Source: a bacterium
GTDB taxonomy: Bacteria; Desulfobacterota; Deferrisomatia; Deferrisomatales; BM512
Length of the DNA stretch: 64,000 nucleotides
Assembly: GCA_004322275.1 (NCBI GenBank)
Contig: SCTA01000019.1
Coordinates: forward strand, 1 to 64,000
Reading direction: 5' to 3'
The translations under genes were made by a program, and so were the position numbers. Positions 1 to 64,000 of the stretch are shown piece by piece (position 1 is the first letter of the stretch; each line of letters begins with the position of its first letter). The notes below the pieces were generated by a model. That model saw only the letters and a program-made list of their open reading frames with translations, made no database searches and was not told where the DNA came from.

Positions 1-11
1 ACCTTCATCCC

Positions 12-90
12 GGTCGCCCCTTTCTCTTTCAAGTGGTTGATGCACATCTACCACTTTGGCACTTAGATGCCGTTCAGGAAAGGGGCGACC
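12..90. other. Candidate three-way-junction fold or repeat at window edge
   Basis: Bases 12-24 and 78-90 are perfectly complementary over 13 bp. Inside them lie two further hairpins: AAGTGGT (31-37) pairs with ACCACTT (50-56), and GGCA (58-61) pairs with TGCC (68-71). Together they draw a closed three-way junction of about 79 nt. No known RNA family is recognised, and a repeat is an equal possibility because bases 100-130 carry a decayed version of the GCG-n-GGGAATGACG repeat seen elsewhere. The rest of 1-182 contains only the ribosome binding site (AAAGGAC) of the next gene. Confidence 0.3.
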
Positions 91-182
91 ATCCCATTAG
101 CGCTTCGCGCGAGAATGACGAAAGATGTTTTGTCGGATTTTCGCTAAGCTCAATCCGGCCATAATTTAAAAAGGACATTTGT

Positions 183-1253
183 ATGCCCGCTAAAAACCAA
201 TTTATCGCCAAACTCCACGAAGACACCGAACTCCACGACACCTTTCTGGTATTACAGAAACAGCTCTCCCCCACCCGGCAGGGCAGAAACTACCTGCGCG
301 TGACGCTGGGCGACAAAACCGGACAGCTCGAAGCGAGGGTCTGGGAGGGTGCGGAGGAGCTTGTCAACCGTTTCGACGCGGGCGACCTCGTCTACGTGAC
401 GGGAATGGTCACCTCCTACAACGGAGTCCTCCAGATAAAGGCTCAGTTCATCGAAAAGCTTCCGGAGGGAAAGGTGGAGTGGGCCGACTACCTGCCCTCC
501 TCATCACGCCCGGCGCAGGAGATGGTCGCGGAGCTTCGGAGTCTTCTCGGAACGATAGCCAACCCCCACCTGCTGGCGCTCGTGAACTCTTTTCTGGAGG
601 ACGCGCCCTTCATGGAGCGCTTCTCCGTCACCCCCGCCGCGAAGGGGATGCACCACGCCTTCGTCGGCGGCCTTCTGGAGCACACCCTCGGCGTGGTGAA
701 GATATCCTCGGCGATGTCGGTGCTCTACCCGGTCTCCCGCGACGCCCTTCTCACAGGGGCTTTTCTCCACGACATCGGGAAGATCGAGGAGCTGACCGCC
801 TCGGCCGGGTTCGACTACACGATGGAGGGCAAACTTATCGGACACCTTATTATAGGGCGAGACATGCTGAAGGAGCGCGCCGCCAAGGTTCCCGGCTTCC
901 CTGAGAACCTTCTCCTCCACCTGGAGCACATGATCCTCTCCCACCACGGCGAGCTCGAATGGGGCTCTCCCAAGCGCCCCAAGACCGTGGAATCGCTGGC
1001 CCTCCACCTCGCCGACAACCTCGACGCGAAGCTGATGGCGGCAATAGAGTCGGTGTCGAAGTCGGACGGGATGAGCGGCGACTGGACCGCCTTCCTGAAG
1101 ATCTTCGACCGCCCCTTCCTGCGCTCCTCACTCCTCGAAGCGGACTCGCCCGACAAGGCGAAAAAGCTTCCCACCCCGAAGGCGGCGAAGGAACCGGCAA
1201 AAGAGCAGGAGCAGCAGCCTAAGCCGCCCTCCCCCCAGAGGACGCTCTTCTAA
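183..1253 (+). CDS. yhaM: 3'-5' exoribonuclease YhaM family (OB fold + HD domain)
   Basis: The 356-residue protein has an N-terminal OB-type nucleic-acid-binding domain (about residues 15-95) followed by an HD phosphohydrolase domain. H167, the HD pair in LHDIGK (H196, D197) and a later SHHGE motif are the visible metal ligands. This order is that of YhaM-type 3'-5' exoribonucleases, which trim RNA (and DNA in some members). The C-terminal tail is rich in K, E, Q and P and probably unstructured. The ATG is preceded by AAAGGAC at suitable spacing. The gene stands alone and converges on lpxC across a shared terminator. Family assignment is strong; the in vivo substrate is inferred. Confidence 0.88.
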   Translation: MPAKNQFIAKLHEDTELHDTFLVLQKQLSPTRQGRNYLRVTLGDKTGQLEARVWEGAEELVNRFDAGDLVYVTGMVTSYNGVLQIKAQFIEKLPEGKVEWADYLPSSSRPAQEMVAELRSLLGTIANPHLLALVNSFLEDAPFMERFSVTPAAKGMHHAFVGGLLEHTLGVVKISSAMSVLYPVSRDALLTGAFLHDIGKIEELTASAGFDYTMEGKLIGHLIIGRDMLKERAAKVPGFPENLLLHLEHMILSHHGELEWGSPKRPKTVESLALHLADNLDAKLMAAIESVSKSDGMSGDWTAFLKIFDRPFLRSSLLEADSPDKAKKLPTPKAAKEPAKEQEQQPKPPSPQRTLF

Positions 1254-1284
1254 GCCCAGAAAAACTGCTGCGAGACCCGTCTTC

Positions 1285-1395
1285 CGTGTCGCGTGCTCGC
1301 TCAAGGGCTCGCCGTAGCGCTGCTACTGCCTCGCCCTCTCGCTGCGCGGCTCCTTGAATCAGGGTCTTCTCGCAACGTTTTTCGATTCCTGCCTC
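1285..1395 (+). repeat. GTAG-core dispersed repeat, copy a
   Basis: This stretch between yhaM and its terminator shares a long run centred on GCCGTAGCGCTGCTACTGCC with bases 24957-25005, and a distal TTCTCGCAACGTTTT with bases 53505-53517. The centre GTAGCGCTGCTAC folds as a short hairpin. It belongs to the family described for 2632-2745. Confidence 0.6.
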
Positions 1396-1417
1396 AAGCC
1401 CGGTAGTCCGTGAAACT

Positions 1418-1446
1418 AAAAAAGCCCCGTTTCCGGGGCTTTTTTC
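1418..1446. terminator. Bidirectional intrinsic terminator
   Basis: AGCCCCG and CGGGGCT form a stem with a short TTTC loop, flanked by an A run on the left and a T run on the right, so it can end transcription of both yhaM and the convergent lpxC. Confidence 0.88.
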
Positions 1447-1466
1447 AATTCCATGAGTCTGCGGTT

Positions 1467-2390
1467 TTAACCTACCAGCGCTACCAGAAGCTCCCTCGAC
1501 TCGAACACGCGGGGCCGTATGACCTTAACCTCTTGCACCGCCGTCTCCAGCGACCACGCATCGGGGTTGGCGAGAAGGGCCGCGAGCACCCTTCTGTGCA
1601 TCTCGTGGCCGCCCTTGTGGACGATCAGGTGTCCTTCGATGGGGTAGCCCGCAAGGGCGAGGTCGCCCACGGCGTCGAGTATCTTGTGACGCACCATCTC
1701 GCCGGGCATCCTTAGCCCCTCGGGATTGACCACCTTGCCCTCGTGAAGGGCGATAGCGTTTTCGAGGCTGGCGCCGCGCGCCTTGCCGATCGCCTTCAGC
1801 TTCTCGACGTCGCCCAGAAAGCCGAAGGTGCGAGCCCGGCAAAGCTCCTTCTCGAAGGAGTCGCCGTTGACCTCTATATAGTAGTGCTGGGCGCCGGGGA
1901 AGGAGCCCTCGAAATCTATGGAGTAGGTTATCGCGAAGCCGTCGTAGGGGCGAAGGATGCAGAACTTGTCCTTGCACTCGACCCTCACCGGCTTTTTGAT
2001 TTTGAGGTATTTCCTCGGGGCGGAGAGGGCGCGGAGACCGGCTTCGCGGACCTTTTCGACGTAGGGGGCGGCGCTGCCGTCCAGAATGGGGAATTCGGGG
2101 CCGTCTATCTCGATTACGGCGTTGTCTACGCCCAGCGCCCGAAGCGCCGCGAGACAGTGCTCGACGGTGGAGACCGAAGCGCCCTTCGCGCCGAGGACTG
2201 TGGCCAGGGTGGTCTCGGTCACGAAGTCAACGCGGGCGGGTATTTCGACGACGGGGTCGAGGTCGGTGCGGAGAATCCGTATCCCTTCGCCCGCGCCCGC
2301 CGGACGTATGACGAGGCTTACCGGAGCGCCCGAATGGAGCCCGGCGCCGGTCAGCTCGATTTTGCTTTTTATCGTATTCTGGTAAGGCAT
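1467..2390 (-). CDS. lpxC: UDP-3-O-acyl-N-acetylglucosamine deacetylase
   Basis: LpxC catalyses the zinc-dependent, committed deacetylation step of lipid A synthesis in the cytoplasm. The protein has 307 residues, the normal family length. Visible zinc ligands are H78 in STVEHCLAAL and H235/D239 in the HKILD motif; H262 in HKGGH is the catalytic histidine. The DGSAAPY segment near residue 104 is also typical. The gene is the only lipid A gene in the window and shows that the organism has an outer membrane. It converges on yhaM, and its own promoter was not clear in the 240 bases upstream. Confidence 0.96.
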   Translation of the reverse strand: MPYQNTIKSKIELTGAGLHSGAPVSLVIRPAGAGEGIRILRTDLDPVVEIPARVDFVTETTLATVLGAKGASVSTVEHCLAALRALGVDNAVIEIDGPEFPILDGSAAPYVEKVREAGLRALSAPRKYLKIKKPVRVECKDKFCILRPYDGFAITYSIDFEGSFPGAQHYYIEVNGDSFEKELCRARTFGFLGDVEKLKAIGKARGASLENAIALHEGKVVNPEGLRMPGEMVRHKILDAVGDLALAGYPIEGHLIVHKGGHEMHRRVLAALLANPDAWSLETAVQEVKVIRPRVFESRELLVALVG

Positions 2391-2631
2391 GTTCTTTGGT
2401 CCGCCTGTGGCCTGCAGCTATTTCACGCAATCTTATGTTTATTTACAAAGCAACAGGCGTGCCAGACGGGCGGCATTTTTTAAAACTCCAAATACGCATA
2501 CGGATCAAGGCCTTTTAAAAGGGGCTTTTCTGGCGGGGTCTCCGGTGTGGATTTTTTTCCACAACATGGCAAAATCCCGCGTGGAGCGGCAGCGACAAAT
2601 CGGGAAACCAGACAGGTTCCACCTACGGCAA

Positions 2632-2745
2632 AGGATTTTGCCGCCGGGCGAGGAGCCCGCAGGGAGCGCGACGCAGACAGTAGCGTGCCTACGGCAAGGA
2701 GCGCTCCCGAGTAGCGACAAGGCCCCGCGGCAAAAGCCGAAGCCG
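2632..2745 (-). repeat. GTAG-core dispersed repeat, copy b (MITE-like)
   Basis: Read on the minus strand this copy is about 90 percent identical to bases 53330-53440. It starts GGCTTTTGCCGCG and ends GGCGGCAAAATCC, which are imperfect terminal inverted repeats, and its middle carries GTAGGCACGCTAC inside a conserved block ending CTGCGGGCTCCT. It fills most of the gap between lpxC and the permease gene. No open reading frame of interest lies in it. Confidence 0.7.
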
Positions 2746-2747
2746 TC

Positions 2748-3710
2748 CTACCCCCCCAGAACCTGATAAAGATACGCCACCAGCATCGTCCCCGTCAGGC
2801 AGATGGTGAGATAGAGGAAAAACACCTTGGGCTTGAAGAGGGAGAGAAAGACCGCCATCACCGGCAGCGCCGTGACCGGCCCTCCGACGAGCAGGACCAT
2901 CCCGGCGGCCCTCGATACCTGTATCGTATCCTGGACGCCGAAGATTATCGCCGAGGAGGTAATCTGGTTCAGGTGAAGGGGGACGACGCCGAGGGCGAGA
3001 GCAAAAAGGGTAAGCGGATTCGTCGTCGCAAGCAGCGATTCGAGCCAGGCGTCGGGAACGTAGCGGGTGGCGATAACGGCCACGGCTACGCCGAGAATGG
3101 CGAACTTGGCGACCTTCCAGCCTCCCTCGCCCATGCGGGCCAAGAAGAGAAGCACAGGGTTGTGGGTCTTCTTGTAGACTTTTTTGCTGAACATCTGGCC
3201 GCAGCCGCAGCGAAGCGCCTCTTCCGGGTAGTCGTGGTCGTGAAAATCGCCCTTCGGAAGCTCTTTGCGGAAGAGATTCTTGATGTCCATCCCGCGCTTT
3301 TCCAGAATGTACGTGACGGTGCCCGCGTAAAGCCCCATGAAGATGCCCGAGGCCAGCTCGACGTTTGCCCAGACAGGCCCGAGATTTTTCAGGGCGATGA
3401 GGTAGCCCGCCGGGCTCATCAGCGGCGAGGCGACGAGAAGAGCCATCGCGGGAGCCAGCGTCAGCCCCCCCAGCATGAGGCTTATCGTCAGGGGCAGGAT
3501 GCCGCAGGCGCAAAGCGGGCTGAAGACGCCGAGCAGGGTCGCGAAGATGATCGCGACGTACCCGTAACGGGTAAGCGTCTTCCGGATGTGGACGTGCCAG
3601 CCCTTTGTCCGTATCCAGGCCTCTATGAATACGCCCACGAGAAAATAGGGCAGTATCTCGTAGAGCTCCGCCGCTATTTCGATTGCAACTTCGTACAGTT
3701 CCTCCGCCAA
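2748..3710 (-). CDS. SO_0444-type metal efflux permease
   Basis: This integral membrane protein has about eight hydrophobic segments and belongs to the permease family (DUF318/ArsP-like) that includes the SO_0444 Cu/Zn efflux group. Possible metal-binding motifs are PLCACGILP in an early membrane segment, and HDHDYPEE and LRCGCG in the central cytoplasmic loop. The start was set at TTG 3710 (GTG 3713 is possible) because GGAGG lies just upstream at 3717-3721; longer frames have no such signal. It follows the Zur-like gene by 90 bases in the same direction, which suggests zinc-responsive control. The transported metal is inferred. Confidence 0.8.
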   Translation of the reverse strand: MAEELYEVAIEIAAELYEILPYFLVGVFIEAWIRTKGWHVHIRKTLTRYGYVAIIFATLLGVFSPLCACGILPLTISLMLGGLTLAPAMALLVASPLMSPAGYLIALKNLGPVWANVELASGIFMGLYAGTVTYILEKRGMDIKNLFRKELPKGDFHDHDYPEEALRCGCGQMFSKKVYKKTHNPVLLFLARMGEGGWKVAKFAILGVAVAVIATRYVPDAWLESLLATTNPLTLFALALGVVPLHLNQITSSAIIFGVQDTIQVSRAAGMVLLVGGPVTALPVMAVFLSLFKPKVFFLYLTICLTGTMLVAYLYQVLGG

Positions 3711-3799
3711 CACAGTCCTCCAACCGGGACGCCCTCCACGGGACGGCCCTAAATAAAATTCCTGCCTGCCTGCAAGGTCAAATCTTTTCTTTGCCGAGG

Positions 3800-4300
3800 C
3801 TAACTCTTGGTTGCTTCCCCGGCTGTGCTGCACTTCGTGCATATGCCGATCATCTCGACCGATTGTTGCCTGATTTCAAACCCGGCCCCGAAAGCCGTCT
3901 CCCGGATCGCCCTGTCAACCCGCTCGTCCGAGACCTCGGCGGACTGGCGGCAACTGCCGCAGATCAGGAACTGCCCTGTGTGCTCCTTGTGGGGCCTTAT
4001 GCAGCCGACGTAGGCGTTGAGAAGCGCTATCCGGTGAACCAGACCCTGCTCCTGCAGAAAATCCAGCGCCCGGTAGACGGTCGGCGGCGCGGCCTTCTGC
4101 TCCTTCGAGAGAGCCTCCAGCAGGGCGTAAGCGCCCACGGGCCGGTGGTTTTCCCAGACCAGTTCTAGCACCCTGCGGCGAAGGCCGGTCAGGCGGGCGC
4201 CACGGCCGGCGCAAAGGGTTTCCGCGGCGCGAAGCGCCTCCCTCACGCAGCCGGCGTGGTCGTGGTCGGGCGGATTGAAAATTCCGGGTATCTCCGGCAT
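3800..4300 (-). CDS. zur: Fur-family regulator, Zur-like
   Basis: The 166-residue protein has the Fur fold: a winged-helix part (about 30-100) with the recognition segment PPTVYRALDFL, then a metal-binding dimerisation part. Two CxxC pairs (C114/C117 and C154/C157) are the usual structural zinc site, and H104/H107 precede it. Zur represses zinc uptake or export genes. Zur rather than Fur is inferred from the operator upstream (4329-4347), which closely matches Zur boxes, and from the metal permease downstream. The N-terminal PPDHDHAGC stretch is an unusual His/Cys-bearing extension. Confidence 0.85.
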   Translation of the reverse strand: MPEIPGIFNPPDHDHAGCVREALRAAETLCAGRGARLTGLRRRVLELVWENHRPVGAYALLEALSKEQKAAPPTVYRALDFLQEQGLVHRIALLNAYVGCIRPHKEHTGQFLICGSCRQSAEVSDERVDRAIRETAFGAGFEIRQQSVEMIGICTKCSTAGEATKS

Positions 4301-4328
4301 TCAGGGCTCCGGTACGGGGTTGTCTAAT

Positions 4329-4347
4329 TATGTTACAATATAACATA
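4329..4347. promoter_or_regulatory. Zur-box-like operator
   Basis: TATGTTACAATATAACATA is a 7-5-7 inverted repeat whose central 15 bases differ from the classical Zur core TGTTATAATATAACA at one position. It lies 29 bases upstream of the Zur-like gene, so the gene and the permease are probably autoregulated by zinc. Bases 4351-4541 beyond it show no further feature. Confidence 0.75.
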
Positions 4348-4541
4348 CCATTTCGCGGAGGTGAAATCAACTCCTCCGCCAGATCCCGGCGCTTTCAAAA
4401 ACCCTCTCTTTCTCAGTGAATCAACCATCGCGAAACCCTTTCGTGGATTTTCAGGTATATTTCAATCGAAAATCCCTCCACGCAAAAAAATCGCAGACCG
4501 GATTATTGCCCCGCCCGGACCCTTCAAAAGGGGTTTTTCTC

Positions 4542-4570
4542 TTTACAACCCGGGCGTTCGCTGTTATAAG
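4542..4570 (+). promoter_or_regulatory. Sigma-70-type promoter of the rimP-nusA operon
   Basis: TTTACA (4542-4547) and TATAAG (4565-4570) are separated by exactly 17 bases. The start of transcription would lie near 4577, only about 20 bases before the attenuator-like hairpin. Confidence 0.65.
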
Positions 4571-4596
4571 TTTTTTCGCAAAATCCGTTCCTCTCT

Positions 4597-4621
4597 AAAG
4601 TGGGCCAAAACCCACTTTTTT
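4597..4621 (+). terminator. Attenuator-like hairpin before rimP
   Basis: AAAGTGGG and CCCACTTT pair around CCAAAA and are followed by a run of T, i.e. an intrinsic terminator 12 bases before the rimP start codon and downstream of the operon promoter. There is no gene between promoter and hairpin, so it is a leader attenuator. In E. coli the metY-rimP-nusA leader is also controlled by termination and NusA autoregulation. Confidence 0.65.
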
Positions 4622-4632
4622 ATTTAGCAAAC

Positions 4633-5151
4633 ATGGATATCAGAAGAGCGCAGAGAAACAGCGAAGCCATCCTCCGGCCGGTTATCGAGGGAATGGGCTA
4701 CGAACTGGTAGACGTAAAAATCCTCTCGGAAGCGGGAAGGCTCGTGCTCAGAGTCATGGTCGAGCGCGAGGGGGGAATCACGCTGGACGAATGCGCCCGT
4801 ATAAGCCGGGAGCTTGCGCCCCATCTCGACGTAGGCGACCCGATAGCCTCTCGCTATTCTCTGGAGGTCTCTTCCCCCGGAATCCGGCGGCCGCTGAAGC
4901 GCCCCGAGGATTTCACCCGCTTCGCCGGCATAGTCACCTCGGTAAAGCTCTCCGAACCGCTGGGCGGGAGAAAGCGGTTCACGGGAACAGGCCGCGGCCT
5001 CGACGCCGAGGGGAATCTGGTGCTTGAAATGACGGATACCGGCGAGCGGGTCACGATACCCCTCTCTTCCATAGACGAAGCGAAGCTCGACCCAGAAATA
5101 AAATTTTCCGATGCCCCCAAAGGCGCATCCGCCAAGGCGAGAAAAAAATGA
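4633..5151 (+). CDS. rimP: Ribosome maturation factor RimP
   Basis: RimP assists maturation of the 30S subunit. The 172-residue protein shows the family landmarks VIEGMGYELVDVK near the N terminus, ITLDECARISREL, and the SLEVSSPGIRRPLK motif before the C-terminal Sm-like barrel. ATG 4633 was chosen over GTG 4600, because the latter lies inside the terminator-like hairpin and would add a non-conserved leader of 11 residues. No clear Shine-Dalgarno sequence precedes 4633. It overlaps nusA by four bases (ATGA), indicating translational coupling. Confidence 0.93.
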   Translation: MDIRRAQRNSEAILRPVIEGMGYELVDVKILSEAGRLVLRVMVEREGGITLDECARISRELAPHLDVGDPIASRYSLEVSSPGIRRPLKRPEDFTRFAGIVTSVKLSEPLGGRKRFTGTGRGLDAEGNLVLEMTDTGERVTIPLSSIDEAKLDPEIKFSDAPKGASAKARKK

Positions 5152-6467
5152 AAGATATAAGCCGCGTAATTGATCAGGTTGTCCGCGAAAAGGGAATCGA
5201 CCGGGAAATACTCATCGACGCCCTCGAACAGGCTCTCGTGACGGCCGCCAGAAGGAAACTCGGCAACCGCACCCTCGAAGCCCATTTCGACGAGGCGACG
5301 GGCAAGATAAACATCTACGAATACATGACCGTGGTCGAAGAGGTCGAGGACTCCTACACCCAGATAGGGTTCGAGGAAGCCCGCGAAAAGTACGACCCCG
5401 ACTGCGAGATAGGCGACGAGCTGGGAATCCCGGTGGATTCCAGCGACTGGTCCAGAATAACCGCGCAGGTGGCCAAGCAGGTCATCATCCAGAAGGTGCG
5501 CGAGGCCGAGCGCGACATTATCTACACCGAGTTCATCGACCGCAGGGGCGAGGTGATAAATGGCATAGTCCAGCGTATCGAGAAGGGCGACATCATCGTC
5601 AACCTCGGCAGGACCGACGCCGTCCTCCCCTACACCGAGCAGATACGCAGCGAGAGCTACCGCCAGGGCGACCGCATCCGCGCGCTTCTCCTCAAGGTTC
5701 AGAAAGAGTCGAGGGGGCCGCAGCTCATTCTCTCCCGCACCCACCCCGAGTTCGTCAAGAAGCTCTTCGAGACGGAGGTGCCGGAGATACGCGAAGGCGT
5801 GGTTGAGATAAAGGGCTGCGCCAGAGAGCCCGGCGAGCGGGCGAAGATAGCCGTTATGAGCCACGACAGCGACGTGGACCCGCAGGGAGCGTGCATCGGC
5901 ATGCGCGGCTCGCGTGTGCGCGGCGTCATGCAGGAGCTCAAGGGCGAGCGCATCGACGTGGTTGTGTGGGACGAAAATCCCGCCCAGTACGCCTCCAACG
6001 CGCTCAGCCCCGCCCAGATATCCCGCGCCGTCATCGACGACGAGCAGCACGCAATGACCATAATCGTTCCCGAGGACCAGCTCAGCCTGGCCATAGGGCG
6101 CAGGGGGCAGAACGTCAAGCTCGCCGCCAAGCTCATGGGCTGGAAGCTGGACATAATCAGCGAGGACGAGTCCAAGAAGCGCGAGGGCGAAAAGCGCAAA
6201 CTCATGCAGCTTCCCGGCATCGACCCCTTCAAGGTCCCGGCCCTTGCGCGGATTGACGTCCACACCCTCTCCGGCTTCGCCGCGGCTTCGACCGATCTTC
6301 TGGCCGAACTGCTCGGCCTGCCGAAGGAAAAGGTGGCGGAGCTTCAGAAGAACGCAAAGAATCTCTACGAATCCGAGCTTATCGCCGCTACCGGCGGCGA
6401 GCCCAGCGAAGAAAATCCGGCTGCCGGGACCGAGCCGGCTTCCGGCGAGGAAAACCCCGCGGAGTAA
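5148..6467 (+). CDS. nusA: Transcription termination/antitermination protein NusA
   Basis: NusA binds RNA polymerase and modulates pausing, termination and antitermination. The 439-residue protein has, in order, the N-terminal polymerase-binding domain (about 1-125), an S1 domain (about 135-200), and two KH domains; IGMRGSRVRGVMQEL and LAIGRRGQNVKLAAKLMGW are their GxxG loops. A single helix-hairpin-helix-like region follows (about 345-410), then a short acidic tail, so the repeated C-terminal domains of the E. coli protein are only partly present. It is coupled to rimP and followed directly by infB; a ylxR gene, often found between these, is absent. Confidence 0.96.
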   Translation: MKDISRVIDQVVREKGIDREILIDALEQALVTAARRKLGNRTLEAHFDEATGKINIYEYMTVVEEVEDSYTQIGFEEAREKYDPDCEIGDELGIPVDSSDWSRITAQVAKQVIIQKVREAERDIIYTEFIDRRGEVINGIVQRIEKGDIIVNLGRTDAVLPYTEQIRSESYRQGDRIRALLLKVQKESRGPQLILSRTHPEFVKKLFETEVPEIREGVVEIKGCAREPGERAKIAVMSHDSDVDPQGACIGMRGSRVRGVMQELKGERIDVVVWDENPAQYASNALSPAQISRAVIDDEQHAMTIIVPEDQLSLAIGRRGQNVKLAAKLMGWKLDIISEDESKKREGEKRKLMQLPGIDPFKVPALARIDVHTLSGFAAASTDLLAELLGLPKEKVAELQKNAKNLYESELIAATGGEPSEENPAAGTEPASGEENPAE

Positions 6468-6519
6468 CGTCCATTTTCCCGCACAATGAATGGCGGGAAC
6501 TTTATTCAAGGCAAGATAT

Positions 6520-9039
6520 ATGGCGAAGGTTCGAGTAATTGAAGCGGCTAAACAGCATGACATGGACGCGGGCGAGCTTCTTGACGCGCTGGTAAAACTT
6601 GGCGTTAAGGGTGTTCGCAGCCACCTGTCCCCCGTCGAAGAAGAAGACGTTGACAAGGCTATCGAATCTCTGGGCAAGACAAAGCCCAGGAAGAAGGTGG
6701 AAGACGCGGGTCAGGGCGCTCCGGTTGTGATGGTCAGGCGCAGAAAACGCGAGACAGCCGCGGAACACGGTGAAGAGCATCCCCACGAGGAAGGTGTCGA
6801 GGCGAAAGACGCCGGGCGCGCCCCGGAACCCGTCCGCGAGCCCGAGACTCCGGAGGCCCATGAACCCCCGGCGCCCGCAGCGGAGGCAGCGGAGCACGCC
6901 ACCCCCGTGGAAGCGCCCGCCGAGGAAGTTGCTCCGGCCGCGCCCGTTGCCGGGCAGGCCCGCGCCGCCGCCGAAGAAAAGCCGCACCGGAAAGAAGCCA
7001 GAGAGGCGAAGAAAGCCCCCGAGAAGGCCGCGGAGGTTCCCGCCGGGAAGCCCGAGGAATCGGAGAAGGAATTCGGCCTCAAGGTCGTCCGTTTCATCCG
7101 CCCCGAGGAGAGAGTCGAAACTCCCCCCGCCTTCGTGCCGCCCCAGGGCGCCTACCCGATGTCCAAGCAGGAGCGCGAGACCCGCAAGGCCGAGCGCAAG
7201 GTAGGAAAGAAGAAGCGGGTGAGGAAGGACGAGCGCGTCGAGCAGAGGCGCGTCTCCCAGAAAACCCAGATAACGGTCCCCAAGGCGATAAAGCGCCGCA
7301 TCAAGATAAGCGACGTCATCACAGTCGCCGAACTTGCCAAGAGGATGGGACTGAAGGCCACCGAGGCGATCAAGTCCCTTATGAAGCTCGGCATACTGGC
7401 CACGATAAACCAGCCCCTCGATGTGGACACCGCGACCCTCGTGGCCGACGAATTCGGCTACGAGATAGAGAACATCGCGATGGCCGAGGAGCAGATCCTC
7501 CAGCGTAGCGAAGACCGTCCCGAGGACCTTCGCCACCGTCCGCCGGTAATCACCGTCATGGGCCACGTCGACCACGGCAAAACCTCCCTCCTCGACGCCA
7601 TAAGAAAGACAAGGGTAGCCGCGGGCGAGTCCGGCGGCATAACCCAGCACATAGGCGCTTACAGGGTCGAGACTTCGAGAGGAACGCTCGTCTTCCTCGA
7701 CACGCCCGGCCACGAAGCCTTCACGGAAATGCGCGCCAGAGGCGCGAAGGTGACCGACATAGTGGTGCTGGTCGTCGCCGCGAACGACGGCGTCATGCCG
7801 CAGACGGCGGAGGCGATAAACCACGCCACCGCCGCCAAGGTGCCGATAATCGTCGCCATCAACAAGATGGACCTCCCCGACGCCAACCCCGACAAGGTAA
7901 AGCGCGAGCTCGCCGACAAGGGGCTTGTGCCGGAGGAATGGGGCGGCGACGTTATATGCGTCCCGGTATCCGCCAAGAAGGGCGACGGCATCGACACCCT
8001 GCTCGAAATGATAGCCATTCAGGCCGAGGTTATGGAACTTACGGCCAACCCCGACAAACCCGCCTCCGGCGTGGTCGTCGAGGCGCGCCTTGATAGAGGG
8101 CGCGGCCCTGTGGCCACCGTCCTCGTCCACGAGGGCTCCCTCAACCTCGGCGACATAGTCCTCTCCGGCCACTCTTACGGCAGGGTGCGCACGCTTACCA
8201 ACGACCAGGGCAAACGCGAGAAGAAGATACCGCCGGGGCTCCCGGTGGAGATAACCGGCCTCAGCGGCGTTCCCGAGGCGGGCGACGCTTTCATAGTCGT
8301 GGAAACCGAGCGCATGGCCAAGGAGATATCCTCCAAGCGCCTCGAAAAGAGCCGCGAACTCGAAATGGCCCAGCACCGCAGGGTCTCGCTTGAGGATCTC
8401 CACCTGAAGATCGCCGAGGGCGAGATAAAGACCCTCAACGTCATCGTCAAGGCAGACGTGCAGGGCTCGGTAGAAGCGGTCGCGCAGTCCCTCGAAAAGC
8501 TCTCCAACGAAAACGTCAAGGTGCTGGTCATCCTCAAGGGCGTCGGCGGAATACTGGAATCGGACGTCAACCTCGCCATAGCCTCCGAGGCGATAATCGT
8601 TGGCTTCCACGTCCGCGCCGAATCCAAGGCCCGCACGCTGGCCGAACAGAGCGGCGTTGACATACGCATCTACGACGTAATCTACGACGCCACCGACGAC
8701 GTGAAGCTGGCCATGACCGGCCTCCTCGCCCCGCGTCTCCAGGAAAAGCCCCTCGGGAAGGCGGAGGTCCGCGAGATCTTCCGGGTTCCCAAGATCGGCG
8801 TGGTCGCGGGCTGCATAGTCAAGGAAGGCACCGTCACCAGAAGCTCCAAACTGCGCCTCGTCCGCGACAACGTGGTCCTCTACGAGGGCACCCTTTCGAG
8901 CCTGAAGCGCTTCAAGGACGACGTGCGCGAAGTCAAGGAAGGCCTCGAATGCGGCCTTTCCATCCAGGGCTTTCAGGACATGAAGGTTGGCGACGTGCTC
9001 GAATTCTACGAGATCGAGGAGATCGCCCAGACGATGTAG
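6520..9039 (+). CDS. infB: Translation initiation factor IF-2
   Basis: IF-2 is the GTPase that places initiator tRNA on the ribosome. The start was set at ATG 6520 ([11 protein letters not shown]), the usual IF-2 N terminus, rather than ATG 6490. The 839-residue protein has an N-terminal IF2_N module, a long A/E/P/K-rich linker (about 55-200), a second IF2_N module, then the G domain with GHVDHGKTS near residue 348, DTPGHEAF and NKMD near 448, and the C-terminal EF-like domains. It is the fourth-longest open frame of the window and lies between nusA and the DUF503 gene. Confidence 0.96.
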
Positions 9040-9063
9040 CGCCACGAAGGCCTGAGGGTAGAC

Positions 9064-9351
9064 TTGGTCATAGGAACTTTAAAGATCGAGCTTATTTTGC
9101 ACGGCGTTGACTCCCTCAAGGAGAAACGCAGTATCGTCAAAAGAACCCTCTCGCGGGTGCGAAGCCAGTTCGAGGTGAGCGCGGCGGAGGTGGAGAACAT
9201 GGATATCCACCGCTCCGCGGTCATCGGCGTGGCCCTGGTCACCAACGACAGAAGATTCGCCAACTCGATGCTGGACAAGATAATCGAATACGTAATAGAG
9301 CTTGGACTGGCGGAGGTGGGCCAGACGAAGATCGAAATCATAAACCTGTAA
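9064..9351 (+). CDS. DUF503 family protein (YlxP-like)
   Basis: The 95-residue protein matches the DUF503/YlxP family by its opening IGTLKIELILHGVDSLKEKRS and the NSMLDKIIEYV segment. Members lie between infB and rbfA in many bacteria, which suggests a role linked to ribosome biogenesis, but no activity is established. The start is TTG 9064 with GAGGG upstream. Confidence 0.87.
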   Translation: MVIGTLKIELILHGVDSLKEKRSIVKRTLSRVRSQFEVSAAEVENMDIHRSAVIGVALVTNDRRFANSMLDKIIEYVIELGLAEVGQTKIEIINL

Positions 9352-9372
9352 AGATAGACGGAAAGTAATAAG

Positions 9373-9729
9373 TTGCCCTCAGTAAGAACCAGACGGGTCG
9401 CCGACCTTCTCAAGAAGGAAGTAGCCTCCCTCCTACAGAAAGAAGTCAAAGATCCGCGCGTCGGCTTCATCACGATAACCGACGCGGAGGTCTCCCCCGA
9501 TTTGAAGGTGGCCAAGGTTTTCTACACGGTCTTTGGCGACGCGAAAGTGCGCGAGGATACGGCCAGGGGCCTCGAAAGCGCCCGCCCTTTCATCCGCCGG
9601 GAGGTGGGTAAGGTTCTCCAGACGAAATCCACCCCCGAGCTTCGCTTCATCTACGACGAGTCCGTAGAACGCGGGCTCAAGCTTGAAGACCTTATCGCCA
9701 AGGCGGCCCATGAGAGCCACGGAAAATAG
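9373..9729 (+). CDS. rbfA: Ribosome-binding factor A
   Basis: RbfA is a KH-like 30S assembly factor. The 118-residue protein carries the conserved pattern RVADLLKKEVASLLQKEVKD at its N terminus and PELRFIYDESVERG near its C terminus. The start is TTG 9373, preceded by GGAAAG. It overlaps the DHH phosphoesterase gene by about 20 bases. Confidence 0.94.
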   Translation: MPSVRTRRVADLLKKEVASLLQKEVKDPRVGFITITDAEVSPDLKVAKVFYTVFGDAKVREDTARGLESARPFIRREVGKVLQTKSTPELRFIYDESVERGLKLEDLIAKAAHESHGK

Positions 9730-10690
9730 TTCGCCGGTCGCAAAAACCCTTCGCTCCTCGCAGGAAATACTTCTACTGACCCACCAGAGCCCCGACGGCG
9801 ACGCCCTCGGCGGTATGCTGGGCCTCGGCCTTCCCCTGATTGAAGCCGGGAAAAAGGTGGCGATGGTCATAGAGGGCCCCTTGCCCGCGCACATGGCCTG
9901 GCTGCCCGGAAGCTCCCTTTTCGAGACGAAGATTCCCGAAAGAAACTTCGACGCCGTCGTAATGCTCGATTGCGGGGATAAAAAACGCACCGGCTTCGAC
10001 CTTTCGCCCTTTGAAAAGATTCCGCTGGTGAATATCGACCACCACGCCTCGAACGACAATTTCGGAACCGTCAATTACGTCCATCCCGAGGCCTCCTCTA
10101 CCGGGGAGCTGGTGCTGCGGATACTGGACGAGCTGGGGATAACCCCTGACGCGGACGCCGCGACGGCCCTTTACGTCGCCGTCCTCACCGACACGGGCGG
10201 CTTCCACTACTCAAACTCCACACCGGAAGCCTTCGAGACCTCTGCCCGCCTCGTGCGGCTAGGTGCTAACCCGGCGCAGATCGCGGGAAACCTCTACGAG
10301 AGGGAATCGGCGAAAAGAACCCTGCTGATGGGTCTCGTGCTCTCCACCCTCTCCCTCTACAGCGGGGGCAAGGTCGCCCGGATACATGTGACCGGAGAGA
10401 TGCTCGCGAAAACGGGGGCCTCCCTTGAGGACACCGACAACTTCGTGAACTGCCCCCGCGCCATCGAAGGCGTCGAGGTCGCGGTCTTCATGAAGGAAAA
10501 GCCCGGAAACGTCTGGCGGATTACCCTCCGCTCGAAGGGCGGGGCCGACGTCTCGAAGGTCGCCTCGGCATTCGGAGGCGGCGGCCACAAAAAGGCCTCC
10601 GGAGCCACCATCGACGGGGATTTCGAGGGCGCGTTCGGGAAGCTCCTCGGCGAGATAGAAAAGGTCCTCGCGGGGCCGGAGCCACTGTAG
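9710..10690 (+). CDS. nrnA: DHH/DHHA1 phosphoesterase, NrnA-like (oligoribonuclease / pAp phosphatase)
   Basis: The 326-residue protein has an N-terminal DHH domain with THQSPDGDALG (metal ligands H and DxD) and the signature VNIDHHASND near residue 106-115, then LTDTGGFHYSN. The DHHA1 domain ends with the substrate loop GGGGHKKASG near residue 290. NrnA enzymes degrade very short RNAs and 3'-phosphoadenosine 5'-phosphate, both relevant beside an RNA-processing operon and in a sulfate assimilator. ATG 9710 was chosen over 9683 because it starts just before the rbfA stop and gives the usual length. The gene is three bases from truB. Confidence 0.87.
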   Translation: MRATENSSPVAKTLRSSQEILLLTHQSPDGDALGGMLGLGLPLIEAGKKVAMVIEGPLPAHMAWLPGSSLFETKIPERNFDAVVMLDCGDKKRTGFDLSPFEKIPLVNIDHHASNDNFGTVNYVHPEASSTGELVLRILDELGITPDADAATALYVAVLTDTGGFHYSNSTPEAFETSARLVRLGANPAQIAGNLYERESAKRTLLMGLVLSTLSLYSGGKVARIHVTGEMLAKTGASLEDTDNFVNCPRAIEGVEVAVFMKEKPGNVWRITLRSKGGADVSKVASAFGGGGHKKASGATIDGDFEGAFGKLLGEIEKVLAGPEPL

Positions 10691-10692
10691 GC

Positions 10693-11571
10693 ATGGAGAA
10701 AACCCCTGACGGCCTCCTTTTGCTGGACAAGCCCGTCGGCCTGACCTCTCACACCGCCGTGCGGAAGGCGGCGAGGCTTCTCGGCGCGGACAAGGCCGGT
10801 CACGCCGGAACCCTCGATCCTATGGCCTCGGGACTCCTCCTCGTCGGAATAGGCAAGGCGACGCGGCTGCTGGAATATCTCGTCGGGTGTTCCAAGACTT
10901 ACCGCGCCGTGATCCGCCTCGGCATGACGACCGACACCCTCGACCAGGAGGGAACCGTCCTCTCGGAAAAAGAGGTCCCGGACTTCCCCCTCGAAGAGGT
11001 GGAAAAGGCGCTGGCCCTCTTCCGTGGGAAAATCAGCCAGATACCGCCAGTCTACAGCGCCATTAAGTCGGAAGGAGTGCCCCTCTACCGCAGGGCGCGA
11101 AGGGGCGAGGAGGTCACGCCGCCCGCGAGGGAGGTCGAGATATCCCGCCTCGACCTCATGGAATGGAAAAATCCCTTCCTGAAGATCGAAGTGGAATGCT
11201 CCAGCGGAACCTACATCCGCTCGCTCGCGAGGGATATAGGCGAAGCGCTTGACACCGGCGGCGTACTCTGGGAACTGCGCAGGCTTCGCTGCGGCCCCTT
11301 CAGCGTCGAAGACGCTTTCACCTTCGACGATCTGGCCGAGCGCTACGAGGAGTCGTCCGGCGTTATTCTGGAGCCCTCGAAGATGGTTTTCGGCCTGCCG
11401 AAGGTCGCGGTTTCCGAAGGGGACCTTCCGGCGCTGGGGAAAGGGCAGTCGATAGCGGCAAGGGAAGCTCCCCCTTCCTCCCCCGTCGCCCTCATGGGGC
11501 CGGACGGCAGGCTGGTCGCCATAGCCGCCTTCGAGGGACAAACCCTGAGCCCCCACAAAGTTTTCCTGTGA
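10693..11571 (+). CDS. truB: tRNA pseudouridine-55 synthase
   Basis: TruB makes pseudouridine 55 in the T loop of tRNAs. The 292-residue protein opens with GLLLLDKPVGLTSH and holds the catalytic aspartate D42 in HAGTLDPMASG. The motifs SKTYRA, IPPVYSAIKSEG and SSGTYIRSLARDIG follow in the usual order. The C-terminal part (about 230-292) is a degenerate PUA-like extension. It is followed by a 142-base gap leading to rpsO. Confidence 0.95.
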   Translation: MEKTPDGLLLLDKPVGLTSHTAVRKAARLLGADKAGHAGTLDPMASGLLLVGIGKATRLLEYLVGCSKTYRAVIRLGMTTDTLDQEGTVLSEKEVPDFPLEEVEKALALFRGKISQIPPVYSAIKSEGVPLYRRARRGEEVTPPAREVEISRLDLMEWKNPFLKIEVECSSGTYIRSLARDIGEALDTGGVLWELRRLRCGPFSVEDAFTFDDLAERYEESSGVILEPSKMVFGLPKVAVSEGDLPALGKGQSIAAREAPPSSPVALMGPDGRLVAIAAFEGQTLSPHKVFL

Positions 11572-11587
11572 GCCCGAGTTTCGATCC

Positions 11588-11617
11588 TTTACGGCAACAC
11601 ACCTTTCATGGTATTAA
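11588..11617 (+). promoter_or_regulatory. Possible rpsO promoter
   Basis: TTTACG (11588-11593) and TATTAA (11612-11617) are 18 bases apart in the truB-rpsO gap. Both hexamers match the sigma-70 consensus moderately, so this internal promoter is tentative. Confidence 0.35.
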
Positions 11618-11629
11618 ACTTGTTCTTTT

Positions 11630-11658
11630 ACGGCGGCGTTGCGCCAAGGTCGCGCCGT
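11630..11658 (+). promoter_or_regulatory. Hairpin in rpsO leader (possible S15 autoregulatory site)
   Basis: ACGGC (11630-11634) pairs with GCCGT (11654-11658) and GCG (11636-11638) with CGC (11651-11653), leaving a bulged G and a 12-base loop. S15 represses its own translation through leader structures in several bacteria, but these differ widely between lineages, so the role is inferred only from position. Confidence 0.35.
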
Positions 11659-11713
11659 CACTTAAAATGAGCCCAAAGAAAAGAAGATAGAGAGAAAGAA
11701 GGAGGAAGCACCA

Positions 11714-11983
11714 ATGGTTTTCACCCCCGAGAGCAAGCAGCAGATTATCTTGAGTTACAAGCTGCACGACAACGACACGGGTTCTCCCGAGGTTCAGATC
11801 GCACTTCTGACCGAGCGCATCAACTACCTCACAGAGCACTTCAAATCCCACATCAAGGATCACTCCTCGAGACGCGGGCTTTTGAAGCTCGTCGGCCAGC
11901 GCCGCCGCCTGCTCGACTACCTCAAGCGCAGCGAAATCGAACGCTACAGAACCATCATCGAACGCCTCGGCATCCGCAAGTAA
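11714..11983 (+). CDS. rpsO: 30S ribosomal protein S15
   Basis: S15 is a primary binding protein of the 16S rRNA central domain. The 89-residue protein has the standard length and the family motifs [23 protein letters not shown] and [23 protein letters not shown] strong AGGAGG precedes the ATG. Pairing with pnp immediately downstream is the classical rpsO-pnp arrangement. Confidence 0.97.
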
Positions 11984-12023
11984 ACGATCTTTTTACAAAG
12001 TCGACATCCATGCGGTGTGATAA

Positions 12024-12041
12024 AGGGGCCAATGCGCCCCT
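12024..12041 (+). other. Stem-loop between rpsO and pnp
   Basis: AGGGGC and GCCCCT pair around CAATGC. No T run follows, so it is more likely an RNA-stability or processing hairpin than a terminator. In E. coli a hairpin at the same place is cut by RNase III and mediates pnp autoregulation. Confidence 0.45.
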
Positions 12042-12080
12042 AAAGCCGTATCAGGATTTGGCGATTCAGGAGAATAATCA

Positions 12081-14213
12081 GTGTTTGACATAAAAACCGT
12101 AAAAATTGAAGTCGGCGGCAAGGAGATAGTCCTCGAAACAGGACGCCTTGCCCGTCAGGCCCACGGCTCGGTCCTCGTGACCTCGGGCGGCACCGTAGTG
12201 CTGGCCACCGCCGTCGCCGAAACAACTCCCAAGCTGGGGCTGGATTTTTTTCCCCTCACCGTCATGTACCAGTCCAAAGGCTACTCCGCCGGCAAGATTC
12301 CCGGCGGCTTCTTCAAGCGCGAGGGCCGTCCGCCGGACGCCGACACACTCATCTCGCGCCTCATCGACCGTCCCATAAGGCCCCTCTTCCCCAAGACCTT
12401 TCCTTTTGAAACGCAGGTAGTCCTCACGGTCCTTTCCCACGACAAAGAGACCACCCCCGACGTTCTGGGAATGATCGGCGCGAGCGCGGCCCTCACCATC
12501 TCCGACATCCCCTTCGCGGGCCCCATAGCGGCGGTGCGCGTCGGCCTCATCGACGGCCAGCTCGTCGCAAACCCGACTATGGCCGCGCTGGAAACCTCCA
12601 AGCTCGACCTGATGGTCGCCGGCAGCGCCGACGCCGTCATGATGGTCGAAAGCGGCGCGAGCGAGCTTTCCGAAGAGGAGATGCTGGCGGCGATAGAGTT
12701 CGGCCACGCCGAAATCAAGCGCATCGTCGAAATCCAGCTGAAGCTTCGCGAGATAGCCGGGAAGCCCAAGCGCGAGGTTCCCCAGAAAGAACTCGACCCC
12801 TCGATCTTCTCCCGCGTCGAGGCTTACTTCCTTGAGAACTGTAAGGACGCCTACCACGTCCGCACGAAAAAGGAGCGCTCCAACGCCGTCAAGGCCGCCA
12901 AGGTCCAGCTCCTCGCCACCCTCACCGAAGAGGAAGCCGCGAGAAGCGGTGAATTCAGCGAAGCCTTCGAGAAAGCCGCCAAAAAATACGTGCGCGGCCT
13001 CATCCTCGACAAGGGCGAGCGCATAGACGGCCGCTCCCTCACCGATATCCGCCAGATAGTCCCCGAAGTCTCCGTCCTTCCCCGCACCCACGGCTCCGCC
13101 GTCTTCACGCGCGGCGAGACTCAGGCTCTGGTGATAACCACCCTCGGCACCTCCGCCGACGAGCAGCTTATCGACGTTCCCGAGGGCAGCTACTACAAGA
13201 AGTTTCTCCTCCACTACAACTTCCCGCCCTTCTCCGTGGGCGAAGCCCGCCCGATGAGAAGCCCCGGACGCAGGGAGATAGGCCACGGAGCGCTCGCCGA
13301 GCGCGCCCTCCGCGCCGTCCTTCCCACGCACGAGGAGTTTCCCTACACCATTCGCCTCGTCTCCGAGATACTGGAGTCCAACGGCTCCTCCTCGATGGCC
13401 TCGATCTGCGGCGGCTCCCTCGCCCTCATGGACGCGGGAATCCCGATCAAGTCCGCTGTCGCAGGCATAGCGATGGGCCTTATCACCGACGGCTCGCGCT
13501 ACGCGGTCCTCTCCGACATCCTCGGCGACGAAGACCACCTCGGCGACATGGATTTCAAGGTCGCGGGAACCAAAAACGGCATCACCGCCCTCCAGATGGA
13601 CATCAAGGTCCAGGGCCTCACCGTCGAGATCATGAAAAAGGCTCTCGATCAGGCCAAGCAGGGCAGAATGCACATCCTCGGCAGGATGGAAGAGGCGATA
13701 AAGGCCCCGAGAGGCGATCTTTCGCCCTTCGCGCCGCGCATCGTCGTCATCCAGGTCAACACCGAGAGGATCAAGGATGTCATCGGCCCCGGCGGCAAGA
13801 ACATCCGCAAGATAATCGAGCTGACCCAGACTACGATCGACATCAACGACGACGGCTCGATACACATCGGTAGCCCCGACAGCGAACGCACCGAGATGGC
13901 GATAAAGATGATCCGCCAGCTTACCGCGGAAGCCGAGATAGGGAAGATCTATCAGGGCACGGTCAGGAAGATAATGGACTTCGGCGCCTTCGTCGAAATC
14001 TTCCCCGGCACCGACGGCCTCGTCCACATCAGCGAGATATCCAGCACCCGCGTGGACAGAACCGACATCGCCAAGTACCTGCCCGAGGGCTCCGTCACCC
14101 CGGTCAAGGTTCTCGCGATCGACCAGACCGGCAGGATAAAGCTCTCCCGCAAGGCGGCGCTGGAAGAAACCGGCGAAAAGGACCCAATCGCCGAAGGCAA
14201 GGCTCAAGCCTAA
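12081..14213 (+). CDS. pnp: Polyribonucleotide nucleotidyltransferase (PNPase)
   Basis: PNPase is a phosphorolytic 3'-5' exoribonuclease of the RNA degradosome. The 710-residue protein has two RNase PH domains flanking an alpha-helical linker, then a KH domain ([11 protein letters not shown] near residue 570) and a C-terminal S1 domain (about 625-690, [15 protein letters not shown]). [29 protein letters not shown] residues are in the first PH domain, and [20 protein letters not shown] carries the active-site acids of the second. The start is GTG 12081 with AGGAG upstream. Confidence 0.97.
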
Positions 14214-14237
14214 CGGCCCGACCAACCCCAAAACGCC

Positions 14238-14268
14238 AAAAGGCGCGGAGAAATCCGCGCCTTTTTTT
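14238..14268 (+). terminator. Intrinsic terminator after pnp
   Basis: AAAAGGCGCGG and CCGCGCCTTTT pair around AGAAAT and end in a T run, 24 bases after the pnp stop codon. Confidence 0.88.
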
Positions 14269-14371
14269 ATTTCCTGCGCCTGACGCCCAAAGGGCACCTT
14301 ATGCCCCTTGCCTGTCACCCGGTTTTCGCGCAAAATCCGGTGGTTTAAATCAATCGATACCCGGAGAGACC

Positions 14372-14812
14372 ATGCCGACGACGATTCTCGTTAAAAGACT
14401 GCCCTCCGCCGAGGACCTTCCCCTGCCCTCCTACCAGACCGCGCACAGCGCGGGGATGGACCTTATCGCCTCAGAGGACCTCTGGGTCGAGCCGGGAGAG
14501 CGCCAGAGCGTGGGGACGGGGCTTTGCTTCGCGCTGCCCTACGGGTACGAGCTGCAAGTGCGCCCACGTAGCGGCCTTGCGATAAAGCACGGCATAACCC
14601 TGCTCAACACCCCCGGCACCATCGACGCCGATTATCGCGGTGAGGTGCGGATTCTGGTCATAAACCACGGCAACGAATCCTTTCGCATCTGCCGGGGCGA
14701 CCGGATAGCGCAGGCGATACTCGCCCCCGTCCATCGCGGAGTTCTCACCGAGGTCGGCGAGTTGCCGCAGACGGAGCGGGGAGCGGGCGGGTTTGGGTCA
14801 ACTGGGAAATAA
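14372..14812 (+). CDS. dut: Deoxyuridine 5'-triphosphate nucleotidohydrolase
   Basis: dUTPase hydrolyses dUTP to dUMP and keeps uracil out of DNA. The 146-residue protein shows the five trimeric-dUTPase motifs: [32 protein letters not shown] and the C-terminal P-loop-like [11 protein letters not shown]. It lies 160 bases past the pnp terminator, so it is probably transcribed separately, although it often follows pnp in related genomes. Confidence 0.96.
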
Positions 14813-14816
14813 AAAT

Positions 14817-14844
14817 GCCGGACTCCTTTTTGGAGCCCGGCTTT
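14817..14844 (+). terminator. Probable terminator after dut
   Basis: GCCGGACTCC pairs with GGAGCCCGGC (one mismatch) around a T-rich loop and is followed by TTTGGTT, immediately downstream of the dut stop codon. Confidence 0.6.
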
Positions 14845-14879
14845 GGTTATCTTGCTTTTATTTCTATGGTTTTAAATCC

Positions 14880-15003
14880 GGCACACTATTTCGGCGAAGG
14901 GCAAGGAGTCCGCAGGGCGCGCGGTCGCAGGCAGTAGCGTTACTACGCCAAGACCCGCGACCGAGAAACGACGCAGCCCTTCGACGAAAGAGGAAGCCGG
15001 ACA
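14880..15003. repeat. GTAG-core dispersed repeat, copy c
   Basis: TTCGGCGAAGGGC near the left end and GCCCTTCGACGAA near the right end form inverted termini. The middle holds CGGTCGCAGGCAGTAGCGTTACTACG. The left half is nearly identical to the reverse complement of 25055-25155, and both ends resemble 44193-44297. It separates dut from the carbonic anhydrase gene. Confidence 0.7.
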
Positions 15004-15007
15004 AATA

Positions 15008-15670
15008 CTACTTCAGAATTTCTACCTTCCCATCATCCAGGTCATAGCGAGCTCCGACGATTTTCAGCTTCCCCTTCTCCACCAGCTCCGCCAGTATCGG
15101 CTTGGATTCGAGGAGCTTCTCCCTGACCAGTTCCACGTTCTCCTTGACGGAGTTGTCGACCAGATCGCCCTCTTCGCCCTTCGCCTTTTCGACGGCCGGT
15201 TTAATGGCCTTGACTATGCTCTCGATGTGGCCGGGTGCCTCGCCGCCGTCAACCGTGGCCTTTACCGCGCCGCAGCGCTCGTGGCCGAGAACTACGAGAA
15301 GGGGCGAGCCGAGGTGCTCGGCTGCGTATTCAATGGAGCCGATGGCGACGTCGTCTACGACGTGTCCGGCCGTGCGGATGATAAAAAGGTCTCCCAGCCC
15401 CTGATCGAAGATTACCTCCGGCGGCACGCGGGAATCGGAGCAGCCCAGAATGATGGCGAAGGGGTGCTGTCCCTTGGCCACTTCCTCCCTGCGGGCGTCG
15501 TTCGCGTCGGGGTGAGTCATAGCCCCCTTCACGTAGCGCGCGTTGCCTTCCATCAGCTTTGCGAGTGATTCGTCGGGATTGCCCGCCGCGCCCTCGGAGG
15601 CGAGCGCCACGGCAGGCCCGAAAGAGAGAAAGAGAGCCAGTGCTCCGCCTACGATGGATATTTTTTTCAT
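15008..15670 (-). CDS. Exported beta-class carbonic anhydrase
   Basis: The enzyme interconverts CO2 and bicarbonate. The start was set at ATG 15670 because it gives a clean signal peptide (MKKISIVGGALALFLSFGPA, cleavage near ALA-SEG) and has GGAGC upstream; a longer frame would hide it. In the 220-residue precursor the zinc ligands are C77, H130 and C133, with the D79/R81 dyad in CSDSR, as in beta-class enzymes. Export means it acts in the periplasm, unlike the housekeeping cytoplasmic forms. It is divergent from the ferritin gene. Confidence 0.92.
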   Translation of the reverse strand: MKKISIVGGALALFLSFGPAVALASEGAAGNPDESLAKLMEGNARYVKGAMTHPDANDARREEVAKGQHPFAIILGCSDSRVPPEVIFDQGLGDLFIIRTAGHVVDDVAIGSIEYAAEHLGSPLLVVLGHERCGAVKATVDGGEAPGHIESIVKAIKPAVEKAKGEEGDLVDNSVKENVELVREKLLESKPILAELVEKGKLKIVGARYDLDDGKVEILK

Positions 15671-15798
15671 TGTCCGCTCCTTCGTAAATTCATAAATTAA
15701 TGCCAGCAAAATGACGGCGCAAATGTTACTCCGCCCCGCCTTCCAAATCCACACGGAAGTTATAGAAGTACCATTTTATGCAGTTCCCTCCCCTCGCC

Positions 15799-15826
15799 TT
15801 GCTTCGCCGCTAGTCGCGGGTATTAT
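15799..15826 (+). promoter_or_regulatory. Possible ferritin promoter
   Basis: TTGCTT (15799-15804) and TATTAT (15821-15826) lie 16 bases apart upstream of the ferritin gene. No clear iron box was found between the divergent genes. Confidence 0.4.
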
Positions 15827-15863
15827 TTACTTTTGCAAGGTCAAACTTTAAGGAGGATTTACG

Positions 15864-16379
15864 ATGCTCAGTGAAAGATTGCTTCGGGCGATGAACGAAC
15901 AGGTAGCGAAAGAGTGGTATTCCGCCGGGCTTTACAAGGCGATGGAGGCTTACTGCCAGCAGGAGGAATTTCCCGGCTTCGCCAACTGGTTCAAGGTGCA
16001 GGCGCAGGAGGAGCTTGTCCACGGCGAGAAGTTCTTCCGCTTCATCAGCAGCGTCGGCGACAGGGCCTGGGTGCTGGGAATAACCGAACCCAGAAACGAC
16101 TACTCCTCCCTCCTCGAAATGGCCGAGTACGGCCTCTCCCACGAGAAGGTCGTCACCGCCTCGATAAACAACCTGATGGATATCGCCAGACAGGACAACA
16201 ATCACGCCGCGCAGATAATGCTCCAGTGGTTCATCACCGAGCAGGTAGAGGAAGAATCCAGCTTCAGCCTTCTTGTTCGCAAGCTAAAGCTCGTCGAGGG
16301 CGACGGCAAGGGGCTTCTCGCGCTAGATCAGGAGCTCGGAGCCCGCGTCTTCACTCCCCCGGCGGGCTTCATCGTCTGA
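15864..16379 (+). CDS. ftn: Non-haem ferritin
   Basis: Ferritin oxidises and stores iron in a 24-subunit shell. The 171-residue protein has the ferroxidase pattern: E17 in VAKEWYSAGLY, E50 and H53 in QEELVHGEKF, and a later E in FITEQVEEE. Length fits FtnA-type proteins rather than bacterioferritin, as no haem-ligand methionine segment is evident. A strong AAGGAGG lies upstream of the ATG. The gene is single, divergent from carbonic anhydrase, and ends in a shared terminator. Confidence 0.92.
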   Translation: MLSERLLRAMNEQVAKEWYSAGLYKAMEAYCQQEEFPGFANWFKVQAQEELVHGEKFFRFISSVGDRAWVLGITEPRNDYSSLLEMAEYGLSHEKVVTASINNLMDIARQDNNHAAQIMLQWFITEQVEEESSFSLLVRKLKLVEGDGKGLLALDQELGARVFTPPAGFIV

Positions 16380-16400
16380 TTTTATACCCGCGCCAAATGT

Positions 16401-16433
16401 AAAGGGCCGCTCCGCTTGGGGCGGCCTTTTTTT
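16401..16433. terminator. Bidirectional terminator
   Basis: AAAGGGCCGCTCC and GGGGCGGCCTTTT pair around GCTT and are followed by a T run. The hairpin lies between the convergent ferritin gene and the small gene at 16455. Confidence 0.8.
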
Positions 16434-16454
16434 GGGTTTTAGAGCCTTACGCCG

Positions 16455-16697
16455 CTACGCCTTCACGTTGGAGGAGAGCCAGCTCTTCACCGCCTCTTCG
16501 GGGATGAAGAAGGGTTTGTCCGTCACCCTGATCTCGACCCAGCCGTCGCCGACGTCGTAGGTGCCCTCGAACCCCTTGACGCTGAAAGACCCCGACTTCT
16601 CGTCCCCCTGAACAGTGCCGCCAGCGCCGGTAATTCTGCCCTTCGCCCGCGCCAGAATCCTCGCGCCGTCGCCATAAGCCATATGTGAAATAGCCAT
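16455..16697 (-). CDS. Small conserved-type protein, PHA_gran_rgn-like (tentative)
   Basis: The 80-residue protein begins at ATG 16697, which has AGAGGA six bases upstream. It is soluble, and its second half (SGSFSVKGFEGTYDVGDGWV followed by RVTDKPFFIPEEAV) reads like two beta-hairpins then a helix. The pattern of a GF/G beta-hairpin and a C-terminal amphipathic helix recalls the polyhydroxyalkanoate granule-associated PHA_gran_rgn family, but this rests on impression only. No other polyhydroxyalkanoate gene lies in the window. Confidence 0.6.
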   Translation of the reverse strand: MAISHMAYGDGARILARAKGRITGAGGTVQGDEKSGSFSVKGFEGTYDVGDGWVEIRVTDKPFFIPEEAVKSWLSSNVKA

Positions 16698-16956
16698 GTT
16701 TAATCCTCTGAAATAACCTGATCGAAGTGTTACTGCTTGTGGGTCTGGCCGCCCCACGCCCGGCCCCACTTTTTGTCGAAAAAGTGGGACAAAACTCGGC
16801 CCGGAAGGAGCCGCTCGCTCTACGAGCGACCGGTCGCTACGGCGGGGGCGTGAGGGGGCACCCGTTCGCTGCGCTCACTAAGACCCCCCCGCCGCCCTTT
16901 CCGCCTCCGCTCCCTGCGTCACCTACGGGCCATGTGGAGGACGAAAATATGGCTCG

Positions 16957-16987
16957 TCCAAAAACAGATTAACGAAATGTTTTTGGA
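16957..16987 (+). repeat. Variable-stem hairpin H3, copy 1 left
   Basis: TCCAAAAACA (16957-16966) pairs perfectly with TGTTTTTGGA (16978-16987). It is bracketed by GGCTCG and CTCGAAGGTA, which are conserved in all four arms, whereas the stem sequence is unique to this arm. Confidence 0.8.
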
Positions 16988-17045
16988 CTCGAAGGTAGAG
17001 TTGGCTACAGCTATTTGAGATACGTGTAAACAAATTACCTTCGAG

Positions 17046-17075
17046 CACACGAGATCAAATAATCCTTCTCGTGTG
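17046..17075 (+). repeat. Variable-stem hairpin H3, copy 1 right
   Basis: CACACGAGA (17046-17054) pairs perfectly with TCTCGTGTG (17067-17075), bracketed by TACCTTCGAG and CGAGCC. The stem is unrelated in sequence to the other three H3 stems. Confidence 0.8.
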
Positions 17076-17324
17076 CGAGCCTTCTTTTCGTTCCTTTCGG
17101 GGCCCGTACGCGGCGCAACGAGTGGAGGCGTCGGGCCGGCGCGGGGTCTTAACGGAGCGAAGCGTAGTGGGTGCCCCGTACGGCCCAGCCGGAACGAAGT
17201 GGTCGCTCATAGAGCGAGCGACGCGTCCGGGCCGATTTTTTGGTCACTTCTTTCTAAAAGAAGTGACTAGGGTGCGGGGCGAAGCCCGGCAAGTTGTAAA
17301 CGGTTTTCACAAATAAATTCAATT

Positions 17325-17352
17325 CTGGATTAGCCTTCGCGGGAATGACGAT
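17325..17352 (+). repeat. ATTCCC-type small hairpin repeat (decayed)
   Basis: CTGGATTAGCCTTCGCGGGAATGACG resembles the intact CTGG-TTTCCCGC-n-GCGGGAATGACG unit at 60448-60479. It abuts the large element, as does the intact unit at copy 2. Confidence 0.5.
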
Positions 17353-17405
17353 AAAGGGTTGTCGGCCTTCGTTCCGGGGGCGCGACCTACGCTACTATTT
17401 TCCAG

Positions 17406-17705
17406 CTAAACCAGAGAATCTATTATCTTTGCGATTTCTGAAGGAGAGAGGTTCCTTACCAGGAGGCGCTTGTTTCTGCCGGTGGAGCCGGAGGCGAGTT
17501 CGACGGAGGTTTTGGGGACTCCGAGGAGTTTGGCGAAAAAACCGGTCAGTTCCTTGTTGGCCTCCCCTTCGACGGGGGGAGCCGAGATCGCTACCGAGAG
17601 AGAATTACCGTGAAGCCCCGCTATCTTCGTCTTCGAGGAGCGGGGCTTCGCCCAGATCTCTATGATGGTTCCGCCGGGGGTCTCGGAAAGGTAGCCTACG
17701 GCCAC
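17406..17705 (-). CDS. yggU: DUF167 / YggU family protein
   Basis: About 99 residues from the proposed GTG (17703-17705) match the DUF167 family: IEIWAKPRSSKTKIAGLHG, ISAPPVEGEANKELTGFFAKLLG and SVELASGSTGRNKRLLV. Function is unknown; members often follow the yggT/divIVA genes as here. An open frame continues upstream to 17912, but its first 65-70 codons lie entirely in a repeat (17705-17932) that also occurs in non-coding DNA at 38922-39150, so they are probably not native. The insertion may have replaced the original start region; the start codon is therefore uncertain. Confidence 0.8.
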   Translation of the reverse strand: MAVGYLSETPGGTIIEIWAKPRSSKTKIAGLHGNSLSVAISAPPVEGEANKELTGFFAKLLGVPKTSVELASGSTGRNKRLLVRNLSPSEIAKIIDSLV

Positions 17706-17932
17706 AGATTGCTGACAAACCTCGTCTTTTCTCCGATTTACTTCGTCAGGCTCGAAAAACGTCCTCGAAATACCTATCGGTATTCCTCCGGTCATTTTTC
17801 TCGCCTTCCTTGTTCTCGAAGAAAATACTGTGTTTGTCGCAATCTCAGTCTGTTGACCTGATGTCCCCTTGTTGTTCTGTTTTCTGTGCAAAAAACTTCT
17901 CTTTCGCCACAAATGACTTTGTCAACAGCCTG
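17705..17932 (+). repeat. MITE-like composite repeat, copy 1
   Basis: This 228-bp unit is roughly 90 percent identical to 38922-39150. It starts CAGATTGCTGACAAA and ends TTTGTCAACAGCCTG, an imperfect terminal inverted repeat (12 of 15). Inside, TTTGTCGCAATCTCAG and CAGTCTGTTGACC look like a second, internal pair of ends, so it may be two small elements joined. It lies between divIVA and yggU and supplies an artificial N-terminal extension to yggU. Confidence 0.8.
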
Positions 17933-17948
17933 CTCTCCGGCCAAGGGT

Positions 17949-18674
17949 TTATTTTTCGACGAGGGAGAAGAGGGTCGTGGACTGCTTCGGGCTCGGCTCT
18001 TTGGAGGAGATGGGAGCGGGCTCCATGAGCGGTTCTTCCGGCACGGTGAAGCCGCTTTCGGGCTCTTCGGCCTCCTGCGAATAGACGGACTGCGCCGGTT
18101 CGAGCTCGAAGGGCTCCACGCTCTTGCGGGGCGGCTCGGGAGGCGGAAAATACTCTTCCTCCGGCAGCACGAGGGGCGGCTCGGAGGGGATTTCAGGCAG
18201 TTCCTTCATCTTCGCGGACCTTTCGATCTCTTCGGTGGAGGGGCCGGGCTCGGAGGGCTGGCGCTCCATCCATTCGCGGAGGGCTTCGGCCATCCCCGCC
18301 ATGCCGGAGAGAAAGGAGATGCGCTTTTCGCGAAGAAGCTCTATGTCGCGTATGTAGGCTTCAACAACTCTTCTCGCCTCGCTGATCAGCCTGTCAGCTT
18401 CCAGACGGGCGCGCTCCTCGATGACGCGGGCCTCGCGCCGGGAGTGATCCATGATCGTCTTCTGGAGGTCGCGGGAGGCGGAGAGGGCTTCTTCCAGCTT
18501 GAGGCGGTCTTCCTTTTCCTTCGCCAGCGTGGTTTCGAGCGCTTCCTTCTCGGTGTTGAGGTGCTCTATCTCCTGCGCGACCTTCTCCAGAAAATCGTCG
18601 ACTTCCTTGGGATCGAAACCGCGGAAACTCACGCTGAAGGTCTGCTCGTGTATGGTAGAAGCGCGGATTCTCAT
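17949..18674 (-). CDS. divIVA: DivIVA domain protein
   Basis: The first 60 residues (IHEQTFSVSFRGFDPKEVDDFLEKVAQEIEHL-type pattern) are the DivIVA membrane-binding domain with the diagnostic SFRGFDPKEVDDFL. A coiled coil rich in E, K and R runs to about residue 125. The remaining C-terminal 115 residues are proline- and glutamate-rich and low complexity, longer than in many homologues. DivIVA-type proteins mark curved membrane at poles or division sites. AGGAGG precedes the ATG. The gene is downstream of yggT and proC in the same direction, the common cell-division-linked arrangement. Confidence 0.9.
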   Translation of the reverse strand: MRIRASTIHEQTFSVSFRGFDPKEVDDFLEKVAQEIEHLNTEKEALETTLAKEKEDRLKLEEALSASRDLQKTIMDHSRREARVIEERARLEADRLISEARRVVEAYIRDIELLREKRISFLSGMAGMAEALREWMERQPSEPGPSTEEIERSAKMKELPEIPSEPPLVLPEEEYFPPPEPPRKSVEPFELEPAQSVYSQEAEEPESGFTVPEEPLMEPAPISSKEPSPKQSTTLFSLVEK

Positions 18675-18708
18675 ATGGATAACTCCTCCTGACTAAATAC
18701 GCATACTG

Positions 18709-19005
18709 CTATAAATGCTTTGCCCACTCTACGATGGCGGGCAGGACGAATCTTTGTACGGCGATTATACCCAAAATCAGCACGAAAGGCGAAAGGTCAA
18801 GTCCGCCGATAACGGTCGGGAGGCGGCGGCGTATCCAGTATATCACCGGGTCGGTCAGCGAGTATATGAAACGCACCACCGGCGCGTAAGGGTCCGGCCG
18901 CACCCAGCTCAGCACGGCCGAGGCGATGACCACCCACTTGTAAAGCCCCAGCCCGAAATCGAGAACGAGCGCGAGGCCGATGATCAGGTTGCCGAAAACC
19001 TCCAT
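18709..19005 (-). CDS. yggT: YggT family membrane protein
   Basis: The 98-residue protein has hydrophobic segments at about 5-30 and 68-92 with the YggT signature SWVRPDPYAPVVRFIYSLTDPVIYWIRRRLP between them. YggT proteins are small inner membrane proteins linked by genome context to division and osmotic stress; no biochemical activity is established. It lies three bases from the proC stop codon and upstream of divIVA. Confidence 0.9.
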   Translation of the reverse strand: MEVFGNLIIGLALVLDFGLGLYKWVVIASAVLSWVRPDPYAPVVRFIYSLTDPVIYWIRRRLPTVIGGLDLSPFVLILGIIAVQRFVLPAIVEWAKHL

Positions 19006-19007
19006 CC

Positions 19008-19814
19008 TCAGCCTCCGAGGGCGCGGGATCTTTCAACCGCCGCCAGCACCGCTTCCATCACCGCCGAGCGAAAGCCCGTACCTTCGAGGGTGCGGACGCC
19101 CTCTATGGTGGTGCCGCCGGGCGAGCAGACCCGGTCTTTGAGCTCGCCGGTGTGAAGGGGGGAGCTTTGGGCCATCGCCGCCGAGCCCTTTACCGTCTGC
19201 GCCGCCAGCGCCCTCGCGGTGGCTCTGTCCAGCCCCGCCGCGACCCCGGCGTCGGCCAGCGCTTCGAGAAACAAGAAGACGTAGGCGGGGCCGCTGCCCG
19301 AAAGGCCGGTCACCGCGTCCATCAGCTTTTCGTCGCTCACGCGCACCACCGTGCCGACCGCGCCGAAGATAGTCTCGGTCACCAGGCAATCCCCGTCGGT
19401 GGCGGAGGGGGCGGGGCAGTAGGCGGAAGCGCCCTCGCCGATAAGGGCAGGCGTGTTGGGCATTACGCGGACGATTCTGGCGCTGTCGCCGAGGATTTCC
19501 TGAAAAAAGCCGAGGGTGAGCCCTGCGCAGATGGATATGAGGGTGGAGCCGGTTCCGGCGAGGACCGAGACGGCCCTCCCCGCGTCCTTGGGCTTTACGG
19601 CGAGGATTACCACCGGGGAGTTTTTGCACCCTTCCGCTATGTCTTGGGTGACTTTAATCCCGTATTTCGCCGCCAGCTCTTTTCCGCGCCCCGCGTCGGC
19701 CTCCACGCCCGTTATCATCGAGGGCTCTGCGGCTGCACAGCCGAGGAGTCCGGAGAGGATCGCTTCGCCCATGTTGCCGAGGCCGATTATGGTAATTTTC
19801 GGAAGTGCCGCCAT
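19008..19814 (-). CDS. proC: Pyrroline-5-carboxylate reductase
   Basis: ProC makes proline from pyrroline-5-carboxylate with NAD(P)H. The 268-residue protein has the Rossmann motif GLGNMGEAI (11-19), VILAVKP, RVMPNTPALIGEG and the C-terminal signature GLSGSGPAYVFLFLEALADAG followed by PGGTTIEGV. It overlaps or abuts yggS at its start codon, so translation is coupled. Confidence 0.95.
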   Translation of the reverse strand: MAALPKITIIGLGNMGEAILSGLLGCAAAEPSMITGVEADAGRGKELAAKYGIKVTQDIAEGCKNSPVVILAVKPKDAGRAVSVLAGTGSTLISICAGLTLGFFQEILGDSARIVRVMPNTPALIGEGASAYCPAPSATDGDCLVTETIFGAVGTVVRVSDEKLMDAVTGLSGSGPAYVFLFLEALADAGVAAGLDRATARALAAQTVKGSAAMAQSSPLHTGELKDRVCSPGGTTIEGVRTLEGTGFRSAVMEAVLAAVERSRALGG

Positions 19815-20530
19815 CAGATCTCCTGACCGCGTTCGCCGAAGATGAGGGAGCCGACGCGAACCAGAGTCGCTCCCTCCTCGACGGCCACGCGAAAGTCGTT
19901 GCTCATCCCCATCGAGAGATGCTCCATTTTTACCCCATCAAGGCCCAGGGAATCAATTCTGCGCCGAAGCTCCCGGAGCGCACGGAAGTGTTTTCTGGAC
20001 TCTTCGGGGTCGTCTTCGTAGGGCGGTATCGTCATCAGTCCCGAAATCTCCAGCCCCGGCCACTCGAAAGCCCGCTTCGCAAGAGTGACGGCCCCTTCCG
20101 CGTCGGTCCCGTGCTTGGAGACCTCCCCCGCGAGGTTGGCCTGAATAAGGACCTTTACGCGCACCCCCCTCGCCAGCGCCGCCCTGTTCAACTCCTGCGC
20201 GAGGGAGGGGCGGTCGAGGGTGTGTATCAGCGAAAAAGCCCCCACCGCCAGCTTCGCCTTGTTCGACTGGAGGTGCCCTATCATGTGCCACTCTATGTCG
20301 GAGGGCAATGCGCCCATTTTCGGGAGCGCTTCCTGAATATAGCTCTCCCCGAAGAGGCGAAGCCCCGCCTCGTACCCTTCCATTACCTTTTCGGGGGGCT
20401 TTGTCTTCGTCACCCCGACAAGGCGGACGGTTGCCGGGTCGCGCCCCGAACTTTCGGCCGCGTCCTTTATGGCGCCCAGCACTTCTTTCACTTTACCGGC
20501 GACGCTCACTTGTCTTGCCCTGTCTGCCAC
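19814..20530 (-). CDS. yggS: PLP homeostasis protein, YggS family
   Basis: YggS-family proteins bind pyridoxal phosphate and influence its distribution; they fold as a TIM barrel like alanine racemase N-terminal domain. The 238-residue protein has the PLP lysine in VGVTKTKP (K42), then FGESYIQEALPKM, WHMIGHLQSNKAK and the phosphate-binding end LSMGMSNDFRVAVEEGATLVRVG. It overlaps maf by 25 bases upstream and touches proC downstream. Confidence 0.94.
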   Translation of the reverse strand: MADRARQVSVAGKVKEVLGAIKDAAESSGRDPATVRLVGVTKTKPPEKVMEGYEAGLRLFGESYIQEALPKMGALPSDIEWHMIGHLQSNKAKLAVGAFSLIHTLDRPSLAQELNRAALARGVRVKVLIQANLAGEVSKHGTDAEGAVTLAKRAFEWPGLEISGLMTIPPYEDDPEESRKHFRALRELRRRIDSLGLDGVKMEHLSMGMSNDFRVAVEEGATLVRVGSLIFGERGQEI

Positions 20531-21096
20531 GGCGAAAAACCAACCTCTTCAAGAAGGGTTACGGTCTCCGCCAGAGGCAGGCCCACTACGTTGGTGCAAG
20601 AGCCCCTTATGGATTCTACGAAGGAGGAGGCGTATCCCTGAATGCCGTAGCCTCCCGCCTTGTCGAAGGGCTCTTTCGTAGAAAGGTACCACTCGATTAT
20701 GCGAAGGTCGAGTCTGCGGAAAAACACCTCGGTGGAAACGGAAATTTTCCGGCACTTTCCTCCGTGAAAGAGGGCGACTCCGGTGATGACCTCATGGGCG
20801 CGCCCGGAGAGGGTCGAAAGCATCCGCCTCGCCTCTTCTTCGTCTTTGGGCTTGCCGAGAACCGCGCCGTCCACGACGACGATGGTGTCAGCGGCGAGGA
20901 CTACGTCGCCGGGGCCAAACAGCGCCGCGGTTTCAACCGCTTTTCGCTCCGCCACGAGGACGGCGCCCTCGGCGGGGGAGACACCGGCGGGGATGGATTC
21001 GTCGGCGCCGGAGGGCGCCACGGTGAAGGGTATCGCAAGAGTGGTGAGAAGCTCGCGCCTGCGGGGGCTCCCGGAGGCGAGGACGAGGCGTTTCAT
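20506..21096 (-). CDS. maf: Maf nucleotide pyrophosphatase
   Basis: Maf proteins hydrolyse non-canonical or modified nucleoside triphosphates such as dTTP/UTP and methylated forms. The 196-residue product starts at ATG 21096 (MKRLVLASGSPRRREL), the canonical Maf opening; the extra upstream residues in frame are not conserved. ADTIVVVDG, GKPKDEEEARRML and the GYGIQGYASSFVE segment complete the active site. It is the first gene of the maf-yggS-proC-yggT-divIVA-yggU series. Confidence 0.94.
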   Translation of the reverse strand: MKRLVLASGSPRRRELLTTLAIPFTVAPSGADESIPAGVSPAEGAVLVAERKAVETAALFGPGDVVLAADTIVVVDGAVLGKPKDEEEARRMLSTLSGRAHEVITGVALFHGGKCRKISVSTEVFFRRLDLRIIEWYLSTKEPFDKAGGYGIQGYASSFVESIRGSCTNVVGLPLAETVTLLEEVGFSPWQTGQDK

Positions 21097-21349
21097 ATGG
21101 GTGTTTTTCCTTGTGTTTTCGTGCGGATTGCGCACCGTTACGGTAAAGCAGGGCGGGCTGTGGTGTCAAGCTTCCGTGGTTGTGCGGTAAAAAGAGGGTT
21201 TTGATAATTTTTTCAAAAGAAAAGAAAGCCTATGGCGAATTCGGCTACAAACGAATATACTCCCGTGCTTGAAAATTTGGTTAACTGCGCTCTGCCGGTT
21301 TTTGCGGCAGGCTTTTGGGATCCTCAACCTTACAAGGGAGTTTCGATCC

Positions 21350-22303
21350 ATGTCAGTATTTAAAGCGTTCGGAAATTGCTGGAGGGAACTTAAGAGCGAA
21401 ATAACCATGACAACCGTGATTGTTGTCGCCGTAGTCCTGGTGGTCGCCGTCTACGGCGGCTGGCAGTTCGCGAACTCCTCAAGCTTCTGCGGCAGCTGCC
21501 ATGCCATGAAGCCCTATTACAAAAACTGGGCAGAAAGCGGCCACAAGGAAGTATCGTGCACAGAGTGCCATCTTCCGCCGGGGGCCTGGAACCACATCAA
21601 GTACAAGGCTATCGACGGCGCTATCTCCGGCGTATATTTCGTCACCGGAAAGGGGCCGAGCAAGGCCAGCGCCCACGTCCCGGAAGCATCCTGCATGAAT
21701 ATCGCGTATGGCTGCCACGACCCGAAGAAGCTGGACGAAAAGGGTCCGAAGCAGTTCGCCGGAGGCGAATTCGAGCACTCCACCCATCTGGGCGATCTCG
21801 ACAACGGCCTCAATCCCGAGTGCACCACCTGCCACAGCGCAACCACCCAGGAAAAGCATCTCGAAGTCAAACCCGAGATCTGCGTGCAGTGCCATCACAA
21901 CATGAAGGAAACCGGACAGTGCTCCAGCTGCCACAAGCTCCGCCCGCAGGTAACCGTCGCGGGAGCGAAGTTTGAGCACGCCAAGGGCAAAAAGTCCTGC
22001 AGAAGCTGCCATTCAAACATAAATTCGCCCAGCAAGCCCGCCGACAACTGCGTCAAGTGCCACGGCCAGAAGGAAGCTCTCGAAACCGAGAAGACTTCCG
22101 AAAAGATGCACGAGATTCACGTCAGCGACCGCAAGATCAAGCACAAGGTCGAATGCTTCGACTGCCACGGCGTCATGCTGCCGCTCAAGAAGACCGGCAG
22201 AGACCCGGCCTACATCCACAAGTTCCACATCGAGAAGGCCCAGCAGGGCTGCACCGATTGCCACTCCGGCAAGTCAGTGCCCTCCTGCTCCGACTGCCAC
22301 TAA
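21350..22303 (+). CDS. NapC/NirT-type membrane-anchored multihaem cytochrome c
   Basis: The 317-residue protein has one N-terminal membrane anchor (about residues 18-40) and a periplasmic domain with ten CxxCH haem motifs, among them CGSCH, CTECH, CTTCH, CVQCH, CSSCH, CRSCH, CVKCH, CFDCH, CTDCH and CSDCH. An eleventh, irregular CMNIAYGCH (CX6CH) lies between the second and third. The first two hairpins match NapC/NrfH quinol dehydrogenases, so it probably passes electrons from menaquinol to periplasmic acceptors. ATG 21350 has AAGGGAG upstream. No partner oxidoreductase is adjacent. A CTGCCG/CGGCAG hairpin (21292-21310) lies in its leader. Confidence 0.88.
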   Translation: MSVFKAFGNCWRELKSEITMTTVIVVAVVLVVAVYGGWQFANSSSFCGSCHAMKPYYKNWAESGHKEVSCTECHLPPGAWNHIKYKAIDGAISGVYFVTGKGPSKASAHVPEASCMNIAYGCHDPKKLDEKGPKQFAGGEFEHSTHLGDLDNGLNPECTTCHSATTQEKHLEVKPEICVQCHHNMKETGQCSSCHKLRPQVTVAGAKFEHAKGKKSCRSCHSNINSPSKPADNCVKCHGQKEALETEKTSEKMHEIHVSDRKIKHKVECFDCHGVMLPLKKTGRDPAYIHKFHIEKAQQGCTDCHSGKSVPSCSDCH

Positions 22304-22324
22304 AAGTCAGCCAAGCCTGAAAAA

Positions 22325-22368
22325 AGAAGACCGCTCCGGCGCCGCCGGGGCGGTCTTCTTTTTTTGTT
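22325..22368 (+). terminator. Strong intrinsic terminator
   Basis: AAGAAGACCGC and GCGGTCTTCTT bound a long GC-rich stem, followed by seven or more T, shortly after the cytochrome stop codon. Confidence 0.92.
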
Positions 22369-22457
22369 TTAAAATTCGCGGGCAACCGCTGTTGCCCTCA
22401 GCCCCTCCCTCGGGTTAAAATTCCTTCGTAACCACTAAAAAAGACGAAGGTCAAAAG

Positions 22458-22973
22458 ATGTCCATACTGGAGATAATACAGTTTCCCCACCCGGTCCTTC
22501 GGAACAAGGCCGCCGAGGTGGAGAAGATCGACGACAGAATAAGGGAGCTGGCGGCGAACATGGTGAAGACCATGTACCACGCCGAGGGCATCGGCCTCGC
22601 CGCGCCCCAGGTCGGGGTGAGCGAGCGGCTCATCGTCGTCGATCTCTCCTGCGGGGAAAAAGAGGGGGAGCTCATCGTTCTCGTCAACCCCGTGCTGACG
22701 AAAAAAGAGGGGGAGATAGCCCTTGAGGAAGGGTGCCTTTCCGTGCCCGACCTGCGCGAGAAAGTAACCCGGGCGGATCTTATCGAGGTTCAGGGTTACG
22801 ACCTTGAGGGAAAGGCGGTCCGGATCGAGGGGCGCGAACTTTGCGCCGTCGCCATCCAGCACGAGATAGACCACCTGGAAGGGGTGCTCTTTTTCGACCA
22901 CATAAGCCGCCTGAAGAGAAGCCGCTATCTGTCCAAGCGCAAAAAGGCGCTGGAATGCGGGGATAAAGGGTAA
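22458..22973 (+). CDS. def: Peptide deformylase
   Basis: Def removes the formyl group from nascent proteins. The 171-residue protein shows all three motifs: GIGLAAPQVG (45-53), EGCLSVP (C93 metal ligand) and QHEIDHLEG (H135, E136, H139). The stop codon overlaps the fmt start (TAATG), so the paired formylation and deformylation genes are coupled. Confidence 0.96.
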   Translation: MSILEIIQFPHPVLRNKAAEVEKIDDRIRELAANMVKTMYHAEGIGLAAPQVGVSERLIVVDLSCGEKEGELIVLVNPVLTKKEGEIALEEGCLSVPDLREKVTRADLIEVQGYDLEGKAVRIEGRELCAVAIQHEIDHLEGVLFFDHISRLKRSRYLSKRKKALECGDKG

Positions 22974-23914
22974 TGGAGGGGAGCGGACCCGGCCCTCTGG
23001 TTTTTTTCGGAACCGGCGAGTTCTCACTCCCGACGCTTCGGCTCCTTAAAAATTTCGGCGAGGATATCACCCTTCTGGTAACCCAGCCCGACCGCCCGAA
23101 GGGTCGCGGCAGAGCCCTTTCCCCCACTCCCGCCAAGAGTCTGGCTCTGGAACTCGGAATACCCGTCTATTCCCCGGATAAAATCAATACTCCCGAGGCT
23201 GTGGCGCGGATCCGCGAAATCTCTCCCGAGTTTCTGGTCGTCGTCGATTACGGGCAGATTCTGAAGAAAGAGATACTCGCCGCCGGCCGCAGGGGTGCGC
23301 TCAATTTACACCCCAGCCTTCTTCCCCGCCATCGCGGCCCCTCTCCCGTGGCCTGGACGATCCTTTGCAGAGACGAATTTTGCGGCGTCACCACGATGCT
23401 CATGGACGAGGGGATGGACAGCGGCCCGATACTAGAGCAGTGGAAGACCGGGCTCAGCCCCGAGGTTACCGCCGGGGCGCTTTCGGCGATGCTCTCGACT
23501 GTGGGCGCGGACCTCATGGCGGACACGATACGCCAGCTCCGCGAGGGAACCCTTACGCCGGTGGCGCAGGACGAGTCAAGGGCCACTTACTCGAAGTTGA
23601 TTGACAAATCCTTCCAGAAGGCGGATTTTTCGACGAATGCCGCCGCTCTGGCGGCGAAGATAAACGCCCTTTCCCCCTCGCCGGGGTGCAGGGGACTCCT
23701 CTGCGGCAAGGTCGTCAAATTTCTCCGCGCTGTAGCCGTCGAAGGGTCCGGAGCGCCGGGAGAGGTGATAAAGGCCGGGGGGTTGGGGTTCGCGGTGGCC
23801 TGCCGGGAGGGGGCGGTGCTGGTGAGCGAAATCCTTCCCGAGGGACGCGGCGCGATGTCCGCCGGTGCGTTTATCAGGGGCGGAGGGGTTAAGATTGGAG
23901 ACGTATTTGTTTAG
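22973..23914 (+). CDS. fmt: Methionyl-tRNA formyltransferase
   Basis: Fmt formylates initiator Met-tRNA. The 313-residue protein has the N-terminal formyltransferase fold with FFGTGEFSLPTL, the catalytic N/H/D set in LNLHPSLLPRHRGPSPV and DEGMDSGPIL, and a C-terminal OB-like domain (about 205-313). The usual YRGAAP after SLLP is HRGPSP here, a mild deviation. It follows def in overlap and precedes the polyprenyl synthase by 21 bases. Confidence 0.94.
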   Translation: MEGSGPGPLVFFGTGEFSLPTLRLLKNFGEDITLLVTQPDRPKGRGRALSPTPAKSLALELGIPVYSPDKINTPEAVARIREISPEFLVVVDYGQILKKEILAAGRRGALNLHPSLLPRHRGPSPVAWTILCRDEFCGVTTMLMDEGMDSGPILEQWKTGLSPEVTAGALSAMLSTVGADLMADTIRQLREGTLTPVAQDESRATYSKLIDKSFQKADFSTNAAALAAKINALSPSPGCRGLLCGKVVKFLRAVAVEGSGAPGEVIKAGGLGFAVACREGAVLVSEILPEGRGAMSAGAFIRGGGVKIGDVFV

Positions 23915-23935
23915 TTCGCTGAGGGTCTTGATCGG

Positions 23936-24919
23936 ATGGCAATGGAAATAAACGAAATAGTAGGGCTGGTCGCGGACAGGATGGCCGAGGTCGAAGAGGA
24001 ATTCGACAAGAACCTCGAATCCGAGATATCGCTGATACCCGTTATCGGAAGGCACATCCTTTCGAGCGGGGGCAAGCGCATGCGCCCTCTTTTCCTGCTC
24101 ATCAGCGCGAAGCTTTCCGGCTACGACGGCCCCGACGCGGTGCCGCTGGCGGCGATAATGGAATTTATCCACACCGCGACCCTTCTTCACGACGACGTGG
24201 TGGACAACGCCCAGATGCGGCGCGGACAGGAAGCCGCAAACGTCATCTGGGGCAACGCCGCCGCGGTCCTCGTGGGCGACTTTCTCTTCAGCAAGTCCTT
24301 CAAGCTGCTCACCAGGCACGGCTCGATGGAGATACTGCGCGCCGTCTCCTCGGCTACCACCTCGATAGCCGAAGGAGAGGTGCTACAGCTGGTAAAGACC
24401 TGCGACCTCGACATAACCGAGGACGAATATCTCCGGGTAGTGATAAACAAGACGGCGATGCTGCTCTCGGCTCCCTGCGAGGTGGGAGGGCTTCTGGGCA
24501 ACATCGAAAAAGAGCAGGTAGACGCCCTCCGGCAGTTCGGCATGGACATAGGCGTCGCCTTCCAGATCGTGGACGACTGCCTGGACTACATAGCGGAGGA
24601 GGCGGCCTTCGGAAAGAAGATAGGGACCGACCTCACCGAGGGGAAGATCACCATACCCCTTATCCACGTCCTCTCCTGCTGCTCCGTCGAAGAGCGCCAA
24701 AAGATCGAATCGATAGTCAACCGCGAGGAGATTATCGACGGCGATCTCTCCTTCACCCTCTCTCTCATCAAAAAGTACGACGCGATTAACGTCTCCAAGG
24801 TCAAGGCGAGGGATCTGGTCGAGAAGGCGAAGAAGAGGCTACGGGACAATTTCCCGCCTTCGGTCTACCGCGATGCTCTTGAGGGGTTGGCGGACTACAC
24901 GGTTATCCGCCACATCTAG
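23936..24919 (+). CDS. Polyprenyl diphosphate synthase (quinone side chain)
   Basis: This trans-prenyltransferase extends isoprenoid chains for menaquinone or ubiquinone. The 327-residue protein has GGKRMRP at residues 46-52, the first aspartate-rich motif HDDVVD (D86-D90), the GDFLFSKSF segment and the second motif DDCLDY with KKIGTDLTEGKITIPL. The length and sequence fit octaprenyl/hepta-nonaprenyl synthases (IspB-like) rather than farnesyl synthase. Product length cannot be read from sequence. Confidence 0.9.
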   Translation: MAMEINEIVGLVADRMAEVEEEFDKNLESEISLIPVIGRHILSSGGKRMRPLFLLISAKLSGYDGPDAVPLAAIMEFIHTATLLHDDVVDNAQMRRGQEAANVIWGNAAAVLVGDFLFSKSFKLLTRHGSMEILRAVSSATTSIAEGEVLQLVKTCDLDITEDEYLRVVINKTAMLLSAPCEVGGLLGNIEKEQVDALRQFGMDIGVAFQIVDDCLDYIAEEAAFGKKIGTDLTEGKITIPLIHVLSCCSVEERQKIESIVNREEIIDGDLSFTLSLIKKYDAINVSKVKARDLVEKAKKRLRDNFPPSVYRDALEGLADYTVIRHI

Positions 24920-24954
24920 GCTCCCCGGCGCATCCTTTCCGTCCCCGGCATCGT

Positions 24955-25155
24955 CATGTCCTCGCTCAAGGGCTCGCCGTAGCGCTGCTACTGCCTCGCC
25001 CCTTCGCTGCGGGATTCCTCGCCGGGAACGGAAAACCGCGCCGGAAGCTGTTTTGGCGAAAGACTGCCTGCGACCGCGCGCCCTGCGGCTTGTCCCTCGA
25101 AGCTTGAAAAGCGAAGTGGGAACTCCTTGCCCTTCGCCGAAATAGTTTGCCGGAA
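24955..25155. repeat. GTAG-core dispersed repeats, copy d (two adjacent pieces)
   Basis: Bases 24957-25023 repeat the yhaM-downstream copy (GCCGTAGCGCTGCTACTGCC). Bases 25034-25155, read on the minus strand, repeat the left half of copy c, from CGGCAAACTATTTCGGCGAA to GCGCGGTCGCAGGCAGT, but with a different 30-base insert after AAGGAGT. The two pieces lie back to back downstream of the polyprenyl synthase gene. Confidence 0.65.
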
Positions 25156-25163
25156 GTTACGGC

Positions 25164-25189
25164 GTCATTCCCCCGAAGGGGGAATCCAG
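25164..25189. repeat. ATTCCC-type small hairpin repeat
   Basis: GTCATTCCCCCGAAGGGGGAATCCAG is a hairpin, ATTCCCCC/GGGGGAAT. Its GTCATTCC and GGAA-CCAG flanks are also those of 58912-58938, while the stem differs, with matching changes on both sides. Confidence 0.7.
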
Positions 25190-25272
25190 AGGTTGATGGC
25201 GATATTCTTATCTCCTGGCTATTCTTTTTGTCAGTTCCTATTCCATGTTTACCTCCCGTCAAATTCGGACAA

Positions 25273-25337
25273 CCGGGGTCAACCTCCTACCCGCCGCGTC
25301 AGCCCCGGACATTTTTGCAAAAATCATTGACTCCCGG
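25273..25337. promoter_or_regulatory. Inverted repeats upstream of the hydrogenase-related operon
   Basis: CCGGGGTCAA (25273-25282) and TTGACTCCCGG (25327-25337) are inverted with one extra base, and TTTTTGCAAAAA (25312-25323) is a perfect palindrome between them. They lie 64-128 bases before the first gene of the operon and may be operator sites or a leader structure. No convincing -10/-35 pair was identified in 25193-25400. Confidence 0.4.
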
Positions 25338-25400
25338 AGGTTTCAGGAAGAAACTCTGTTTTATTATTGTGTGTCCTAACTATGTATGTGAGGATAGGCA

Positions 25401-26090
25401 ATGCATCTTTCGGTTCGGGACGCGGCCCGGTTTCTCGAAGTCTCTGAGAAGACGGTCTACCGGTGGATTCGGAACGATGATATCCCCTTCTTTCTGGTCA
25501 ACGACCAGTACCGCTTCAACCGCATGGAGCTGCTGGAGTGGGCCACCGCCCGGCGAATCCACATCTCTCCCGAAATATTCCATGAGCCCTCGGAGGTCGC
25601 CCTTCCTTCCGCATTTTCGTCGCTTGAGGCTGGGGGAATCTTCTACCGCGTAGGCGGCGCCGACGTGCCCTCGGCGCTGGGCGAGATCGTCGCGCACCTT
25701 CGCCTTCCCGACGAGGTTGACCGCGTCCACCTTTACAAGGTCCTTCTGGCGCGGGAGGAGCTGGGCTCCACCGGCGTTGGGGAAGGGATTGCGATCCCGC
25801 ACGTCCGAAGCCCCATAGTCCTTCACGTCAACCGCCCGCTTCTGACCCTGTGCTTTCTCGAAACTCCAGTGGATTTCAAGGCGCTGGACAAAAAACCCGT
25901 CAGCACCGTCTTTACGATAGTCAGTCCCACGGTGCGCGCCCACCTTCACCTCCTTTCGCACCTCTCCTTTTGCCTTCGCGACGAAAAGCTCAAAAAGGCC
26001 CTCAGGGAGCAGTTTCCGGTGAAGGAGATTCTCGAAGCTTTCAGGGAGGCGGAGTGCGCCCTGCCCGGTTTCGCCTGCGAGGGAGGCTGA
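25401..26090 (+). CDS. HTH (excisionase-type) - PTS EIIA fusion regulator
   Basis: Residues 1-55 form a MerR/excisionase-type helix-turn-helix (LSVRDAARFLEVSEKTVYRWIRNDDIP). Residues about 85-225 form a PTS EIIA type 2 domain with the phospho-accepting H134 in GIAIPHVRSP, followed by the LYKVLLAREELGSTGVGEG-like helix region just before it. PtsN-like EIIA domains sense nitrogen or phosphoenolpyruvate status. The gene starts the hydrogenase-related operon and ends one base before the next start, so it probably links that complex to PTS phosphorylation. GAGGAT lies upstream of the ATG. Target and partner are inferred. Confidence 0.85.
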   Translation: MHLSVRDAARFLEVSEKTVYRWIRNDDIPFFLVNDQYRFNRMELLEWATARRIHISPEIFHEPSEVALPSAFSSLEAGGIFYRVGGADVPSALGEIVAHLRLPDEVDRVHLYKVLLAREELGSTGVGEGIAIPHVRSPIVLHVNRPLLTLCFLETPVDFKALDKKPVSTVFTIVSPTVRAHLHLLSHLSFCLRDEKLKKALREQFPVKEILEAFREAECALPGFACEGG

Positions 26091-26091
26091 C

Positions 26092-27573
26092 TTGGCGGGA
26101 GACCTTCTCAGCGCCCGAAACCCTCTCTGCGTCGAGCTTGACGCGATACCGGAGTATGTGGCCGAAGGGTTCTCGGCGGCCGTCTCCTCGGCGCTGGAGA
26201 AGGGCACGAGGCTCATCGGGCTTTTCGGCTACCCGAAAAAGACCGGCAAGACGGGGGTCATCGCCGCCCTTGCCCTCGATTCCGAAGGGATCATAAAACT
26301 CTGCCGCCTTGCCCCCTCGCCCTCCTATCCCAGCCTTACCGTCCGCCATCCCGGGGCTCACTCCCTCGAAAGAAGTCTCTACGAGAGCTGGAGGGTGGAG
26401 CCGGAAGGCCACCCCTGGCTGAAACCCCTTCGCAAAATAGACCTCGAAGTTCCGCCTCCGGGCGACGCCTCCTTTTACCGCGTTGAAGGGGAGGAGATTC
26501 ACGAGGTAGCGGTGGGGCCGGTACACGCGGGCATCATCGAGCCGGGCCACTTCCGTTTCCAGTGCCACGGCGAAAACGTATTTCACCTCGAAATACGGCT
26601 TGGCTACCAGCACAGGGGGGCGCTGGGATTCTTGCTGGGCGATATTTCTCCGCGCTGGGCTGCGGTGGCCGAATCCATCACCGGAGACACTGCGGTGGGA
26701 GGAGCGACCGCCCACGCCCTTTGCCTCGAAGCGCTGTGCGGGGTGGAAGCGAGTCCGCGCGCGGAGGCCATTCGCGCAGTCGCCCTCGAACTGGAGCGCA
26801 TCGCCTACCACGTCGGAGACCTCGGCGCTCTGGGCAACGACGTGGGGTTCTTGCCGACCGCCCAGTACAACGGAAGGATCCGGGGAGACTTCCTGAACTG
26901 CCTCATGACAATTTCTGGAAACAGGCACGGCCGGGGGCTGGTTCGGCCGGGGGGAGTCCTCTTCAATGTCGATAGCAAGGCCGCCGCTGAGCTGCGAAAG
27001 AGAATTGAGACCCACCACCGCGAGGCCAGAAGGTCGATCGACCTTCTCCTCGACGCGCCCTCGGTGATGGCCCGCTTCGACGGAACCGGGAGGGTCAGCG
27101 CGGAGGACGCCCGGGCAATCGGACTTGTGGGGCTTGCGGCCCGCGCCTCGGGGCTAACCCTCGACGTTCGCACCGACCACCCGGCGGGGGCCAGCCGTTT
27201 CCGGCAGATTCCCGTTTCGGTGGGCGCTCACGGCGACGTTCACGCCAGGGCTCTGGTGCGCAGCCTCGAAATGGACCGCTCCGCCGAATTCGTAATGGAA
27301 ACCCTCGGCGCGCTGCCCGAAGGCCCGCTCGAAATCCCCTGCGGGCCGCTCCGCCCCGACAGCTTCGCCCTGGCTCTGGTGGAAGCGTGGCGCGGGGAGC
27401 TCGTCCACGCGAAGATAACCGACAATCTCGGAAAGGTCGTCGCGGCGGACGTCGTGGACCCCTCGGTCCACAACTGGTTCGGCCTCGCGCTCTGTCTCCG
27501 GGGTCAGGCGATCTCGGATTTTCCGCTTTGCAACAAGTCCTTCAACCTTGCCTACGCGGGCCACGACCTGTGA
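26092..27573 (+). CDS. Hydrogenase-like large subunit without Ni-ligand cysteines (Ehr type)
   Basis: The 493-residue protein resembles HycE/HyfG: a short NuoC-like N-terminal part (1-110) and a NuoD-like large-subunit part (from GPVHAGIIEPGHFRF, 142-156). In true NiFe hydrogenases the RICGIC motif would lie near residues 195-200; here it reads SITGDT. The C-terminal DPCxxC is replaced by CNKSFNLAYAGHDL. All four Ni-binding cysteines are therefore missing, as in energy-converting hydrogenase-related (Ehr) complexes. It cannot bind a NiFe site but may bind quinone or gate electron transfer as in complex I. The start is TTG 26092 with GGGAGG upstream. Confidence 0.88.
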   Translation: MAGDLLSARNPLCVELDAIPEYVAEGFSAAVSSALEKGTRLIGLFGYPKKTGKTGVIAALALDSEGIIKLCRLAPSPSYPSLTVRHPGAHSLERSLYESWRVEPEGHPWLKPLRKIDLEVPPPGDASFYRVEGEEIHEVAVGPVHAGIIEPGHFRFQCHGENVFHLEIRLGYQHRGALGFLLGDISPRWAAVAESITGDTAVGGATAHALCLEALCGVEASPRAEAIRAVALELERIAYHVGDLGALGNDVGFLPTAQYNGRIRGDFLNCLMTISGNRHGRGLVRPGGVLFNVDSKAAAELRKRIETHHREARRSIDLLLDAPSVMARFDGTGRVSAEDARAIGLVGLAARASGLTLDVRTDHPAGASRFRQIPVSVGAHGDVHARALVRSLEMDRSAEFVMETLGALPEGPLEIPCGPLRPDSFALALVEAWRGELVHAKITDNLGKVVAADVVDPSVHNWFGLALCLRGQAISDFPLCNKSFNLAYAGHDL

Positions 27574-27583
27574 GCGTCCGGGA

Positions 27584-28360
27584 ATGCTGAGGATACTTCG
27601 GACACGCCTTTCGCTGGGCCACCGCACCGCGCCCCTCCCCAAACCGGGAGAACAGCCGGTCGCGGAAGGGTTTCGCGGCCTCCCGGTCCTTTCGCCCGGC
27701 AGGTGCTTCGAGGGTTGCAGGGCGTGCGAGGAGGCTTGCCCCGTCTCGGCGATCCGGTGCGGCGAGGGAGGCCCCCGGCTGGATCTGGGAACCTGCCTCT
27801 TTTGTCCCGAGTGCGAAAGGGCGTGCCCAAACGGGTGCATCGGTTTCTCCCGGGAGCACCGGCTCGCCGCGACGAGGCGGGAAGACCTCGTCATCGGTCC
27901 CGGCTCCGGCCCTCCGCCGGTGAAGCCCCTGGAGGGCGAACTAAAAAGCCTCTTCAGCCGGTCGCTCAAGCTCCGGCAGGTGAGCGCGGGCGGCTGCAAC
28001 GGCTGTGAGGCGGAGCTTATCGTCACCGGGACGCTGGTCTTCGACTTTCCCCGCTTTGGCGTCCAGTTCGTGGCGAGCCCCCGCCACGCCGACGCGCTTG
28101 TCGTCACCGGGCCGGTCTCGAAAAACATGCTGGTAGCCCTGGAGAAGAGCTACGCCGCCCTGCCGCCGCCGAAACTCGTCATAGCCTGCGGCGCCTGCGC
28201 CATCGGCGGCGGGCCTTTCCGGGGAAGCCCCGAAGCCCACGACGGCGTCGGGTCGATACTGCCCGTGGACCTCTGGATTCCCGGCTGCCCGCCCCATCCG
28301 TGGACGATAGTGGACGGCATTCTTCGCCTGATGGGCGTTTTAGAGGGCTCGAATGGCTGA
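27584..28360 (+). CDS. Ferredoxin-small subunit fusion of the Ehr complex
   Basis: The 258-residue protein joins two 4Fe-4S ferredoxin motifs (CFEGCRACEEACP and CLFCPECERACP) to a NuoB/HycG-type small subunit. The small-subunit part keeps its cluster ligands in GGCNGCE, ACGACAIGG and PGCPPHP, so the proximal 4Fe-4S (N2-like) cluster is probably present although the large subunit lacks nickel ligands. In hydrogenase 3 and 4 the ferredoxin and small subunits are separate proteins (HycF and HycG). The first ferredoxin motif has CX3C instead of CX2C. ATG 27584 gives the compact N terminus. It overlaps the next gene by eight bases. Confidence 0.87.
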   Translation: MLRILRTRLSLGHRTAPLPKPGEQPVAEGFRGLPVLSPGRCFEGCRACEEACPVSAIRCGEGGPRLDLGTCLFCPECERACPNGCIGFSREHRLAATRREDLVIGPGSGPPPVKPLEGELKSLFSRSLKLRQVSAGGCNGCEAELIVTGTLVFDFPRFGVQFVASPRHADALVVTGPVSKNMLVALEKSYAALPPPKLVIACGACAIGGGPFRGSPEAHDGVGSILPVDLWIPGCPPHPWTIVDGILRLMGVLEGSNG

Positions 28361-30329
28361 GAGGCTGATCCTCCTCGCCGTCGCGCTCTCGGCCCTGAGC
28401 GGCCTCCCCGGCCTCTTTTTCGACAAAAAATCCCGGGCTGGCCAGCACCTGGCAACCGGGGTGCTCTGCGCCGCGTCGCTTATCGGCCTTGCGGGTGCGG
28501 GGCTGGGTATTTTCGCGCCGGGGGAAGGGCTCGCCGACATAGGCGGCGGCATCCTCGGCGGCAGGTTAAAGGTTCAGGCCGATCCCCTCTCCTCCTTTTT
28601 CCTGATCCCCGTCTTTCTTATACCCGCCCTCTGCGGAGTCTACGGCTCCGCCTACTGGCCGCAGGAAAAACACCCCGAAAACGGCCAGAGGCTCCGCTTT
28701 TTCTACGGGCTGGTCCCGGCGGGCATGGCGCTTCTCCTCGTCGCCCAAAACGCGCTGCTTTTTCTTACGGCGTGGGAGGTAATGACTCTGGCGGCCTTCT
28801 TCCTCGTCGCCACGGAGGACGAAAAGCCCGAGGTGCGGGAGGCGGGCTGGCATTACCTCGTGGCCACCCACGTCGGAATACTGGCGCTTATGGCGATGTT
28901 CTCGATACTGCGCACCGCGACCGGCTCTTACGACCTCGGCCCTCTTGCGCCGGGGATTCTGACCAAAACGCAGACCACGGCGGTCTTCCTCCTCGGGCTT
29001 CTCGGCTTCGGACTGAAAGCCGGGCTCATGCCCCTCCACGTCTGGCTTCCCGGCGCTCACGCCAACGCGCCCAGCCACGTCTCGGCGATACTCTCCGGCG
29101 TGCTACTCAAGATGGGGATTTACGGGCTTGTCAGGCTCGTGGGGTGGCTTCCCGCGCCGCCCGCGTGGTGGGGCGGGCTCCTTCTGGCCCTCGGCGTAAT
29201 CTCCGGCGTGCTGGGAGTCCTCTTCGCCCTCGGCCAGCACGACCTCAAGCGCCTTCTGGCCTACCACTCGATAGAGAACATCGGCATCATCGTGATGGGG
29301 CTGGGGCTCGCCCTCATGGGGCGCTCGCTCGGCAGGCCGGAGTGGGTGGCGCTGGGGCTCGCGGGGGGGATTCTCCACGTCCTCAACCACGGCCTCTTCA
29401 AATCCCTTCTATTTCTCAGCGCGGGCTCGGTGATTCACGCAGTCCACACCCGGGAGATGGACCACATGGGAGGGCTGGCGAAGAGAATGCCCCTCACGGC
29501 TCTCGCCTTCCTCGCGGGGGCGGTCGCAATCTGCGGCCTTCCCCCGCTCAACGGCTTTATAAGCGAGTTTTTAATCTACCTCGGCCTTTTTTCCGCCGCC
29601 GCGCGAGGAGAGGGAGCGGGTTTCGCCGGTCCCGCCTTCGCGGCTCCGGCGCTCGCCCTCATCGGCGCGCTGGCGGTGGTCTGCTTCGTAAAGGTTTACG
29701 GAACGGTATTTCTCGGGGAGCCCCGCTCGGCTTCCCTGAAAGAGACTTCTGACCCTCCCCCCGCGATGGTCGCTCCGATGGCTGTTCTGGCGGGTATCTG
29801 CGCCCTTATCGGCATAGCGCCCTTCCTCCTGCCGCGAGTGCTCGACCCGGTGGTGGCCTCCTGGGTGCCGGGTGCCAAACCGGTCGTTTCCATAGCGAAG
29901 CTGGCGCCGCTGGGGTGGGTCAGTCTCGCGGGGGCGGCGCTGCTGGCCCTGCTTCTGGCGCTTGCGCTCTGGCTCCGGGCGAAGCTCAGGAAGGGGCCGG
30001 TCGAGAGCACGGTGACGTGGGACTGCGGCTACCTCGCGCCGACCGCCCGCATGCAGTACACCGCCTCCTCCTTCGCGCAGATGGTCGTGGACCTCTTCTC
30101 GTGGGCCCTCTGGCCAAAGAAGAGGGGTCCGCGCATAAAGGGATACTTTCCGGGGCCGTCGCGGTTCCACAGCGAGACGCCGGACCCGGTGCTGGACAGG
30201 ATGCTGACGCCGTGGTGGGATTTTTCGGAGCGGATAGCCGGAAAGTTCAGGGTATTCCAGCAGGGGGTGATGCAGGTTTACGTCCTTTACATTCTGGCGA
30301 CCGTGCTCGCCCTCCTCTTCTGGTGGTGA
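28353..30329 (+). CDS. NuoL/HyfB-like antiporter-type subunit of the Ehr complex
   Basis: The 658-residue, many-pass membrane protein belongs to the Mrp antiporter-like family that pumps ions in complex I and group 4 hydrogenases. Typical features are the conserved glutamate in LTAWEVMTLAAFFLVA, the lysine region FGLKAGLMPLHVWLPGAHANAPSHVSAILSG-type stretch, and LKRLLAYHSIENIG. A C-terminal extension (about 560-658) contains a CGY motif as in HyfB/HycC. It starts inside the preceding gene and is followed seven bases later by the NuoH-like gene. Confidence 0.9.
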   Translation: MAERLILLAVALSALSGLPGLFFDKKSRAGQHLATGVLCAASLIGLAGAGLGIFAPGEGLADIGGGILGGRLKVQADPLSSFFLIPVFLIPALCGVYGSAYWPQEKHPENGQRLRFFYGLVPAGMALLLVAQNALLFLTAWEVMTLAAFFLVATEDEKPEVREAGWHYLVATHVGILALMAMFSILRTATGSYDLGPLAPGILTKTQTTAVFLLGLLGFGLKAGLMPLHVWLPGAHANAPSHVSAILSGVLLKMGIYGLVRLVGWLPAPPAWWGGLLLALGVISGVLGVLFALGQHDLKRLLAYHSIENIGIIVMGLGLALMGRSLGRPEWVALGLAGGILHVLNHGLFKSLLFLSAGSVIHAVHTREMDHMGGLAKRMPLTALAFLAGAVAICGLPPLNGFISEFLIYLGLFSAAARGEGAGFAGPAFAAPALALIGALAVVCFVKVYGTVFLGEPRSASLKETSDPPPAMVAPMAVLAGICALIGIAPFLLPRVLDPVVASWVPGAKPVVSIAKLAPLGWVSLAGAALLALLLALALWLRAKLRKGPVESTVTWDCGYLAPTARMQYTASSFAQMVVDLFSWALWPKKRGPRIKGYFPGPSRFHSETPDPVLDRMLTPWWDFSERIAGKFRVFQQGVMQVYVLYILATVLALLFWW

Positions 30330-30336
30330 GGGACCG

Positions 30337-31242
30337 ATGGCCGGAATAGTTCTTCATCTGCTGCTCCTTCTGCTCGTTCCGCCCCTGCTTGTCGGGGTGA
30401 TCAACAAGACCAAGTCCTTTTTCTCGGGACGCTCGGGGCCGCCGCTCTTTCAGGCGTACCGCGACATGGCGAGGCTTTTCGGGAAGGGGTTCACCTTCAG
30501 CCTGACGACGACCTGGGTCTTCAAGGCAGGGCCGGTGGTGGCGCTGGCGGCCGCGCTGCTTGCCGGAGTCCTCGTCCCCTTCGGAGGCCCGCCTCCCGCC
30601 GGTTTCGCCGGAGACGCTATTCTCTTCGCCTACCTTTTCGCCCTTTCGCGCTTCTTCACAATGACGGCGGCGCTCGATACCGGCTCCGCCTTCGAGGGTA
30701 TGGGAGCGGCGAGGGAGGGGACTTTCGCCTGCTTCGCGGAGCCGATACTCTTCTTCGTCTTTCTGGCCCTCGCCCGCATCTCCGGCTCCCTCCAGCTCGG
30801 CGAGATGCTCTTCGGCGCGCAGTTTTTCTCCTCTTGGGGAAACGGACCGGCGCTGGCGCTCCTCGCCGCGGGACTGTTCGTCCTTCTCTTGGCGGAAAAC
30901 TGCCGGATACCCTTCGACGATCCCAACACCCACCTCGAACTTACGATGATCCACGAGGTGATGGTGCTCGATCACAGCGGGCCCCTCTTCGGACTCGTCC
31001 AGTACGGGGCCGCGGTAAAGCTCTTCGTCCTCGGCTCGGTGCTGGTGCGCGTGATAGCGCCTTTCAGCGCCGGTTCGCTCGCGACCGACACCGCCCTCTT
31101 CCTCGTCCTCATGGTTCTGCTCGCCGCCGTAATCGGGGTTGTGGAATCGGCGATGGCGAGGCTCAGGCTGACGAAGGTTCCCAATCTTCTCGTCGCCGCC
31201 TGCGTGCTTTGCGCTTTCGGCTTCCTTCTGCTGCTGAGATGA
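30337..31242 (+). CDS. NuoH/HyfC-like subunit of the Ehr complex
   Basis: The 301-residue membrane protein corresponds to NuoH/HycD, which connects the peripheral arm to the membrane arm. GRSGPPLFQAYRDMARLFGKG matches the first cytoplasmic loop of that family, and AENCRIPFDDPNTHLELTMIHEVMVLDHSGP is its hallmark acidic loop. Both are intact, so the coupling channel looks functional. Confidence 0.92.
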   Translation: MAGIVLHLLLLLLVPPLLVGVINKTKSFFSGRSGPPLFQAYRDMARLFGKGFTFSLTTTWVFKAGPVVALAAALLAGVLVPFGGPPPAGFAGDAILFAYLFALSRFFTMTAALDTGSAFEGMGAAREGTFACFAEPILFFVFLALARISGSLQLGEMLFGAQFFSSWGNGPALALLAAGLFVLLLAENCRIPFDDPNTHLELTMIHEVMVLDHSGPLFGLVQYGAAVKLFVLGSVLVRVIAPFSAGSLATDTALFLVLMVLLAAVIGVVESAMARLRLTKVPNLLVAACVLCAFGFLLLLR

Positions 31243-31246
31243 GAAA

Positions 31247-31888
31247 ATGAGATTTGCGCTTGAGATAATACTGGTGGTGATGTTCCTTCTGAACTTCTAC
31301 GTCCTCGCCACCAGCCGCATCCGCGCGGTAATAAACGCCGTAGCCCTTCAGGGGGTGCTCCTCGGCGTCGCTCCGGTTCTGGTCCACGCCTCCTCGCCCC
31401 TCGTCTCCCTCGGAGTGACCCTTCCCGCGCTCGTACTAAAAGGGTTCGCGATACCCTTCCTGCTCCACCGCGCCCTTCGTAACGCCGAGATAAAGCGCGA
31501 GGTCGAGCCGCTGGTGGGGTTCGCCCCCTCGGTGGTTCTCGGGGCGCTGGGAACCGGCCTGGCGATAGTAATCTCCGGCCGTCTTCCCCTTCTTCCCGAG
31601 CACTCGGGCAGCCTGATCATACCGGCCGCCCTTTCGACGATCTTCGCCGGTTTTTTGTTCCTCACGACGAGGATGAAGGCGATAAGCCAGGTTCTCGGCT
31701 TCCTGATTCTGGAGAACGGAATCTTCATGTTCGGCCTGATTCTGGTCGAGGCGGTACCCTTCCTCATCGAGATAGGGATGCTCCTCGACCTTTTCGTCGC
31801 CATCTTCGTCATGGGGATAATCATAAACCACATAAACAGGGAGTTTTCCTCCATCAGCACCCAGAACCTGTCGGCCTTGAGGGAGTGA
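31247..31888 (+). CDS. HyfE-like subunit of the Ehr complex
   Basis: The 213-residue protein has about six or seven hydrophobic segments and the HyfE pattern: an N-terminal pair of helices, a central ALSTIFAGFLFLTTRMKAISQVLGFLILENGIF stretch with a NuoK-like glutamate, and a C-terminal LLDLFVAIFVMGIIINHI. It lies between the NuoH-like and HyfF-like genes in the order HyfC-E-F seen for hydrogenase 4. Confidence 0.88.
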   Translation: MRFALEIILVVMFLLNFYVLATSRIRAVINAVALQGVLLGVAPVLVHASSPLVSLGVTLPALVLKGFAIPFLLHRALRNAEIKREVEPLVGFAPSVVLGALGTGLAIVISGRLPLLPEHSGSLIIPAALSTIFAGFLFLTTRMKAISQVLGFLILENGIFMFGLILVEAVPFLIEIGMLLDLFVAIFVMGIIINHINREFSSISTQNLSALRE

Positions 31889-31891
31889 AGC

Positions 31892-33316
31892 ATGGTTGAA
31901 GCCCTTATCTTCGTGCCTTTGGCGGTGGCGGCGTTCGCGCTGGCCCTGCCGTCGAACGGGTCAAGGCCGTGGCTGCTGCCGCTTGGGGGCTCCCTCCACC
32001 TCATCCTGACGGTGACGGTGATAAACAACCCCGTTACCCCGTCTCCCGGCGCGTGGCTGGCCTTCGACGCCCCCGGAAGGCTGATACTGGCGCTCGTAAG
32101 CGTCCTTTTCTGTCTCTCCTCCTTTTACGCCGTGGGTTACCTCCAGCACCGGCAGGAGCGCGACAACAGGATTTTCTGTGCCTGTCTGCTGGCGCTTCTG
32201 GGGATGACAAGCGTGGTAGCCGCTTCGCGCCACCTCGGGATGCTCTGGATAGGGATGGAGGCGACCACCCTTACCACCGCCCCCCTGATCTACTTCAACC
32301 GCAACCGCCGCTCTATCGAGGGGACCTGGAAATACCTCCTCATCTGCTCGGTCGGGATAGCGCTTTCACTCCTCGGCACCTTCTTCATGGCTTACGCCGC
32401 GCTTCGGCAGGGGTTCGCCCCAACCCTTATGATCGACGACCTGCTTCGCGACGCCCCGAACCTTTCGCAGCCGTGGCTCCACGGCGCTTTCGTGCTCCTT
32501 CTCGTCGGCTACGGCACGAAGATGGGATTCGCGCCGATGCACACCTGGAAGCCCGACGCCTACGGCGAGGCTCCGGGACTGGTCGGCGGGCTTCTGGCCG
32601 GAGCGATGACGAGCTGCGCCTTTCTGGGAGTGATCCGCGTCTACGCCATCGCCACGGCAAGCGGCGCGCTCTATCCGAGGACGATACTTATCGCGATGGG
32701 GCTTCTGTCGATGGCCGTGGCGGGAGTCTTCGTAATAAGGCAGAAGGATTTCAAGCGGATGCTCGCCTATTCGAGCGTGGAGCACATGGGGATACTGGCT
32801 CTTGGACTCGGGCTGGGCGGGACGGCTATTTTCGGGGCGCTCTTTCACCTGGTCAACAACGGGCTGGCGAAAGGGCTGATGTTCATGACGGCGGGAAACA
32901 TCCACCGCGCCTACGGCAGCAAGCTTACCGACGAGGTCGCCGGGGCGCGGGTAAGGCTGCCGGTGTCGGGGTGGCTTTTCCTGCTCGGCTTTCTGGCCGC
33001 CAGCGGGTCGCCGCCCTTCGGCCCCTTTCAGTCGATAATGACGATAATAAACTCCGCGCAGGCGAGCGGCCGGGGTTATATCGCCGGGCTTATGCTCGTC
33101 TTCCTGATGATGGTCTTCATGGGGATGGGAAAAACCGTGCTGGCGGTGGTGCAGGGAAAGCCCTCAAAAGAAGCCGCCTCCACCGGTTACCACGACAATT
33201 TCCTGACGGCCTTCCCGGTGATACTCCTCATGGGGATAGTGCTCATGCTCGGCCTTTTTATGCCCCCGCCCCTGAAAACGTTACTTGAGGAGAGCTACGC
33301 CAGTTTCCCGCACTAA
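31892..33316 (+). CDS. HyfF (NuoN-like) antiporter-type subunit of the Ehr complex
   Basis: The 474-residue protein is a second Mrp/NuoN-like ion-translocating subunit with LGMLWIGMEATTLTTAPLIYF (conserved glutamate), GTKMGFAPMHTWKPDAYGEAPG and FKRMLAYSSVEHMG motifs. With the NuoL-like subunit the complex has two antiporter-type modules, as in Hyf. It ends the operon and its stop codon overlaps that of the convergent sulP gene by a few bases. Confidence 0.9.
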   Translation: MVEALIFVPLAVAAFALALPSNGSRPWLLPLGGSLHLILTVTVINNPVTPSPGAWLAFDAPGRLILALVSVLFCLSSFYAVGYLQHRQERDNRIFCACLLALLGMTSVVAASRHLGMLWIGMEATTLTTAPLIYFNRNRRSIEGTWKYLLICSVGIALSLLGTFFMAYAALRQGFAPTLMIDDLLRDAPNLSQPWLHGAFVLLLVGYGTKMGFAPMHTWKPDAYGEAPGLVGGLLAGAMTSCAFLGVIRVYAIATASGALYPRTILIAMGLLSMAVAGVFVIRQKDFKRMLAYSSVEHMGILALGLGLGGTAIFGALFHLVNNGLAKGLMFMTAGNIHRAYGSKLTDEVAGARVRLPVSGWLFLLGFLAASGSPPFGPFQSIMTIINSAQASGRGYIAGLMLVFLMMVFMGMGKTVLAVVQGKPSKEAASTGYHDNFLTAFPVILLMGIVLMLGLFMPPPLKTLLEESYASFPH

Positions 33317-34995
33317 GAAGCGCCCTTGACGTGCTCCGCCCTCGCCAGGGCCGCCTTCAGGTCCGGCAGGATGTTTTCGCTTCCGATGGTTTCCAGCAAC
33401 CCGCCCTTTTCGAGGACGCCGCGTGGTTGTTGCTGAAGGCCGAAGAGCAAAAAGAGCGTGCCCTGTTTCTTTGTCTTTTTCAGGATGTCTTCCATCGCGT
33501 TCAGGCCTGTGGCGTCCATCGCCGGGACCATTCTCATGTTCAAAATGAGAACTCTCGGGTGTTCCTGCAGCAGGCCGAGCGTCGAGGTTAGCTTCTCCGA
33601 GGCCCCGAAGAAGAAGGGGCCGCGTATCTTGTAGATGGTAACTTCCTTCGGGATGAAAAGGTCTGAGTGGATCTTTTCTTCCAGTTCGCCCTGCTCGTTT
33701 ACGTCCACGAAACCGGCCTGGGAGACGTCCGCCATGCGCTTCATGAAGAGAAGGGCGGCGAGGACGACGCCCACCTGTATCGCGACCGTGAGGTCGACCA
33801 GCAGGGTAAGGGCGAAGGTGATGAGGAGCACCGCAACGTCGCTCTTGGGGCTCTTGAAGGTCTTTACGAAGGAGTGCCACTCGCTCATGTGGTAGGAGAC
33901 GACGACGAGTATGCCCGCCAGCGTCGCCATCGGTATCAGCGCGGCCCACTTCCCGAAGAAGAGAAGGATTATGAGGATGACGAAGGCGTGGATGATGCCC
34001 GCCACGGGGGTCTCTCCGCCGTTTCTTACGTTCGTCGCGGTTCGCGCTATCGCGCCGGTGGCCGGGATGCCACCGAAGATCGGTGAGACGAAGTTGGCTA
34101 CGCCCTGCGCGACCAGCTCTACGTTGGAGCGGTGACGCTTGCCGGTCATGCCGTCGGCGACAACCGCCGAGAGAAGGGATTCGATTCCGGCCAGAAGAGC
34201 TATGGTGACGGCGGGGGAGACAAGCTCCCTCATCTGGGCAAGGCTGACCTGGGGCAGCTTCGGCATGGGAAGGGAGGCGGAAACCCCTCCGAAGCGGCTT
34301 CCTATGGTTTCCACCGGGAGGTCGAAGACCTTAACGATTATCGTCGTAACGATGACCGCGACGAAGGCTCCCGGAACGCGCCGCGAAACCTTCGGCCATA
34401 GAAAGACGAGGATTACCGTCCCTATGCCTATCGCCGTCGCCAGAGGGTCGATCTTGTCCAGTACGGTGCTGTAAGCCTCCCATTTTTCGACGAACTCGGG
34501 AGGCACGGACTTCATCGGAAGGCCGAAAAGGTCGCGAATCTGACCGGAGAAGATGATGAGGGCGATGCCGGAGGTGAAGCCGACGGTGACGGGATAGGGG
34601 ATGTACTGGATTATCGCGCCGAGGCGGGCGAAGCCCATCACCATGAGGAGAACGCCCGCCATCATGGTCGCCACGGCGAGGCCGTCGTACCCGTATCTGG
34701 TCACTATTCCGTAGATTATTACGATGAAGGCGCCCGTCGGGCCGCCTATCTGGTAGCGGCTTCCGCCGAGAAAGGAGATGAGGAAGCCCGCGATTATCGC
34801 GGTGGCGAGCCCCTGTTCGGGGGTGACGCCGGAGGCGATGCCGAAGGCGATGGCAAGGGGGAGGGCCACTATGCCCACCACTATTCCGGCTATCAGGTCC
34901 CGAAGGAAGGTTTCCTTCGAGTAACTTGCTCCTGTGTATTTTTTAGCCCTTAAAACAACCGTCCAGGTCTTGGGCAACAGCGAAGTCGGCCACAT
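33313..34995 (-). CDS. SulP family anion transporter with STAS domain
   Basis: The 560-residue protein has the SulP membrane core (about 30-420) with LRDLIAGIVVGIVALPLAIAFG and the STAS domain (about 450-550) including ILNMRMVPAMDATGLNAMEDI, whose S/T phosphorylation or nucleotide site is DATG. SulP carriers move sulfate, bicarbonate or dicarboxylates with protons or sodium. Proximity to the sulfate-assimilation genes makes sulfate likely; bicarbonate cannot be excluded since the window also has carbonic anhydrase. ATG 34995 was preferred to the frame start at 35058 because AAAGGA lies eight bases upstream and it begins the conserved region. Confidence 0.87.
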   Translation of the reverse strand: MWPTSLLPKTWTVVLRAKKYTGASYSKETFLRDLIAGIVVGIVALPLAIAFGIASGVTPEQGLATAIIAGFLISFLGGSRYQIGGPTGAFIVIIYGIVTRYGYDGLAVATMMAGVLLMVMGFARLGAIIQYIPYPVTVGFTSGIALIIFSGQIRDLFGLPMKSVPPEFVEKWEAYSTVLDKIDPLATAIGIGTVILVFLWPKVSRRVPGAFVAVIVTTIIVKVFDLPVETIGSRFGGVSASLPMPKLPQVSLAQMRELVSPAVTIALLAGIESLLSAVVADGMTGKRHRSNVELVAQGVANFVSPIFGGIPATGAIARTATNVRNGGETPVAGIIHAFVILIILLFFGKWAALIPMATLAGILVVVSYHMSEWHSFVKTFKSPKSDVAVLLITFALTLLVDLTVAIQVGVVLAALLFMKRMADVSQAGFVDVNEQGELEEKIHSDLFIPKEVTIYKIRGPFFFGASEKLTSTLGLLQEHPRVLILNMRMVPAMDATGLNAMEDILKKTKKQGTLFLLFGLQQQPRGVLEKGGLLETIGSENILPDLKAALARAEHVKGAS

Positions 34996-35088
34996 TTGTC
35001 TTGTCCTTTCGGTTTCTCCGAAATTGTCATGGTCCGGACCGGCGAGCCCATTTTCCAACGGCTATTTGAACATTTCAACGGCTCGTCC

Positions 35089-35137
35089 GGAGCTTCTCCG
35101 GCTGTACCTGACGGGGGTTTTGACCCCGGCCGGAGCT
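35089..35137 (+). other. Nested hairpin in sulP/outer-membrane-protein gap
   Basis: CTCCGGC (35096-35102) pairs with GCCGGAG (35129-35135), and GGGG (35113-35117) with CCCC (35124-35127) inside it. The gap 34996-35320 separates divergent genes and holds no other clear feature. Whether this is a leader structure or a chance GC-rich fold cannot be told. Confidence 0.3.
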
Positions 35138-35320
35138 TTAAACAGGGTTTTATCCGCCTTGCCGGAAGGATTTTCAAGGCAAAAACGAAGTTGCGGGTGG
35201 AAAAACGCTCTTTTCCTCGCCGGAAACCAGTTTGATAATTATCTCCCTCGAAAGAGCTGATATTTGCTATTAATTTTGAATCGCTTAAATGCAGAAATTT
35301 GCAGAAAGGTCACAGCGCAG

Positions 35321-36019
35321 TTGAAACCGAATGGCTTTTTCGGAAACCTCCGCCGCCTTCTCCTCTTTGTTCTTCCGGCCATTGTCCTTATCCCCTCCCT
35401 CTGCCATTGCGGCGAGACGCCCCCGGGTTCGGGGCGTGTCTGGGAGCTATACGGCGGAATGGATATCTTCGCCTCGGGGACCGCGAAGGGGTCGGTAAAC
35501 GAGATGAACCTCTTCGGAGGAGACGAGGGGGACTGGTCCACAAGCGGGGGGACGAATTACGCCCCTTCCGGCGTCATCGGAATCCGGACCGTCGAATATG
35601 CCGATACAGGCGGGTTTTACTCGGATTTTTCCCTCCTGCGCGCGAAAGCCGAGCGGGCCGAAGTCAACGCCTTCGGGATATCCTTCGGAGCGGCCCGGAG
35701 GCTGCCGTCCGGTTATAAGGATGAACCGGAAGCGGCGGGGTGGGAGCCGTCTTTTGGGGCCGGAATCCTGATGGGTTTGGGACAGATCCGCATGGAGGGC
35801 GAGGAAGGGTCGGGCCATAGCCTTTCCGTGGCTCCCGCGTGGGTATTCGGGCTCGAACTGTACGCCGACGCGAAGTACAGGTTCAAAAGCGGGAAAGGGG
35901 TATCTTTCCGCTACAAGCTGATACCCACAATGGCCGCCTACAACGGCGACTCGATCCCCGACAAGGAGGCCAGGGCCGCTTTTATCTCCAACGTCTTCAC
36001 CGTCGGGTACAATTTCTGA
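35321..36019 (+). CDS. Putative outer-membrane beta-barrel protein
   Basis: The 232-residue protein begins at TTG 35321 with GAAAGGT upstream and carries a signal peptide (basic start, hydrophobic LLLFVLPAIVLIPSL). The mature part alternates short Gly/aromatic-rich beta strands (VWELYGGMDIFASG, AFGISFGAARRL, FGAGILMGLG, GLELYADAKYRF) and ends in a C-terminal phenylalanine (VGYNF), as outer-membrane barrels do. The closest family is not recognised. It sits between sulP and the cysTWA genes, but points opposite to both, so a role in sulfate entry is only a guess. Confidence 0.65.
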   Translation: MKPNGFFGNLRRLLLFVLPAIVLIPSLCHCGETPPGSGRVWELYGGMDIFASGTAKGSVNEMNLFGGDEGDWSTSGGTNYAPSGVIGIRTVEYADTGGFYSDFSLLRAKAERAEVNAFGISFGAARRLPSGYKDEPEAAGWEPSFGAGILMGLGQIRMEGEEGSGHSLSVAPAWVFGLELYADAKYRFKSGKGVSFRYKLIPTMAAYNGDSIPDKEARAAFISNVFTVGYNF

Positions 36020-36077
36020 AAAGCTCCGAAGGTGAAAGCTGCGGCTGCCGCCGGGAAGACCTTCAGGCAAGCTTCCC

Positions 36078-37148
36078 TCAGATGCTGAAGTCGTTGACGA
36101 ACACCTTCACGTTTTTCGGGCGGACGAAAACAGTCTCTCCTTTTTTCAAGAGAAGCTCCGCGAAGCGCTCCTGAGTTATCTGCGCCTCTATCGGCTCTCC
36201 CGGCAGGGCGGGGTCAAGCTCCACCCGGACGACCGGCCCGACGCTGCGAATCTTTATCACAACCGCCGCCAAAGCCTCGCCGCTTGCGGGCGCCCTTTCG
36301 ATTTCAATCTCATGGGGCCGCGAGTAGCCGAAGGCGGGGGCGTCCTCCAGCCGGGCGTGCTCCGGCACCTCCAGACTGAGGTTCCCTATCTGCGCCTTGC
36401 CGTTTTGGACGCGGCCGTGGAAGAGATTGACGTTGCCGAGAAAGTTGTAGACGAAAGAGCTGGCGGGGTTGTTGTAGACCTCGTCAGGGGTCCCTGTCTG
36501 CTCGATTCTCCCCTCGTTCATCAGTACTATCCTGTCGGCGACCTCCAGCGCCTCCTCCTGATCGTGGGTGACGAAGACGCTGGTTATCTTCATCTCGTCG
36601 TGAAGTTTCCGGAGCCACTTCCGCAGTTCCTTTCGCACCTGCGCGTCGAGCGCGCCGAAGGGCTCGTCCAGCAGGAGCACCTTCGGTTCCACCGCCAGCG
36701 CCCGAGCCAGCGCGACCCTCTGGCGCTGCCCGCCGGAAAGCTGCGAGGGGAGCCTGTCGGCCATCCGGTCGAGCATGACGAGGCGAAGCAGCTCCCTCAC
36801 CTTTTTGTCTATCGCCTCCTTCGGGGGGCGGACCTTTCTTTGGCTTACGCGAAGTCCGAAGGCGACGTTCTCGAAGACCGTCATGTGACGGAAAAGGGCG
36901 TAGTGCTGGAAGACGAACCCCACTCCGCGTTCCCGCACGCCATCGCTGGCCGCGTCTTCTCCGAAAAAGCGGATCGACCCCGCGTCCTGCTTCTCCAGCC
37001 CGGCGATAATCCGCAGGAGCGTCGTCTTTCCCGACCCCGAGGGGCCGAGAAGGGCGATAAGCTCGCCGGAAGCGACTTCGAGGTTCACCCCGCTAAGCGC
37101 CGTGAAGTCGCCGAAGGTCTTGGTCACCTCCCGTATCTCAATGCTCAT
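36078..37148 (-). CDS. cysA: Sulfate/thiosulfate ABC transporter ATPase
   Basis: CysA powers the sulfate importer. The 356-residue protein has Walker [10 protein letters not shown] (35-43), signature LSGGQRQR, Walker [13 protein letters not shown] and the H-loop THDQEEA, followed by a C-terminal TOBE-like regulatory domain. It overlaps cysW by eleven bases and is the last gene of the sulfur transport operon. Confidence 0.94.
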
Positions 37149-38031
37149 CTGTTATTCCTCCGGCCGAAAGTTCCCGGTTCGCCCTCCACTCGACGATGGT
37201 CTTCGCCAACAAAGTCACCAGCGCGAGCAGCGCGAGGAGGGAGGCGACGGCGAAAGCGGCCGTGAAGTTGTATTCGTTGTAAAGGATTTCAACGTGCAGC
37301 GGCAGGGTGTTCGTCAACCCCCTTATGTGGCCGGAGACCACCGAAACCGCCCCGAACTCGCCCATCGCGCGGGCGTTGCAGAGAATCACGCCGTAGAGGA
37401 GGCCCCACTTTATGTTCGGAAGAGTCACCCGGAAGAAGGTCTGCCAGCCGCTGGCCCCCAGCACCAGCGCCGCCTCCTCGTCGTCGCGCCCCTGCGCCTC
37501 CATCAGCGGAATCAGTTCCCTCGCCACGAAAGGGAAGGTAACGAAGACCGTAGCCAGCACTATGCCGGGGACGGCGAACACCACCTTTATCCCGTGTTCG
37601 CCAAGCCACGGGCCGAGCCAGCCGTGGAGGCCGAAGATGAGGACGTAAATGAGGCCCGAGATCACCGGCGAGACCGAAAAGGGAAGGTCTATCAGGGAAA
37701 GGAGGAAGCTTTTGCCGGTAAACTCGAATTTGGCGATAGCCCAGGCGGCTATAACTCCGAAAACGAGGTTCAGGATGACCGAAATTCCCGCCGCCAGAAG
37801 GGTGAGACGCAGCGCCGCAAGGGCGTCCGGCTCGATTATCGAAGCCCAATAGACGTCCAGACCTTTTTTAAGCGCCTCGGTAAAGACGACCGCCAGAGGC
37901 ACGAAGAGAAAGAGGCCGAGGAAGAGAAGGACGACTCCGGTGAGGCCCCAGCGGATGATTGCCGGGTCTCTTCTTCCGGGGGCGCTCCCGTGGGCTTTGC
38001 CGGATAATCTCAGATTGGCCGCTCCCGCCAT
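37138..38031 (-). CDS. cysW: Sulfate ABC transporter permease CysW
   Basis: The 297-residue inner-membrane permease has about six hydrophobic segments and the EAA-type loop ([30 protein letters not shown]), which contacts Cys[14 protein letters not shown] is typical of the CysTW family. The assignment to CysW rather than CysT rests on gene order and on the longer N-terminal extension. It overlaps cysA downstream and lies ten bases from cysT. Confidence 0.92.
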
Positions 38032-38041
38032 AATTATCTCA

Positions 38042-38878
38042 TTAAATCCCGGCCTGGCGTCGTCTGGCCCAGCCCGAAAGAAGGTTTACAGCCAGCAAAA
38101 GGAGAAAGGAAACCGTCAGCATCGCCACCGCGACCGCCGCCGCTCCGGCGAAGTCGTACTGTTCGAGCTTGGTTATGATGATGAAGGGGGTAATCTCGGT
38201 CTTGAACGGCAGATTCCCCGATATGAAGACCACCGAGCCGTATTCCCCCACGGCGCGCGCGAAGGAGAGGGCGAAGCCGGTGAGGAGGGCGGGCCAGAGG
38301 CCGGGGAAGATTACCCGCCTGAAGGTCTGCCAGCGCGTGGCCCCGAGGGTTGCTGCGGCCTCCTCAAGTTCACCGTCAATATCCTCCAGAACCGGCTGCA
38401 CCGTGCGGACGACGAAGGGAAGGCCGATGAAGGTCAGCGCCACGAAGACGCCTAGCCGGGTGAAGGCCACCTTTAGCCCCAGCGGCTCCAGGTACTGTCC
38501 GATCCAGCCGTTGACGGAAAAGGCTGCGGTGAGGGCGATACCGGCAACAGCGGTGGGTATCGCGAAGGGCAGGTCTACGAGGGCGTCTACCAGCTTCTTG
38601 CCCGGAAAGGAGTAACGCACCAGCACCCAGGCGGTCAAAAGGCCGAAAAAAGCGTTGGCAAGGGCCGCCAGAAGAGAAGCGCCGAAACTCAGCCGGTAGG
38701 AGGCGACGACCCTTGGGTCGGTCACCGTCTCCCAGAAAAATCCCCAGCCGTTTTCCCCCGCCGTGAAAAACACGGAGGAAAGGGGAATCAGGACTATCAG
38801 CCCCAGGTAGAAGACCGTGAAGCCCAGAGCCGGAGTGAAGCCGGGAAGGACGCTGTGGTGTTTCAATATGCTTTTCAT
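38042..38878 (-). CDS. cysT: Sulfate ABC transporter permease CysT
   Basis: The 278-residue permease shows [16 protein letters not shown] and an EAA loop ([24 protein letters not shown]), both characteristic of the sulfate CysT/CysU group. About six hydrophobic segments are present. A repeat insertion (38922-39150) with a duplicated palindrome separates it from sbp, lengthening the intergenic part of the operon to 309 bases. Confidence 0.93.
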
Positions 38879-38897
38879 GATCGCTCGGGTCAGGGTT

Positions 38898-38920
38898 GGG
38901 CGGCCGGAAACCCGGCCGCC
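38898..38920. repeat. Duplicated palindrome, left copy
   Basis: A 23-base sequence, a perfect GGCGGCCGG/CCGGCCGCC hairpin with an AAAC loop, recurs unchanged at 39151-39173. The two copies flank the 229-bp repeat. Confidence 0.9.
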
Positions 38921-38921
38921 T

Positions 38922-39150
38922 CAGATTGCCGACAAACTTCGTCTTTTCTCCGATTTACTTCGTCAGGCTCGGAAAACGATCCTCAAAATACAAGGAGTAT
39001 TCCTCCGGTCATTTTCCTCGCCTTCCTTGTTCTCGAAGAAAATACTGTGTTTGTCGCAATCTCAGTCTGTTGACCTGGTGTCCCCTTGTCGTTCTGTTTT
39101 CTGTGCGCAAAACTTCTCTTTTCGCCATAAATGACTTTGTCAACAGCCTG
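38922..39150 (+). repeat. MITE-like composite repeat, copy 2
   Basis: This 229-bp unit is the second copy of 17705-17932, in the same orientation on the window, about 90 percent identical. It has the same imperfect inverted ends (CAGATTGCCGACAAA; TTTGTCAACAGCCTG). It lies between sbp and cysT, bracketed by a 23-bp duplication that may be its target-site duplication. Confidence 0.85.
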
Positions 39151-39173
39151 GGGCGGCCGGAAACCCGGCCGCC
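39151..39173. repeat. Duplicated palindrome, right copy (sbp downstream hairpin)
   Basis: Identical to 38898-38920. It follows the sbp stop codon on the minus strand and, having no T run, looks like an RNA-stabilising hairpin that lets the binding-protein mRNA accumulate over that of the permeases. Confidence 0.85.
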
Positions 39174-39187
39174 CGCCATAAATCCCG

Positions 39188-40186
39188 TTATTTGCCCGGC
39201 TGATAAATCCGGTCGAAGGTCCCGCCGTCGGAGAAGTGGGTTTTCTGGGCTTTCTGCCAGCCTCCGAAGGTCTCGTCGATGGTGATGAGCCTGACCTTTG
39301 GAAAGCTGGAGGCGTACTTCTGCGCGACCGCTTCCAGCCTCGGGCGGTAGAAGTTCTTGGCCGCTATCTCCTGACCCTCCGGGGTGTAGAGGAATTCAAG
39401 GTAAGCCTTGGCGACCGCTTCGGTCCCGTGCTTTTGGGCTACTTTCTCCACGACGGCCACGGGGGGTTCCGCAAGAATGCTTACCGAGGGGACGACGATC
39501 TCGACCTTTCCCGCGCCGAGTTCCTTCACCGCCAGAAAAGCCTCGTTTTCCCACGCGAGGAGGACATCGCCGATACCGCGTTCCACGAAGGTGGTCGTCG
39601 AACCGCGCGCGCCGGAATCGAGAACGGGCACGTTTTTAAAGAGAGCCGTCACGAACTCCTTCGCCTTCTCATCGCTGCCCCCGGGCAGGCCGAGCGCGTA
39701 CCCCCACGCGGCGAGGTAGTTCCAGCGCGCCCCGCCGGAGGTCTTGGGGTTGGGGGTGATAACGCCCACGCCGGGCTTCACGAGGTCGTCCCAATCCTTA
39801 ATCCCCTTGGGGTTTCCGCTGCGGACAAGGAAAACTATGGTGGAGGTGTAAGGGGAGCTGTTGTTCGGGAGGCGCTTTTGCCAGTCGGCCGGCAGGAGCC
39901 CGGCCTTTTCGGCTATGGCGTCTATGTCGTAGGCAAGGGCGAGGGTTACCACGTCGGCCTCAAGGCCGTCGATGACTCCTCTGGCCTGCTTTCCCGAGCC
40001 GCCGTGGGACTGCTTGACGGTTACCTCTTCGCCCTTCTTTTCCTTCCAGTGTTTCGCGAAGGCGGCGTTGAACTCCTGATAGAGTTCGCGGGTGGGGTCG
40101 TAGGAGACGTTAAGCAGATCGACCCCGGCGTGGGCCGAGGCGGCGAACACAATTCCGGCAAAGAGTGCGGCGATAAACTTTTTCAT
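39188..40186 (-). CDS. sbp: Periplasmic sulfate-binding protein
   Basis: The 332-residue protein has a signal peptide ([20 protein letters not shown]) and matches Sbp/Cys[67 protein letters not shown] and the late [17 protein letters not shown]. Residues of the sulfate pocket (S/G in HGGSGKQ and TSGG) are intact. It precedes cysT in the same direction. Confidence 0.95.
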
Positions 40187-40243
40187 AGTTTAAATCCTTT
40201 GGCTTTTAAAATTTCATCAGTCGGACTTCATACAGGACAAGGC

Positions 40244-41101
40244 TCAAACGCCGCAGGCCCGGCGGGGGCCGGTTTCACCTCTACTTCCCTGCGTCGAATC
40301 CGCATCGCGAAGCCCGCCGCCCTCTTCCCGCAGTTCCCGGCGCGGTCCGGAAGCTCCGCAAGCGGGGCATTTTTCGTCACGCTTTATCTTCACTTCGCGG
40401 AAGGTCAGGTTAAGGCCGTCGAAGATAAGGAGCCTTCCCGTCGCCGTCTCGCCTATGCCGAGAAGCACTTTCAGCGCTTCGAGCGCCTGGAGGCTTCCGA
40501 GAACTCCGGCGACAGGGCCGAGTATCCCGGCCTGAGAGCATGTGGGAACGCTCCCCTCCGGCGGCGGCTCGCGAAAAAAGCAGCGGTAGCAGGGTCCTTT
40601 TCCGGGAATCACCGTCAGAAGCTGCCCCTCGAAACCCTGAATCCCGGCGAAGACGTGCGGGACACCGAGAAAGGCGCAGCCGTCGTTCACGAGGAACTTC
40701 GAGGCGAAGGTATCGGAGCCGTCGACCACGAGGTCGTAACCCCCGAGTATCTCCGAGGCATTGGAGACAGTGAGTTTCACGGGATGCTGGACAACCCTTA
40801 TCTCCGGGTTGAGGGCAAAGAGTTTTTGGGCCGCCGATGCGCTCTTCATCCCGCCTAGGTCACCCGTTTCGTGAATTATCTGCCTCTGGAGGTTTGTAAG
40901 GTCCACCCTGTCGTAATCGCAGACACCGAGCGTCCCCACCCCGGCTCCGGCAAGATAGAGGGCGGCGGGCGAGCCGAGCCCTCCCGCGCCGACTACGAGG
41001 ACGCGGCTGCTTTTCAGCCGCTCCTGCCCTCTTCCCCCCACCTGCGGGAGGATGATCTGCCGCGAATAGCGCAGAATTTCACCTTCGGAGAGAGCGGCCA
41101 T
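40244..41101 (-). CDS. ThiF/MoeB/HesA-family E1-like adenylyltransferase
   Basis: The 285-residue enzyme has the ATP-binding GAGGLGSPAALYLAGAG (38-54), the R/K/D catalytic set around LTNLQRQIIHETGDLG, and zinc-ligand pairs C171/C174 and a later CPAC. C188 in SVPTCSQAGILGPV is the usual thioester/persulfide cysteine position. Such enzymes adenylate the C terminus of a ThiS/MoaD-type protein so that it can carry sulfur. No ThiS/MoaD gene lies in the window. The last 38 residues form a low-complexity, charged tail ending in ACGV. The start codon overlaps the tusA-like stop. Confidence 0.88.
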   Translation of the reverse strand: MAALSEGEILRYSRQIILPQVGGRGQERLKSSRVLVVGAGGLGSPAALYLAGAGVGTLGVCDYDRVDLTNLQRQIIHETGDLGGMKSASAAQKLFALNPEIRVVQHPVKLTVSNASEILGGYDLVVDGSDTFASKFLVNDGCAFLGVPHVFAGIQGFEGQLLTVIPGKGPCYRCFFREPPPEGSVPTCSQAGILGPVAGVLGSLQALEALKVLLGIGETATGRLLIFDGLNLTFREVKIKRDEKCPACGASGPRRELREEGGGLRDADSTQGSRGETGPRRACGV

Positions 41102-41337
41102 CAGCCCTTCTTCCTCACGGTAACGATGAAATCTTCCCCGCTCCTCGCGACGGCTAGAACCTGGTGGCCCTCGTCCTTGAGCATGCGCGGGATGCTCGAT
41201 ACCGGTTCACCCGGAGCCATCTTTATGCTTAAGGTCTCTCCCGCCGGTACGCGGTCGAAGGCCATGCGGACCCTGACGAGCGTCATCGGGCAGACGTCTC
41301 CGGAGATGTCCAGATCGAAGGAATCATTTTCAGCCAT
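41101..41337 (-). CDS. TusA-family sulfur carrier
   Basis: The 78-residue protein matches TusA: an N-terminal strand, the active-site C16 in DVCPMTLVRVRMAF, and ISSIPRMLKDEGHQV-type helix and final strand. The usual CPxP is CPMT here. TusA proteins relay persulfide sulfur. The gene sits between the sulfite reductase and the ThiF-like gene, with stop-start overlap, so it probably acts with them in sulfur transfer. Confidence 0.88.
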   Translation of the reverse strand: MAENDSFDLDISGDVCPMTLVRVRMAFDRVPAGETLSIKMAPGEPVSSIPRMLKDEGHQVLAVARSGEDFIVTVRKKG

Positions 41338-41351
41338 TTTTTATTCCTTCC

Positions 41352-42290
41352 CTAGCGGAGTACGGCGAAGGCCGCCCCTGCTTCCGGGGTGAGTTGAACC
41401 CATTTGGTTTTCGGTATCCCCTTAAGAACTTCTTTCTGGAAGAAGGAGGGGCCGGTCCTCAGTATCGACTGGCCGAGCCGCTCCTTTTTCCTGCCGTTTC
41501 CGGCGTACCACTTCTTTATGTTGCCGGTCGCCAGAACCGCCTCCTCCTGAGTGAGATAACCCGCGATTCTCAGTCCCACCTGTTTTTCGCGCCCCCAGCG
41601 GCCCCCCGCGTAGAGGTCGACCCCGGTTCTTTTGGGCTTAATCGCCGCCACGGGGCAAACCTTCGAGCAGTCCCCGCAGGAGACGCACTTCGCCCGGTCT
41701 ATGACCGGCAATCCGCCGCAGAGGGTTATCGCCCCGAGGTGGCAGGCCTCGGCGCAGAGGCCGCAGGAGATGCAGGGGGAAGGTTCGAGCTCCGGCTCGC
41801 TCACTCCGACGAGTCCCACGTCGTTGACCTGCGGTTTGGAGCAGGAGGAGGCGCACCCAGAGACGGCCACCTTGAACTTGTGCGGCAGCGTCGCCGAATC
41901 GTTTAACTCTTTGTCTATCGCCCACGCGAGCGCGAAGGTATCGATGTTCCCGTGGGGGCAGACGGTGCCCTTGCAGGCGACGGTGGTCCTCATGCGCGGG
42001 CCGCAGCCGGCCAGCCCAACCCCTATGGCGGCCAGTTCCTCCCGTAGCGCCGGGAAGGATTCAGCGGGTATCCCCGGAATCTCGACCCCCAGCCGCACCG
42101 TCAGGTACACCTCTCCCCTGCCGTATTTTTTGGCGATATTCGCGAGCCCTTCGAGGACGGAGGAGGTGAGAACGCCGACCGGTATCCTCAGCCTCGCGGA
42201 ATAGATTCCCGGCTCCCTGGTCTTGATCATCCCCGTGAGCTGGGCGTCCAGTATCTTGGGGGTGTAGAACTCGCTGGGGTTAACGGACAT
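41352..42290 (-). CDS. Small siroheme sulfite reductase with two ferredoxin clusters
   Basis: The 312-residue enzyme is a compact nitrite/sulfite reductase half-unit. C106/C111 (ACKGTVC) and C146/C150 (GCASSC) are the siroheme-4Fe-4S ligands. Two 4Fe-4S motifs follow (C173-C176-C179-C183 and C202-C205-C208-C212), after which about 100 residues complete the fold. It resembles low-molecular-weight assimilatory-type sulfite reductases and AsrC. By context it reduces sulfite to sulfide for cysteine synthesis. ATG 42290 is preferred to the frame start at 42419, which lies in the promoter region. Confidence 0.87.
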   Translation of the reverse strand: MSVNPSEFYTPKILDAQLTGMIKTREPGIYSARLRIPVGVLTSSVLEGLANIAKKYGRGEVYLTVRLGVEIPGIPAESFPALREELAAIGVGLAGCGPRMRTTVACKGTVCPHGNIDTFALAWAIDKELNDSATLPHKFKVAVSGCASSCSKPQVNDVGLVGVSEPELEPSPCISCGLCAEACHLGAITLCGGLPVIDRAKCVSCGDCSKVCPVAAIKPKRTGVDLYAGGRWGREKQVGLRIAGYLTQEEAVLATGNIKKWYAGNGRKKERLGQSILRTGPSFFQKEVLKGIPKTKWVQLTPEAGAAFAVLR

Positions 42291-42390
42291 CAAAGGCTCC
42301 TTTTTATACGTCCGGGGAATTGTCTTGGCTGCTTCGGGGTTACCCCGGAGCGATTCCCGACGTTTTTTGTCAAATACACCGTCTGGGTAA

Positions 42391-42476
42391 AAAATATCTT
42401 CTTTATTCTTGACTGTCAAGCTGGTTTATGGTTTATTTTTTACATATTATTTAACCATAAATTTGGTGTGGTTTAT
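42391..42476. promoter_or_regulatory. Divergent sulfur-assimilation promoters with repeat operator
   Basis: Minus strand: TTGACA (42414-42419) and TATTTT (42391-42396), 17 apart, drive the sulfite reductase operon. Plus strand: TTGACT (42409-42414) and TTTATT (42432-42437), 17 apart, drive APS reductase. The two -35 boxes share the palindrome TTGACTGTCAA. GGTTTAT occurs at 42423, 42430 and 42470, and TTTATGGTT (42425-42433) is inverted against AACCATAAA (42453-42461), overlapping the plus-strand -10. This looks like one regulated switch; the regulator is unknown. Confidence 0.7.
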
Positions 42477-42497
42477 CGCGCCGGACGGAAAAGAGAA

Positions 42498-43169
42498 ATG
42501 AGCAGGGAAAATGCACGGGAGATACTGCGCTGGGGAATAGAGAAGGCTGGCGGCCCCGTGGCCCTGGCCTGCTCTTTCAGCGCCGAGGACATAGTCGTTC
42601 TTGACTTTCTGGGTGAGGTTTCTCCGGGAGCAAAGGTCTTCGCGCTCGATACCGGAAGGCTCAACGAGGAGACCTACGAAACGGCGGAGAGTGTCCGCCA
42701 GCGCTTCGGCGTAAAAATAGACTGGTACTTTCCCGACCGCGAAGGTGTGGAAAAGCTGGAAGGTGAAAAAGGGCTCTATTCCTTTCGCGATTCCCTTGAA
42801 AACCGCCACGAGTGCTGCCGGATACGAAAAGTGGAGCCGCTGCGCAGGGCGCTTTCGGGTCTGGCGGGGTGGATAACGGGTCTTCGGCGCGAGCAGAGCG
42901 TAACCCGCACGGCGCTTGAACCTATAGAGGCCGACGAGGCGAACGGTGGAATTCTCAAAATAAACCCGCTGCTCGACTGGAGCTGGGAAGAGGTTCTGGA
43001 GTACGCGAAGGAAAAGAATCTGCCCGTGAACAGGCTCCACTCCAAAGGCTACCCCTCTATAGGCTGCGCCCCCTGCACCCGCGCGGTTGCGCCGGGCGAA
43101 CATTCACGCTCGGGCAGGTGGTGGTGGGAGAATCCGGAACACAGGGAATGCGGCCTGCACAGCCGCTGA
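42498..43169 (+). CDS. cysH: Assimilatory adenylylsulfate (APS) reductase, 4Fe-4S type
   Basis: The 223-residue enzyme reduces APS to sulfite and AMP. SFSAEDIVVLD (26-36) is the nucleotide-binding PP-loop-like segment. C106/C107 (HECCRIRKVEPL) and C190/C193 (GCAPCTR) bind the 4Fe-4S cluster that distinguishes APS from PAPS reductases. C218 in ECGLH is the catalytic cysteine. Use of APS agrees with the lack of a CysC kinase domain in the neighbouring CysN. ATG 42498 was chosen over 42468 for position relative to the promoter. Confidence 0.93.
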   Translation: MSRENAREILRWGIEKAGGPVALACSFSAEDIVVLDFLGEVSPGAKVFALDTGRLNEETYETAESVRQRFGVKIDWYFPDREGVEKLEGEKGLYSFRDSLENRHECCRIRKVEPLRRALSGLAGWITGLRREQSVTRTALEPIEADEANGGILKINPLLDWSWEEVLEYAKEKNLPVNRLHSKGYPSIGCAPCTRAVAPGEHSRSGRWWWENPEHRECGLHSR

Positions 43170-43185
43170 TGAGAGGATCAAGTCA

Positions 43186-44160
43186 ATGCCCATAGAAACC
43201 GGCCACAGGAAAAGAGTTTACGACAGCGTAGCGGGCCTCGTAGCCGACCGCGACAACCCGACCCCCTTGGTCCGCCTCGGAAAGCTCGGCGGCGGTCTCA
43301 TGGAATTATACGTGAAGTTGGAGAGCTATAACCCCTTCGGCTCCATCAAGGACCGCACCGCCTCCTATCTCCTCCGGGGGCTTCTGGAGCGCGGCGAACT
43401 GCCCAAAGGGAAGAAGATCGTCGAGCCGACCAGCGGCAACACGGGGATAGCGCTCGTGGCCCTGGCGAACCTCGAAGGTATCCCCTGCACGATTACGGTG
43501 CCCAGCGCCCTGCCCCAGGAAAAACTGGCGATATTGCGGATGCTTGGTGCGGAGGTCTGGCCCACCCCGGACGATCTTTGCCCAATAAACCATCCCAAGG
43601 ACGGGGCTATCGCGTTGGCGAAGTCGATGGTGACAGGCGAGCGCACCAAAGACCTCTACGTGATGCCCAACCAGTACGAGAACGAAGACAACGTGCGGGC
43701 GCACTACGAAACCACCGGCCCGGAGATCTGGGAACAGACGGGCGGGGAAATCACCCACTTTTTCGCCGGTTACGGCACCTGCGGAACCATCACCGGCGTA
43801 GGCAGATATCTAAAGGAGCAAAACCCCTCCGTCAGAATAATCGCCGTCGAGCCACAGAGAAACCACAAGCTCCCGGGCCTGAAGAACTTTCAGGAATCGA
43901 AAAAGCCCGACATCCTCGACGAAGCGGTCATCGACGAGGTGGTGGCGGTGAAGGACGAAGACGCCTACCGCACAGCTATAGAACTTGCGCGAAAGGAGAG
44001 CCTCCTTCTCGGCCCCTCCTCCGGCGCTATTGTCTGGGCCGCGCGTGAGTTCGCCGCGAAGGAAAAGGGGCTCGGCGTGGCGCTGTCGCCCGATTCCGCA
44101 TTCAAGTACATGAGTTTTTACGAAAAATGGCTGGAGGGAGAGGGACAGCCGCAAGGTTAG
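43186..44160 (+). CDS. cysK: PLP-dependent cysteine synthase family protein
   Basis: The 325-residue protein is a fold-type II PLP enzyme. K55 in FGSIKDRTAS is the PLP Schiff-base lysine, PTSGNTGIAL binds the cofactor phosphate region and substrate, and GYGTCGTITGVGRYLKEQNP is the glycine-rich phosphate loop. It probably makes cysteine from O-acetylserine (or a phospho form) and sulfide. ATG 43186 has GAGAGGAT upstream; a longer frame from 43087 overlaps cysH and is not conserved. Compared with standard CysK the N-terminal stretch is longer and cystathionine beta-synthase-like use is possible. Confidence 0.9.
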   Translation: MPIETGHRKRVYDSVAGLVADRDNPTPLVRLGKLGGGLMELYVKLESYNPFGSIKDRTASYLLRGLLERGELPKGKKIVEPTSGNTGIALVALANLEGIPCTITVPSALPQEKLAILRMLGAEVWPTPDDLCPINHPKDGAIALAKSMVTGERTKDLYVMPNQYENEDNVRAHYETTGPEIWEQTGGEITHFFAGYGTCGTITGVGRYLKEQNPSVRIIAVEPQRNHKLPGLKNFQESKKPDILDEAVIDEVVAVKDEDAYRTAIELARKESLLLGPSSGAIVWAAREFAAKEKGLGVALSPDSAFKYMSFYEKWLEGEGQPQG

Positions 44161-44192
44161 GCATGGCTTTGAAGCCGGAAGCAATGAAGAGT

Positions 44193-44297
44193 GAAATCAC
44201 TCCGGCAAACAATTTCGGATGAAGGGCAAGGAGTCCGAGAAACGACCCCCGGTAGATACTTCCGGGGGCAGGCATAGCCGAAAGAGGAAGCCGGACC
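44193..44297 (+). repeat. GTAG-core family repeat, copy e (degenerate)
   Basis: CGGCAAACAATTTCGG, then GAAGGGCAAGGAGTCCG, GAGAAACGAC and CGAAAGAGGAAGCCGGAC match the two ends of copy c (14880-15003). Its centre differs: it carries a CCCCCGG/CCGGGGG hairpin in place of the GTAG core. It occupies the cysK-cysD gap. Confidence 0.6.
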
Positions 44298-44315
44298 CCA
44301 TATAAGGAGAATATT

Positions 44316-45116
44316 TTGGACCATCTCGACGAACTGGAAAACCAATCCATCTACATCTTCCGCGAGGCTTACCGGAAGTTCGAGAACCTCGCGATGCTCT
44401 ATTCCATCGGCAAGGACTCGACGACAATGATCCATCTTGCGAGAAAGGCCTTCTTCGGAAGGATTCCCTTTCCGCTGGTTCACGTCGATACCACTTACAA
44501 GTACCCGGAGATGATCGCCTACCGCGACAGGATGGCGGGCGAATGGGAAGCAAACCTGATCGTAGGCAAGAACGAGGAGGCGATAAAGGCCGGGATGGGG
44601 CCGGAGAAGGGTCGGCTGGTCTGCTGCGAAGCCCTGAAAACTCAGGGACTGTCGAAAGTAATCGACGAGCACGGTTACAAGGGGCTTTTTCTCGGCATCC
44701 GCAGGGACGAGGAGGGAAGCAGGGCCAAGGAGAGAGTCTTCTCACCCCGCGACAAGAACTTCGAGTGGGCCTACAAGGACCAGCCGCCGGAGCTCTGGGA
44801 CCAGTTCAACACCAGTTTCAGGGAAGACACCCACATCCGCATACATCCGATACTCGGGTGGACCGAACTGAACGTCTGGGAATACATCCAGCGGGAAAAG
44901 ATAGAGATATGCCCCCTCTATTTCGCCAGGGAGGGCAAGCGGTTCCGCTCGCTGGGCTGCATGCCCTGCACCGGCCCGATAATCTCGGACGCCGACAGCG
45001 TGGAGAAGATTATAGAGGAACTGAAGACCCTCAGGACCCCCGAGCGCGCCGGGCGAGCGCAGGATCAGGAGAACGCTTACGCTATGCAGAAATTACGGGC
45101 TAAGGGGTACATGTAA
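44316..45116 (+). CDS. cysD: Sulfate adenylyltransferase small subunit
   Basis: CysD is the ATP sulfurylase subunit that forms APS from sulfate and ATP. The 266-residue protein has the PP-loop-like [36 protein letters not shown], and the end motif [11 protein letters not shown]. The start is TTG 44316 with AAGGAG upstream. Its stop overlaps the cysN start (TAATG). Confidence 0.95.
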
Positions 45117-46675
45117 TGAGTCAGAAAGACACTTTAAAGATAGTTATCGTCGGCCACGTGGACCACGGAAAGTCCACCCTCATAGGCCGCCTCTTCTTCG
45201 ATACCGGCTCTATACCGGAGGTTCGCTACCGGGAGATTGAGGAGCTTTGCAAGCGTCAGGGACGCAGCTTCGAGTTCGCCTACCTGATGGACGCGCTCGA
45301 AGAGGAGCGCGACCAGAACGTTACCATCGATACCGCCCAGACCTTCTTCAAGACCAAAAAGCGCCCCTACGTCATCATCGACGCGCCGGGCCACCGCGAG
45401 TTTCTTAAGAACATGATCACCGGCGCGGCCAGCGCCGACGCCGCGATACTCCTTCTGGACGGCGTCGAGGGAGTGCGCGAGCAGACTCGCCGCCACGCCT
45501 ACATGCTCTCCCTTCTGGGCATCCGGCAGGTGATCGTCGCCGTAAACAAGCTGGACATGGCCGGGTACAGCCAAAGGGTCTTTCAGGCGGCTTCCAACGA
45601 CATCCTGGCCTTTCTCCACCCCCTCGGCATCGTTCCCTCCTACATAATCCCCATCTCCGCGAGCGAGGGGGAGAACATAGCCAAAAGCCTCGGCAAGACC
45701 CCGTGGTACGAGGGGCCTTCGATCCTGGATGCGCTCGACAACTTCAAGAACGTCAGGGACGAGGAGGGTATGGATTTTCGCTTCCCGGTGCAGGACGTCT
45801 ACAAGTTCGACGGCTACCGCCGCTACGCCGGAAGAATAGAGACCGGCTCCATAGCCGTCGGCGACGAGGTGGTTTTCACCCCCTCCGGCAGGAGAACCGC
45901 GGTAAAGTCCATCGAAAAGTGGCAAAAGCCGGACATTCAAAAAGCCGGGGCGGGCGAATGCGTCGGGCTGACCTTCGAGGACGAGGTTTTCGTCGAGCGC
46001 GGCGAGGTGCTGGCGCGCTACGGCCTTGCCCCAACCCCCGCCGACGAGCTTCGCGCCAGCGTCTTCTGGCTCTCGAACAACCCTCTGGAGAAGGGGAAAA
46101 GCTACAAGCTGAAGCTCGCCACCGTCGAGGTGGACGCGACCCTCGTAGACATAGAGGAGAGGTTCAACTCCTCCTCGCTGGAGATTATCGAACGCCACGC
46201 AAGGCAGCTTGAGACAACCGAAGCGGGCAACGTAATCTTCTCCCTTAAAAAGCCGATTGCAGCCGAAACCTACGTGGAAAACGCCCGCCTTGGCCGCTTC
46301 GTGCTGGAGGACGGAATGATAATCGGCGGAGGAGGCATTATAAGAGAAGTCCGCTCCGCCGAGGGAACTCCGGTGCGGCTGCTGAGCCTTGACGAGCGCC
46401 TAGCGACCGAGCCGGACGGCAATCAGGTAGACCTGACGAACCTCTACGGCGAGGTCAAATTCGCGGTGACCCCCCATTTTTTAAGTCTGCTCGCGAAGGG
46501 CGACCGCGTTCTCTTCCGCCTCCGGGACGCCTCCCAGATCGGGCCTGTCGCCCTTCTCGCCTTTGAAAACAACCTTGGCTTCACCTTCCGCCGTGAAAGG
46601 GACGAAGTTTCGGTGGTCTTCTACCGCGAAAAAGCCGCTTCCCCGGTTCCGGCTTCCGGCGAGCCGGTGATCTGA
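45116..46675 (+). CDS. cysN: Sulfate adenylyltransferase GTPase subunit
   Basis: CysN couples GTP hydrolysis to APS synthesis. The 519-residue protein has EF-Tu-type motifs GHVDHGKST (12-20), [12 protein letters not shown] and NKLDM, followed by EF-Tu-like barrels. There is no CysC (APS kinase) domain, which fits an APS-reducing pathway. The C terminus overlaps the larE start by one base. Confidence 0.95.
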
Positions 46676-47496
46676 TGAACGCCGGGCTCGGGGAAAAAGA
46701 AATCCGTCTCAGGGAGATATTGAAGGAGATGGGAAGCTGCGCCGTCGCCCTCTCCGGCGGGGCGGATTCGACCCTTCTCCTCGCGGCGGCGGTGGAAGCC
46801 CTCGGCAATAAGGTTCTCGCCGTCACGGCGCGCTCCTCCACCTTCCCCGAGCGCGAGATCGCCTCGGCCCTGGAGCTTTCAAAAGCGCTCGGAGCCCGTC
46901 ACCGGATAATCCTCTCGGAAGAGTTGGATATAGCGGGTTTTGCCGAAAACCCCCCCGACAGGTGCTACTACTGCAAGGGCGAGCTTTTCAGAAAACTTCG
47001 GGAGGTGGCGAAGGAGGAGGGGCTTTCCTTCGTCGCGGAGGGGAGCAACGTAGACGACCTCGGAGATTACCGCCCGGGCCGCCGCGCCCTGAAAGAGCAC
47101 GGCATAAGGAGCCCGCTGGAAGAGGCCGGGTTGACCAAGGCCGAGGTCAGGGAGCTTTCACGCCGGAGGGGCCTCCCCACGTGGGACAGGCCCGCGATGG
47201 CCTGCCTCGCTTCCCGCTTCCCCTACGGCACCTCCATCACCCGCGAAAAGCTTTCTCAGGTGGACAGGGCCGAGGAGTCCCTTCGCGGACTCGGCCTTCG
47301 CGAGGTAAGGGTGCGCCACCACGGCGAAACGGCCCGGATAGAGGTGGGTGGAAGGGAAGTGGCGAAAGTGGCGCTTGTGATGAGAGAGGAGGTCGTCCAA
47401 CTGGTGAAAAAGGCCGGCTTCTCCTACGTCGCCCTAGACCTCGAAGGCTACCGCACCGGGTCGATGAACGAACCTCTCCGGTTTAAAAGCGTTTAA
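46675..47496 (+). CDS. larE: LarE-type ATP-dependent sulfur transferase
   Basis: The 273-residue protein belongs to the LarE/PP-loop family: ALSGGADSTLL (25-35) binds ATP, and C177 in AMACLASRFPYGT corresponds to the sacrificial cysteine of L. plantarum LarE that donates sulfur to the Ni-pincer cofactor. C97 and C100 (RCYYCKG) are additional cysteines. Three cysteines together could bind an Fe-S cluster as proposed for some LarE proteins. No larA, larB or larC is in the window, and the gene is fused by overlap to the end of cysDN, so a sulfur-assimilation-linked role is inferred. Confidence 0.87.
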   Translation: MNAGLGEKEIRLREILKEMGSCAVALSGGADSTLLLAAAVEALGNKVLAVTARSSTFPEREIASALELSKALGARHRIILSEELDIAGFAENPPDRCYYCKGELFRKLREVAKEEGLSFVAEGSNVDDLGDYRPGRRALKEHGIRSPLEEAGLTKAEVRELSRRRGLPTWDRPAMACLASRFPYGTSITREKLSQVDRAEESLRGLGLREVRVRHHGETARIEVGGREVAKVALVMREEVVQLVKKAGFSYVALDLEGYRTGSMNEPLRFKSV

Positions 47497-47518
47497 CCGT
47501 TCCCGGCATGCCGTATAA

Positions 47519-47553
47519 GAAAGGGCCGCCCCCGATGGGACGGCCCTTTTTAG
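47519..47553. terminator. Bidirectional terminator between larE and ppdK
   Basis: AAAGGGCCG and CGGCCCTTT pair and are followed by T on the right (A on the left), between convergent genes. Confidence 0.85.
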
Positions 47554-47572
47554 TTATGGCTTGAAGGTTGTG

Positions 47573-50281
47573 CTACTTTTCGTTGAGGGCGGCCTGGGCC
47601 GCCGCGAGGCGGGCTATCGGCACACGAAAGGGGCTGCAGGAGACGTAATCGAGCCCGGTCTTGTGGCAGAAGGTTATGGAGTCCGGGTCGCCGCCGTGCT
47701 CGCCGCAGATTCCGACCTTGAGGTTGGGCCGCACCGCGCGCCCCTTCTTCGTCGCCATGTCAACGAGCTGACCTACGCCCGCCGTGTCGAGCGATTCAAA
47801 GGGGTCTTTTGCGTAGATGCCCTTCTGGAGGTAGGTCGGGAGGAAGGTGCCCGCGTCGTCGCGGCTAAAGCCGCAGGTCATCTGGGTGAGGTCGTTGGTG
47901 CCGAAGGAGAAGAATTCCGCCTCGGCGGCTATCTCGTTGGCGGTGAGGGCGGCTCTTGGCACCTCGATCATCGTGCCGACGAGGAAGTTGAGCACCTTTA
48001 TGCCCCGCTCCTGCATGACCTTCTCCGCGGTTTCCATGATTATGTTCTTCTGATCGGTGAATTCCTTGACGTTGCCGACGAGCGGCACCATTATCTCGGG
48101 CCGGGCGTCGATACCCTCTTTTTTCAGGTCGGCGGCGGCTTCGAGGATGGCGCGGGCCTGCATGCGGGTCACCTCGGGGTAGCTTATGCCGAGCCTGCAT
48201 CCTCTGTGGCCGAGCATCGGGTTAAGCTCGTGGAGCTGGGCGATGCGGGCGCTGACGTAGCCCACGTCCTTGCCCATCGTCTTCGCCAGTTCCTCTATGA
48301 GGGCGGCATCGTTGGGCATGAACTCGTGGAGGGGCGGGTCGAGGAGGCGGATGGTTACGGGGAGCCCTTCCATCGCCTTGAGGATGCCGTAGAAGTCGGA
48401 GCGCTGGTAGGGAAGGAGCTTGGCGATAGCCTTTTCGCGGTCCTCCACCGTCTCTGAAAGTATCATTTCGCGCATCGAGCGGATGCGCTCTTCGCCGAAA
48501 AACATGTGCTCGGTGCGGGTGAGGCCGATTCCCTTCGCGCCGAAGCGGCGGGCGAGGGCGGCGTCTGCCGGGCTGTCGGCGTTGGTGCGGACTCCGAGGC
48601 GCTTGGCGTCGTCGCACCACGCGAGGAAGGAGCGGAGAAGCTCGTTCTTCTCGGGGTCGATGAGGATGAGGGGCAGCTCTCCGGCGTAAATCGCGCCCTT
48701 GGTGCCGTTGACGGTGATTGTGTCGCCCTCGCGAAGGACGATTCCGCCCACGGTGACGGTGCCCGCGGCCATGTCGATGTCGAGCGCGCCGCAGCCGACC
48801 ACGCAGGTCTTGCCCCAGCCGCGCGCGACAAGCGCCGCGTGAGAGGTCATGCCGCCCTTGGCGGTGACGATGGCTTGGGCTACGTGCATGCCGTGTACGT
48901 CTTCGGGGCTGGTCTCGGCGCGGACGAGGACTACCTTTTCGCCTTTGTCGCCAAGCTCCTGCGCCTTGTCGGCGGTGAGGACTATCTTGCCGACGCCGCC
49001 TCCGGGGCCCGCCGGGAGGCCGATGCAAAGGGAGGTGGCTTCCTTTTCGGCTTCGGCGGAGACCATCGGATGCAAAAGCTCGTCAAGCTGCGTGGGCTTG
49101 ACGCGCATTATCGCTTCGTTGCGGGTGATGAGCCCTTCGCCCTCCATCTCGACGGCGATGCGCAGCGCGGCGGGGCCGTTGCGCTTGGCGTTGCGGGTCT
49201 GGAGCATCCAGAGGCGGCCCTCCTGGATGGTGAACTCTATGTCCTGCATGTCGCGGTAGTGGGCTTCGAGCTTGTTTCTGATGTCAACAAGCGCCCCGTA
49301 AAGCTCGGGGCTTTTGGCTTCGAGGGTGGGCAGATCCTTGTTCGCGTGGTTTATGGAGTGGCTGTTGAGGGCGTAGGGGGTGCGGATGCCCGCGACCACG
49401 TCCTCGCCCTGCGCGTTTGAGAGCCACTCGCCGTAGAATTCGTTCTCGCCGGTGGCGGGGTTTCTTGTAAAGGCGACGCCGGTGGCGGAGGAATCCCCCA
49501 TGTTGCCGAAGACCATCGCCTGCACGTTTACGGCGGTGCCCCATTCGTCGGGAATCCCCTCTATCCTCCTGTAGCTTACGGCGCGCCTGCCGTTCCAGGA
49601 GTGGAAGACCGCGCCTACGGCGCCCCAGAGCTGCTCCCAGGGTTCGTCGGGAAAGGGCTTGCCGAGCACCTCCCTGACCTTATCCTTGAAATCCACGCAG
49701 AGCTTCTTTAGCTCGTCGGCGGAGATGTCGGAGTCGTACTTGTACCCTTTGGCCTTCTTTACGCCGTCCATTATGTGCTCTAGCTGGTGGCGGATGCCGT
49801 TGCCGTCTTCCGTCTCGACTCCGGCGGCCTTTTCCATGACGACGTCGGAGTACATCATGATGAGCCTGCGGTAGGCGTCGTAGACGAACCGCTCGTTATG
49901 GGTCTTGGCGACGAGGCCGGGAATGGTTGCGGAGCAAAGGCCCACGTTGAGGACAGTCTCCATCATGCCGGGCATCGAGCTGCGCGCGCCGGAACGGACG
50001 GAGGCGAGGAGGGGATTTTTCGGGTCGCCGAAGGTCGCCCCCATCACTTGCCCCATGTAATCCACCGCCGCGGTCACCGAAGCCTTGAGAGTGGCGGGAT
50101 AGGTGCCGTCATGCTCCTGATAGTAGGTGCATACTGCCGTTGAAATCGTGAAACCGGCGGGCACGGGAACGCCTATCTGGCACATTTCCGCCAGATTCGC
50201 GCCCTTGCCGCCGAGCAGTTCTTTCATCCCGGCGTTGCCCTCGGCCTCTCCCGCGCCGAAAGTGTAAACGTACTTTGTCAT
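47573..50281 (-). CDS. ppdK: Pyruvate, phosphate dikinase
   Basis: PPDK interconverts pyruvate, ATP and phosphate with PEP, AMP and pyrophosphate. The 902-residue protein has the N-terminal ATP-grasp domain (GKGANLAEM near the start), the phosphohistidine domain with KGGMTSHAALVARGWGKTCVVG, and the C-terminal PEP/pyruvate barrel ending with GICGEHGGD and YVSCSPFRVPIARLAAAQ. Length is standard. In anaerobes it often works gluconeogenically or in CO2-fixing metabolism. Confidence 0.96.
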   Translation of the reverse strand: MTKYVYTFGAGEAEGNAGMKELLGGKGANLAEMCQIGVPVPAGFTISTAVCTYYQEHDGTYPATLKASVTAAVDYMGQVMGATFGDPKNPLLASVRSGARSSMPGMMETVLNVGLCSATIPGLVAKTHNERFVYDAYRRLIMMYSDVVMEKAAGVETEDGNGIRHQLEHIMDGVKKAKGYKYDSDISADELKKLCVDFKDKVREVLGKPFPDEPWEQLWGAVGAVFHSWNGRRAVSYRRIEGIPDEWGTAVNVQAMVFGNMGDSSATGVAFTRNPATGENEFYGEWLSNAQGEDVVAGIRTPYALNSHSINHANKDLPTLEAKSPELYGALVDIRNKLEAHYRDMQDIEFTIQEGRLWMLQTRNAKRNGPAALRIAVEMEGEGLITRNEAIMRVKPTQLDELLHPMVSAEAEKEATSLCIGLPAGPGGGVGKIVLTADKAQELGDKGEKVVLVRAETSPEDVHGMHVAQAIVTAKGGMTSHAALVARGWGKTCVVGCGALDIDMAAGTVTVGGIVLREGDTITVNGTKGAIYAGELPLILIDPEKNELLRSFLAWCDDAKRLGVRTNADSPADAALARRFGAKGIGLTRTEHMFFGEERIRSMREMILSETVEDREKAIAKLLPYQRSDFYGILKAMEGLPVTIRLLDPPLHEFMPNDAALIEELAKTMGKDVGYVSARIAQLHELNPMLGHRGCRLGISYPEVTRMQARAILEAAADLKKEGIDARPEIMVPLVGNVKEFTDQKNIIMETAEKVMQERGIKVLNFLVGTMIEVPRAALTANEIAAEAEFFSFGTNDLTQMTCGFSRDDAGTFLPTYLQKGIYAKDPFESLDTAGVGQLVDMATKKGRAVRPNLKVGICGEHGGDPDSITFCHKTGLDYVSCSPFRVPIARLAAAQAALNEK

Positions 50282-50328
50282 GATCCCTCCTTGTCCCCAA
50301 ATATGTCAGCCGAGAGAGTTCGCCCCTC

Positions 50329-52404
50329 TCAGGCGCCTGTAATTCTCGTGAAATCGGCGACCCTGCCGAAGATGGCCGTCACCTTGCCCAGAATGGCCAC
50401 GCGGTTGTTCTTCAGAGCCTCGTCTTCGGCCATGACCATGACGCCGTCGAAAAAGCCGTCAACCGCGCCCTTGAGCTTCGCGGCCTGGGTGAAGAGGCCG
50501 ATATAATCGTGCGAGGCCACGCAGGCGTCCATGTTCGCATGGACGGCGTTGTAGGCGTCCCAGAGCTCGCCTTCCGCCTTGTCCTGGAAGAGCGCCGGGT
50601 TGACCTCGGCCTTCGCCTCTATCTTCTTTAGGATGTTCGCGGCGCGCTTGAAGGTGCCCGCGAGGGCTGCGAACTCGCCGCGCTTCTTGAATTCCTCTAT
50701 CGCCTCGACCCTCGCCTTTACGTCGAGCGGGTCGTCGAAACCGGCGTCGAGGACCGCGGCGACGGCGTCGCCTGCGTAACCCGCCTCGGTCAGTATCACT
50801 TCGAGACGGCCCTTGAAGAATTCGAGAACGTCTTTTTTGACCTCCTCGCACTTTCTGGTGAGCTTCGCCGAAAGCCGGTCGAGGGCGAGGTCCACCAGCC
50901 ACTCTATGGAGAGCCTGTACCCCTTTTCCATCATTATTCTCAGAATTCCGATGGTCTGCCTTCTAAGGGCGTAGGGGTCGGCGGAACCGGAGGGGATCAG
51001 CCCCACTCCGAAACAGCCCGCTATGGTGTCGATCTTGTCGCCGATGGAGACGCAGTCCGCCTCGGGGGTCGAGGGAAGAGCGCTTCCGGCCTGTACCGGC
51101 AGGTAGTGCTCGTGGATGGCTTTCGCAACCAGAGGGTCTTCCCCGGCGCGCAGGGCGTACTGCCTTCCCACTATTCCCTGAAGCTCCGGGAACTCGTAGA
51201 CCATCTTGGTGCAGAGGTCCGCCTTGCAAAGGTGGGCGATTCTTCTGACCTTCTCCGCGGAGGAGGGGCAGAGCTTTTTGGAAAGCTCGCCCGCTATCGC
51301 GGTGAAGCGCTCCACCTTTTCCCAGCTGGTGCCGAGCTTCAACTGGAAGACAACCCTCTTCAGTTCCTCGGCGTGCTCGGCGAGGGATATCTTCTGGTCC
51401 TCGACGAAGAAGAAGCTGGCGTCGGAGAGGCGGGCGCGAAGCACCCTCTCGTTGCCCTTCGCCACCACCGAAAGGTCGCGCGCGGCGGTGTTGGAGACCG
51501 TGACGAAGTGGTTGAGGAGACTCCCCTCCGCGTCGGTCACGGCGAAGTATTTCTGGTGGGTTTTCATCGACAAAATCAGAAGCTCGCGGGGGAGTTCGAG
51601 GTAGTGCGGCTCGAAGCTTCCCGTCACGGCCACGGGCTTTTCGACGAGAAAGGTAATGGTGTCGAGAAGCTCGGGGTCGAGAAGCACCTGCCCGCCGACC
51701 TTCTGCGCCGCCTTCGCGACCTCCTTGGCGATTATCGCCTTTCTCTCCTCCTGCGCGAGGACGACTCCGGCGTCGCGAAGCTTTCTGAAATAGTCCTGCG
51801 CGTCCATCACCTCAAAAGTTCCGGTGGAGTGAAAGCGGTGCCCCATCACCGAGCGGCCCGACTTTACCCCTGCGTACTCGAAATCGATTACGTCGCCGTC
51901 GAGAAGCGCCAGTATCCAGTGTATCGGACGGGCGAAGGCGGTCTCGCCGGAGCCCCAGCGCATCGATTTGCGGAAGGGAATCTTCGACATCCACCTGGGA
52001 AGCTCGTCGCGGAGGAGCGCGGAGGTCTCCCGCCCCTTGAGAGTCTTTTTGACCGCGATGTACTCGCCCTTGTCGGTCTTGACGCGGAGGAGGTCTGCGG
52101 GAGTCGCGCCTTTCGAGCGGGCGAAACCCTCGCCTGCCTTGGTGAGGTTTCCGGCCGCGTCGAAGGCGACGGTTATCGAGGGCCCCATCAACTCTTCGAC
52201 GATGTCGGGCTGTTCGAGCCCCATGCCGGTAATGTGGAGGGTCATCCTGCGCGGGGTGCCGTAGACGTGAATCTCGTCGAAGGGTACGCGGGCCGCGCCC
52301 AGGTTCTGGCGCGCAAGCGCTTCCAGAGCGTCGAGAGCCAGGGGCACGAATCCCGCCGGAATCTCTTCTGTTCCTATCTCGAAAATAAGCTCGCCGGTCT
52401 TCAT
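50329..52404 (-). CDS. glyS: Glycyl-tRNA synthetase beta subunit
   Basis: This subunit carries tRNA-binding parts of the heterotetrameric bacterial GlyRS. The 691-residue protein starts [19 protein letters not shown], has the HD-like region MSRMV-type substitution around [12 protein letters not shown] and KTHQKYFAV, and a C-terminal tRNA-binding region ([15 protein letters not shown]). It is overlapped by glyQ at its start. Confidence 0.95.
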
Positions 52405-53285
52405 TTCGCTGCTCCCTCACCCTTGATAAGCGGGTATCCCATCGCTTCTCTCTGCGCCGCGTAGGCCAGCGCCGCCATTCTGGCGAGGTCGCGGACCCTG
52501 CCGATGAAGCGGGTGCGCTCGGTGACGCTTATCGCGCCCCGGGCGTCGAGAAGGTTGAAGGTGTGGGAGCACTTGAGGGTGTAATCGTAGCCGGGAAGGA
52601 CCAGCCCCTTTTCGAGGAGCCTTCTGGCCTCGGCCTCGTACATGTCCATGAGCTTGAAGAGCATCGAGGCGTCGGACTCGTCGAAGTTGTAGGTCGAGCC
52701 CTCGACCTCGCCCTGATGGTGAACCTGGCCGTATTTTATGCCCCTGGTCCATTCGAGGTCGTAGACGTTGTCCACGCCCTGGAGGTACATGGCGATGCGC
52801 TCGATGCCGTAGGTTATCTCACCGCTCACCGGCTTGCAGTCGAGACCTCCGGCCTGCTGGAAGTAGGTGAACTGGGTTATCTCCATGCCGTCGAGCCAGA
52901 CCTCCCAGCCAAGCCCCCATGCGCCGAGGGTGGGGGACTCCCAGTCGTCCTCCACGAAACGGATATCGTGGTCCAGAGGATCGACCCCGAGAGCGCGCAA
53001 ACTGTCCAGATACTGCTCAAGGATGTCGTCGGGGGAAGGCTTCAGTATGACCTGATACTGGTAATAGTGCTGGAGGCGGTTGGGGTTTTGCCCATAGCGG
53101 CCGTCGGTCGGCCTTCTGGAAGGCTCGACGTAAGCCACGTTCCACGGCTCCGGCCCAAGGCAGCGCAAAAAGGTGTGCGGGTTCATCGTACCCGCGCCGA
53201 CCTCTATGTCGTAGGGCTGCGCGATTATGCATCCCTTTTGGGCCCAGAATTCCTGGAGCGTCAGGATTACTTCCTGAAAGGTCAT
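52401..53285 (-). CDS. glyQ: Glycyl-tRNA synthetase alpha subunit
   Basis: The 294-residue alpha subunit holds the class II catalytic site. It shows the family opening [62 protein letters not shown], and [16 protein letters not shown]. It overlaps glyS by four bases, so the subunits are made in balance. The 53286-53583 gap upstream is filled by repeat copy f. Confidence 0.96.
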
Positions 53286-53324
53286 ACCATTCTCCTTTAA
53301 TAAATACTTCTCCGTGCCCCGACC

Positions 53325-53525
53325 CTTGGCTTCGGCTTTTGCCGCGGAGCTTCGTCGCTACTCGCTCGCGCTCCTCGCCGTAGTCACGCTACTGTCTTCG
53401 TCGCGCTCACTGCGGGCTCCTTGCCCGGCGGCAAAATCCAAAGCCAATTTAACAGCAGCGGCGACTTTTCGCCCCTCCGCCAATGCGTTTTTTGAAGCCG
53501 GTGTTTCTCGCAACGTTTTCAATCT
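53325..53525 (+). repeat. GTAG-core dispersed repeat, copy f (MITE-like)
   Basis: Bases 53330-53440 repeat copy b (2632-2745, opposite strand) with about 90 percent identity, including GGCTTTTGCCGCG and GGCGGCAAAATCC ends and the GTAGTCACGCTAC core. The distal part to 53517 ends with TTCTCGCAACGTTTT, also found downstream of yhaM (1366-1382). It lies upstream of glyQ. Confidence 0.7.
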
Positions 53526-53583
53526 ATAAATCTACAAAAAGCACTGCCTTGCGCCCCGTTAGTTCGGCGCACTTTTCAGCATG

Positions 53584-54378
53584 CTAGGCGACGATATCTT
53601 CCCCGCCGTCCACTCCGAGGGTATTTCCCGTCATCCAGTAGGTTCCCGGCTCGGAAAGGAGCGCTATGGCTTCCGCGACGTCTTGAGGATTCGTCAGGCG
53701 GCCCGAGGGATTGCGTGAAATTGCGGTTTCGAGCATGACCTCGTGGCCGGGGATCTTCCGGAGAGCGGGGGTGTCGGTGACGCCCGCGCGGATCGCGTTT
53801 ACGGTTATGCCAAGGGGCGCAAGCTCCATCGCGAGCTGCCTGCAATGGGATTCCAGCGCCGCCTTCGCCGCGGAGACCGCGCCGTAGGTGGGCATGACCC
53901 TCGTGCCGCCGGAGGAGGTCATCGCGTAGACGCGGGAATTCTTCTCGAACATGTCGCGCTCGACGATATCCTGCACCCAGTAGACAAGGCTGTGGGCCAT
54001 GACGTTGGTGGTCATCTCCATCTGCGACTGGTTTATCTGCCCCGCCTCGTCGAGGAAGGGGCGAAGGGTGCCGTAGGCGAGGGTGTGCATGAGTACGCGT
54101 ATCTTGGTGCTCTGCCCGACGATCTCGCGAAATTCGTCGAGCACTTCCGCCCTCTTGTCGGGGTCGGCCGCGTTCACGTTGAAAAAGTGGACCTGAACCC
54201 CTTCGGCCTTCAACTCGCCAATGAGCTCCTCAACCGCGGGCATGCTCGTCTTCCTGTCGAGGTGAACGCCGAAAATGTTCATGCCTGCCTTCGCCATGCG
54301 CCTGCAGGTCGCCGCGCCGAAACCGCTCGACGCTCCAAGAGCCAAAAACCACTTACCGCTTAATGCCTTCGATCTCAA
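53584..54378 (-). CDS. fabL: Enoyl-ACP reductase, FabL-like short-chain dehydrogenase
   Basis: The protein has a Rossmann motif GASSGFGAATCRRMAKAGM near residue 16 and the catalytic pattern Y-X6-K (YGAVSAAKAAL). The Y-X6-K spacing is typical of FabI/FabL enoyl-ACP reductases, unlike Y-X3-K of ordinary SDRs. It ends VDGGEDIVA, as in NADP(H)-using SDRs. The enzyme probably completes each cycle of fatty acid elongation. TTG 54378 has GGAG six bases upstream and begins near the fold; an ATG at 54429 is possible but has no Shine-Dalgarno. FabL is favoured over FabI by the GXXXGXG loop. Confidence 0.82.
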   Translation of the reverse strand: MRSKALSGKWFLALGASSGFGAATCRRMAKAGMNIFGVHLDRKTSMPAVEELIGELKAEGVQVHFFNVNAADPDKRAEVLDEFREIVGQSTKIRVLMHTLAYGTLRPFLDEAGQINQSQMEMTTNVMAHSLVYWVQDIVERDMFEKNSRVYAMTSSGGTRVMPTYGAVSAAKAALESHCRQLAMELAPLGITVNAIRAGVTDTPALRKIPGHEVMLETAISRNPSGRLTNPQDVAEAIALLSEPGTYWMTGNTLGVDGGEDIVA

Positions 54379-54462
54379 ACTTTTCTCCAGTAACAAGTAC
54401 TGCGCCCCTTGCAGACGGCGGGCGCGCATCCGTTAAACATTTTATGTTAGCAAAATAGGGTT

Positions 54463-55212
54463 CTAAAGGTCAATCGACAGAAACTGATGAAGCTGCCCGA
54501 GGGATTTTGGTTCGCCTCCCAGAGCCCTGACGAGGGCTTTTTCTACGAAGCCGCCTATCTCCTCTTCCGTTTTTTTGGAGATGCGAAGCGACCCCAGCGA
54601 GGAAAAGTCCAGTGAAGAGGCCGAGCGCAGCGTCTTTACCGCCCCCGCCGAAATCCGCGCGGACCCTTGCGGGGCGCAGGAGGCGCAGTAAAGCACGCTA
54701 CCCGAAAGGGAGGTCGACTCCTCGGAAAGGGTCTCCCCGCAGGCTCCGCAGGGACTCGCGGCGATGGAATACCCCATGAGCGAGACGGCGCGGACCTGAA
54801 AGACCCGAAGGAGGCTCACCGGGTCCCCTCCCGCCTCCAGCCCGCGAAACCCGCCGTCGAGGAGGGAAAAGGGCTCTCCCGAGACCTCCCCCTCCCGCGC
54901 CAGCCCCCTGACGACCTCGACGAAGTGGCTGGCGACGGCGTAGCGCCTGATGTCGGAGACCGTCTTGGGGAAATCGCAGAGAAGCTCCACGCTCGACAGC
55001 GTTCCGAGCCCCGCTTCCCTCGGCGCGGCGTACTCGGCCCGGAAGAGCTTAGCGAAATCGAGCGCCCCGCCGAACCGCTTGCGCGATTTTTTCGCCCCTC
55101 TCGCCATCAGGCTCACCACCCCCGAGCCGGAGGTGAGGATGGTGACGATGAGGTCGGAATCGCGGTAGGGGACGGAACGGACGAGGTAGGCCGCCTCTGA
55201 TTTGGGCTTCAT
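54463..55212 (-). CDS. recO: DNA repair protein RecO
   Basis: RecO acts with RecR in loading RecA. The 249-residue protein starts at ATG 55212 (AAYLVRSVPYRDSDLIVTIL), the OB-fold N terminus. A zinc-finger pair (CGACGETL... and CASC) and an alpha-helical C-terminal part follow. The frame extends upstream to 55341 but that part overlaps nth and is not conserved. The start lies inside the end of nth, so the two are coupled. Confidence 0.88.
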   Translation of the reverse strand: MKPKSEAAYLVRSVPYRDSDLIVTILTSGSGVVSLMARGAKKSRKRFGGALDFAKLFRAEYAAPREAGLGTLSSVELLCDFPKTVSDIRRYAVASHFVEVVRGLAREGEVSGEPFSLLDGGFRGLEAGGDPVSLLRVFQVRAVSLMGYSIAASPCGACGETLSEESTSLSGSVLYCASCAPQGSARISAGAVKTLRSASSLDFSSLGSLRISKKTEEEIGGFVEKALVRALGGEPKSLGQLHQFLSIDL

Positions 55213-55214
55213 GG

Positions 55215-55868
55215 TCAAAGGAGCTTGCCGAGGCCGACGCGCGGGCAGAGCTCCAGCACCGGGCAGACGGGGCATTTGGGGGTTCTCGCTGTGCAAATCG
55301 CTCTTCCGTGGCGGATAAGTATCAAGTGGGCGGACCGCCATTTCTCCTCCGGCAGGAGGGCGGTCACGGATTTTTCAACCTCCGGAGGGGCTTTTGATCT
55401 GGAGAACCCCAGTCTGTAGCAGACCCTGCCGACGTGGGTGTCCACCGCGAAAGCCGGAACATTGAACCCCTGCGAGAGCACCACCGAGGCGGTCTTTCGC
55501 CCGACGCCGGGGAGAGCTTCAAGTTCCTCCCTTGCGGAGGGGACCTCCCCCTTGTGGTCCCTGACCACCGCTTTGGCGGCCTCCACGATGTTTCTGGCCT
55601 TGTTGCGGAAGAGTCCGATGGACCGGATGATCTCCTCGACTTCGGCGACTTTCGCCGAGGCGAGTTCCTCCGGCCCCGGAAAGCGCGCGAAGAGCGCCGG
55701 GGTGGTCGCGTTAACCCTCTTGTCGGTGCACTGCGCCGAGAGGATGGTCGAGACCAGGAGTTCCCACGGCGACCCGAAGACGAGACCGGGTTTCGGCTCC
55801 TCCTCCGGACCCTTCAGGAGGGCGAGGATTTTTTCGAGGCGGGCAGCCTCGCTTTTTTTATTTCGCAT
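55215..55868 (-). CDS. nth: Endonuclease III
   Basis: Nth is a DNA glycosylase/AP lyase for oxidised pyrimidines. From ATG 55868 it has 217 residues with ILSAQCTDKRVN, the helix-hairpin-helix LPGVGRKTASVVL including the catalytic lysine, the catalytic aspartate in AVDTHVGRV, and C-X6-C-X2-C-X5-C (CTARTPKCPVCPVLELC) for the 4Fe-4S cluster. Longer in-frame N termini (to 56096) overlap the divergent gene and its promoter and are rejected. Coupled with recO. Confidence 0.93.
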   Translation of the reverse strand: MRNKKSEAARLEKILALLKGPEEEPKPGLVFGSPWELLVSTILSAQCTDKRVNATTPALFARFPGPEELASAKVAEVEEIIRSIGLFRNKARNIVEAAKAVVRDHKGEVPSAREELEALPGVGRKTASVVLSQGFNVPAFAVDTHVGRVCYRLGFSRSKAPPEVEKSVTALLPEEKWRSAHLILIRHGRAICTARTPKCPVCPVLELCPRVGLGKLL

Positions 55869-55915
55869 GGCGCCAAGCTTACCAGAAAGCGCGGTCATAA
55901 AAAAAGCCCGGCAAC

Positions 55916-55944
55916 TTGACAGCGCCATACCTTGAGAATAAATT
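55916..55944 (+). promoter_or_regulatory. Sigma-70-type promoter for 55984 gene
   Basis: A perfect TTGACA (55916-55921) and TAAATT (55939-55944) are 17 bases apart, 40 bases before the start codon. Confidence 0.65.
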
Positions 55945-55983
55945 CGACCGGTCAACACTCCGCCAGAGGAACCGGAAGGCAAT

Positions 55984-56439
55984 ATGGGAAAATACGGCGA
56001 GCGGCTGCTCAAGGGGCCGGGCAAGGGACTTTCGCTCCTCGCCTTTGAAACCTCCAAAAAGAGCCGCATCATGAAAAAGAAGATGCGGATAAGCACCCTC
56101 GAAAAGCGGCTGAAAGAAGACCTGCGCGATCTGGGCAGCCTCGTCTACAACGATTACGAAAAGGGCCAAAAAGCCGTCTTCGAGGACGAGGACGTTCTCG
56201 CGCTCCTCGGAAACATAGAAAAAAACCGCAAGGAGCTGGATTTTCTCCGCGAAGTGATAGTGCGCATATCGAGGGCGAAAAAGGTCTTCCGCCTCCCGCG
56301 CGGCGCGGCCCCCTCCTCACCCTCCATCGTGGAAGTGGAATCACCCGTCGAAGACTCCCCAAGGATACCTCCGAAGGAGGGGCAGGCGGTAAAAAAGCGC
56401 AAACTCAACCCCTTCTCGAAAAAGACCCCGAAAAAGTAA
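55984..56439 (+). CDS. Hypothetical charged coiled-coil protein
   Basis: The 151-residue product is strongly charged. Residues about 26-100 are helical with heptad-like leucines (STLEKRLKEDLRDLGSLVYNDYEKGQ and LGNIEKNRKELDFLREVIVRI), probably a coiled coil. The C-terminal 50 residues are P/S/K-rich and end in a basic patch. No membrane segment or signal is present. Family not recognised. AGGAA/GGAAGG lies upstream and a good promoter precedes it, so it is probably real. It is divergent from nth. Confidence 0.7.
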   Translation: MGKYGERLLKGPGKGLSLLAFETSKKSRIMKKKMRISTLEKRLKEDLRDLGSLVYNDYEKGQKAVFEDEDVLALLGNIEKNRKELDFLREVIVRISRAKKVFRLPRGAAPSSPSIVEVESPVEDSPRIPPKEGQAVKKRKLNPFSKKTPKK

Positions 56440-56481
56440 AAATAAAACCTCTCTGGTCCTATATGTTTTCACGATTGTTTT

Positions 56482-56509
56482 CGCCTCCGGCTTCGGGGGC
56501 GTTTTTTTT
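56482..56509 (+). terminator. Intrinsic terminator
   Basis: CGCCTCCG and CGGGGGCG pair around GCTT and are followed by eight T, downstream of the 55984 gene and upstream of nrdJ control sites. Confidence 0.85.
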
Positions 56510-56527
56510 CGCTTGAATTTATGGCAG

Positions 56528-56574
56528 CCACTAAATATTGTGGCGTACTGTTCCTCTGACCCCAAGTACTGGTA
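56528..56574 (+). promoter_or_regulatory. Tandem NrdR boxes and nrdJ promoter
   Basis: CCACTAAATATTGTGG (56528-56543) matches the NrdR-box consensus at about 13 of 16 positions. A weaker, palindromic partner ACCCCAAGTACTGGTA (56559-56574) starts exactly 31 bases later, the spacing typical of paired NrdR boxes. A TATAAC -10 element (56589-56594) lies 17 bases after position 56571, so the second box would cover the -35 region. NrdR represses ribonucleotide reductase genes when dATP is high. Confidence 0.75.
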
Positions 56575-56639
56575 TTTGCGCTTAGGGATATAACGGCTAA
56601 AATTCAATTACTACATGCCTTTTTAAGGAGATTTTTTTC

Positions 56640-58892
56640 ATGTCGCTGACCAAAGCAGGCAAAATCGCGGAGATAATCAGTTCCAGGCCCGCGCCGGACT
56701 TCAAGGACAACGCCATTACCGTGCTGGAGCGGCGCTACCTGAAGAAAAACGAGCTGGGAGAAGTGCTGGAGACTCCCTCCGAGATGCTTGCCCGCGTCGC
56801 CTGGGCCGTGGCCCAGGGCGACCTCAACTACGACAAGAAGGCCGACGCCGAAGCGGTGGCGGAGCTCTTCTACGACATGATGGCCTCTCTGGAGTTTTTG
56901 CCCAATTCCCCGACGCTGATGAACGCGGGAAGAGAACTGGGACAGCTCTCGGCCTGCTTCGTCCTTCCCGTCGGCGATACGATGGAATCGATCTTCGAGG
57001 CGGTCAAGAACACCGCCCTCATCCACAAGTCCGGCGGCGGCACAGGCTTTTCCTTCAGCTCGATACGGCCCAAGAGCGACGTGGTGCGCTCCACCAACGG
57101 CGTCTCCTCCGGCCCCATCAGCTTCATGAAGGTCTTCGACACTGCCACCGAGATGATAAAGCAGGGCGGGACGCGGCGCGGGGCAAACATGGGAATACTG
57201 CGCGTCGATCACCCGGACATAGAGGAGTTCATCGCGGTAAAATCCGACAAATCCCTCCTCACCAACTTCAATCTGTCGGTCGCCATAACCGAAGCCTTCA
57301 TGGAGGCGGTACAGGCCGATGACGAATACGACCTTATAAACCCGAGAAACGGCGAGGTGACCAAAAAGCTTCGCGCCCGCGACGTCTTCGACCAGATTAT
57401 CCAGTCCGCCTGGGGCTCCGGCGAGCCGGGCATAGTCTTCATCGACAGGATGAACCGCGACAACCCCACCCCGGCGGTCGGCCCCATCGAGGCGACCAAC
57501 CCCTGCGGCGAACAGCCCTTGCTTCCCTACGAATCCTGTAACCTCGGCTCGATAAACCTCGCGAAGATGGAAAAATCCGGGCAGGTGGACTGGGACAAGC
57601 TGCGAAAGACCGTGGACAAGGCGGTTCACTTCCTCGACAACGTAATCGAGATAAACCGCTACCCGCTCCCGGAAATCGAGCGGATGACCCGCTCCAACCG
57701 CAAGATCGGCCTCGGCGTGATGGGGTGGGCGGACCTTCTCTACATGCTCGGCGTGCCCTACGGCTCCGAAGAATCCCTTAGGCTCGCCGCGAAGCTGATG
57801 AAATTCATCGACGACGAGGCGCTTAGGGCCTCGCAGAAGCTGGCGGAGGTTCGCGGACCCTTCCCCAACTTCCCGAATTCGATCTACGGCGGCAAAAACA
57901 AAAAGGGAGTAAGAAACGCCACCCGCACCACCATCGCACCCACCGGCACCATCTCGATAATCGCCGGTTGCTCTAGCGGCATCGAACCTCTCTTCTCTCT
58001 GGCCTTCATCCGCCGCGTTATGGACGGCACCGAAATGCTGGAGATAAACCCCGTCTTCGAGGCGGCGGCGAAAAAGGGCGGGTACTACTCCGAGGAGTTG
58101 ATGAAGCGCCTCGCGAAGGGCGAATCCCTTTCACACCTCGAAGGCGTGCCCGAGACCGCCAAAAAGATCTTCATCACCGCCCACGACATCACCCCCGAAG
58201 AGCACATACGCATGCAGGCCGCCTACCAGGCCCAGACCAACAATGCGGTATCCAAGACCGTCAACTTCCCCGAAGACGCCACCAGAGAAGAGGTGGCCGA
58301 GGTCTTCCGGCTCGCCTACAAGCTCGGGTGCAAGGGCGTCACCATCTACCGCGACAAATCCCGCGAGGGGCAGGTGCTGAATATCGGCAGCGAGGAAAGG
58401 AAAGAGTGCTGCCCCCCTTCCTCAGCCGCGGCCGACAGTAGGCCGCAAAAGCGTGACCGCCCGCAGGTGCTGGTCGGCAAGACCTACCAGATGCGCACCG
58501 GCTGCGGCCCCCTCTACATCACCATAAACGAAGACGACTGCGGCCTCTTTGAAGTCTTCACCACGATGGGCAAGGCGGGCGGCTGCGCCGCGAGCCAGTG
58601 CGAGGCGCTCGGCAGGCTCGTCTCCCTCTCCTGGCGCTTCGGCGTCGATGTAGAAGAGGTGGTAAAGAACCTTCGCGGCATAAGCTGCCACAAGCCCTTC
58701 GGCTTCGGCCCCGGCCGGGTCCTCTCCTGCGCCGATGCGCTCGCCCTCGCCGTCCAGAAACACTACAACCCCACCGGCGAAGTCGAAAAACCCTTCTCCC
58801 AGGTCGGAGCGTGCCCGGAATGCGGGGATGCGGTGGAACATGAAGAAGGCTGCTTGCTTTGCAGGAGCTGTGGTTACTCGGAGTGCGGTTGA
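56640..58892 (+). CDS. nrdJ: Adenosylcobalamin-dependent ribonucleotide reductase (class II)
   Basis: NrdJ makes deoxyribonucleotides using B12, with or without oxygen. The 750-residue protein has C106 (QLSACFV), the NPCGEQPLLPYESCNLGSINL loop with the thiyl-radical cysteine, the glutamate of that loop, and TIAPTGTISIIAGCSSGIEPLF. A TSCPD domain (about 615-720) and a C-terminal zinc-ribbon (CPECG...CRSCG) follow, as in the long NrdJ form. No B12 riboswitch was found upstream; control seems to be by NrdR. AAGGAG precedes the ATG. Confidence 0.95.
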   Translation: MSLTKAGKIAEIISSRPAPDFKDNAITVLERRYLKKNELGEVLETPSEMLARVAWAVAQGDLNYDKKADAEAVAELFYDMMASLEFLPNSPTLMNAGRELGQLSACFVLPVGDTMESIFEAVKNTALIHKSGGGTGFSFSSIRPKSDVVRSTNGVSSGPISFMKVFDTATEMIKQGGTRRGANMGILRVDHPDIEEFIAVKSDKSLLTNFNLSVAITEAFMEAVQADDEYDLINPRNGEVTKKLRARDVFDQIIQSAWGSGEPGIVFIDRMNRDNPTPAVGPIEATNPCGEQPLLPYESCNLGSINLAKMEKSGQVDWDKLRKTVDKAVHFLDNVIEINRYPLPEIERMTRSNRKIGLGVMGWADLLYMLGVPYGSEESLRLAAKLMKFIDDEALRASQKLAEVRGPFPNFPNSIYGGKNKKGVRNATRTTIAPTGTISIIAGCSSGIEPLFSLAFIRRVMDGTEMLEINPVFEAAAKKGGYYSEELMKRLAKGESLSHLEGVPETAKKIFITAHDITPEEHIRMQAAYQAQTNNAVSKTVNFPEDATREEVAEVFRLAYKLGCKGVTIYRDKSREGQVLNIGSEERKECCPPSSAAADSRPQKRDRPQVLVGKTYQMRTGCGPLYITINEDDCGLFEVFTTMGKAGGCAASQCEALGRLVSLSWRFGVDVEEVVKNLRGISCHKPFGFGPGRVLSCADALALAVQKHYNPTGEVEKPFSQVGACPECGDAVEHEEGCLLCRSCGYSECG

Positions 58893-58911
58893 TTTATAGA
58901 GTCTTTAGGTC

Positions 58912-58938
58912 GTCATTCCCGCGAAGGCGGGAACCCAG
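58912..58938. repeat. ATTCCC-type small hairpin repeat
   Basis: GTCATTCCCGCGAAGGCGGGAACCCAG folds as TTCCCGC/GCGGGAA around GAAG-like bases. It is the left edge of the 58.9-60.5 kb repeat island and a sibling of 25164-25189 and 60448-60479. Confidence 0.7.
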
Positions 58939-58958
58939 AGGCTGGATTAGGTGTAAAT

Positions 58959-59047
58959 GTAGGTTGCGGTTGAGCGCAGCGAAACCCAACAACACATCAG
59001 CGCAAGCCTTGTAATAGTCGGGTATCGCTACGCTCCACCAGACCTAC
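58959..59047. repeat. GTAGGTTG...CCTAC imperfect palindromic repeat
   Basis: GTAGGTTGCGGTTGAGCGCAGCGAAACCCAACA at the left and a TCGGGTATCGCTACGCTCC...CCTAC end at the right are inverted versions of each other with mismatches. Comparable GTAGGTTGGG/CCCAACCTAC elements are widespread in proteobacteria. It lies just upstream of the orphan gene at 59112. Confidence 0.55.
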
Positions 59048-59111
59048 GGGCTGTTCTCGTAATGAGCAAATCGGTACGAAATAACATATTCTGTTTAAGA
59101 GGAATTTATAT

Positions 59112-59804
59112 ATGAAAGTCTGGCTTACAATCGCTAGCCTAATTACATTGGGTATAAGCCTTTTGGCAGGCTTCAGTGGAAAAACTAGTGTCCTCGCTGT
59201 CGGGTTCCTTTCATTTGTTGTACTGCTGCTCATAGCAAACATAGACAGGGTCTCTGAATTCAAAGCTACTGGAACAGGAGTAGAGGCGAAGACGAGAGAC
59301 GTACTCCAACGTGCAGAGGTTACTCTGAGTGAACTTCAAGCGCTGGCAAAGCACGTTGGCATGGTAACCCTGTCACTAGTGAAGCGGAGCGGACGACTCG
59401 GAGGTTATTCGGATATAGAAGAGGAAGAGATAAAGAATTCAATTCTCGATGTAATGAAAAAAGTTGGCATACCTAACTCCGAGTGCCAAGAAGTGCTCCG
59501 TGAGTGGAACAAGTTCATTGAATACGACTATTTATTCTTTATTCTTGGAGGCAGTACCATTCCTGATGGAGATATTCCAGAAGTCCACAAAGAATGGAAA
59601 GCCTTACGTTCAGGGGGAATTGAGAAGATTCCGACATCGAAAGAAATCAAGGCCTTTCTAGAGAAACACCATTTTATGACACCGGATCTAGAACAATGGC
59701 TTCTGGATTACCAATGTTTTATTGATAAACGCATACACCGAAGACCCGAAGTTTGGCAACAGCGGCAAAGCATGGGGAGGCTTATGCAAAAAAAAGTCGC
59801 GTAG
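59112..59804 (+). CDS. Orphan membrane-anchored protein, likely horizontally acquired
   Basis: The 230-residue protein has two closely spaced N-terminal membrane segments (about 4-22 and 27-43), then a soluble domain starting with VSEFKATGTGVEAKTRDVLQRAEVTLSELQAL, a helical stretch that looks like a signalling linker. The rest is helical and charged with several Trp. No family is recognised. The base composition is clearly more AT-rich than all neighbours and codon use differs, and repeats bound it on both sides. AGAGGA precedes the ATG. A similar N-terminal layout occurs in unnamed accessory or stress-type proteins; no function is claimed. Confidence 0.75.
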   Translation: MKVWLTIASLITLGISLLAGFSGKTSVLAVGFLSFVVLLLIANIDRVSEFKATGTGVEAKTRDVLQRAEVTLSELQALAKHVGMVTLSLVKRSGRLGGYSDIEEEEIKNSILDVMKKVGIPNSECQEVLREWNKFIEYDYLFFILGGSTIPDGDIPEVHKEWKALRSGGIEKIPTSKEIKAFLEKHHFMTPDLEQWLLDYQCFIDKRIHRRPEVWQQRQSMGRLMQKKVA

Positions 59805-59854
59805 AGCGGGCTCGGCCCACCATTATTTAAAAACATTAATGTAATTATACACTT

Positions 59855-60420
59855 GCTGGGCTTCGCCCCGCGCCCCTTGTCACTTCTTTTAGAAAGAAGT
59901 GACCAAGAAATCGGCCCGGACCCGTCGCTCGCGCTTTAAAAAGCGCGACCACTTCGTTCCGGCTGGGCCGTACGGGGCACCCACTGCGCTTCGCTCCGTT
60001 AAGACCCCGCGCCGGCCCGACGCCTCCACTCGTTGCGCCGCGTACGGGCCCCGAAGGGGAACGAAAAGAAGGCTCGCAAATGAGCAAGGTAATTGTTGCT
60101 CATTTGCTCGAAGGTAGTTTCTCTACAGCTATTTTGAGATACATGTAGAAAAAATACCTTCGAGCCGATAACATAGAATTATCCTGTTTATCGGCGAGCC
60201 GTCCTTTCGTCCTTCCCGTGGCCCGTAGGTGACGCAGGGAGCGGAGGCGGAAAGGGCGGCGGGGGGGTCTTAGTGAGCGTAGCGAACGGGTGCCCCCTCA
60301 CGCCCCCGCCGCAGCGACCGGTCGCTCGTAGAGCGAGCGGAACCTTCCGGGCCGAGTTTTGTCCCACTTTTTCGACAAAAAGTGGGGCGCGGGTGCGGGG
60401 CGCGCCAAGCCCCGCAAAGG
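59855..60420 (-). repeat. Large mirror-arm palindromic element, copy 2
   Basis: This is the inverted counterpart of 16732-17293. The first part (59855-60106) corresponds to the right arm of copy 1 reversed, and the last part (60165-60420) to the left arm reversed. H3 hairpins are CAAATGAGCAA/TTGCTCATTTG (60077-60106) and CCGATAACA/TGTTTATCGG (60165-60194). The core CTCGAAGGTA (60107-60116), 38 bases, TACCTTCGAG (60155-60164) has the same length as in copy 1, and CTACAGCTATTT, GAGATAC and TGTA are shared. H1 hairpins lie at 59879-59903 and 60362-60386. Confidence 0.85.
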
Positions 60421-60447
60421 GTAAACGTGCGAAACACACAAAAGTCA

Positions 60448-60479
60448 CTGGTTTCCCGCATCCGCGGGAATGACGAAGG
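60448..60479. repeat. ATTCCC-type small hairpin repeat
   Basis: CTGGTTTCCCGCATCCGCGGGAATGACGAAGG is a TTCCCGC/GCGGGAA hairpin (one mismatch) with the same CTGG and GAATGACG flanks as the other copies. It follows the large element directly, as at copy 1. Confidence 0.65.
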
Positions 60480-60530
60480 AAAAGTGGTGCGTTACACCGC
60501 TTCGCGGCTAACGACACAAAACAACTAACG

Positions 60531-60923
60531 CTACTCCCCCGCTTCATTCCCCTTGGAGAGTTCCTGCTCCACCCACCTGTCTATCGTATCGGCGTCTTCT
60601 TTGGGGAGGTTTAGAAACTTAAGCCCAACGCCCGCTATAAAGTTCTGGTCGGGCCGATAACCCCGCTTCCAGACCACCTGGGCCTCGCAGGTGTAGACAA
60701 GGCCGCGGTCTCCGGGCAGGGAAAATTCGACGTTGAAGATATCGCCGATCGCTATGTCTTCGGAGGTGGCGATGAATATCCCTCCCCGGCTCAGGTTCAT
60801 GGCGTAACCCGACACTACGCGGCCGCCCGCGCTGCACTTCGCAACGCCGGAGAGCATCATGCATCGCGGGTGAATTCTCCTGTCTATGCCGGCTTTTCCG
60901 GCGCACCCCATGTCTCTGATCAT
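60531..60923 (-). CDS. PilZ domain protein
   Basis: The 130-residue protein is a single PilZ domain, the c-di-GMP receptor fold. Both ligand motifs are present: RxxxR in DRRIHPR near residue 16, and NxSxxG in MNLSRGGIFI near residue 43. ATG 60923 has GAGGTG eight bases upstream; a TTG at 60941 is less likely. It probably links c-di-GMP level to surface or motility behaviour; its effector is unknown. Confidence 0.9.
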   Translation of the reverse strand: MIRDMGCAGKAGIDRRIHPRCMMLSGVAKCSAGGRVVSGYAMNLSRGGIFIATSEDIAIGDIFNVEFSLPGDRGLVYTCEAQVVWKRGYRPDQNFIAGVGLKFLNLPKEDADTIDRWVEQELSKGNEAGE

Positions 60924-61065
60924 TACCTTCACCTCAATCAAGCGGTTTTCTTAAGGAATACCCCCTGATTGGGAAAACGCAAGAGAACCCGGACTTTGCT
61001 TTGGCCCTTTTTAAATTTGCTTCGGATTTTAGCGGGATTTAACGGCGGGACGTTGTGGGGAGTTT

Positions 61066-61611
61066 TTACTTGCCGGCTTTCCCGGCGTCCATTGCCTCGC
61101 GGGTGCGAAAGGCGAACCAGAGAAGCGGGGGGACGACCCCGCCGAAAAAACCGGCGAAGTGGTAAAAGGTCACCGAAGCCCCCGCGATGCGGAGCGCCAT
61201 CGACAGATCGCCGAGCTTCGCGAAGGGCCCCTTGCGGTTCGGGAAGATCCTTCGGAGGGATTTTGAATCGAGGGCGGTGAGTATGTAGCCGTGGTAGATG
61301 AGCCCGACTCCTGTGGCCAGAAGCGCCGCCCCCGGCAGGGGGTTCATGAACTCCCAGATGGTGCCCTCAAGCAACCTCAAAATGGTGGCGAAAAGTCCGA
61401 CGTGCCAGCCGAAAGGGTCCGAGCGCCAGAGATTGAACGCGGCGAGAAGCTGCAAGAAGGCGTAGAAGACCGTCCAGCGGAATTCCGCCATTGTGGGTTC
61501 CGGCAGGATGTCGGCTTCGAGGATGCGGTTCAGGAAAAGGACGCCGATGTCGAAGGCGCACATCAGCACAAACCAGGCCGCCAAAAGCCTGTGGGGCCTT
61601 ATGGTTCTCAT
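61066..61611 (-). CDS. Uncharacterised inner-membrane protein
   Basis: The 181-residue protein has about five hydrophobic segments (for example LLAAWFVLMCAFDIGVLFL, FYAFLQLLAAFNLW, and a GVVPPLLWFAF segment near the C terminus). No signal peptide or catalytic motif is evident, and the family was not recognised. It lies 12 bases downstream of nusB in the same direction and may be co-transcribed. Confidence 0.75.
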   Translation of the reverse strand: MRTIRPHRLLAAWFVLMCAFDIGVLFLNRILEADILPEPTMAEFRWTVFYAFLQLLAAFNLWRSDPFGWHVGLFATILRLLEGTIWEFMNPLPGAALLATGVGLIYHGYILTALDSKSLRRIFPNRKGPFAKLGDLSMALRIAGASVTFYHFAGFFGGVVPPLLWFAFRTREAMDAGKAGK

Positions 61612-61623
61612 CTTAAGACAGTG

Positions 61624-62055
61624 CTAACCCTTCCTCACTTCTTCGGGGCGGCTTTCGCGGGCCACCCGGTCGAGAATGCCGTTTATGAAGGCGGGGGAAT
61701 CGGGGCTTCCGAACTCCTTTGCCAGTTCCACGGCCTCACTGAGGACCACCGGCGCGGGCACGTCGCTTCTCACCGCCAGCTCGTAGGCGCCGAGGCGCAG
61801 GATGGCGCGATCGACCCTGTCCATCCTCGAAAGCTTCCAGTTTTTGCTGGCCTCTTCGACGAGCGGGTCAATCCGCTTCCTTTCGCCCCAGGCTCCCTGC
61901 ACGAGCTCCCCGAGGCGGGACTGGTCGGCGCTCTGCTCCTCGCTCACCTCGGCGAGAACGACAGACAGCGCGCCTTCGACGCCGAGAAGGGGGTTGGCGT
62001 CGAGCGCGTAGAGGGCCTGCACCGCAAGCTGGCGGGTGAAATGGCGTGTTCCCAA
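61624..62055 (-). CDS. nusB: Transcription antitermination factor NusB
   Basis: NusB binds boxA RNA with S10 to support rRNA antitermination. The 143-residue protein has TRQLAVQALYALDA, the central helical region, and SRMDRVDRAILRLGAYEL with VVLSEAVELAKEFGSPDSPAFINGILDRV. It lies four bases after ribH, the usual ribH-nusB arrangement. Confidence 0.95.
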   Translation of the reverse strand: MGTRHFTRQLAVQALYALDANPLLGVEGALSVVLAEVSEEQSADQSRLGELVQGAWGERKRIDPLVEEASKNWKLSRMDRVDRAILRLGAYELAVRSDVPAPVVLSEAVELAKEFGSPDSPAFINGILDRVARESRPEEVRKG

Positions 62056-62059
62056 CTAA

Positions 62060-62527
62060 TCAGACTCCGGCGCGAAGAAGATTTACGGTTTCGATCATCG
62101 CCATAGCGGCTTCCGAACCCTTGTTTCCGGCCTTCGAGCCCGCCCGCTCCACCGCCTGTTCGAGGGTGTCGGTGGTGAGGACGCCGAAGGAGACGACGGT
62201 TCCCGTCTGGAGGGAGACCTGCGCCACGCCCTTGGATACCTCGCTCGCCACGTAGTCGAAATGGGGGGTGGAGCCACGTATGACCGCTCCGAGGCAGCAG
62301 ACGCCGTCAAACTTGCCCGACTCGGCCACTTTTTTGGCCACCAGCGGTATCTCGAAAGCGCCGGGGACCTTGAAGACCTTTATCTGCGCGCTGTCGCCGC
62401 CGGTGCGGACTATCGCGTCTACCGCGCCCTCGACCAGCCTGTCGGTGATGAAGCTGTTGAAGCGAGAGACGACAAGGGCGAATTTCAGCCCCTGGCTCGA
62501 AAGTTTTCCTTCGACGAATGAGACCAT
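62060..62527 (-). CDS. ribH: 6,7-dimethyl-8-ribityllumazine synthase
   Basis: RibH condenses the ribBA product with the pyrimidine to form lumazine. The 155-residue protein has the family motifs [56 protein letters not shown] and [16 protein letters not shown]. It is ten bases from ribBA. Confidence 0.96.
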
Positions 62528-62537
62528 TTTTCCCTCG

Positions 62538-63734
62538 TTAAATCATATGTCCAAGTTTTTGCTTCTTGGTTGAAAGGTAGCGCTCGTTGTCGGGAAGGGG
62601 CTCGATGATTATCGGGACCCTGTCCACCACCTCTATGCCGTAACCCTCGATGCCGACGATCTTGCGCGGGTTGTTTGTCATGAGGCGCATCTTCTTTACG
62701 CCGAGATCCAGAAGTATCTGGGCTCCGATGCCGTAATCGCGAAGGTCCGCGGCGAACCCGAGCTCCTCGTTGGCCTCGACGGTGTCGCGCCCCTCGTCCT
62801 GAAGGGCGTAGGCCCGTATCTTGTTGACTATGCCGATGCCCCTGCCCTCCTGATGGAGGTAGACGATTACTCCCTTGCCCTCTTTTTTTATCATGCTCAT
62901 CGCGGCGTGAAGCTGGTCGCCGCAGTCGCAGCGCTGGGAGCCGAAGACGTCGCCGGTCAGGCACTCTGAGTGGACGCGCACCAGCACGGTCTCGTCCTCC
63001 TCCCACTCGCCCTTGACCAGCGCCACGTGGAGGAGGTTGTCCACGTCGTTTTCGTAGATAATCGTCTGGAATTCGCCGCCGAAAGCCGTGGGCAGCCGGG
63101 CGCAGGCGGCCCTTCTCACCAGGCACTCTTTGCGGAGGCGGTATTCTATGATGTCCGCGATGGAGACGATGGGGATGCCGTGCTCTTTCGAGAATTTCTC
63201 CAGCTCGGGCATTCTGGCCATCGAGCCGTCGTCCTTCATTATCTCGCAGATGACCCCGGCGGACTTTAACCCCGCGAGCCTCGCTAGATCGACCGACCCC
63301 TCGGTCTGCCCTGTGCGGACGAGGACGCCGCCGGAACGGGCGCGAAGGGGGAAGATGTGGCCGGGGCGGGCGAGGTCCTTGGCGGTGGTCTCGTCGGCGA
63401 CGGCGACCTTTATGGTGTGTGCGCGGTCGGCGGCGGAGATGCCTGTGGTGACTCCCGTCCTCGCTTCGATGGAGACGGTGAAGGCTGTCTGGAAGGAGCT
63501 GGTGTTGTCGCGCACCATCGGGGGAAGGTCGAGAAAATCGCAGCGGGCTTCGGTCATGGCGATGCAGATGAGGCCGCGCCCGTATTTGGCCATGAAATTT
63601 ATCGCCTCGGGCGTCACCAGTTCGGCGGCCATGGCGAGATCGCCCTCGTTCTCGCGGTCCTCGTCATCGACGATTATGACCATCTTCCCGGCGCGGAAAT
63701 ATTCCAGCGCCTTTTCAACTCTCTTTATCGGCAT
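62538..63734 (-). CDS. ribBA: Bifunctional DHBP synthase / GTP cyclohydrolase II
   Basis: The 398-residue protein fuses two riboflavin enzymes. The RibB part (about 1-200) has [16 protein letters not shown] and [11 protein letters not shown], and the GTP cyclohydrolase part (about 205-398) has the zinc ligands in [15 protein letters not shown] and HQEGRGIGI. Both active sites look intact. It is between ribE and ribH. Confidence 0.96.
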
Positions 63735-63761
63735 TCAGTCTTCAGCCTTTTTAGTCCGGGG

Positions 63762-64000
63762 CTATCCGAAGAAGCCCGCTTCGGCAAGTTTTTCCATGGT
63801 CAGCCCGCCCCCGGCGCGTTCCCGGCCGAGGAGCTTTTCCACGTATTTTCCAAGTATATCAGCTTCGAGGTTTACCGCTTCGCCCGGCTTTTTTCCGTCG
63901 AGGGTGGTCCGCGAAAGGGTGTGCGGTATCAGCGCGACCGAAAAGCCTTCGCCCGCAATCGAAGCGACCGTAAGGGAAACTCCGTCAACGGCGACGGAAC
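63762..64000 (-). CDS. ribE: Riboflavin synthase alpha chain, partial
   Basis: Reading back from the stop codon at 63762-63764 gives 78 residues, [18 protein letters not shown]...[15 protein letters not shown]...[16 protein letters not shown], the second lumazine-binding half of RibE. The 5' part lies beyond the window edge. It starts the ribE-ribBA-ribH-nusB operon seen in many related genomes. Confidence 0.93.

Follow-up and report, generated by a model that had tools for sequence, protein, structure and literature searches.

Hairpin-rich repeat half-units, solitary or joined head to head in unlike pairs, in a Deferrisomatales genome

A family of hairpin-rich half-units, each about 280 bp long, is dispersed through the genome of a Deferrisomatales bacterium (2.88 Mb in 45 contigs), and two full copies lie within the window, i.e., the 64,000-nucleotide stretch of contig SCTA01000019.1 analysed here. 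The half-units stand alone or pair head to head into imperfect palindromes of 560 bp, and in this genome the joining of unlike halves is near-strict: the two arms always differ, and the hairpins and core ends nearly always do. The family is probably a lineage-specific, non-coding, non-autonomous palindromic interspersed repeat, i.e., a giant REP/BIME-like element, which was mobile in the past.

The copies in the window were described in an earlier note as two inverted copies of one element. Both are real, with 87% identity to each other, and the reversed copy exists as claimed, although it spans 59852-60417 rather than 59855-60420 (Table 1). As had also been noted, exactly 38 bases separate CTCGAAGGTA from TACCTTCGAG in the core of each, and no gene is recognised inside copy 1 or copy 2; it was right to describe the element as structured and conserved, with no gene and with a function that cannot be read from it. 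However, the proposed fixed spacer of 38 bases does not extend to the family, in which the spacing ranges from 23 to 44 in the 28 full copies and is 7 in a second species, and the supposed single 560-bp unit is really a head-to-head pair of about 280-bp halves, which also occur alone. In principle, the intervening 43 kb could flip, as likewise suggested, but there is no sign of such flipping here. As single strands, copy 1 folds to -193 kcal/mol (vs. -107 for shuffles, z -17.8) and copy 2 to -201 kcal/mol (vs. -114, z -17.4). The single-stranded DNA fold of both is a long imperfect hairpin with a junction at its cap, and the junction of copy 1 folded alone (16951-17081, the central 131 nt) is a four-way junction consisting of a stem and three hairpin arms (z -8.7). 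No tRNA was found in the window. The 87% identity could be taken as a sign that one 560-bp segment was simply duplicated in recent times, a reading that now carries virtually no probability: it is refuted by copy number, and the genome holds unlike modules and about 94 half-units rather than just two copies. Together with the diverged family in the second species, this count also excludes the outcome that the earlier note had named against itself, i.e., two near-identical copies unconserved in relatives.

Table 1. Positions of the two window copies, their parts and the neighbouring REP-type sequences
Feature	Position	Strand	Source
Copy 1, full element, A-type half (left) head to head with B-type half (right)	16732..17293	+	
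A-type half-unit of copy 1, read toward core	16732..16997	+	
Copy 1 variable hairpin, class a (TCCAAAAAC...GTTTTTGGA), after GGCTCG (16951-16956)	16957..16987	+	
Copy 1 left CTCGAAGGTA box	16988..16997	+	
Copy 1 38-base core, two unlike inner ends, oriented the other way round in most copies with respect to hairpin a	16998..17035	.	
Copy 1 right-half CTCGAAGGTA box (TACCTTCGAG on +)	17036..17045	-	
Copy 1 variable hairpin, class d (CACACGAGA...TCTCGTGTG), then CGAGCC on + (17076-17081)	17046..17075	-	
B-type half-unit of copy 1, read toward core	17036..17293	-	
Copy 2, full element, inverted: B-type half (left), A-type half (right)	59852..60417	-	
B-type half-unit of copy 2	59852..60116	+	
Copy 2 variable hairpin, class e (CAAATGAGC...GCTCATTTG)	60077..60106	+	
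Copy 2 CTCGAAGGTA box	60107..60116	+	
Copy 2 38-base core	60117..60154	.	
A-type half-unit of copy 2	60155..60417	-	
Copy 2 variable hairpin, class b variant (CCGATAA...TTATCGG)	60165..60194	-	
CGTC-type REP adjoining outer end of copy 2	60441..60475	-	family in PMC3733652
GTAG-type REP-like sequence close to the opposite outer end of copy 2	59801..59821	+	family in PMC3733652

A search of the host genome with copy 1 returned 75 matches (one place can match both strands), and the pattern GGCTCG-n(20-50)-CTCGAAGG returned 99 matches vs. 3 for the reversed control. After the pattern loci were fetched and passed through a hairpin filter, there were about 94 half-units in ~66 places, i.e., 28 full head-to-head elements and 38 solitary halves. 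This count is approximate: 19 contig ends lie less than 700 bp from a half-unit (vs. about 1.4 expected), so the family breaks the assembly, and truncated full elements may account for some of the "solitary" halves. The closest relatives among the copies share 90-96% identity and near-identical copies are absent, so present-day movement is not shown, though identical copies may hide at contig ends.

Each half-unit consists of a series of hairpins and has a defined inner end. Read toward the core, its outer part starts with a TTTACAGCTA-like outer end, which is followed by a GC-rich hairpin (GCGGGGC...GCCCCGC), then by one of the type CACTTCTTT...AAAGAAGTG and by more stems. The inner part runs from GGCTCG through the ~30-nt variable hairpin and CTCGAAGGTA to a small hairpin resembling GTAGA-TTG-TCTAC and a TTTACAGCTA-like inner end. 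The TTTACAGCTA-like ends of a half-unit read as direct, not inverted, repeats, and the outer ends of full elements are inverted. Solitary halves have the same inner end as joined halves, followed by unique sequence. Three arm classes were distinguished, of which A and B are diverged relatives and C shares mainly the inner part. There are about five classes of variable hairpin (a-e), each of which is paired with more than one arm class, and direct CTCG repeats bracket the variable hairpin in nearly all copies. Within the arms of some half-units (L005, L007 and the units C3:21920, C8:29828 and C19:98241) there is an insertion of ~150 bp or more, GGCATCCCCGTCGGTCAA...TTGACCGACGGGGATGC-like and itself palindromic. 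At another locus (L096, G000:C25:35924-36059), where a B and a C half face each other, a GTAG-like REP together with related sequence (TGTAGGGTGCGTTAGGCGTTAGCCGTAACGCACC) apparently interrupts the core.

Among the 24 full elements with both arms typed, the pairings were AB in 10, AC in 10 and BC in 4. Like arms were thus found in 0 of 24, vs. 7.9 expected with arms shuffled (P 5e-5), and like hairpins in 1 of 28, vs. 7.4 expected (P 1e-4), both P values being only guides because the copies share ancestry and related copies were treated as independent. The one like-hairpin pair consists of visibly different hairpins that share their nearest reference. The core ends, CACGTAT-like or CARCTAT-like, are unlike in 19 of the 20 elements with both typed; in the remaining element the core is short. 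Of the 17 typed cases of hairpin a, 15 have it facing the CACGTAT-like end. Copy 1 belongs to the other two, so its core is turned round. The three arm combinations and several hairpin combinations show that the elements are not copies of one progenitor. Like halves were probably lost because their products would be near-perfect 560-bp palindromes, which are expected to be unstable. A different account of the same pattern holds that this is a new modular mobile DNA, with the hairpins as exchangeable cassettes between the CTCG repeats and with halves that join only if arm, hairpin and core end differ, which would imply a dedicated joining and shuffling enzyme, not passive loss; this account is considered quite unlikely.

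The 9-bp stem of the variable hairpin is 95.8% Watson-Crick over 82 distinct hairpins, vs. a mean of 62% and a maximum of 70% in 2000 shuffles in which the 3' sides were redealt. In the arm alignments, at least two Watson-Crick types occur in 7 of 10 variable-stem pairs in A, 7 of 10 in B and 6 of 10 in C. Such paired variation, the very strong folding and the location of 18 of the 22 callable places between convergent genes would suit a structured RNA (a 3' UTR stabiliser, terminator or small RNA), with the mirror pair serving two converging transcripts, one per strand. However, G-T pairs do not exceed A-C pairs on the strand toward the core, with 5 vs. 8 in the variable stem and 54 vs. 97 over all stems, the latter recounted on Watson-Crick-defined columns. 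A count of 73 G-T to 7 A-C, which would have pointed to a strand-specific RNA, was rejected, as the stem rule behind it tolerated G-T and stopped at A-C, and the recount reversed it slightly. Because G-T is not in excess, changes seem to involve entire hairpin blocks or to occur at the level of DNA, and not to reflect RNA-type drift on the strand toward the core; the A-C excess would fit an RNA on the other strand, read outward from the core, but weakly. In addition, no promoter-like site was found inside copy 1 or copy 2, terminator-like matches are near chance level, and Rfam gave no match at the gathering score and none at E 0.1 across eight copies. A structured RNA is thus a possible but unlikely explanation of the half-unit.

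The 22 callable places comprise 18 convergent, 3 codirectional and 1 divergent, with gene orientations called by a simple codon-based gene finder; as background, the window has 29 spacers of at least 40 bp, of which 6 are convergent. REPs are likewise reported between convergent genes (PMC3733652). The outer ends of the elements often abut GTAG-type (GTAGGGCGGGCTCGGCCCGCC) and CGTC-type (CGTCATTCCCGCGAAAGCGGGAATCCAG) REPs, i.e., members of super-families described in the same study (PMC3733652). Four facing half pairs enclose 0.9-2.4 kb of unlike genes, and no transposase lies within any of the facing pairs examined. One of the enclosed genes, for an Mrr-nSTAND3 protein (L092:689-2953), is a possible defence gene. 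Another possible defence gene, for an HSDR_N protein (L094:1933-3096), lies between two half-units of the same orientation. The enclosed genes, the Mrr-nSTAND3 gene included, and the direct TTTACAGCTA-like ends recall recombination sites bounding exchangeable gene cassettes, like integron attC. However, nothing is enclosed by the 28 full elements, the core length is variable (23 to 44), and, of the five tyrosine recombinases in the genome, none is tied to the element or identified as an integron integrase, which makes a role as attC-like sites very improbable. In the window, a second and unrelated interspersed repeat occupies 17700-17940, in the 5' part of a DUF167 ORF; its translation has ~85 matching places in another genus of the same taxonomic family (G003, L137-L139), and the repeat is absent at the orthologue in G001.

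In a DNA search of 99 genomes, the family was found in this genus alone. The core pattern occurs in 2 of 395 genomes of the phylum, which are the same two element-bearing species, and is absent from the 393 others. With spacers of 30-60, the pattern gave 4 hits in the genome contigs of 84,980 species (own genome possibly left out), all in unrelated taxa and taken as chance, and none in viral contigs. The family is thus confined to one genus in the sample searched. The second species keeps the skeleton GCTCG-[hairpin]-CTCGAAGGTA with other hairpins (CAAATC..GATTTG, CGCTTCGCG, CCGGAT..ATCCGG) and short AAATTT cores of 7 bases between the boxes, and arms and hairpins are unlike in the few full elements seen there. 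A solitary half lies beside tatC in this genome and is missing beside tatC in the second species; in the ychF neighbourhood, both species have an element, with a different arrangement and not at exactly the same place. At the DUF167 site, the left neighbour differs in the second species, and there is no clean empty-site comparison. The conservation of the CTCGAAGGTA box in two species and the many copies between convergent genes could also mark a chromosome-organising site, either protein-binding or a supercoil-absorbing cruciform. That function is judged very unlikely, as no binding protein was identified, many copies are solitary or truncated, and none was found beyond the genus in the genomes searched.

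No mobilising enzyme was identified in searches for Y1_Tnp, tyrosine recombinases and reverse transcriptases. Y1_Tnp (PF01797, RAYT) was not found in either element-bearing genome (G000, G001), with control genomes positive, and occurs once each in two relatives that do not carry the element; a RAYT was accordingly rejected as the present mobiliser. The five tyrosine recombinases of this genome are Phage_integrase matches, one of them cut by a contig end. A single reverse transcriptase, split over two frames (contig C8, L161:858-2118), has no counterpart in the four closest relatives searched, the second species included, and was set aside as a shared mobiliser on the grounds that the second species has none. 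The flanks of eight elements were inspected and show no clear target duplication.

A past-mobile, giant REP/BIME-like repeat could have arisen as follows. An enzyme that acts on folded single strands, supplied in trans and now lost or unrecognised, would have spread the half-units; such action has been proposed for REPs (PMC8266576). Recombination between copies, in the core, may then have reshuffled arm, hairpin and core modules into new pairings, from which like-half products would have been lost as unstable palindromes, and selection against damage to genes and promoters would have left copies between convergent genes. For REP dimers, a preference for heterodimers has been noted without an obvious explanation, and protection of heterodimers from SbcCD has been suggested (PMC3733652). 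The units here are ~10x longer than REPs, and their classes are easily distinguished. In this genome the rule has almost no exceptions, and the few full elements seen in the second species show the same tendency, so that purging of like palindromes becomes directly testable. The family also poses the question of how large hairpin units spread in genomes without a detected RAYT.

The REP dimers of the GTAG and CGTC super-families (PMC3733652) are the closest comparison in several respects: they are palindromic, extragenic and present in many copies, they join in opposite orientation, they occur as singletons and dimers between convergent genes, and heterodimers are favoured in several REP families. 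The present family similarly has many extragenic singletons and inverted dimers (38 solitary, 28 pairs) in convergent or codirectional places (18 + 3 of 22 callable). However, a REP is one hairpin of 20-40 bp that carries a GTAG or CGTC tag, whereas the unit here is ~280 bp with several hairpins, recalls the tag only in the small GTAGA-TTG-TCTAC-like inner-end hairpin, and shows no like pairs; REPs of both kinds sit at the outer ends of the element, not as the element. BIMEs and REPINs share the mosaic combination of motifs, alternating orientation and non-autonomy, but they are tied to RAYT genes, i.e., to a cognate Y1_Tnp that neither element-bearing genome was found to hold, and their units are much shorter. 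TIRYT, the TIR families of tyrosine transposases (PMC3733652), comprise longer repeats, some of them partly self-complementary, which form dimers or clusters, but they flank a Y1 transposase gene, of which none was found here; the inverted repeat of the Y1 gene in a relative (G002) is of the GGGGTCAGG type and does not resemble this element. MITEs are short, gene-free, dispersed and hairpin-forming as well, but here no clear target duplication is recognised at the eight elements inspected and the half-unit ends are direct rather than inverted. Thus, the family works like REP/BIME in placement and dimer logic, and it is not a member by unit size or RAYT possession.

Follow-up and report, generated by a model that had tools for sequence, protein, structure and literature searches.

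Several classes of short hairpin repeats dispersed through bacterial genomes have been described, and those that most closely resemble the family reported here are REPINs, or REP doublets (Bertels and Rainey, PMC3116915), and enterobacterial BIMEs, which are mosaics of the REP types y, z1 and z2 (PMC8266576). Complementary stem changes are found among REP families, which form both homodimers and heterodimers and include GTAG- and CGTC-tagged superfamilies (PMC3733652). REP doublets are mostly heterodimers, which has no obvious explanation; protection from SbcCD has been proposed (PMC3733652). In addition, template switching during replication can create or repair both arms of a DNA hairpin in a single event, without selection (PMC8794818).

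Here we describe H3, a hairpin that is carried in many copies by one bacterial genome. We consider it somewhat probable (about 0.55) that H3 is the hairpin module, exchangeable between copies, of a mosaic interspersed repeat that is non-coding and genus-restricted, in which pairing arises by template switching and exchange, and for which a host function is possible but unneeded.

Two mosaic elements with facing hairpins

The window, a 64,000-nucleotide stretch of contig SCTA01000019.1, contains two elements of ~550 bp that each carry two H3 hairpins. Element 2 lies inverted in the window relative to element 1 and matches it with 88% identity (BLAST, E 6.6e-190). When read directly from both elements, the layout is GGCTCG-hairpin-CTCGAAGGTA-middle-TACCTTCGAG-hairpin-CGAGCC, with a flank of ~210-230 bp on each side of this core. 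In bracket orientation, each H3 unit reads GGCTCG-stem-loop-stem'-CTCGAAGGTA. The features are as follows.

16740..17290, plus strand: element 1, comprising flank A, H3, middle, H3 and flank B (BLAST of genome)
16740..16950, plus strand: outer flank type A of element 1; likeness to other copies stops ~225-270 bp from the hairpin
16951..16997, plus strand: H3 hairpin of the TCCAAAAAC type with brackets GGCTCG and CTCGAAGGTA; arms TCCAAAAACA/TGTTTTTGGA
16998..17035, plus strand: middle segment of element 1, with inner ends TACAGCTAT and TACACGTAT tail to tail
17036..17081, minus strand: H3 hairpin of the CACACGAG type, with brackets; arms CACACGAGA/TCTCGTGTG
17082..17290, minus strand: outer flank type B of element 1, with an extra hairpin GTCACTTCTTT/AAAGAAGTGAC inside
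59855..60407, minus strand: element 2, architecture as element 1, inverted (88% identity)
59855..60070, plus strand: outer flank type B of element 2
60071..60116, plus strand: H3 hairpin of the CAAATGAGC type, with brackets; arms CAAATGAGCAA/TTGCTCATTTG
60117..60154, plus strand: middle segment of element 2
60155..60200, minus strand: H3 hairpin of the CCGATAAAC type, with one bulged A; arms CCGATAAACA/TGTTATCGG
60201..60407, minus strand: type-A outer flank of element 2, matching the L105:8343 flank (TCC stem) at 96.3% identity

An initial annotation of this DNA had reported four H3 hairpins whose arms are complementary, and direct reading confirms their positions, their sequences and the intact pairing of their stems, with a single unpaired A in the hairpin at 60155-60200. 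The GGATWATT-like loop sense that it ascribed to all four is present in three; the first loop instead reads GATTAACGAAA. Folding of the cores as single-stranded DNA predicts three arms on an outer stem (-41 and -45 kcal/mol), and folding as RNA yields the same four-way shape on both strands. The folding z-scores of the two elements are -7.5 and -10.9. Outer hairpins at 17232-17266, 16766-16788, 59884-59911 and 60355-60389 are also self-complementary, and their sequence differs by flank type.

Element 1 gave 75 BLAST matches in the 2.88-Mb genome. The bracketed-hairpin pattern has 80 exact matches in this genome, compared with none for the reversed pattern, and therefore the H3 pattern is not a chance occurrence. 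A count with relaxed brackets and a required stem gave 92 hairpins genome-wide, which are distributed among 27 full elements (two facing hairpins each) and 38 half-elements. Each half-element comprises an outer flank (A, B or C, ~250 bp), GGCTCG, the hairpin, CTCGAAGGTA and an inner end, whereas a full element consists of two half-elements arranged tail to tail, such that four-way cruciform folding is possible. The brackets of the 27 inverted pairs are separated by 23-44 bp in 26 instances and by 130 bp in one. Copies cease to resemble one another 225-270 bp away from the hairpin.

Flank types A and B are mutually related and are imperfect inverted repeats (74-79%); type C is distinct. All three types carry different yet self-complementary outer hairpins (e.g. 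CCCACTTTTT, GTCACTTCTTT and CCCCATCTTCTTTT), and therefore H3 is not the only feature of the element to show this pattern. Three half-elements (L079, L084 and L097) share one breakpoint, located between TACCTT and CGAG, which is the foot of the missing second hairpin. Exact matches to the hairpin-less site GGCTCGAAGGTA almost all represent the inner edge of CCG-type hairpins, whose stem ends in GG, and thus are uninformative regarding empty sites.

Comparison with REP families and integron sites

The H3 family shares with REPINs the dispersal of hairpin repeats as inverted doublets and singlets at mostly extragenic positions, the abundance of inverted doublets (54 of the 92 hairpins), and the ability of a doublet to fold as one large structure. 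However, a REPIN is built from one short REP, whereas H3 halves are ~320 bp, occur with three flank types, and combine as different types within a doublet. Also unlike REPINs, the family resides in a genome that lacks a RAYT. REPIN singlets are clearly more diverged than doublets, whereas H3 singlets may be hardly more diverged than doublet members (pairwise identity 0.699 versus 0.734; stem mismatch rate 0.21 versus 0.20).

The resemblance to BIMEs lies in the mosaic of hairpin types, their alternating orientation, the presence of different types in one element and, in a broad sense, modules that are arranged differently at different loci. H3 elements differ from BIMEs by lacking a GTAG tag 5' of the stem, by having perfect stems that lack a conserved bulge, by their long structured flanks and by the absence of TnpA-REP.

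Stem variants with complementary changes are likewise known for GTAG- and CGTC-tagged REPs, and CGTC families are also without a dedicated transposase (PMC3733652). In contrast to these families, no tag is adjacent to the H3 stem. GTAG occurs only 3' of the stem, where it is formed by the bracket end plus the next base (43/92 copies), and CGTC (read outwards) resides 8-11 bases outside the bracket in 51/92 copies, unlike the CGTC-type REP tag located directly at the stem-loop end. The H3 stem of 9-11 bp and loop of 11-15 nt also depart from the 8-9 bp and 4-5 nt of CGTC-type REPs, and from the 2-5 nt loops of most GTAG/CGTC families. Moreover, H3 stems do not start with the two A-T pairs of CGTC elements; their first pairs are mostly C-G. 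The best reading is that the H3 repeat is BIME/REPIN-like and falls outside the known GTAG and CGTC families.

Integron attC sites also retain structure while sequence is not conserved. The H3 brackets lack the R-box motif of attC sites. With regard to MITEs, which have terminal inverted repeats and a target-site duplication, flanks A and B form imperfect inverted repeats (74-79%), and the one orthologous empty site, in G002, is too diverged to reveal a duplication.

Pairing is maintained while stem sequences change

Among 43 distinct hairpins, 97.0% of paired cells are intact, compared with 72.1% after shuffling and at most 46% in slid controls. Both sides have changed at eight of the 10 stem pairs, and the covariation score is 0.643, versus 0.195 (shuffled) and at most 0.138 (slid), in agreement with RNAalifold. 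A tree was built from 70 distinct hairpin rows; like the flank tree, it is poorly supported and derives from a short alignment. It places 14 same-branch double changes at true pairs, compared with a summed null of ~2.8 and 0-5 for slid pairs. All 14 end in Watson-Crick pairs, and 30 one-sided events are placed on the same tree. Thus, the claim of the initial annotation that structure is kept while sequence changes holds: the covariation is real, and the check that it proposed, with covariation no better than expected from phylogeny as the adverse outcome, placed the observed values above both phylogeny-type and slid controls. Copies in which only one side of the stem has decayed, which it took as evidence to the contrary, do exist, as in the hairpin at C1:113264 with two changes confined to one arm, but these are few, and a perfect 8-bp stem is retained by 75/92 copies.

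The description of the four window stems as unrelated is incorrect. All four carry A-T at stem positions 4 and 7, as do 91/92 copies genome-wide, and these two near-invariant pairs could mark sequence recognition. Furthermore, in the network that joins the 13 perfectly paired stem types, nine of the 12 links correspond to a single compensated base-pair step, and the minimum spanning tree has a total of 15, compared with a mean of 21 for the shuffled null. By our reading of the step list, double transversions, for which a G-T wobble is no possible intermediate, make up five of these nine steps.

Strong covariation is also what would be expected if H3 were a functional structure, either an mRNA 3'-end or terminator element or a protein-bound DNA hairpin, whose pairing is preserved by purifying selection and compensatory mutations. 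Within the TCC type, loops vary and stems are nearly fixed, which likewise favours this interpretation. We nevertheless regard it as doubtful, although it deserves serious consideration. The non-Watson-Crick cells include three G-T, six A-C (which read as G-T on the opposite strand) and 10 mismatches of other kinds. Neither strand is enriched in wobble pairs, and therefore there is no sign of selection at the RNA level. The initial annotation proceeded from preserved structure to function, and this step fails. Covariation does not entail function, because template switching can change both arms in one event without selection (PMC8794818), and pairing can thus arise without a functional role.

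Gene context and searches for RNA elements provide additional information on a functional structure. No Rfam family was detected in the window at the gathering threshold. The H3 stem is followed by CTCGAAGGTA or CGAGCC rather than by a T-run, and terminator-like sites number 2 and 4, near the chance level of 1.0 and 1.4 in shuffles. The sole site of this kind that touches H3 is a weak 5-pair match (60088-60073). H3 was rejected as an intrinsic terminator, for which we looked for a GC-rich stem followed directly by a T-run. By an open-reading-frame heuristic used in place of a gene caller, full elements exhibit no clear preference for gene context (13 in tandem, five in convergent and three in divergent intervals, with six at contig edges). 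By the same heuristic, gene context could be assigned for 27 half-elements, 22 of which have their outer side facing the 3' end of a gene; this favours a 3'-end function or hints at either a role or a tolerated position. The lack of a match in those other genera of the order that the search covered also weighs against a functional structure.

Stems are exchanged between copies as blocks

Stems have been reassorted between copies as blocks and are replaced faster than their flanks diverge. For example, over 214 columns the type-A flank of window element 2, which carries a CCG stem, shares 96.3% identity with the flank at L105:8343, which carries a TCC stem. Among flank pairs that are at least 92% identical, 108/140 differ in stem type. 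Mapping stem type onto the poorly supported tree of 65 A/B outer flanks requires 33 changes. Within flank A there are 12 changes versus a shuffled mean of 11.6, and within flank B there are 22 versus 20.5, revealing no signal of stem type on the tree within either flank class relative to shuffled labels. Many of the apparent changes have probably spread by recombination, because stems are exchanged between copies as blocks.

Linkage analysis resolves three loosely linked blocks, which are the outer flank, the hairpin and the inner end. Stem columns are mutually linked (z up to ~30) and outer columns are linked to flank type (z up to 21), whereas inner columns are almost unlinked to flank type (z at most 3.1). 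Linkage of the hairpin to the nearest outside bases is weak but above zero. Some polarity remains, since TCC stems occur on 21/33 A flanks (p 2e-5) and preferentially beside the y inner end (p 6e-4), and therefore exchange is not free.

Reassortment of stems and flanks might instead be created by misassembly of repeats in this short-read genome, which is present as 45 contigs. Many contig ends lie inside elements, and the outer flanks of 15 hairpins are cut by a contig end. We consider this explanation very improbable, because 21 of the 27 full elements are embedded between genes of the same contig, the flank sequences of most copies diverge by several percent, neither covariation nor stem types depend on the attached flank, and a sister species independently exhibits the same principle. 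Six contig ends (C1, C3, C9, C10, C12 and C17) lie outside a hairpin at a distance of 138-142 bp, as though the assembly graph had forked near the bracket; such an arrangement would be consistent with different hairpins that share identical flanks.

Full elements combine unlike halves

None of the 27 full elements carries the same flank type on both halves, compared with 7.0 expected (p 0.00025). The same stem type was scored on both halves of one element, compared with 4.7 expected (p 0.02), although on inspection the number is zero: the sole case (L103, TCC-like plus CCGAAAAA) is a classifier misassignment. Given the flank types, the additional effect of stem unlikeness is no more than suggestive (p 0.06). 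The absence of alike halves may in part be an assembly effect, as perfect palindromes assemble badly, and in part may reflect ancestral polarity.

Distribution and possible mobility

Among 99 genomes searched, including that of the organism itself, related flanks were found in only one other member of the genus, with most matches at 71-75% identity. In this sister species, the brackets enclose other palindromes (CAAATCTTTTGATTTG, CCGGATTAAAATCCGG, CGCTAAAGCG, CGCTTCGCG and CGTTCCG), and strings of the form CTCG-x-CTCG-TGG-CTCG-x-CTCG occur occasionally. Neither the other ten genomes of the order nor viral contigs contain the CTCGAAGGTA...TACCTTCGAG core, and the element has no match in a plasmid collection. 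A viral or plasmid origin was rejected for lack of matches in these latter two collections. At one locus, the stop codons of orthologous convergent genes in another genome (G002) are ~8 bp apart, whereas here the interval is ~700 bp and contains an element.

These observations can be accommodated by a model wherein H3 stems serve as specificity tags of a mobile element. A putative hairpin-recognizing enzyme would cut at CTCG, and the stem types would be substrates exchangeable as cassettes. CTCG directly flanks the hairpin on both sides, the sister species carries strings in which CTCG brackets other palindromes, the hairpin is a separate linkage block, the family is dispersed and lineage-specific, and the orthologous G002 site is without the element. 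However, the Y1 transposase domain PF01797, which is present in 9/12 genomes searched, has no matches in either the genome of the organism (100% complete) or that of the sister species, and IS110-type enzymes are represented by a single 53-codon fragment. No transposase is found among neighbouring genes or between facing half-elements in the top 25 families listed, and no target-site duplication is established at the one orthologous site examined, where the empty G002 site is too diverged to reveal it. We therefore judge this model to be unlikely. A more elaborate version, in which the stem is a swappable tag, a putative hairpin-processing enzyme exchanges hairpins at CTCG between loci, and unlike tags are required in each element, is likewise unlikely.

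Three modes of mobilization were considered and rejected: a RAYT-driven REP system, as the present genome is without the Y1 domain; IS110-type mobilization, given the single fragment; and a transposon with cargo, since the genes between facing half-elements, like neighbouring genes in general, are ordinary, unknown or defence-related, with no transposase among the families listed. One such pair (L097:2489-4753; G000:C15) encloses a gene for a STAND NTPase of 754 aa that carries an Mrr-type nuclease domain (PADLOC PDC-S73), and one of these two half-elements is the remnant of a full element broken after TACCTT. Defence-like genes for a TIR protein and an HSDR_N protein are located by elements at L091:1-1366, L082:2568-4496 and other loci, and element neighbours also match GajB-like, HEPN_Apea, type II methyltransferase and RT-helicase proteins.

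DISCUSSION

We read the pairing of H3 stems as kept mainly by DNA-level processes and by exchange between copies; selection on the structure is possible, though unproven. In the series of events that we favour for this exchangeable module, a new stem type would originate by template switching at a DNA hairpin, with one arm serving as the template for the other; this would alter both sides in a single event. We infer template switching as the source of stems, no event having been caught directly. Recombination or gene conversion, acting inside the conserved brackets and nested inverted repeats, would then carry stem types from copy to copy. Elements with alike halves might be removed or blocked owing to the instability of long perfect palindromes, which we propose as the reason that those remaining have unlike halves. 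A host function, such as a 3'-end structure or a protein site, could be present but would not be needed.

Compensatory change is widely taken as proof of functional structure. In this family of ~90 copies, compensated stems are abundant yet are shuffled between nearly identical flanks. The H3 family thus offers a natural test of whether covariation can result from template switching and exchange alone, and it puts numbers on the heterodimer question of the REP literature.

Follow-up and report, generated by a model that had tools for sequence, protein, structure and literature searches.

The sulfate transport locus

The window, meaning the whole analysed stretch of 64,000 nucleotides, contains two neighboring sulfate transport genes: cysT, for a sulfate ABC permease (38042 to 38878, minus strand), and sbp, for a sulfate-binding protein (39188 to 40186, minus strand). 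Both names come from the translations alone, and homologs of sbp were retrieved by protein search. Between the two genes lies a 229-bp repeat (38922 to 39150), bordered by exact copies of the 23-mer GGGCGGCCGGAAACCCGGCCGCC at 38898 to 38920 and 39151 to 39173. A previous, sequence-only reading had described a repeat between exact 23-base palindromes, and the two 23-mers are indeed identical. It had also placed the left hairpin one base away from the repeat. The gap is real, but the duplicated unit is longer by one nucleotide. The right copy (39151 to 39174, no strand assigned) is a perfect 24-nt hairpin, GGGCGGCCGGAAACCCGGCCGCCC, with a 10-bp stem and a 4-nt loop, and the left copy (38898 to 38921, likewise unstranded) ends in T, not C. 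This single substitution of C by T at the final hairpin position accounts for the one-base gap before the element.

Folding of the 276-nt stretch gave a z of -8.66 against shuffled sequences. The flank-duplication score at this site was 22.5, compared with a maximum of 9 among 2,450 swapped-flank controls, and chance is excluded as the source of the duplication. The hairpin was not terminator-like in a simple scan, and the promoter and terminator scans found nothing.

Structure and distribution of the element

The 229-bp repeat is a non-autonomous element (MITE) on the plus strand, with the ends CAGATTGCCGACAAAC and GACTTTGTCAACAGCCTG and the termini CAGATTGC..GACAAA and CTTTGTCAACAGCCTG; its ends were also read as CAGATYGCTGACAAA and CTTTGTCAACAGCCTG. 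Folding divides it into two tandem foldbacks of about 143 and 87 bp. Foldback A (38922 to 39063, plus strand) is imperfect, forms the left half, was delimited by its fold, and has a homologous core in MITEs from other families of the phylum. Foldback B (39064 to 39150, plus strand), delimited by fold and sequence, runs from CAGTCTGTTGACC to CAACAGCCTG. The left terminal repeat (38922 to 38937, plus strand) is of the type CAGATTG-TGACAAAC and resembles the left end of the IS1182-type insertion sequence (IS) L299. The right terminal repeat, CAGGCTGTTGACAAAG (39135 to 39150, minus strand), is shared base for base with L246, an autonomous IS of the IS1182 type, which has it at its end. The right end includes a TTGACA, which might act as part of a promoter.

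Terminator hairpins are the places behind which group IIC introns insert, which lends some appeal to the idea that a group IIC-intron-like or other retroelement inserted here beside a terminator. The region from 38600 to 39500 had no Rfam match at E values up to 1, the class C ribozyme domains of group II introns included. The element has inverted repeats at its termini and has duplicated its target, and the same ends occur on elements with a DDE transposase; we regard a retroelement as extremely improbable.

The genome of origin (G000; 2.88 Mb, 45 contigs) contains 12 matches to the element, eight of them near full length. Besides the copy between sbp and cysT, the window holds one more (17705 to 17932, plus strand), whose flanks share no more than an imperfect repeat of 9 bp, CTACGGCCA/CTCCGGCCA. 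Another direct repeat in the window (1288 to 1354 and 24953 to 25019; 67 nt, 88% identity) is unrelated to the element. The right-end pattern, searched in the same genome with up to three mismatches, retrieved only the known copies and weak single matches. A genome of the same family, G003, holds at least 40 matches and 48 matching pieces (188 first-look candidates, of which 40 were scored), as well as a 304-bp form. No copy was found in G001, from the same genus, or in the plasmid DNA searched with the element.

Further relatives of the element are structurally diverse. Solo right ends beginning with CAGGCTGTTGACAAAG lie just 5' of genes at three places in G003 (L167, contig C43, 4767; L169, contig C22, 1646; L170, contig C70, 24179). 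Foldback MITEs from other families of the phylum (L014 in G028, L015 and L020 in G020, L016 and L021 in G043) share the core CAAGGAAGGCGA..GTATTTCGAGGAT with the element and have different ends, GAGCCTCTTGCAAAA and GAGACTTTTGAAAAA; the end type GAGCCTCTTGCAAAA also borders an IS1182-like transposase locus, L219. Pairing of left and right ends in G003 brought up L166 (C60, 5087 to 6962) as a candidate autonomous copy, with 1.88 kb between element-like ends and differing outer hairpins. This candidate was rejected, as it encodes an FG-GAP-like repeat lipoprotein (by eye) and no transposase; it may be a relative with a passenger gene, or a stretch between two separate elements.

Flanking duplications across copies

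The flanks were surveyed in 50 end-paired copies (eight from G000, 42 from G003), drawn from 64 rows after removal of overlapping entries, those whose ends had over five mismatches, G003 entries without the core, and those with less than 60 bp of flank; a few mis-paired ends remain among the 50, for example on contig C22 of G003. The 2,450 controls were swapped left-right flank pairs, with a maximum score of 9 and a 99.9th percentile of 6.3. The duplication score exceeded the control maximum in 15 of the 50 copies and the 99.9th percentile in 21. By ungapped score, 19 copies had long duplications (at least 12 bp), 11 short ones (5-10 bp), and 20 none or weak ones. Three of these 20 (C80:51553, C87, and C19:21678 with 72 bp, all in G003) turned out to have a long or hairpin duplication once the comparison permitted gaps or longer stretches, and several of the 20 had a hairpin at one side only (by eye).

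The sequence-only reading had taken the paired palindromes for a target-site duplication in which a hairpin was the target, and had proposed to look for duplicated hairpins at other copies. Both points hold up in the genome of origin, where seven of the eight copies, all except the window copy at 17705, carry long duplications (12-30 bp), and most are flanked by duplicated hairpins of their own. The hairpin sequence differs at each copy.

Do the duplications coincide with hairpins? Base pairing between the opposite ends of the duplicated string was assessed in 28 long duplications (19 from G000 and G003, nine from named genomes) against length-matched random segments, and gave p<0.01 in 16 cases and p<0.05 in 20. 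The scored copy paired no better than random at four of the 19 from G000 and G003 (C88:38393, C99:217178, G000:C17:41618, and G000:C31), and in both G000 cases the opposite copy of the duplication is a hairpin. Among the 11 short repeats, three lay inside a hairpin loop at p<0.05 (C36:7104, p=0.007; the window copy at 17705, p=0.020; C80:29836, p=0.032), which weakly supports an occasional duplication of the loop only. At one copy (L084, G003:C99:109462-109690), the hairpins on the two sides have almost identical stems and reverse-complementary loops (TCGC and GCGA), as if one hairpin had flipped; this is a single case.

Uninserted sites in relatives

An uninserted relative had been expected to show a single palindrome, and this expectation was borne out at three other sites, to different degrees; the sbp site itself lacks a clear-cut uninserted counterpart. 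At the L005 site, four relatives keep both flanking genes (ispE and a flavodiiron protein gene, by translation) without the element. The same-genus relative G001 has one hairpin there, GCCGCCCGG-ATTAA-CCGGGCGGC, which resembles the right copy in G000, GCCGCCCGG-GTCGAT-CCGGGCGGC; the left copy in G000 is slightly changed. G002, G003, and G004 each contain a hairpin in this gap, of other sequence (by eye). For the L008 site, a full-length alignment of G001 with G000 is obtained after removal of the element and one copy (by eye), so that the expectation holds in length: the G001 segment has room for one copy only, and is not itself a hairpin. The element (1500 to 1735 of L008; G000:C1:104380-104608) was inserted there in the last codons at the 3' end of a gene, whose natural end is replaced by element-encoded residues and a new stop. 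The third site, L341, is that of an IS1182 element on an IncC plasmid, whose flanks with one hairpin copy were found exactly in plasmid NZ_CP022359.1. For the L003 copy, the search for an empty site found no synteny.

At the sbp site, the only relative syntenic at the DNA level, G008 from the same order, has no element and two GC-rich hairpins of other sequence in the sbp-cysT intergenic region (L099/L303, contig C17), about 25 bp apart. The more distant G037 and G029 have neither element nor hairpins. The two hairpins of G008 are what would be seen if the paired hairpins were REP/BIME-like mobile hairpins, or part of the element, rather than target duplications, and REP sequences elsewhere are, as described in PMC1525189, palindromic and repeated. 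Each copy of the element, however, has a hairpin sequence of its own, and empty sites with one hairpin, once at exactly the predicted junction, refute this explanation at the L005 and L341 sites. Overall we hold it to be very improbable, and continue to treat the paired hairpins as target duplications.

Autonomous IS1182-family relatives

A scan of 84,980 named genomes for TRMCTTTGTCAACAGCCTG yielded 66 stretches: 15 in G003, 12 in Alkalicoccus luteus, and 39 others, which include chance matches. A hairpin followed each of the 12 ends in A. luteus; ten of these hairpins reached or exceeded the 99th percentile of random positions, and the other two had p=0.034; among the 39 others, five reached the 99th percentile. 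Duplications of the same hairpin were found at five of the 12 A. luteus places (elements of 479-736 bp), at a 200-bp Clostridiales element, at a 211-bp Thermincola element, and at L246 and L299, two elements with IS1182-type transposase sequence. The L246 protein matches NF033551 with 435.8 bits (cut-off 270) and the Pfam families DUF772, DDE_Tnp_1_6, and DDE_Tnp_1, and its element, with CAGGCTGTTGACAAAG at the ends, lies between two identical copies of a 23-bp hairpin. L299 has CAGATTGATTACAAAC as left end and CAGGCTGTTGACAAAGTC as right end, the same left/right difference as in the 229-bp element, and an 18-bp hairpin duplication. The 229-bp element thus matches autonomous IS1182 elements in its terminal repeats, since L246 and L299 have the CAGGCTGTTGACAAAG and CAGATTG..ACAAAC ends, and in its target habit, since whole hairpins are duplicated by both.

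Searching with the L246 protein (tblastn, E<=1e-30) retrieved 394 plasmid records, 14 phage records, and also one viral contig. From this clade we examined L246, L299, and L326 to L341, 18 IS loci in all; the plasmid loci were picked by hand among the matches listed, environmental hosts first, with the flanks unseen. Eleven had the same hairpin on both sides, in exact copies of 16-35 bp: L246 (23/23), L299 (18/18), L326 (25/25), L327 (24/24), L328 (22/22), L332 (35/35), L335 (30/30), L336 (24/24), L337 (19/19), L338 (22/22), and L341 (16/16). Four (L329, L330, L334, and L340) had a different hairpin on each side (by eye), a pattern as expected of recombinant copies. The remaining three (L331, L333, and L339) had one recognizable end with an adjoining hairpin (by eye). 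A tree of 22 transposases, from which broken genes such as L328 and L299 are absent, places the hairpin-flanked ones in a single group of 13 with a support of 94/96, with long branches elsewhere.

Outside this group, the distant IS1182 elements L342 to L345 (23-27% identity) have repeats of 4-8 bp. Fifteen other IS1182 loci of the phylum were scanned for ends, which were plausible in five, with repeats of none or 4 bp and no hairpin duplication. These observations bear on a rival explanation, in which the hairpins are pre-existing terminators or intergenic structures, only harmless insertions survive, and ordinary staggered-cut repeats happen to include a hairpin. Most copies are in fact intergenic, and many of the hairpins look terminator-like (by eye). 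However, the duplications end where the hairpins end over lengths of 12 to 35 bp, unlike what a fixed stagger and selection would give, and the more distant IS1182 groups produce 4-8 bp repeats or none, without hairpins. We consider this explanation quite unlikely.

In the search of 59 genomes for the IS1182 family, NF033551 had no match at E<=0.001 in G000 to G004, so that the link between the element and IS1182 rests on the ends and the target habit. Furthermore, no IS seen here has a matching interior, and none of them could have given rise to that of the element by deletion. The lack of such a transposase in G000 to G004, and the recurrence of the element core in MITEs with other ends, would fit a different transposase with similar ends, the likeness to IS1182 being a coincidence. 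We find this unlikely, as one IS1182 clade matches the element in both ends, in the difference between left and right, and in the duplication of the hairpin, and GAGCCTCTTGCAAAA, the second type of end found with the core, sits on the IS1182-like locus L219. The MITE may have outlived its partner transposase, or the partner may be unassembled.

Discussion

The element at the sbp-cysT site is very probably a MITE of an IS1182 clade whose DDE transposase picks hairpins of any sequence and would join the element at the base of the stem, so that the hairpin is duplicated after repair. Direct support comes from the ends in common with autonomous IS1182 elements, the duplications that coincide with hairpins, the empty sites with a single hairpin, and the restriction to one clade. 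In its own genome the element appears orphaned, the IS1182 transposase that would have moved it being absent in our search, and we infer that it was mobilized in trans.

The transposase of this clade would recognize a DNA hairpin regardless of its sequence, and each 3' end of the element would be joined, on a different strand, to a 5' foot of the stem, probably on an extruded cruciform. Gap repair would then copy the whole hairpin, leaving a complete one on each side. We infer a cruciform rather than a single-stranded hairpin as the substrate, as well as this geometry of strand transfer; the sequence cannot discriminate between the two substrates. Because the whole hairpin is duplicated, the length of the duplication equals that of the target hairpin, mostly 12-35 bp. 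With DDE transposases, it is normally the protein that fixes the length of the target duplication, which hardly varies. For the present clade the target hairpin seems to determine it, which points toward direct recognition of cruciforms or hairpins in living cells.

Among the closest described systems is IS1272, an IS1182-family element of Staphylococcus, which also targets hairpins of any sequence, often terminators. As described in PMC5678879 and PMC4923244, IS1272 deletes its target hairpin wholly or partly and makes no duplication, whereas the hairpin of our element is kept and duplicated. An IS1272-type replacement of the stem-loop was therefore rejected: the hairpin is present on both sides, and empty sites have one. 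The presumed parents are the autonomous IS1182 elements with the ends CAG..TG..GACAAA (for example annotated ISEfa7; L246 and L326 to L341), which have the same ends and duplicate whole hairpins. They carry a transposase gene, whereas the window element has none and a two-foldback interior. Other elements of the same transposase family have short repeats, of 4 bp in ISPse1 (PMC3281130) and ISCaa15 (PMC3196728), in whose accessible descriptions no hairpin duplication was seen, and of about 8 bp in ISCfr1, at L344, again with no hairpin duplication seen.

The sequence-only reading had seen a likeness to elements that insert into REP sequences. Palindromic targets are indeed common to both, but ISPsy8, ISPa11, ISRm22, and others insert inside a specific REP hairpin with repeats of 0-6 bp, according to the accessible text of PMC1525189. 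This likeness was not upheld, and identity with such elements was rejected, as our element has a different target at each copy and duplicates it in full. The Chunjie MITE of Geobacter uraniireducens (235 bp; PMC10969869) is of similar size, also intergenic, and found in an operon; the two are likened here by description alone. A further class of hairpin-related mobile DNA is the REPIN/RAYT system, which consists of REP sequences with their tetranucleotide and a Y1 transposase.

The targeting of palindromes by IS1182 elements is already in print. The main IS reviews of 2014/2015 reportedly put the repeats of IS1182 elements at 0-60 bp and note palindromes as targets, and part of the hairpin-duplication habit may be known to IS curators. 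In the open-access literature searched, with those reviews outside it, duplication of the whole hairpin as the rule of a clade was absent, and was encountered only as a hypothetical branch in the accessible parts of PMC5678879. That study (2017) proposed a cruciform model with deletion for IS1272, and its Fig 13 legend draws duplication of the whole stem-loop (pathway b) and of the loop (pathway c) as possible outcomes.

It is fairly likely that the clade as a whole, found here in Bacillota, Fusobacteriota, and Pseudomonadota plasmids, and via MITEs in deltaproteobacteria, reads secondary structure rather than sequence, joins at the two feet of the hairpin, and leaves a duplication of variable length that equals the hairpin. 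If true, the clade would realize the whole-stem-loop branch that was drawn hypothetically for IS1272, and the loop-only duplications at G003:C36:7104 and G003:C80:29836 would represent the third branch. Deletion by IS1272 and duplication by this clade, within one family, would offer a testable case for how the architecture of a transposase determines which of the strand feet are joined. For annotation, palindromic repeats of 16-35 bp around an IS1182 element or MITE could be read as its original target. The complete hairpin left on either side may also explain why insertions inside operons, such as the one between sbp and cysT, are tolerated.
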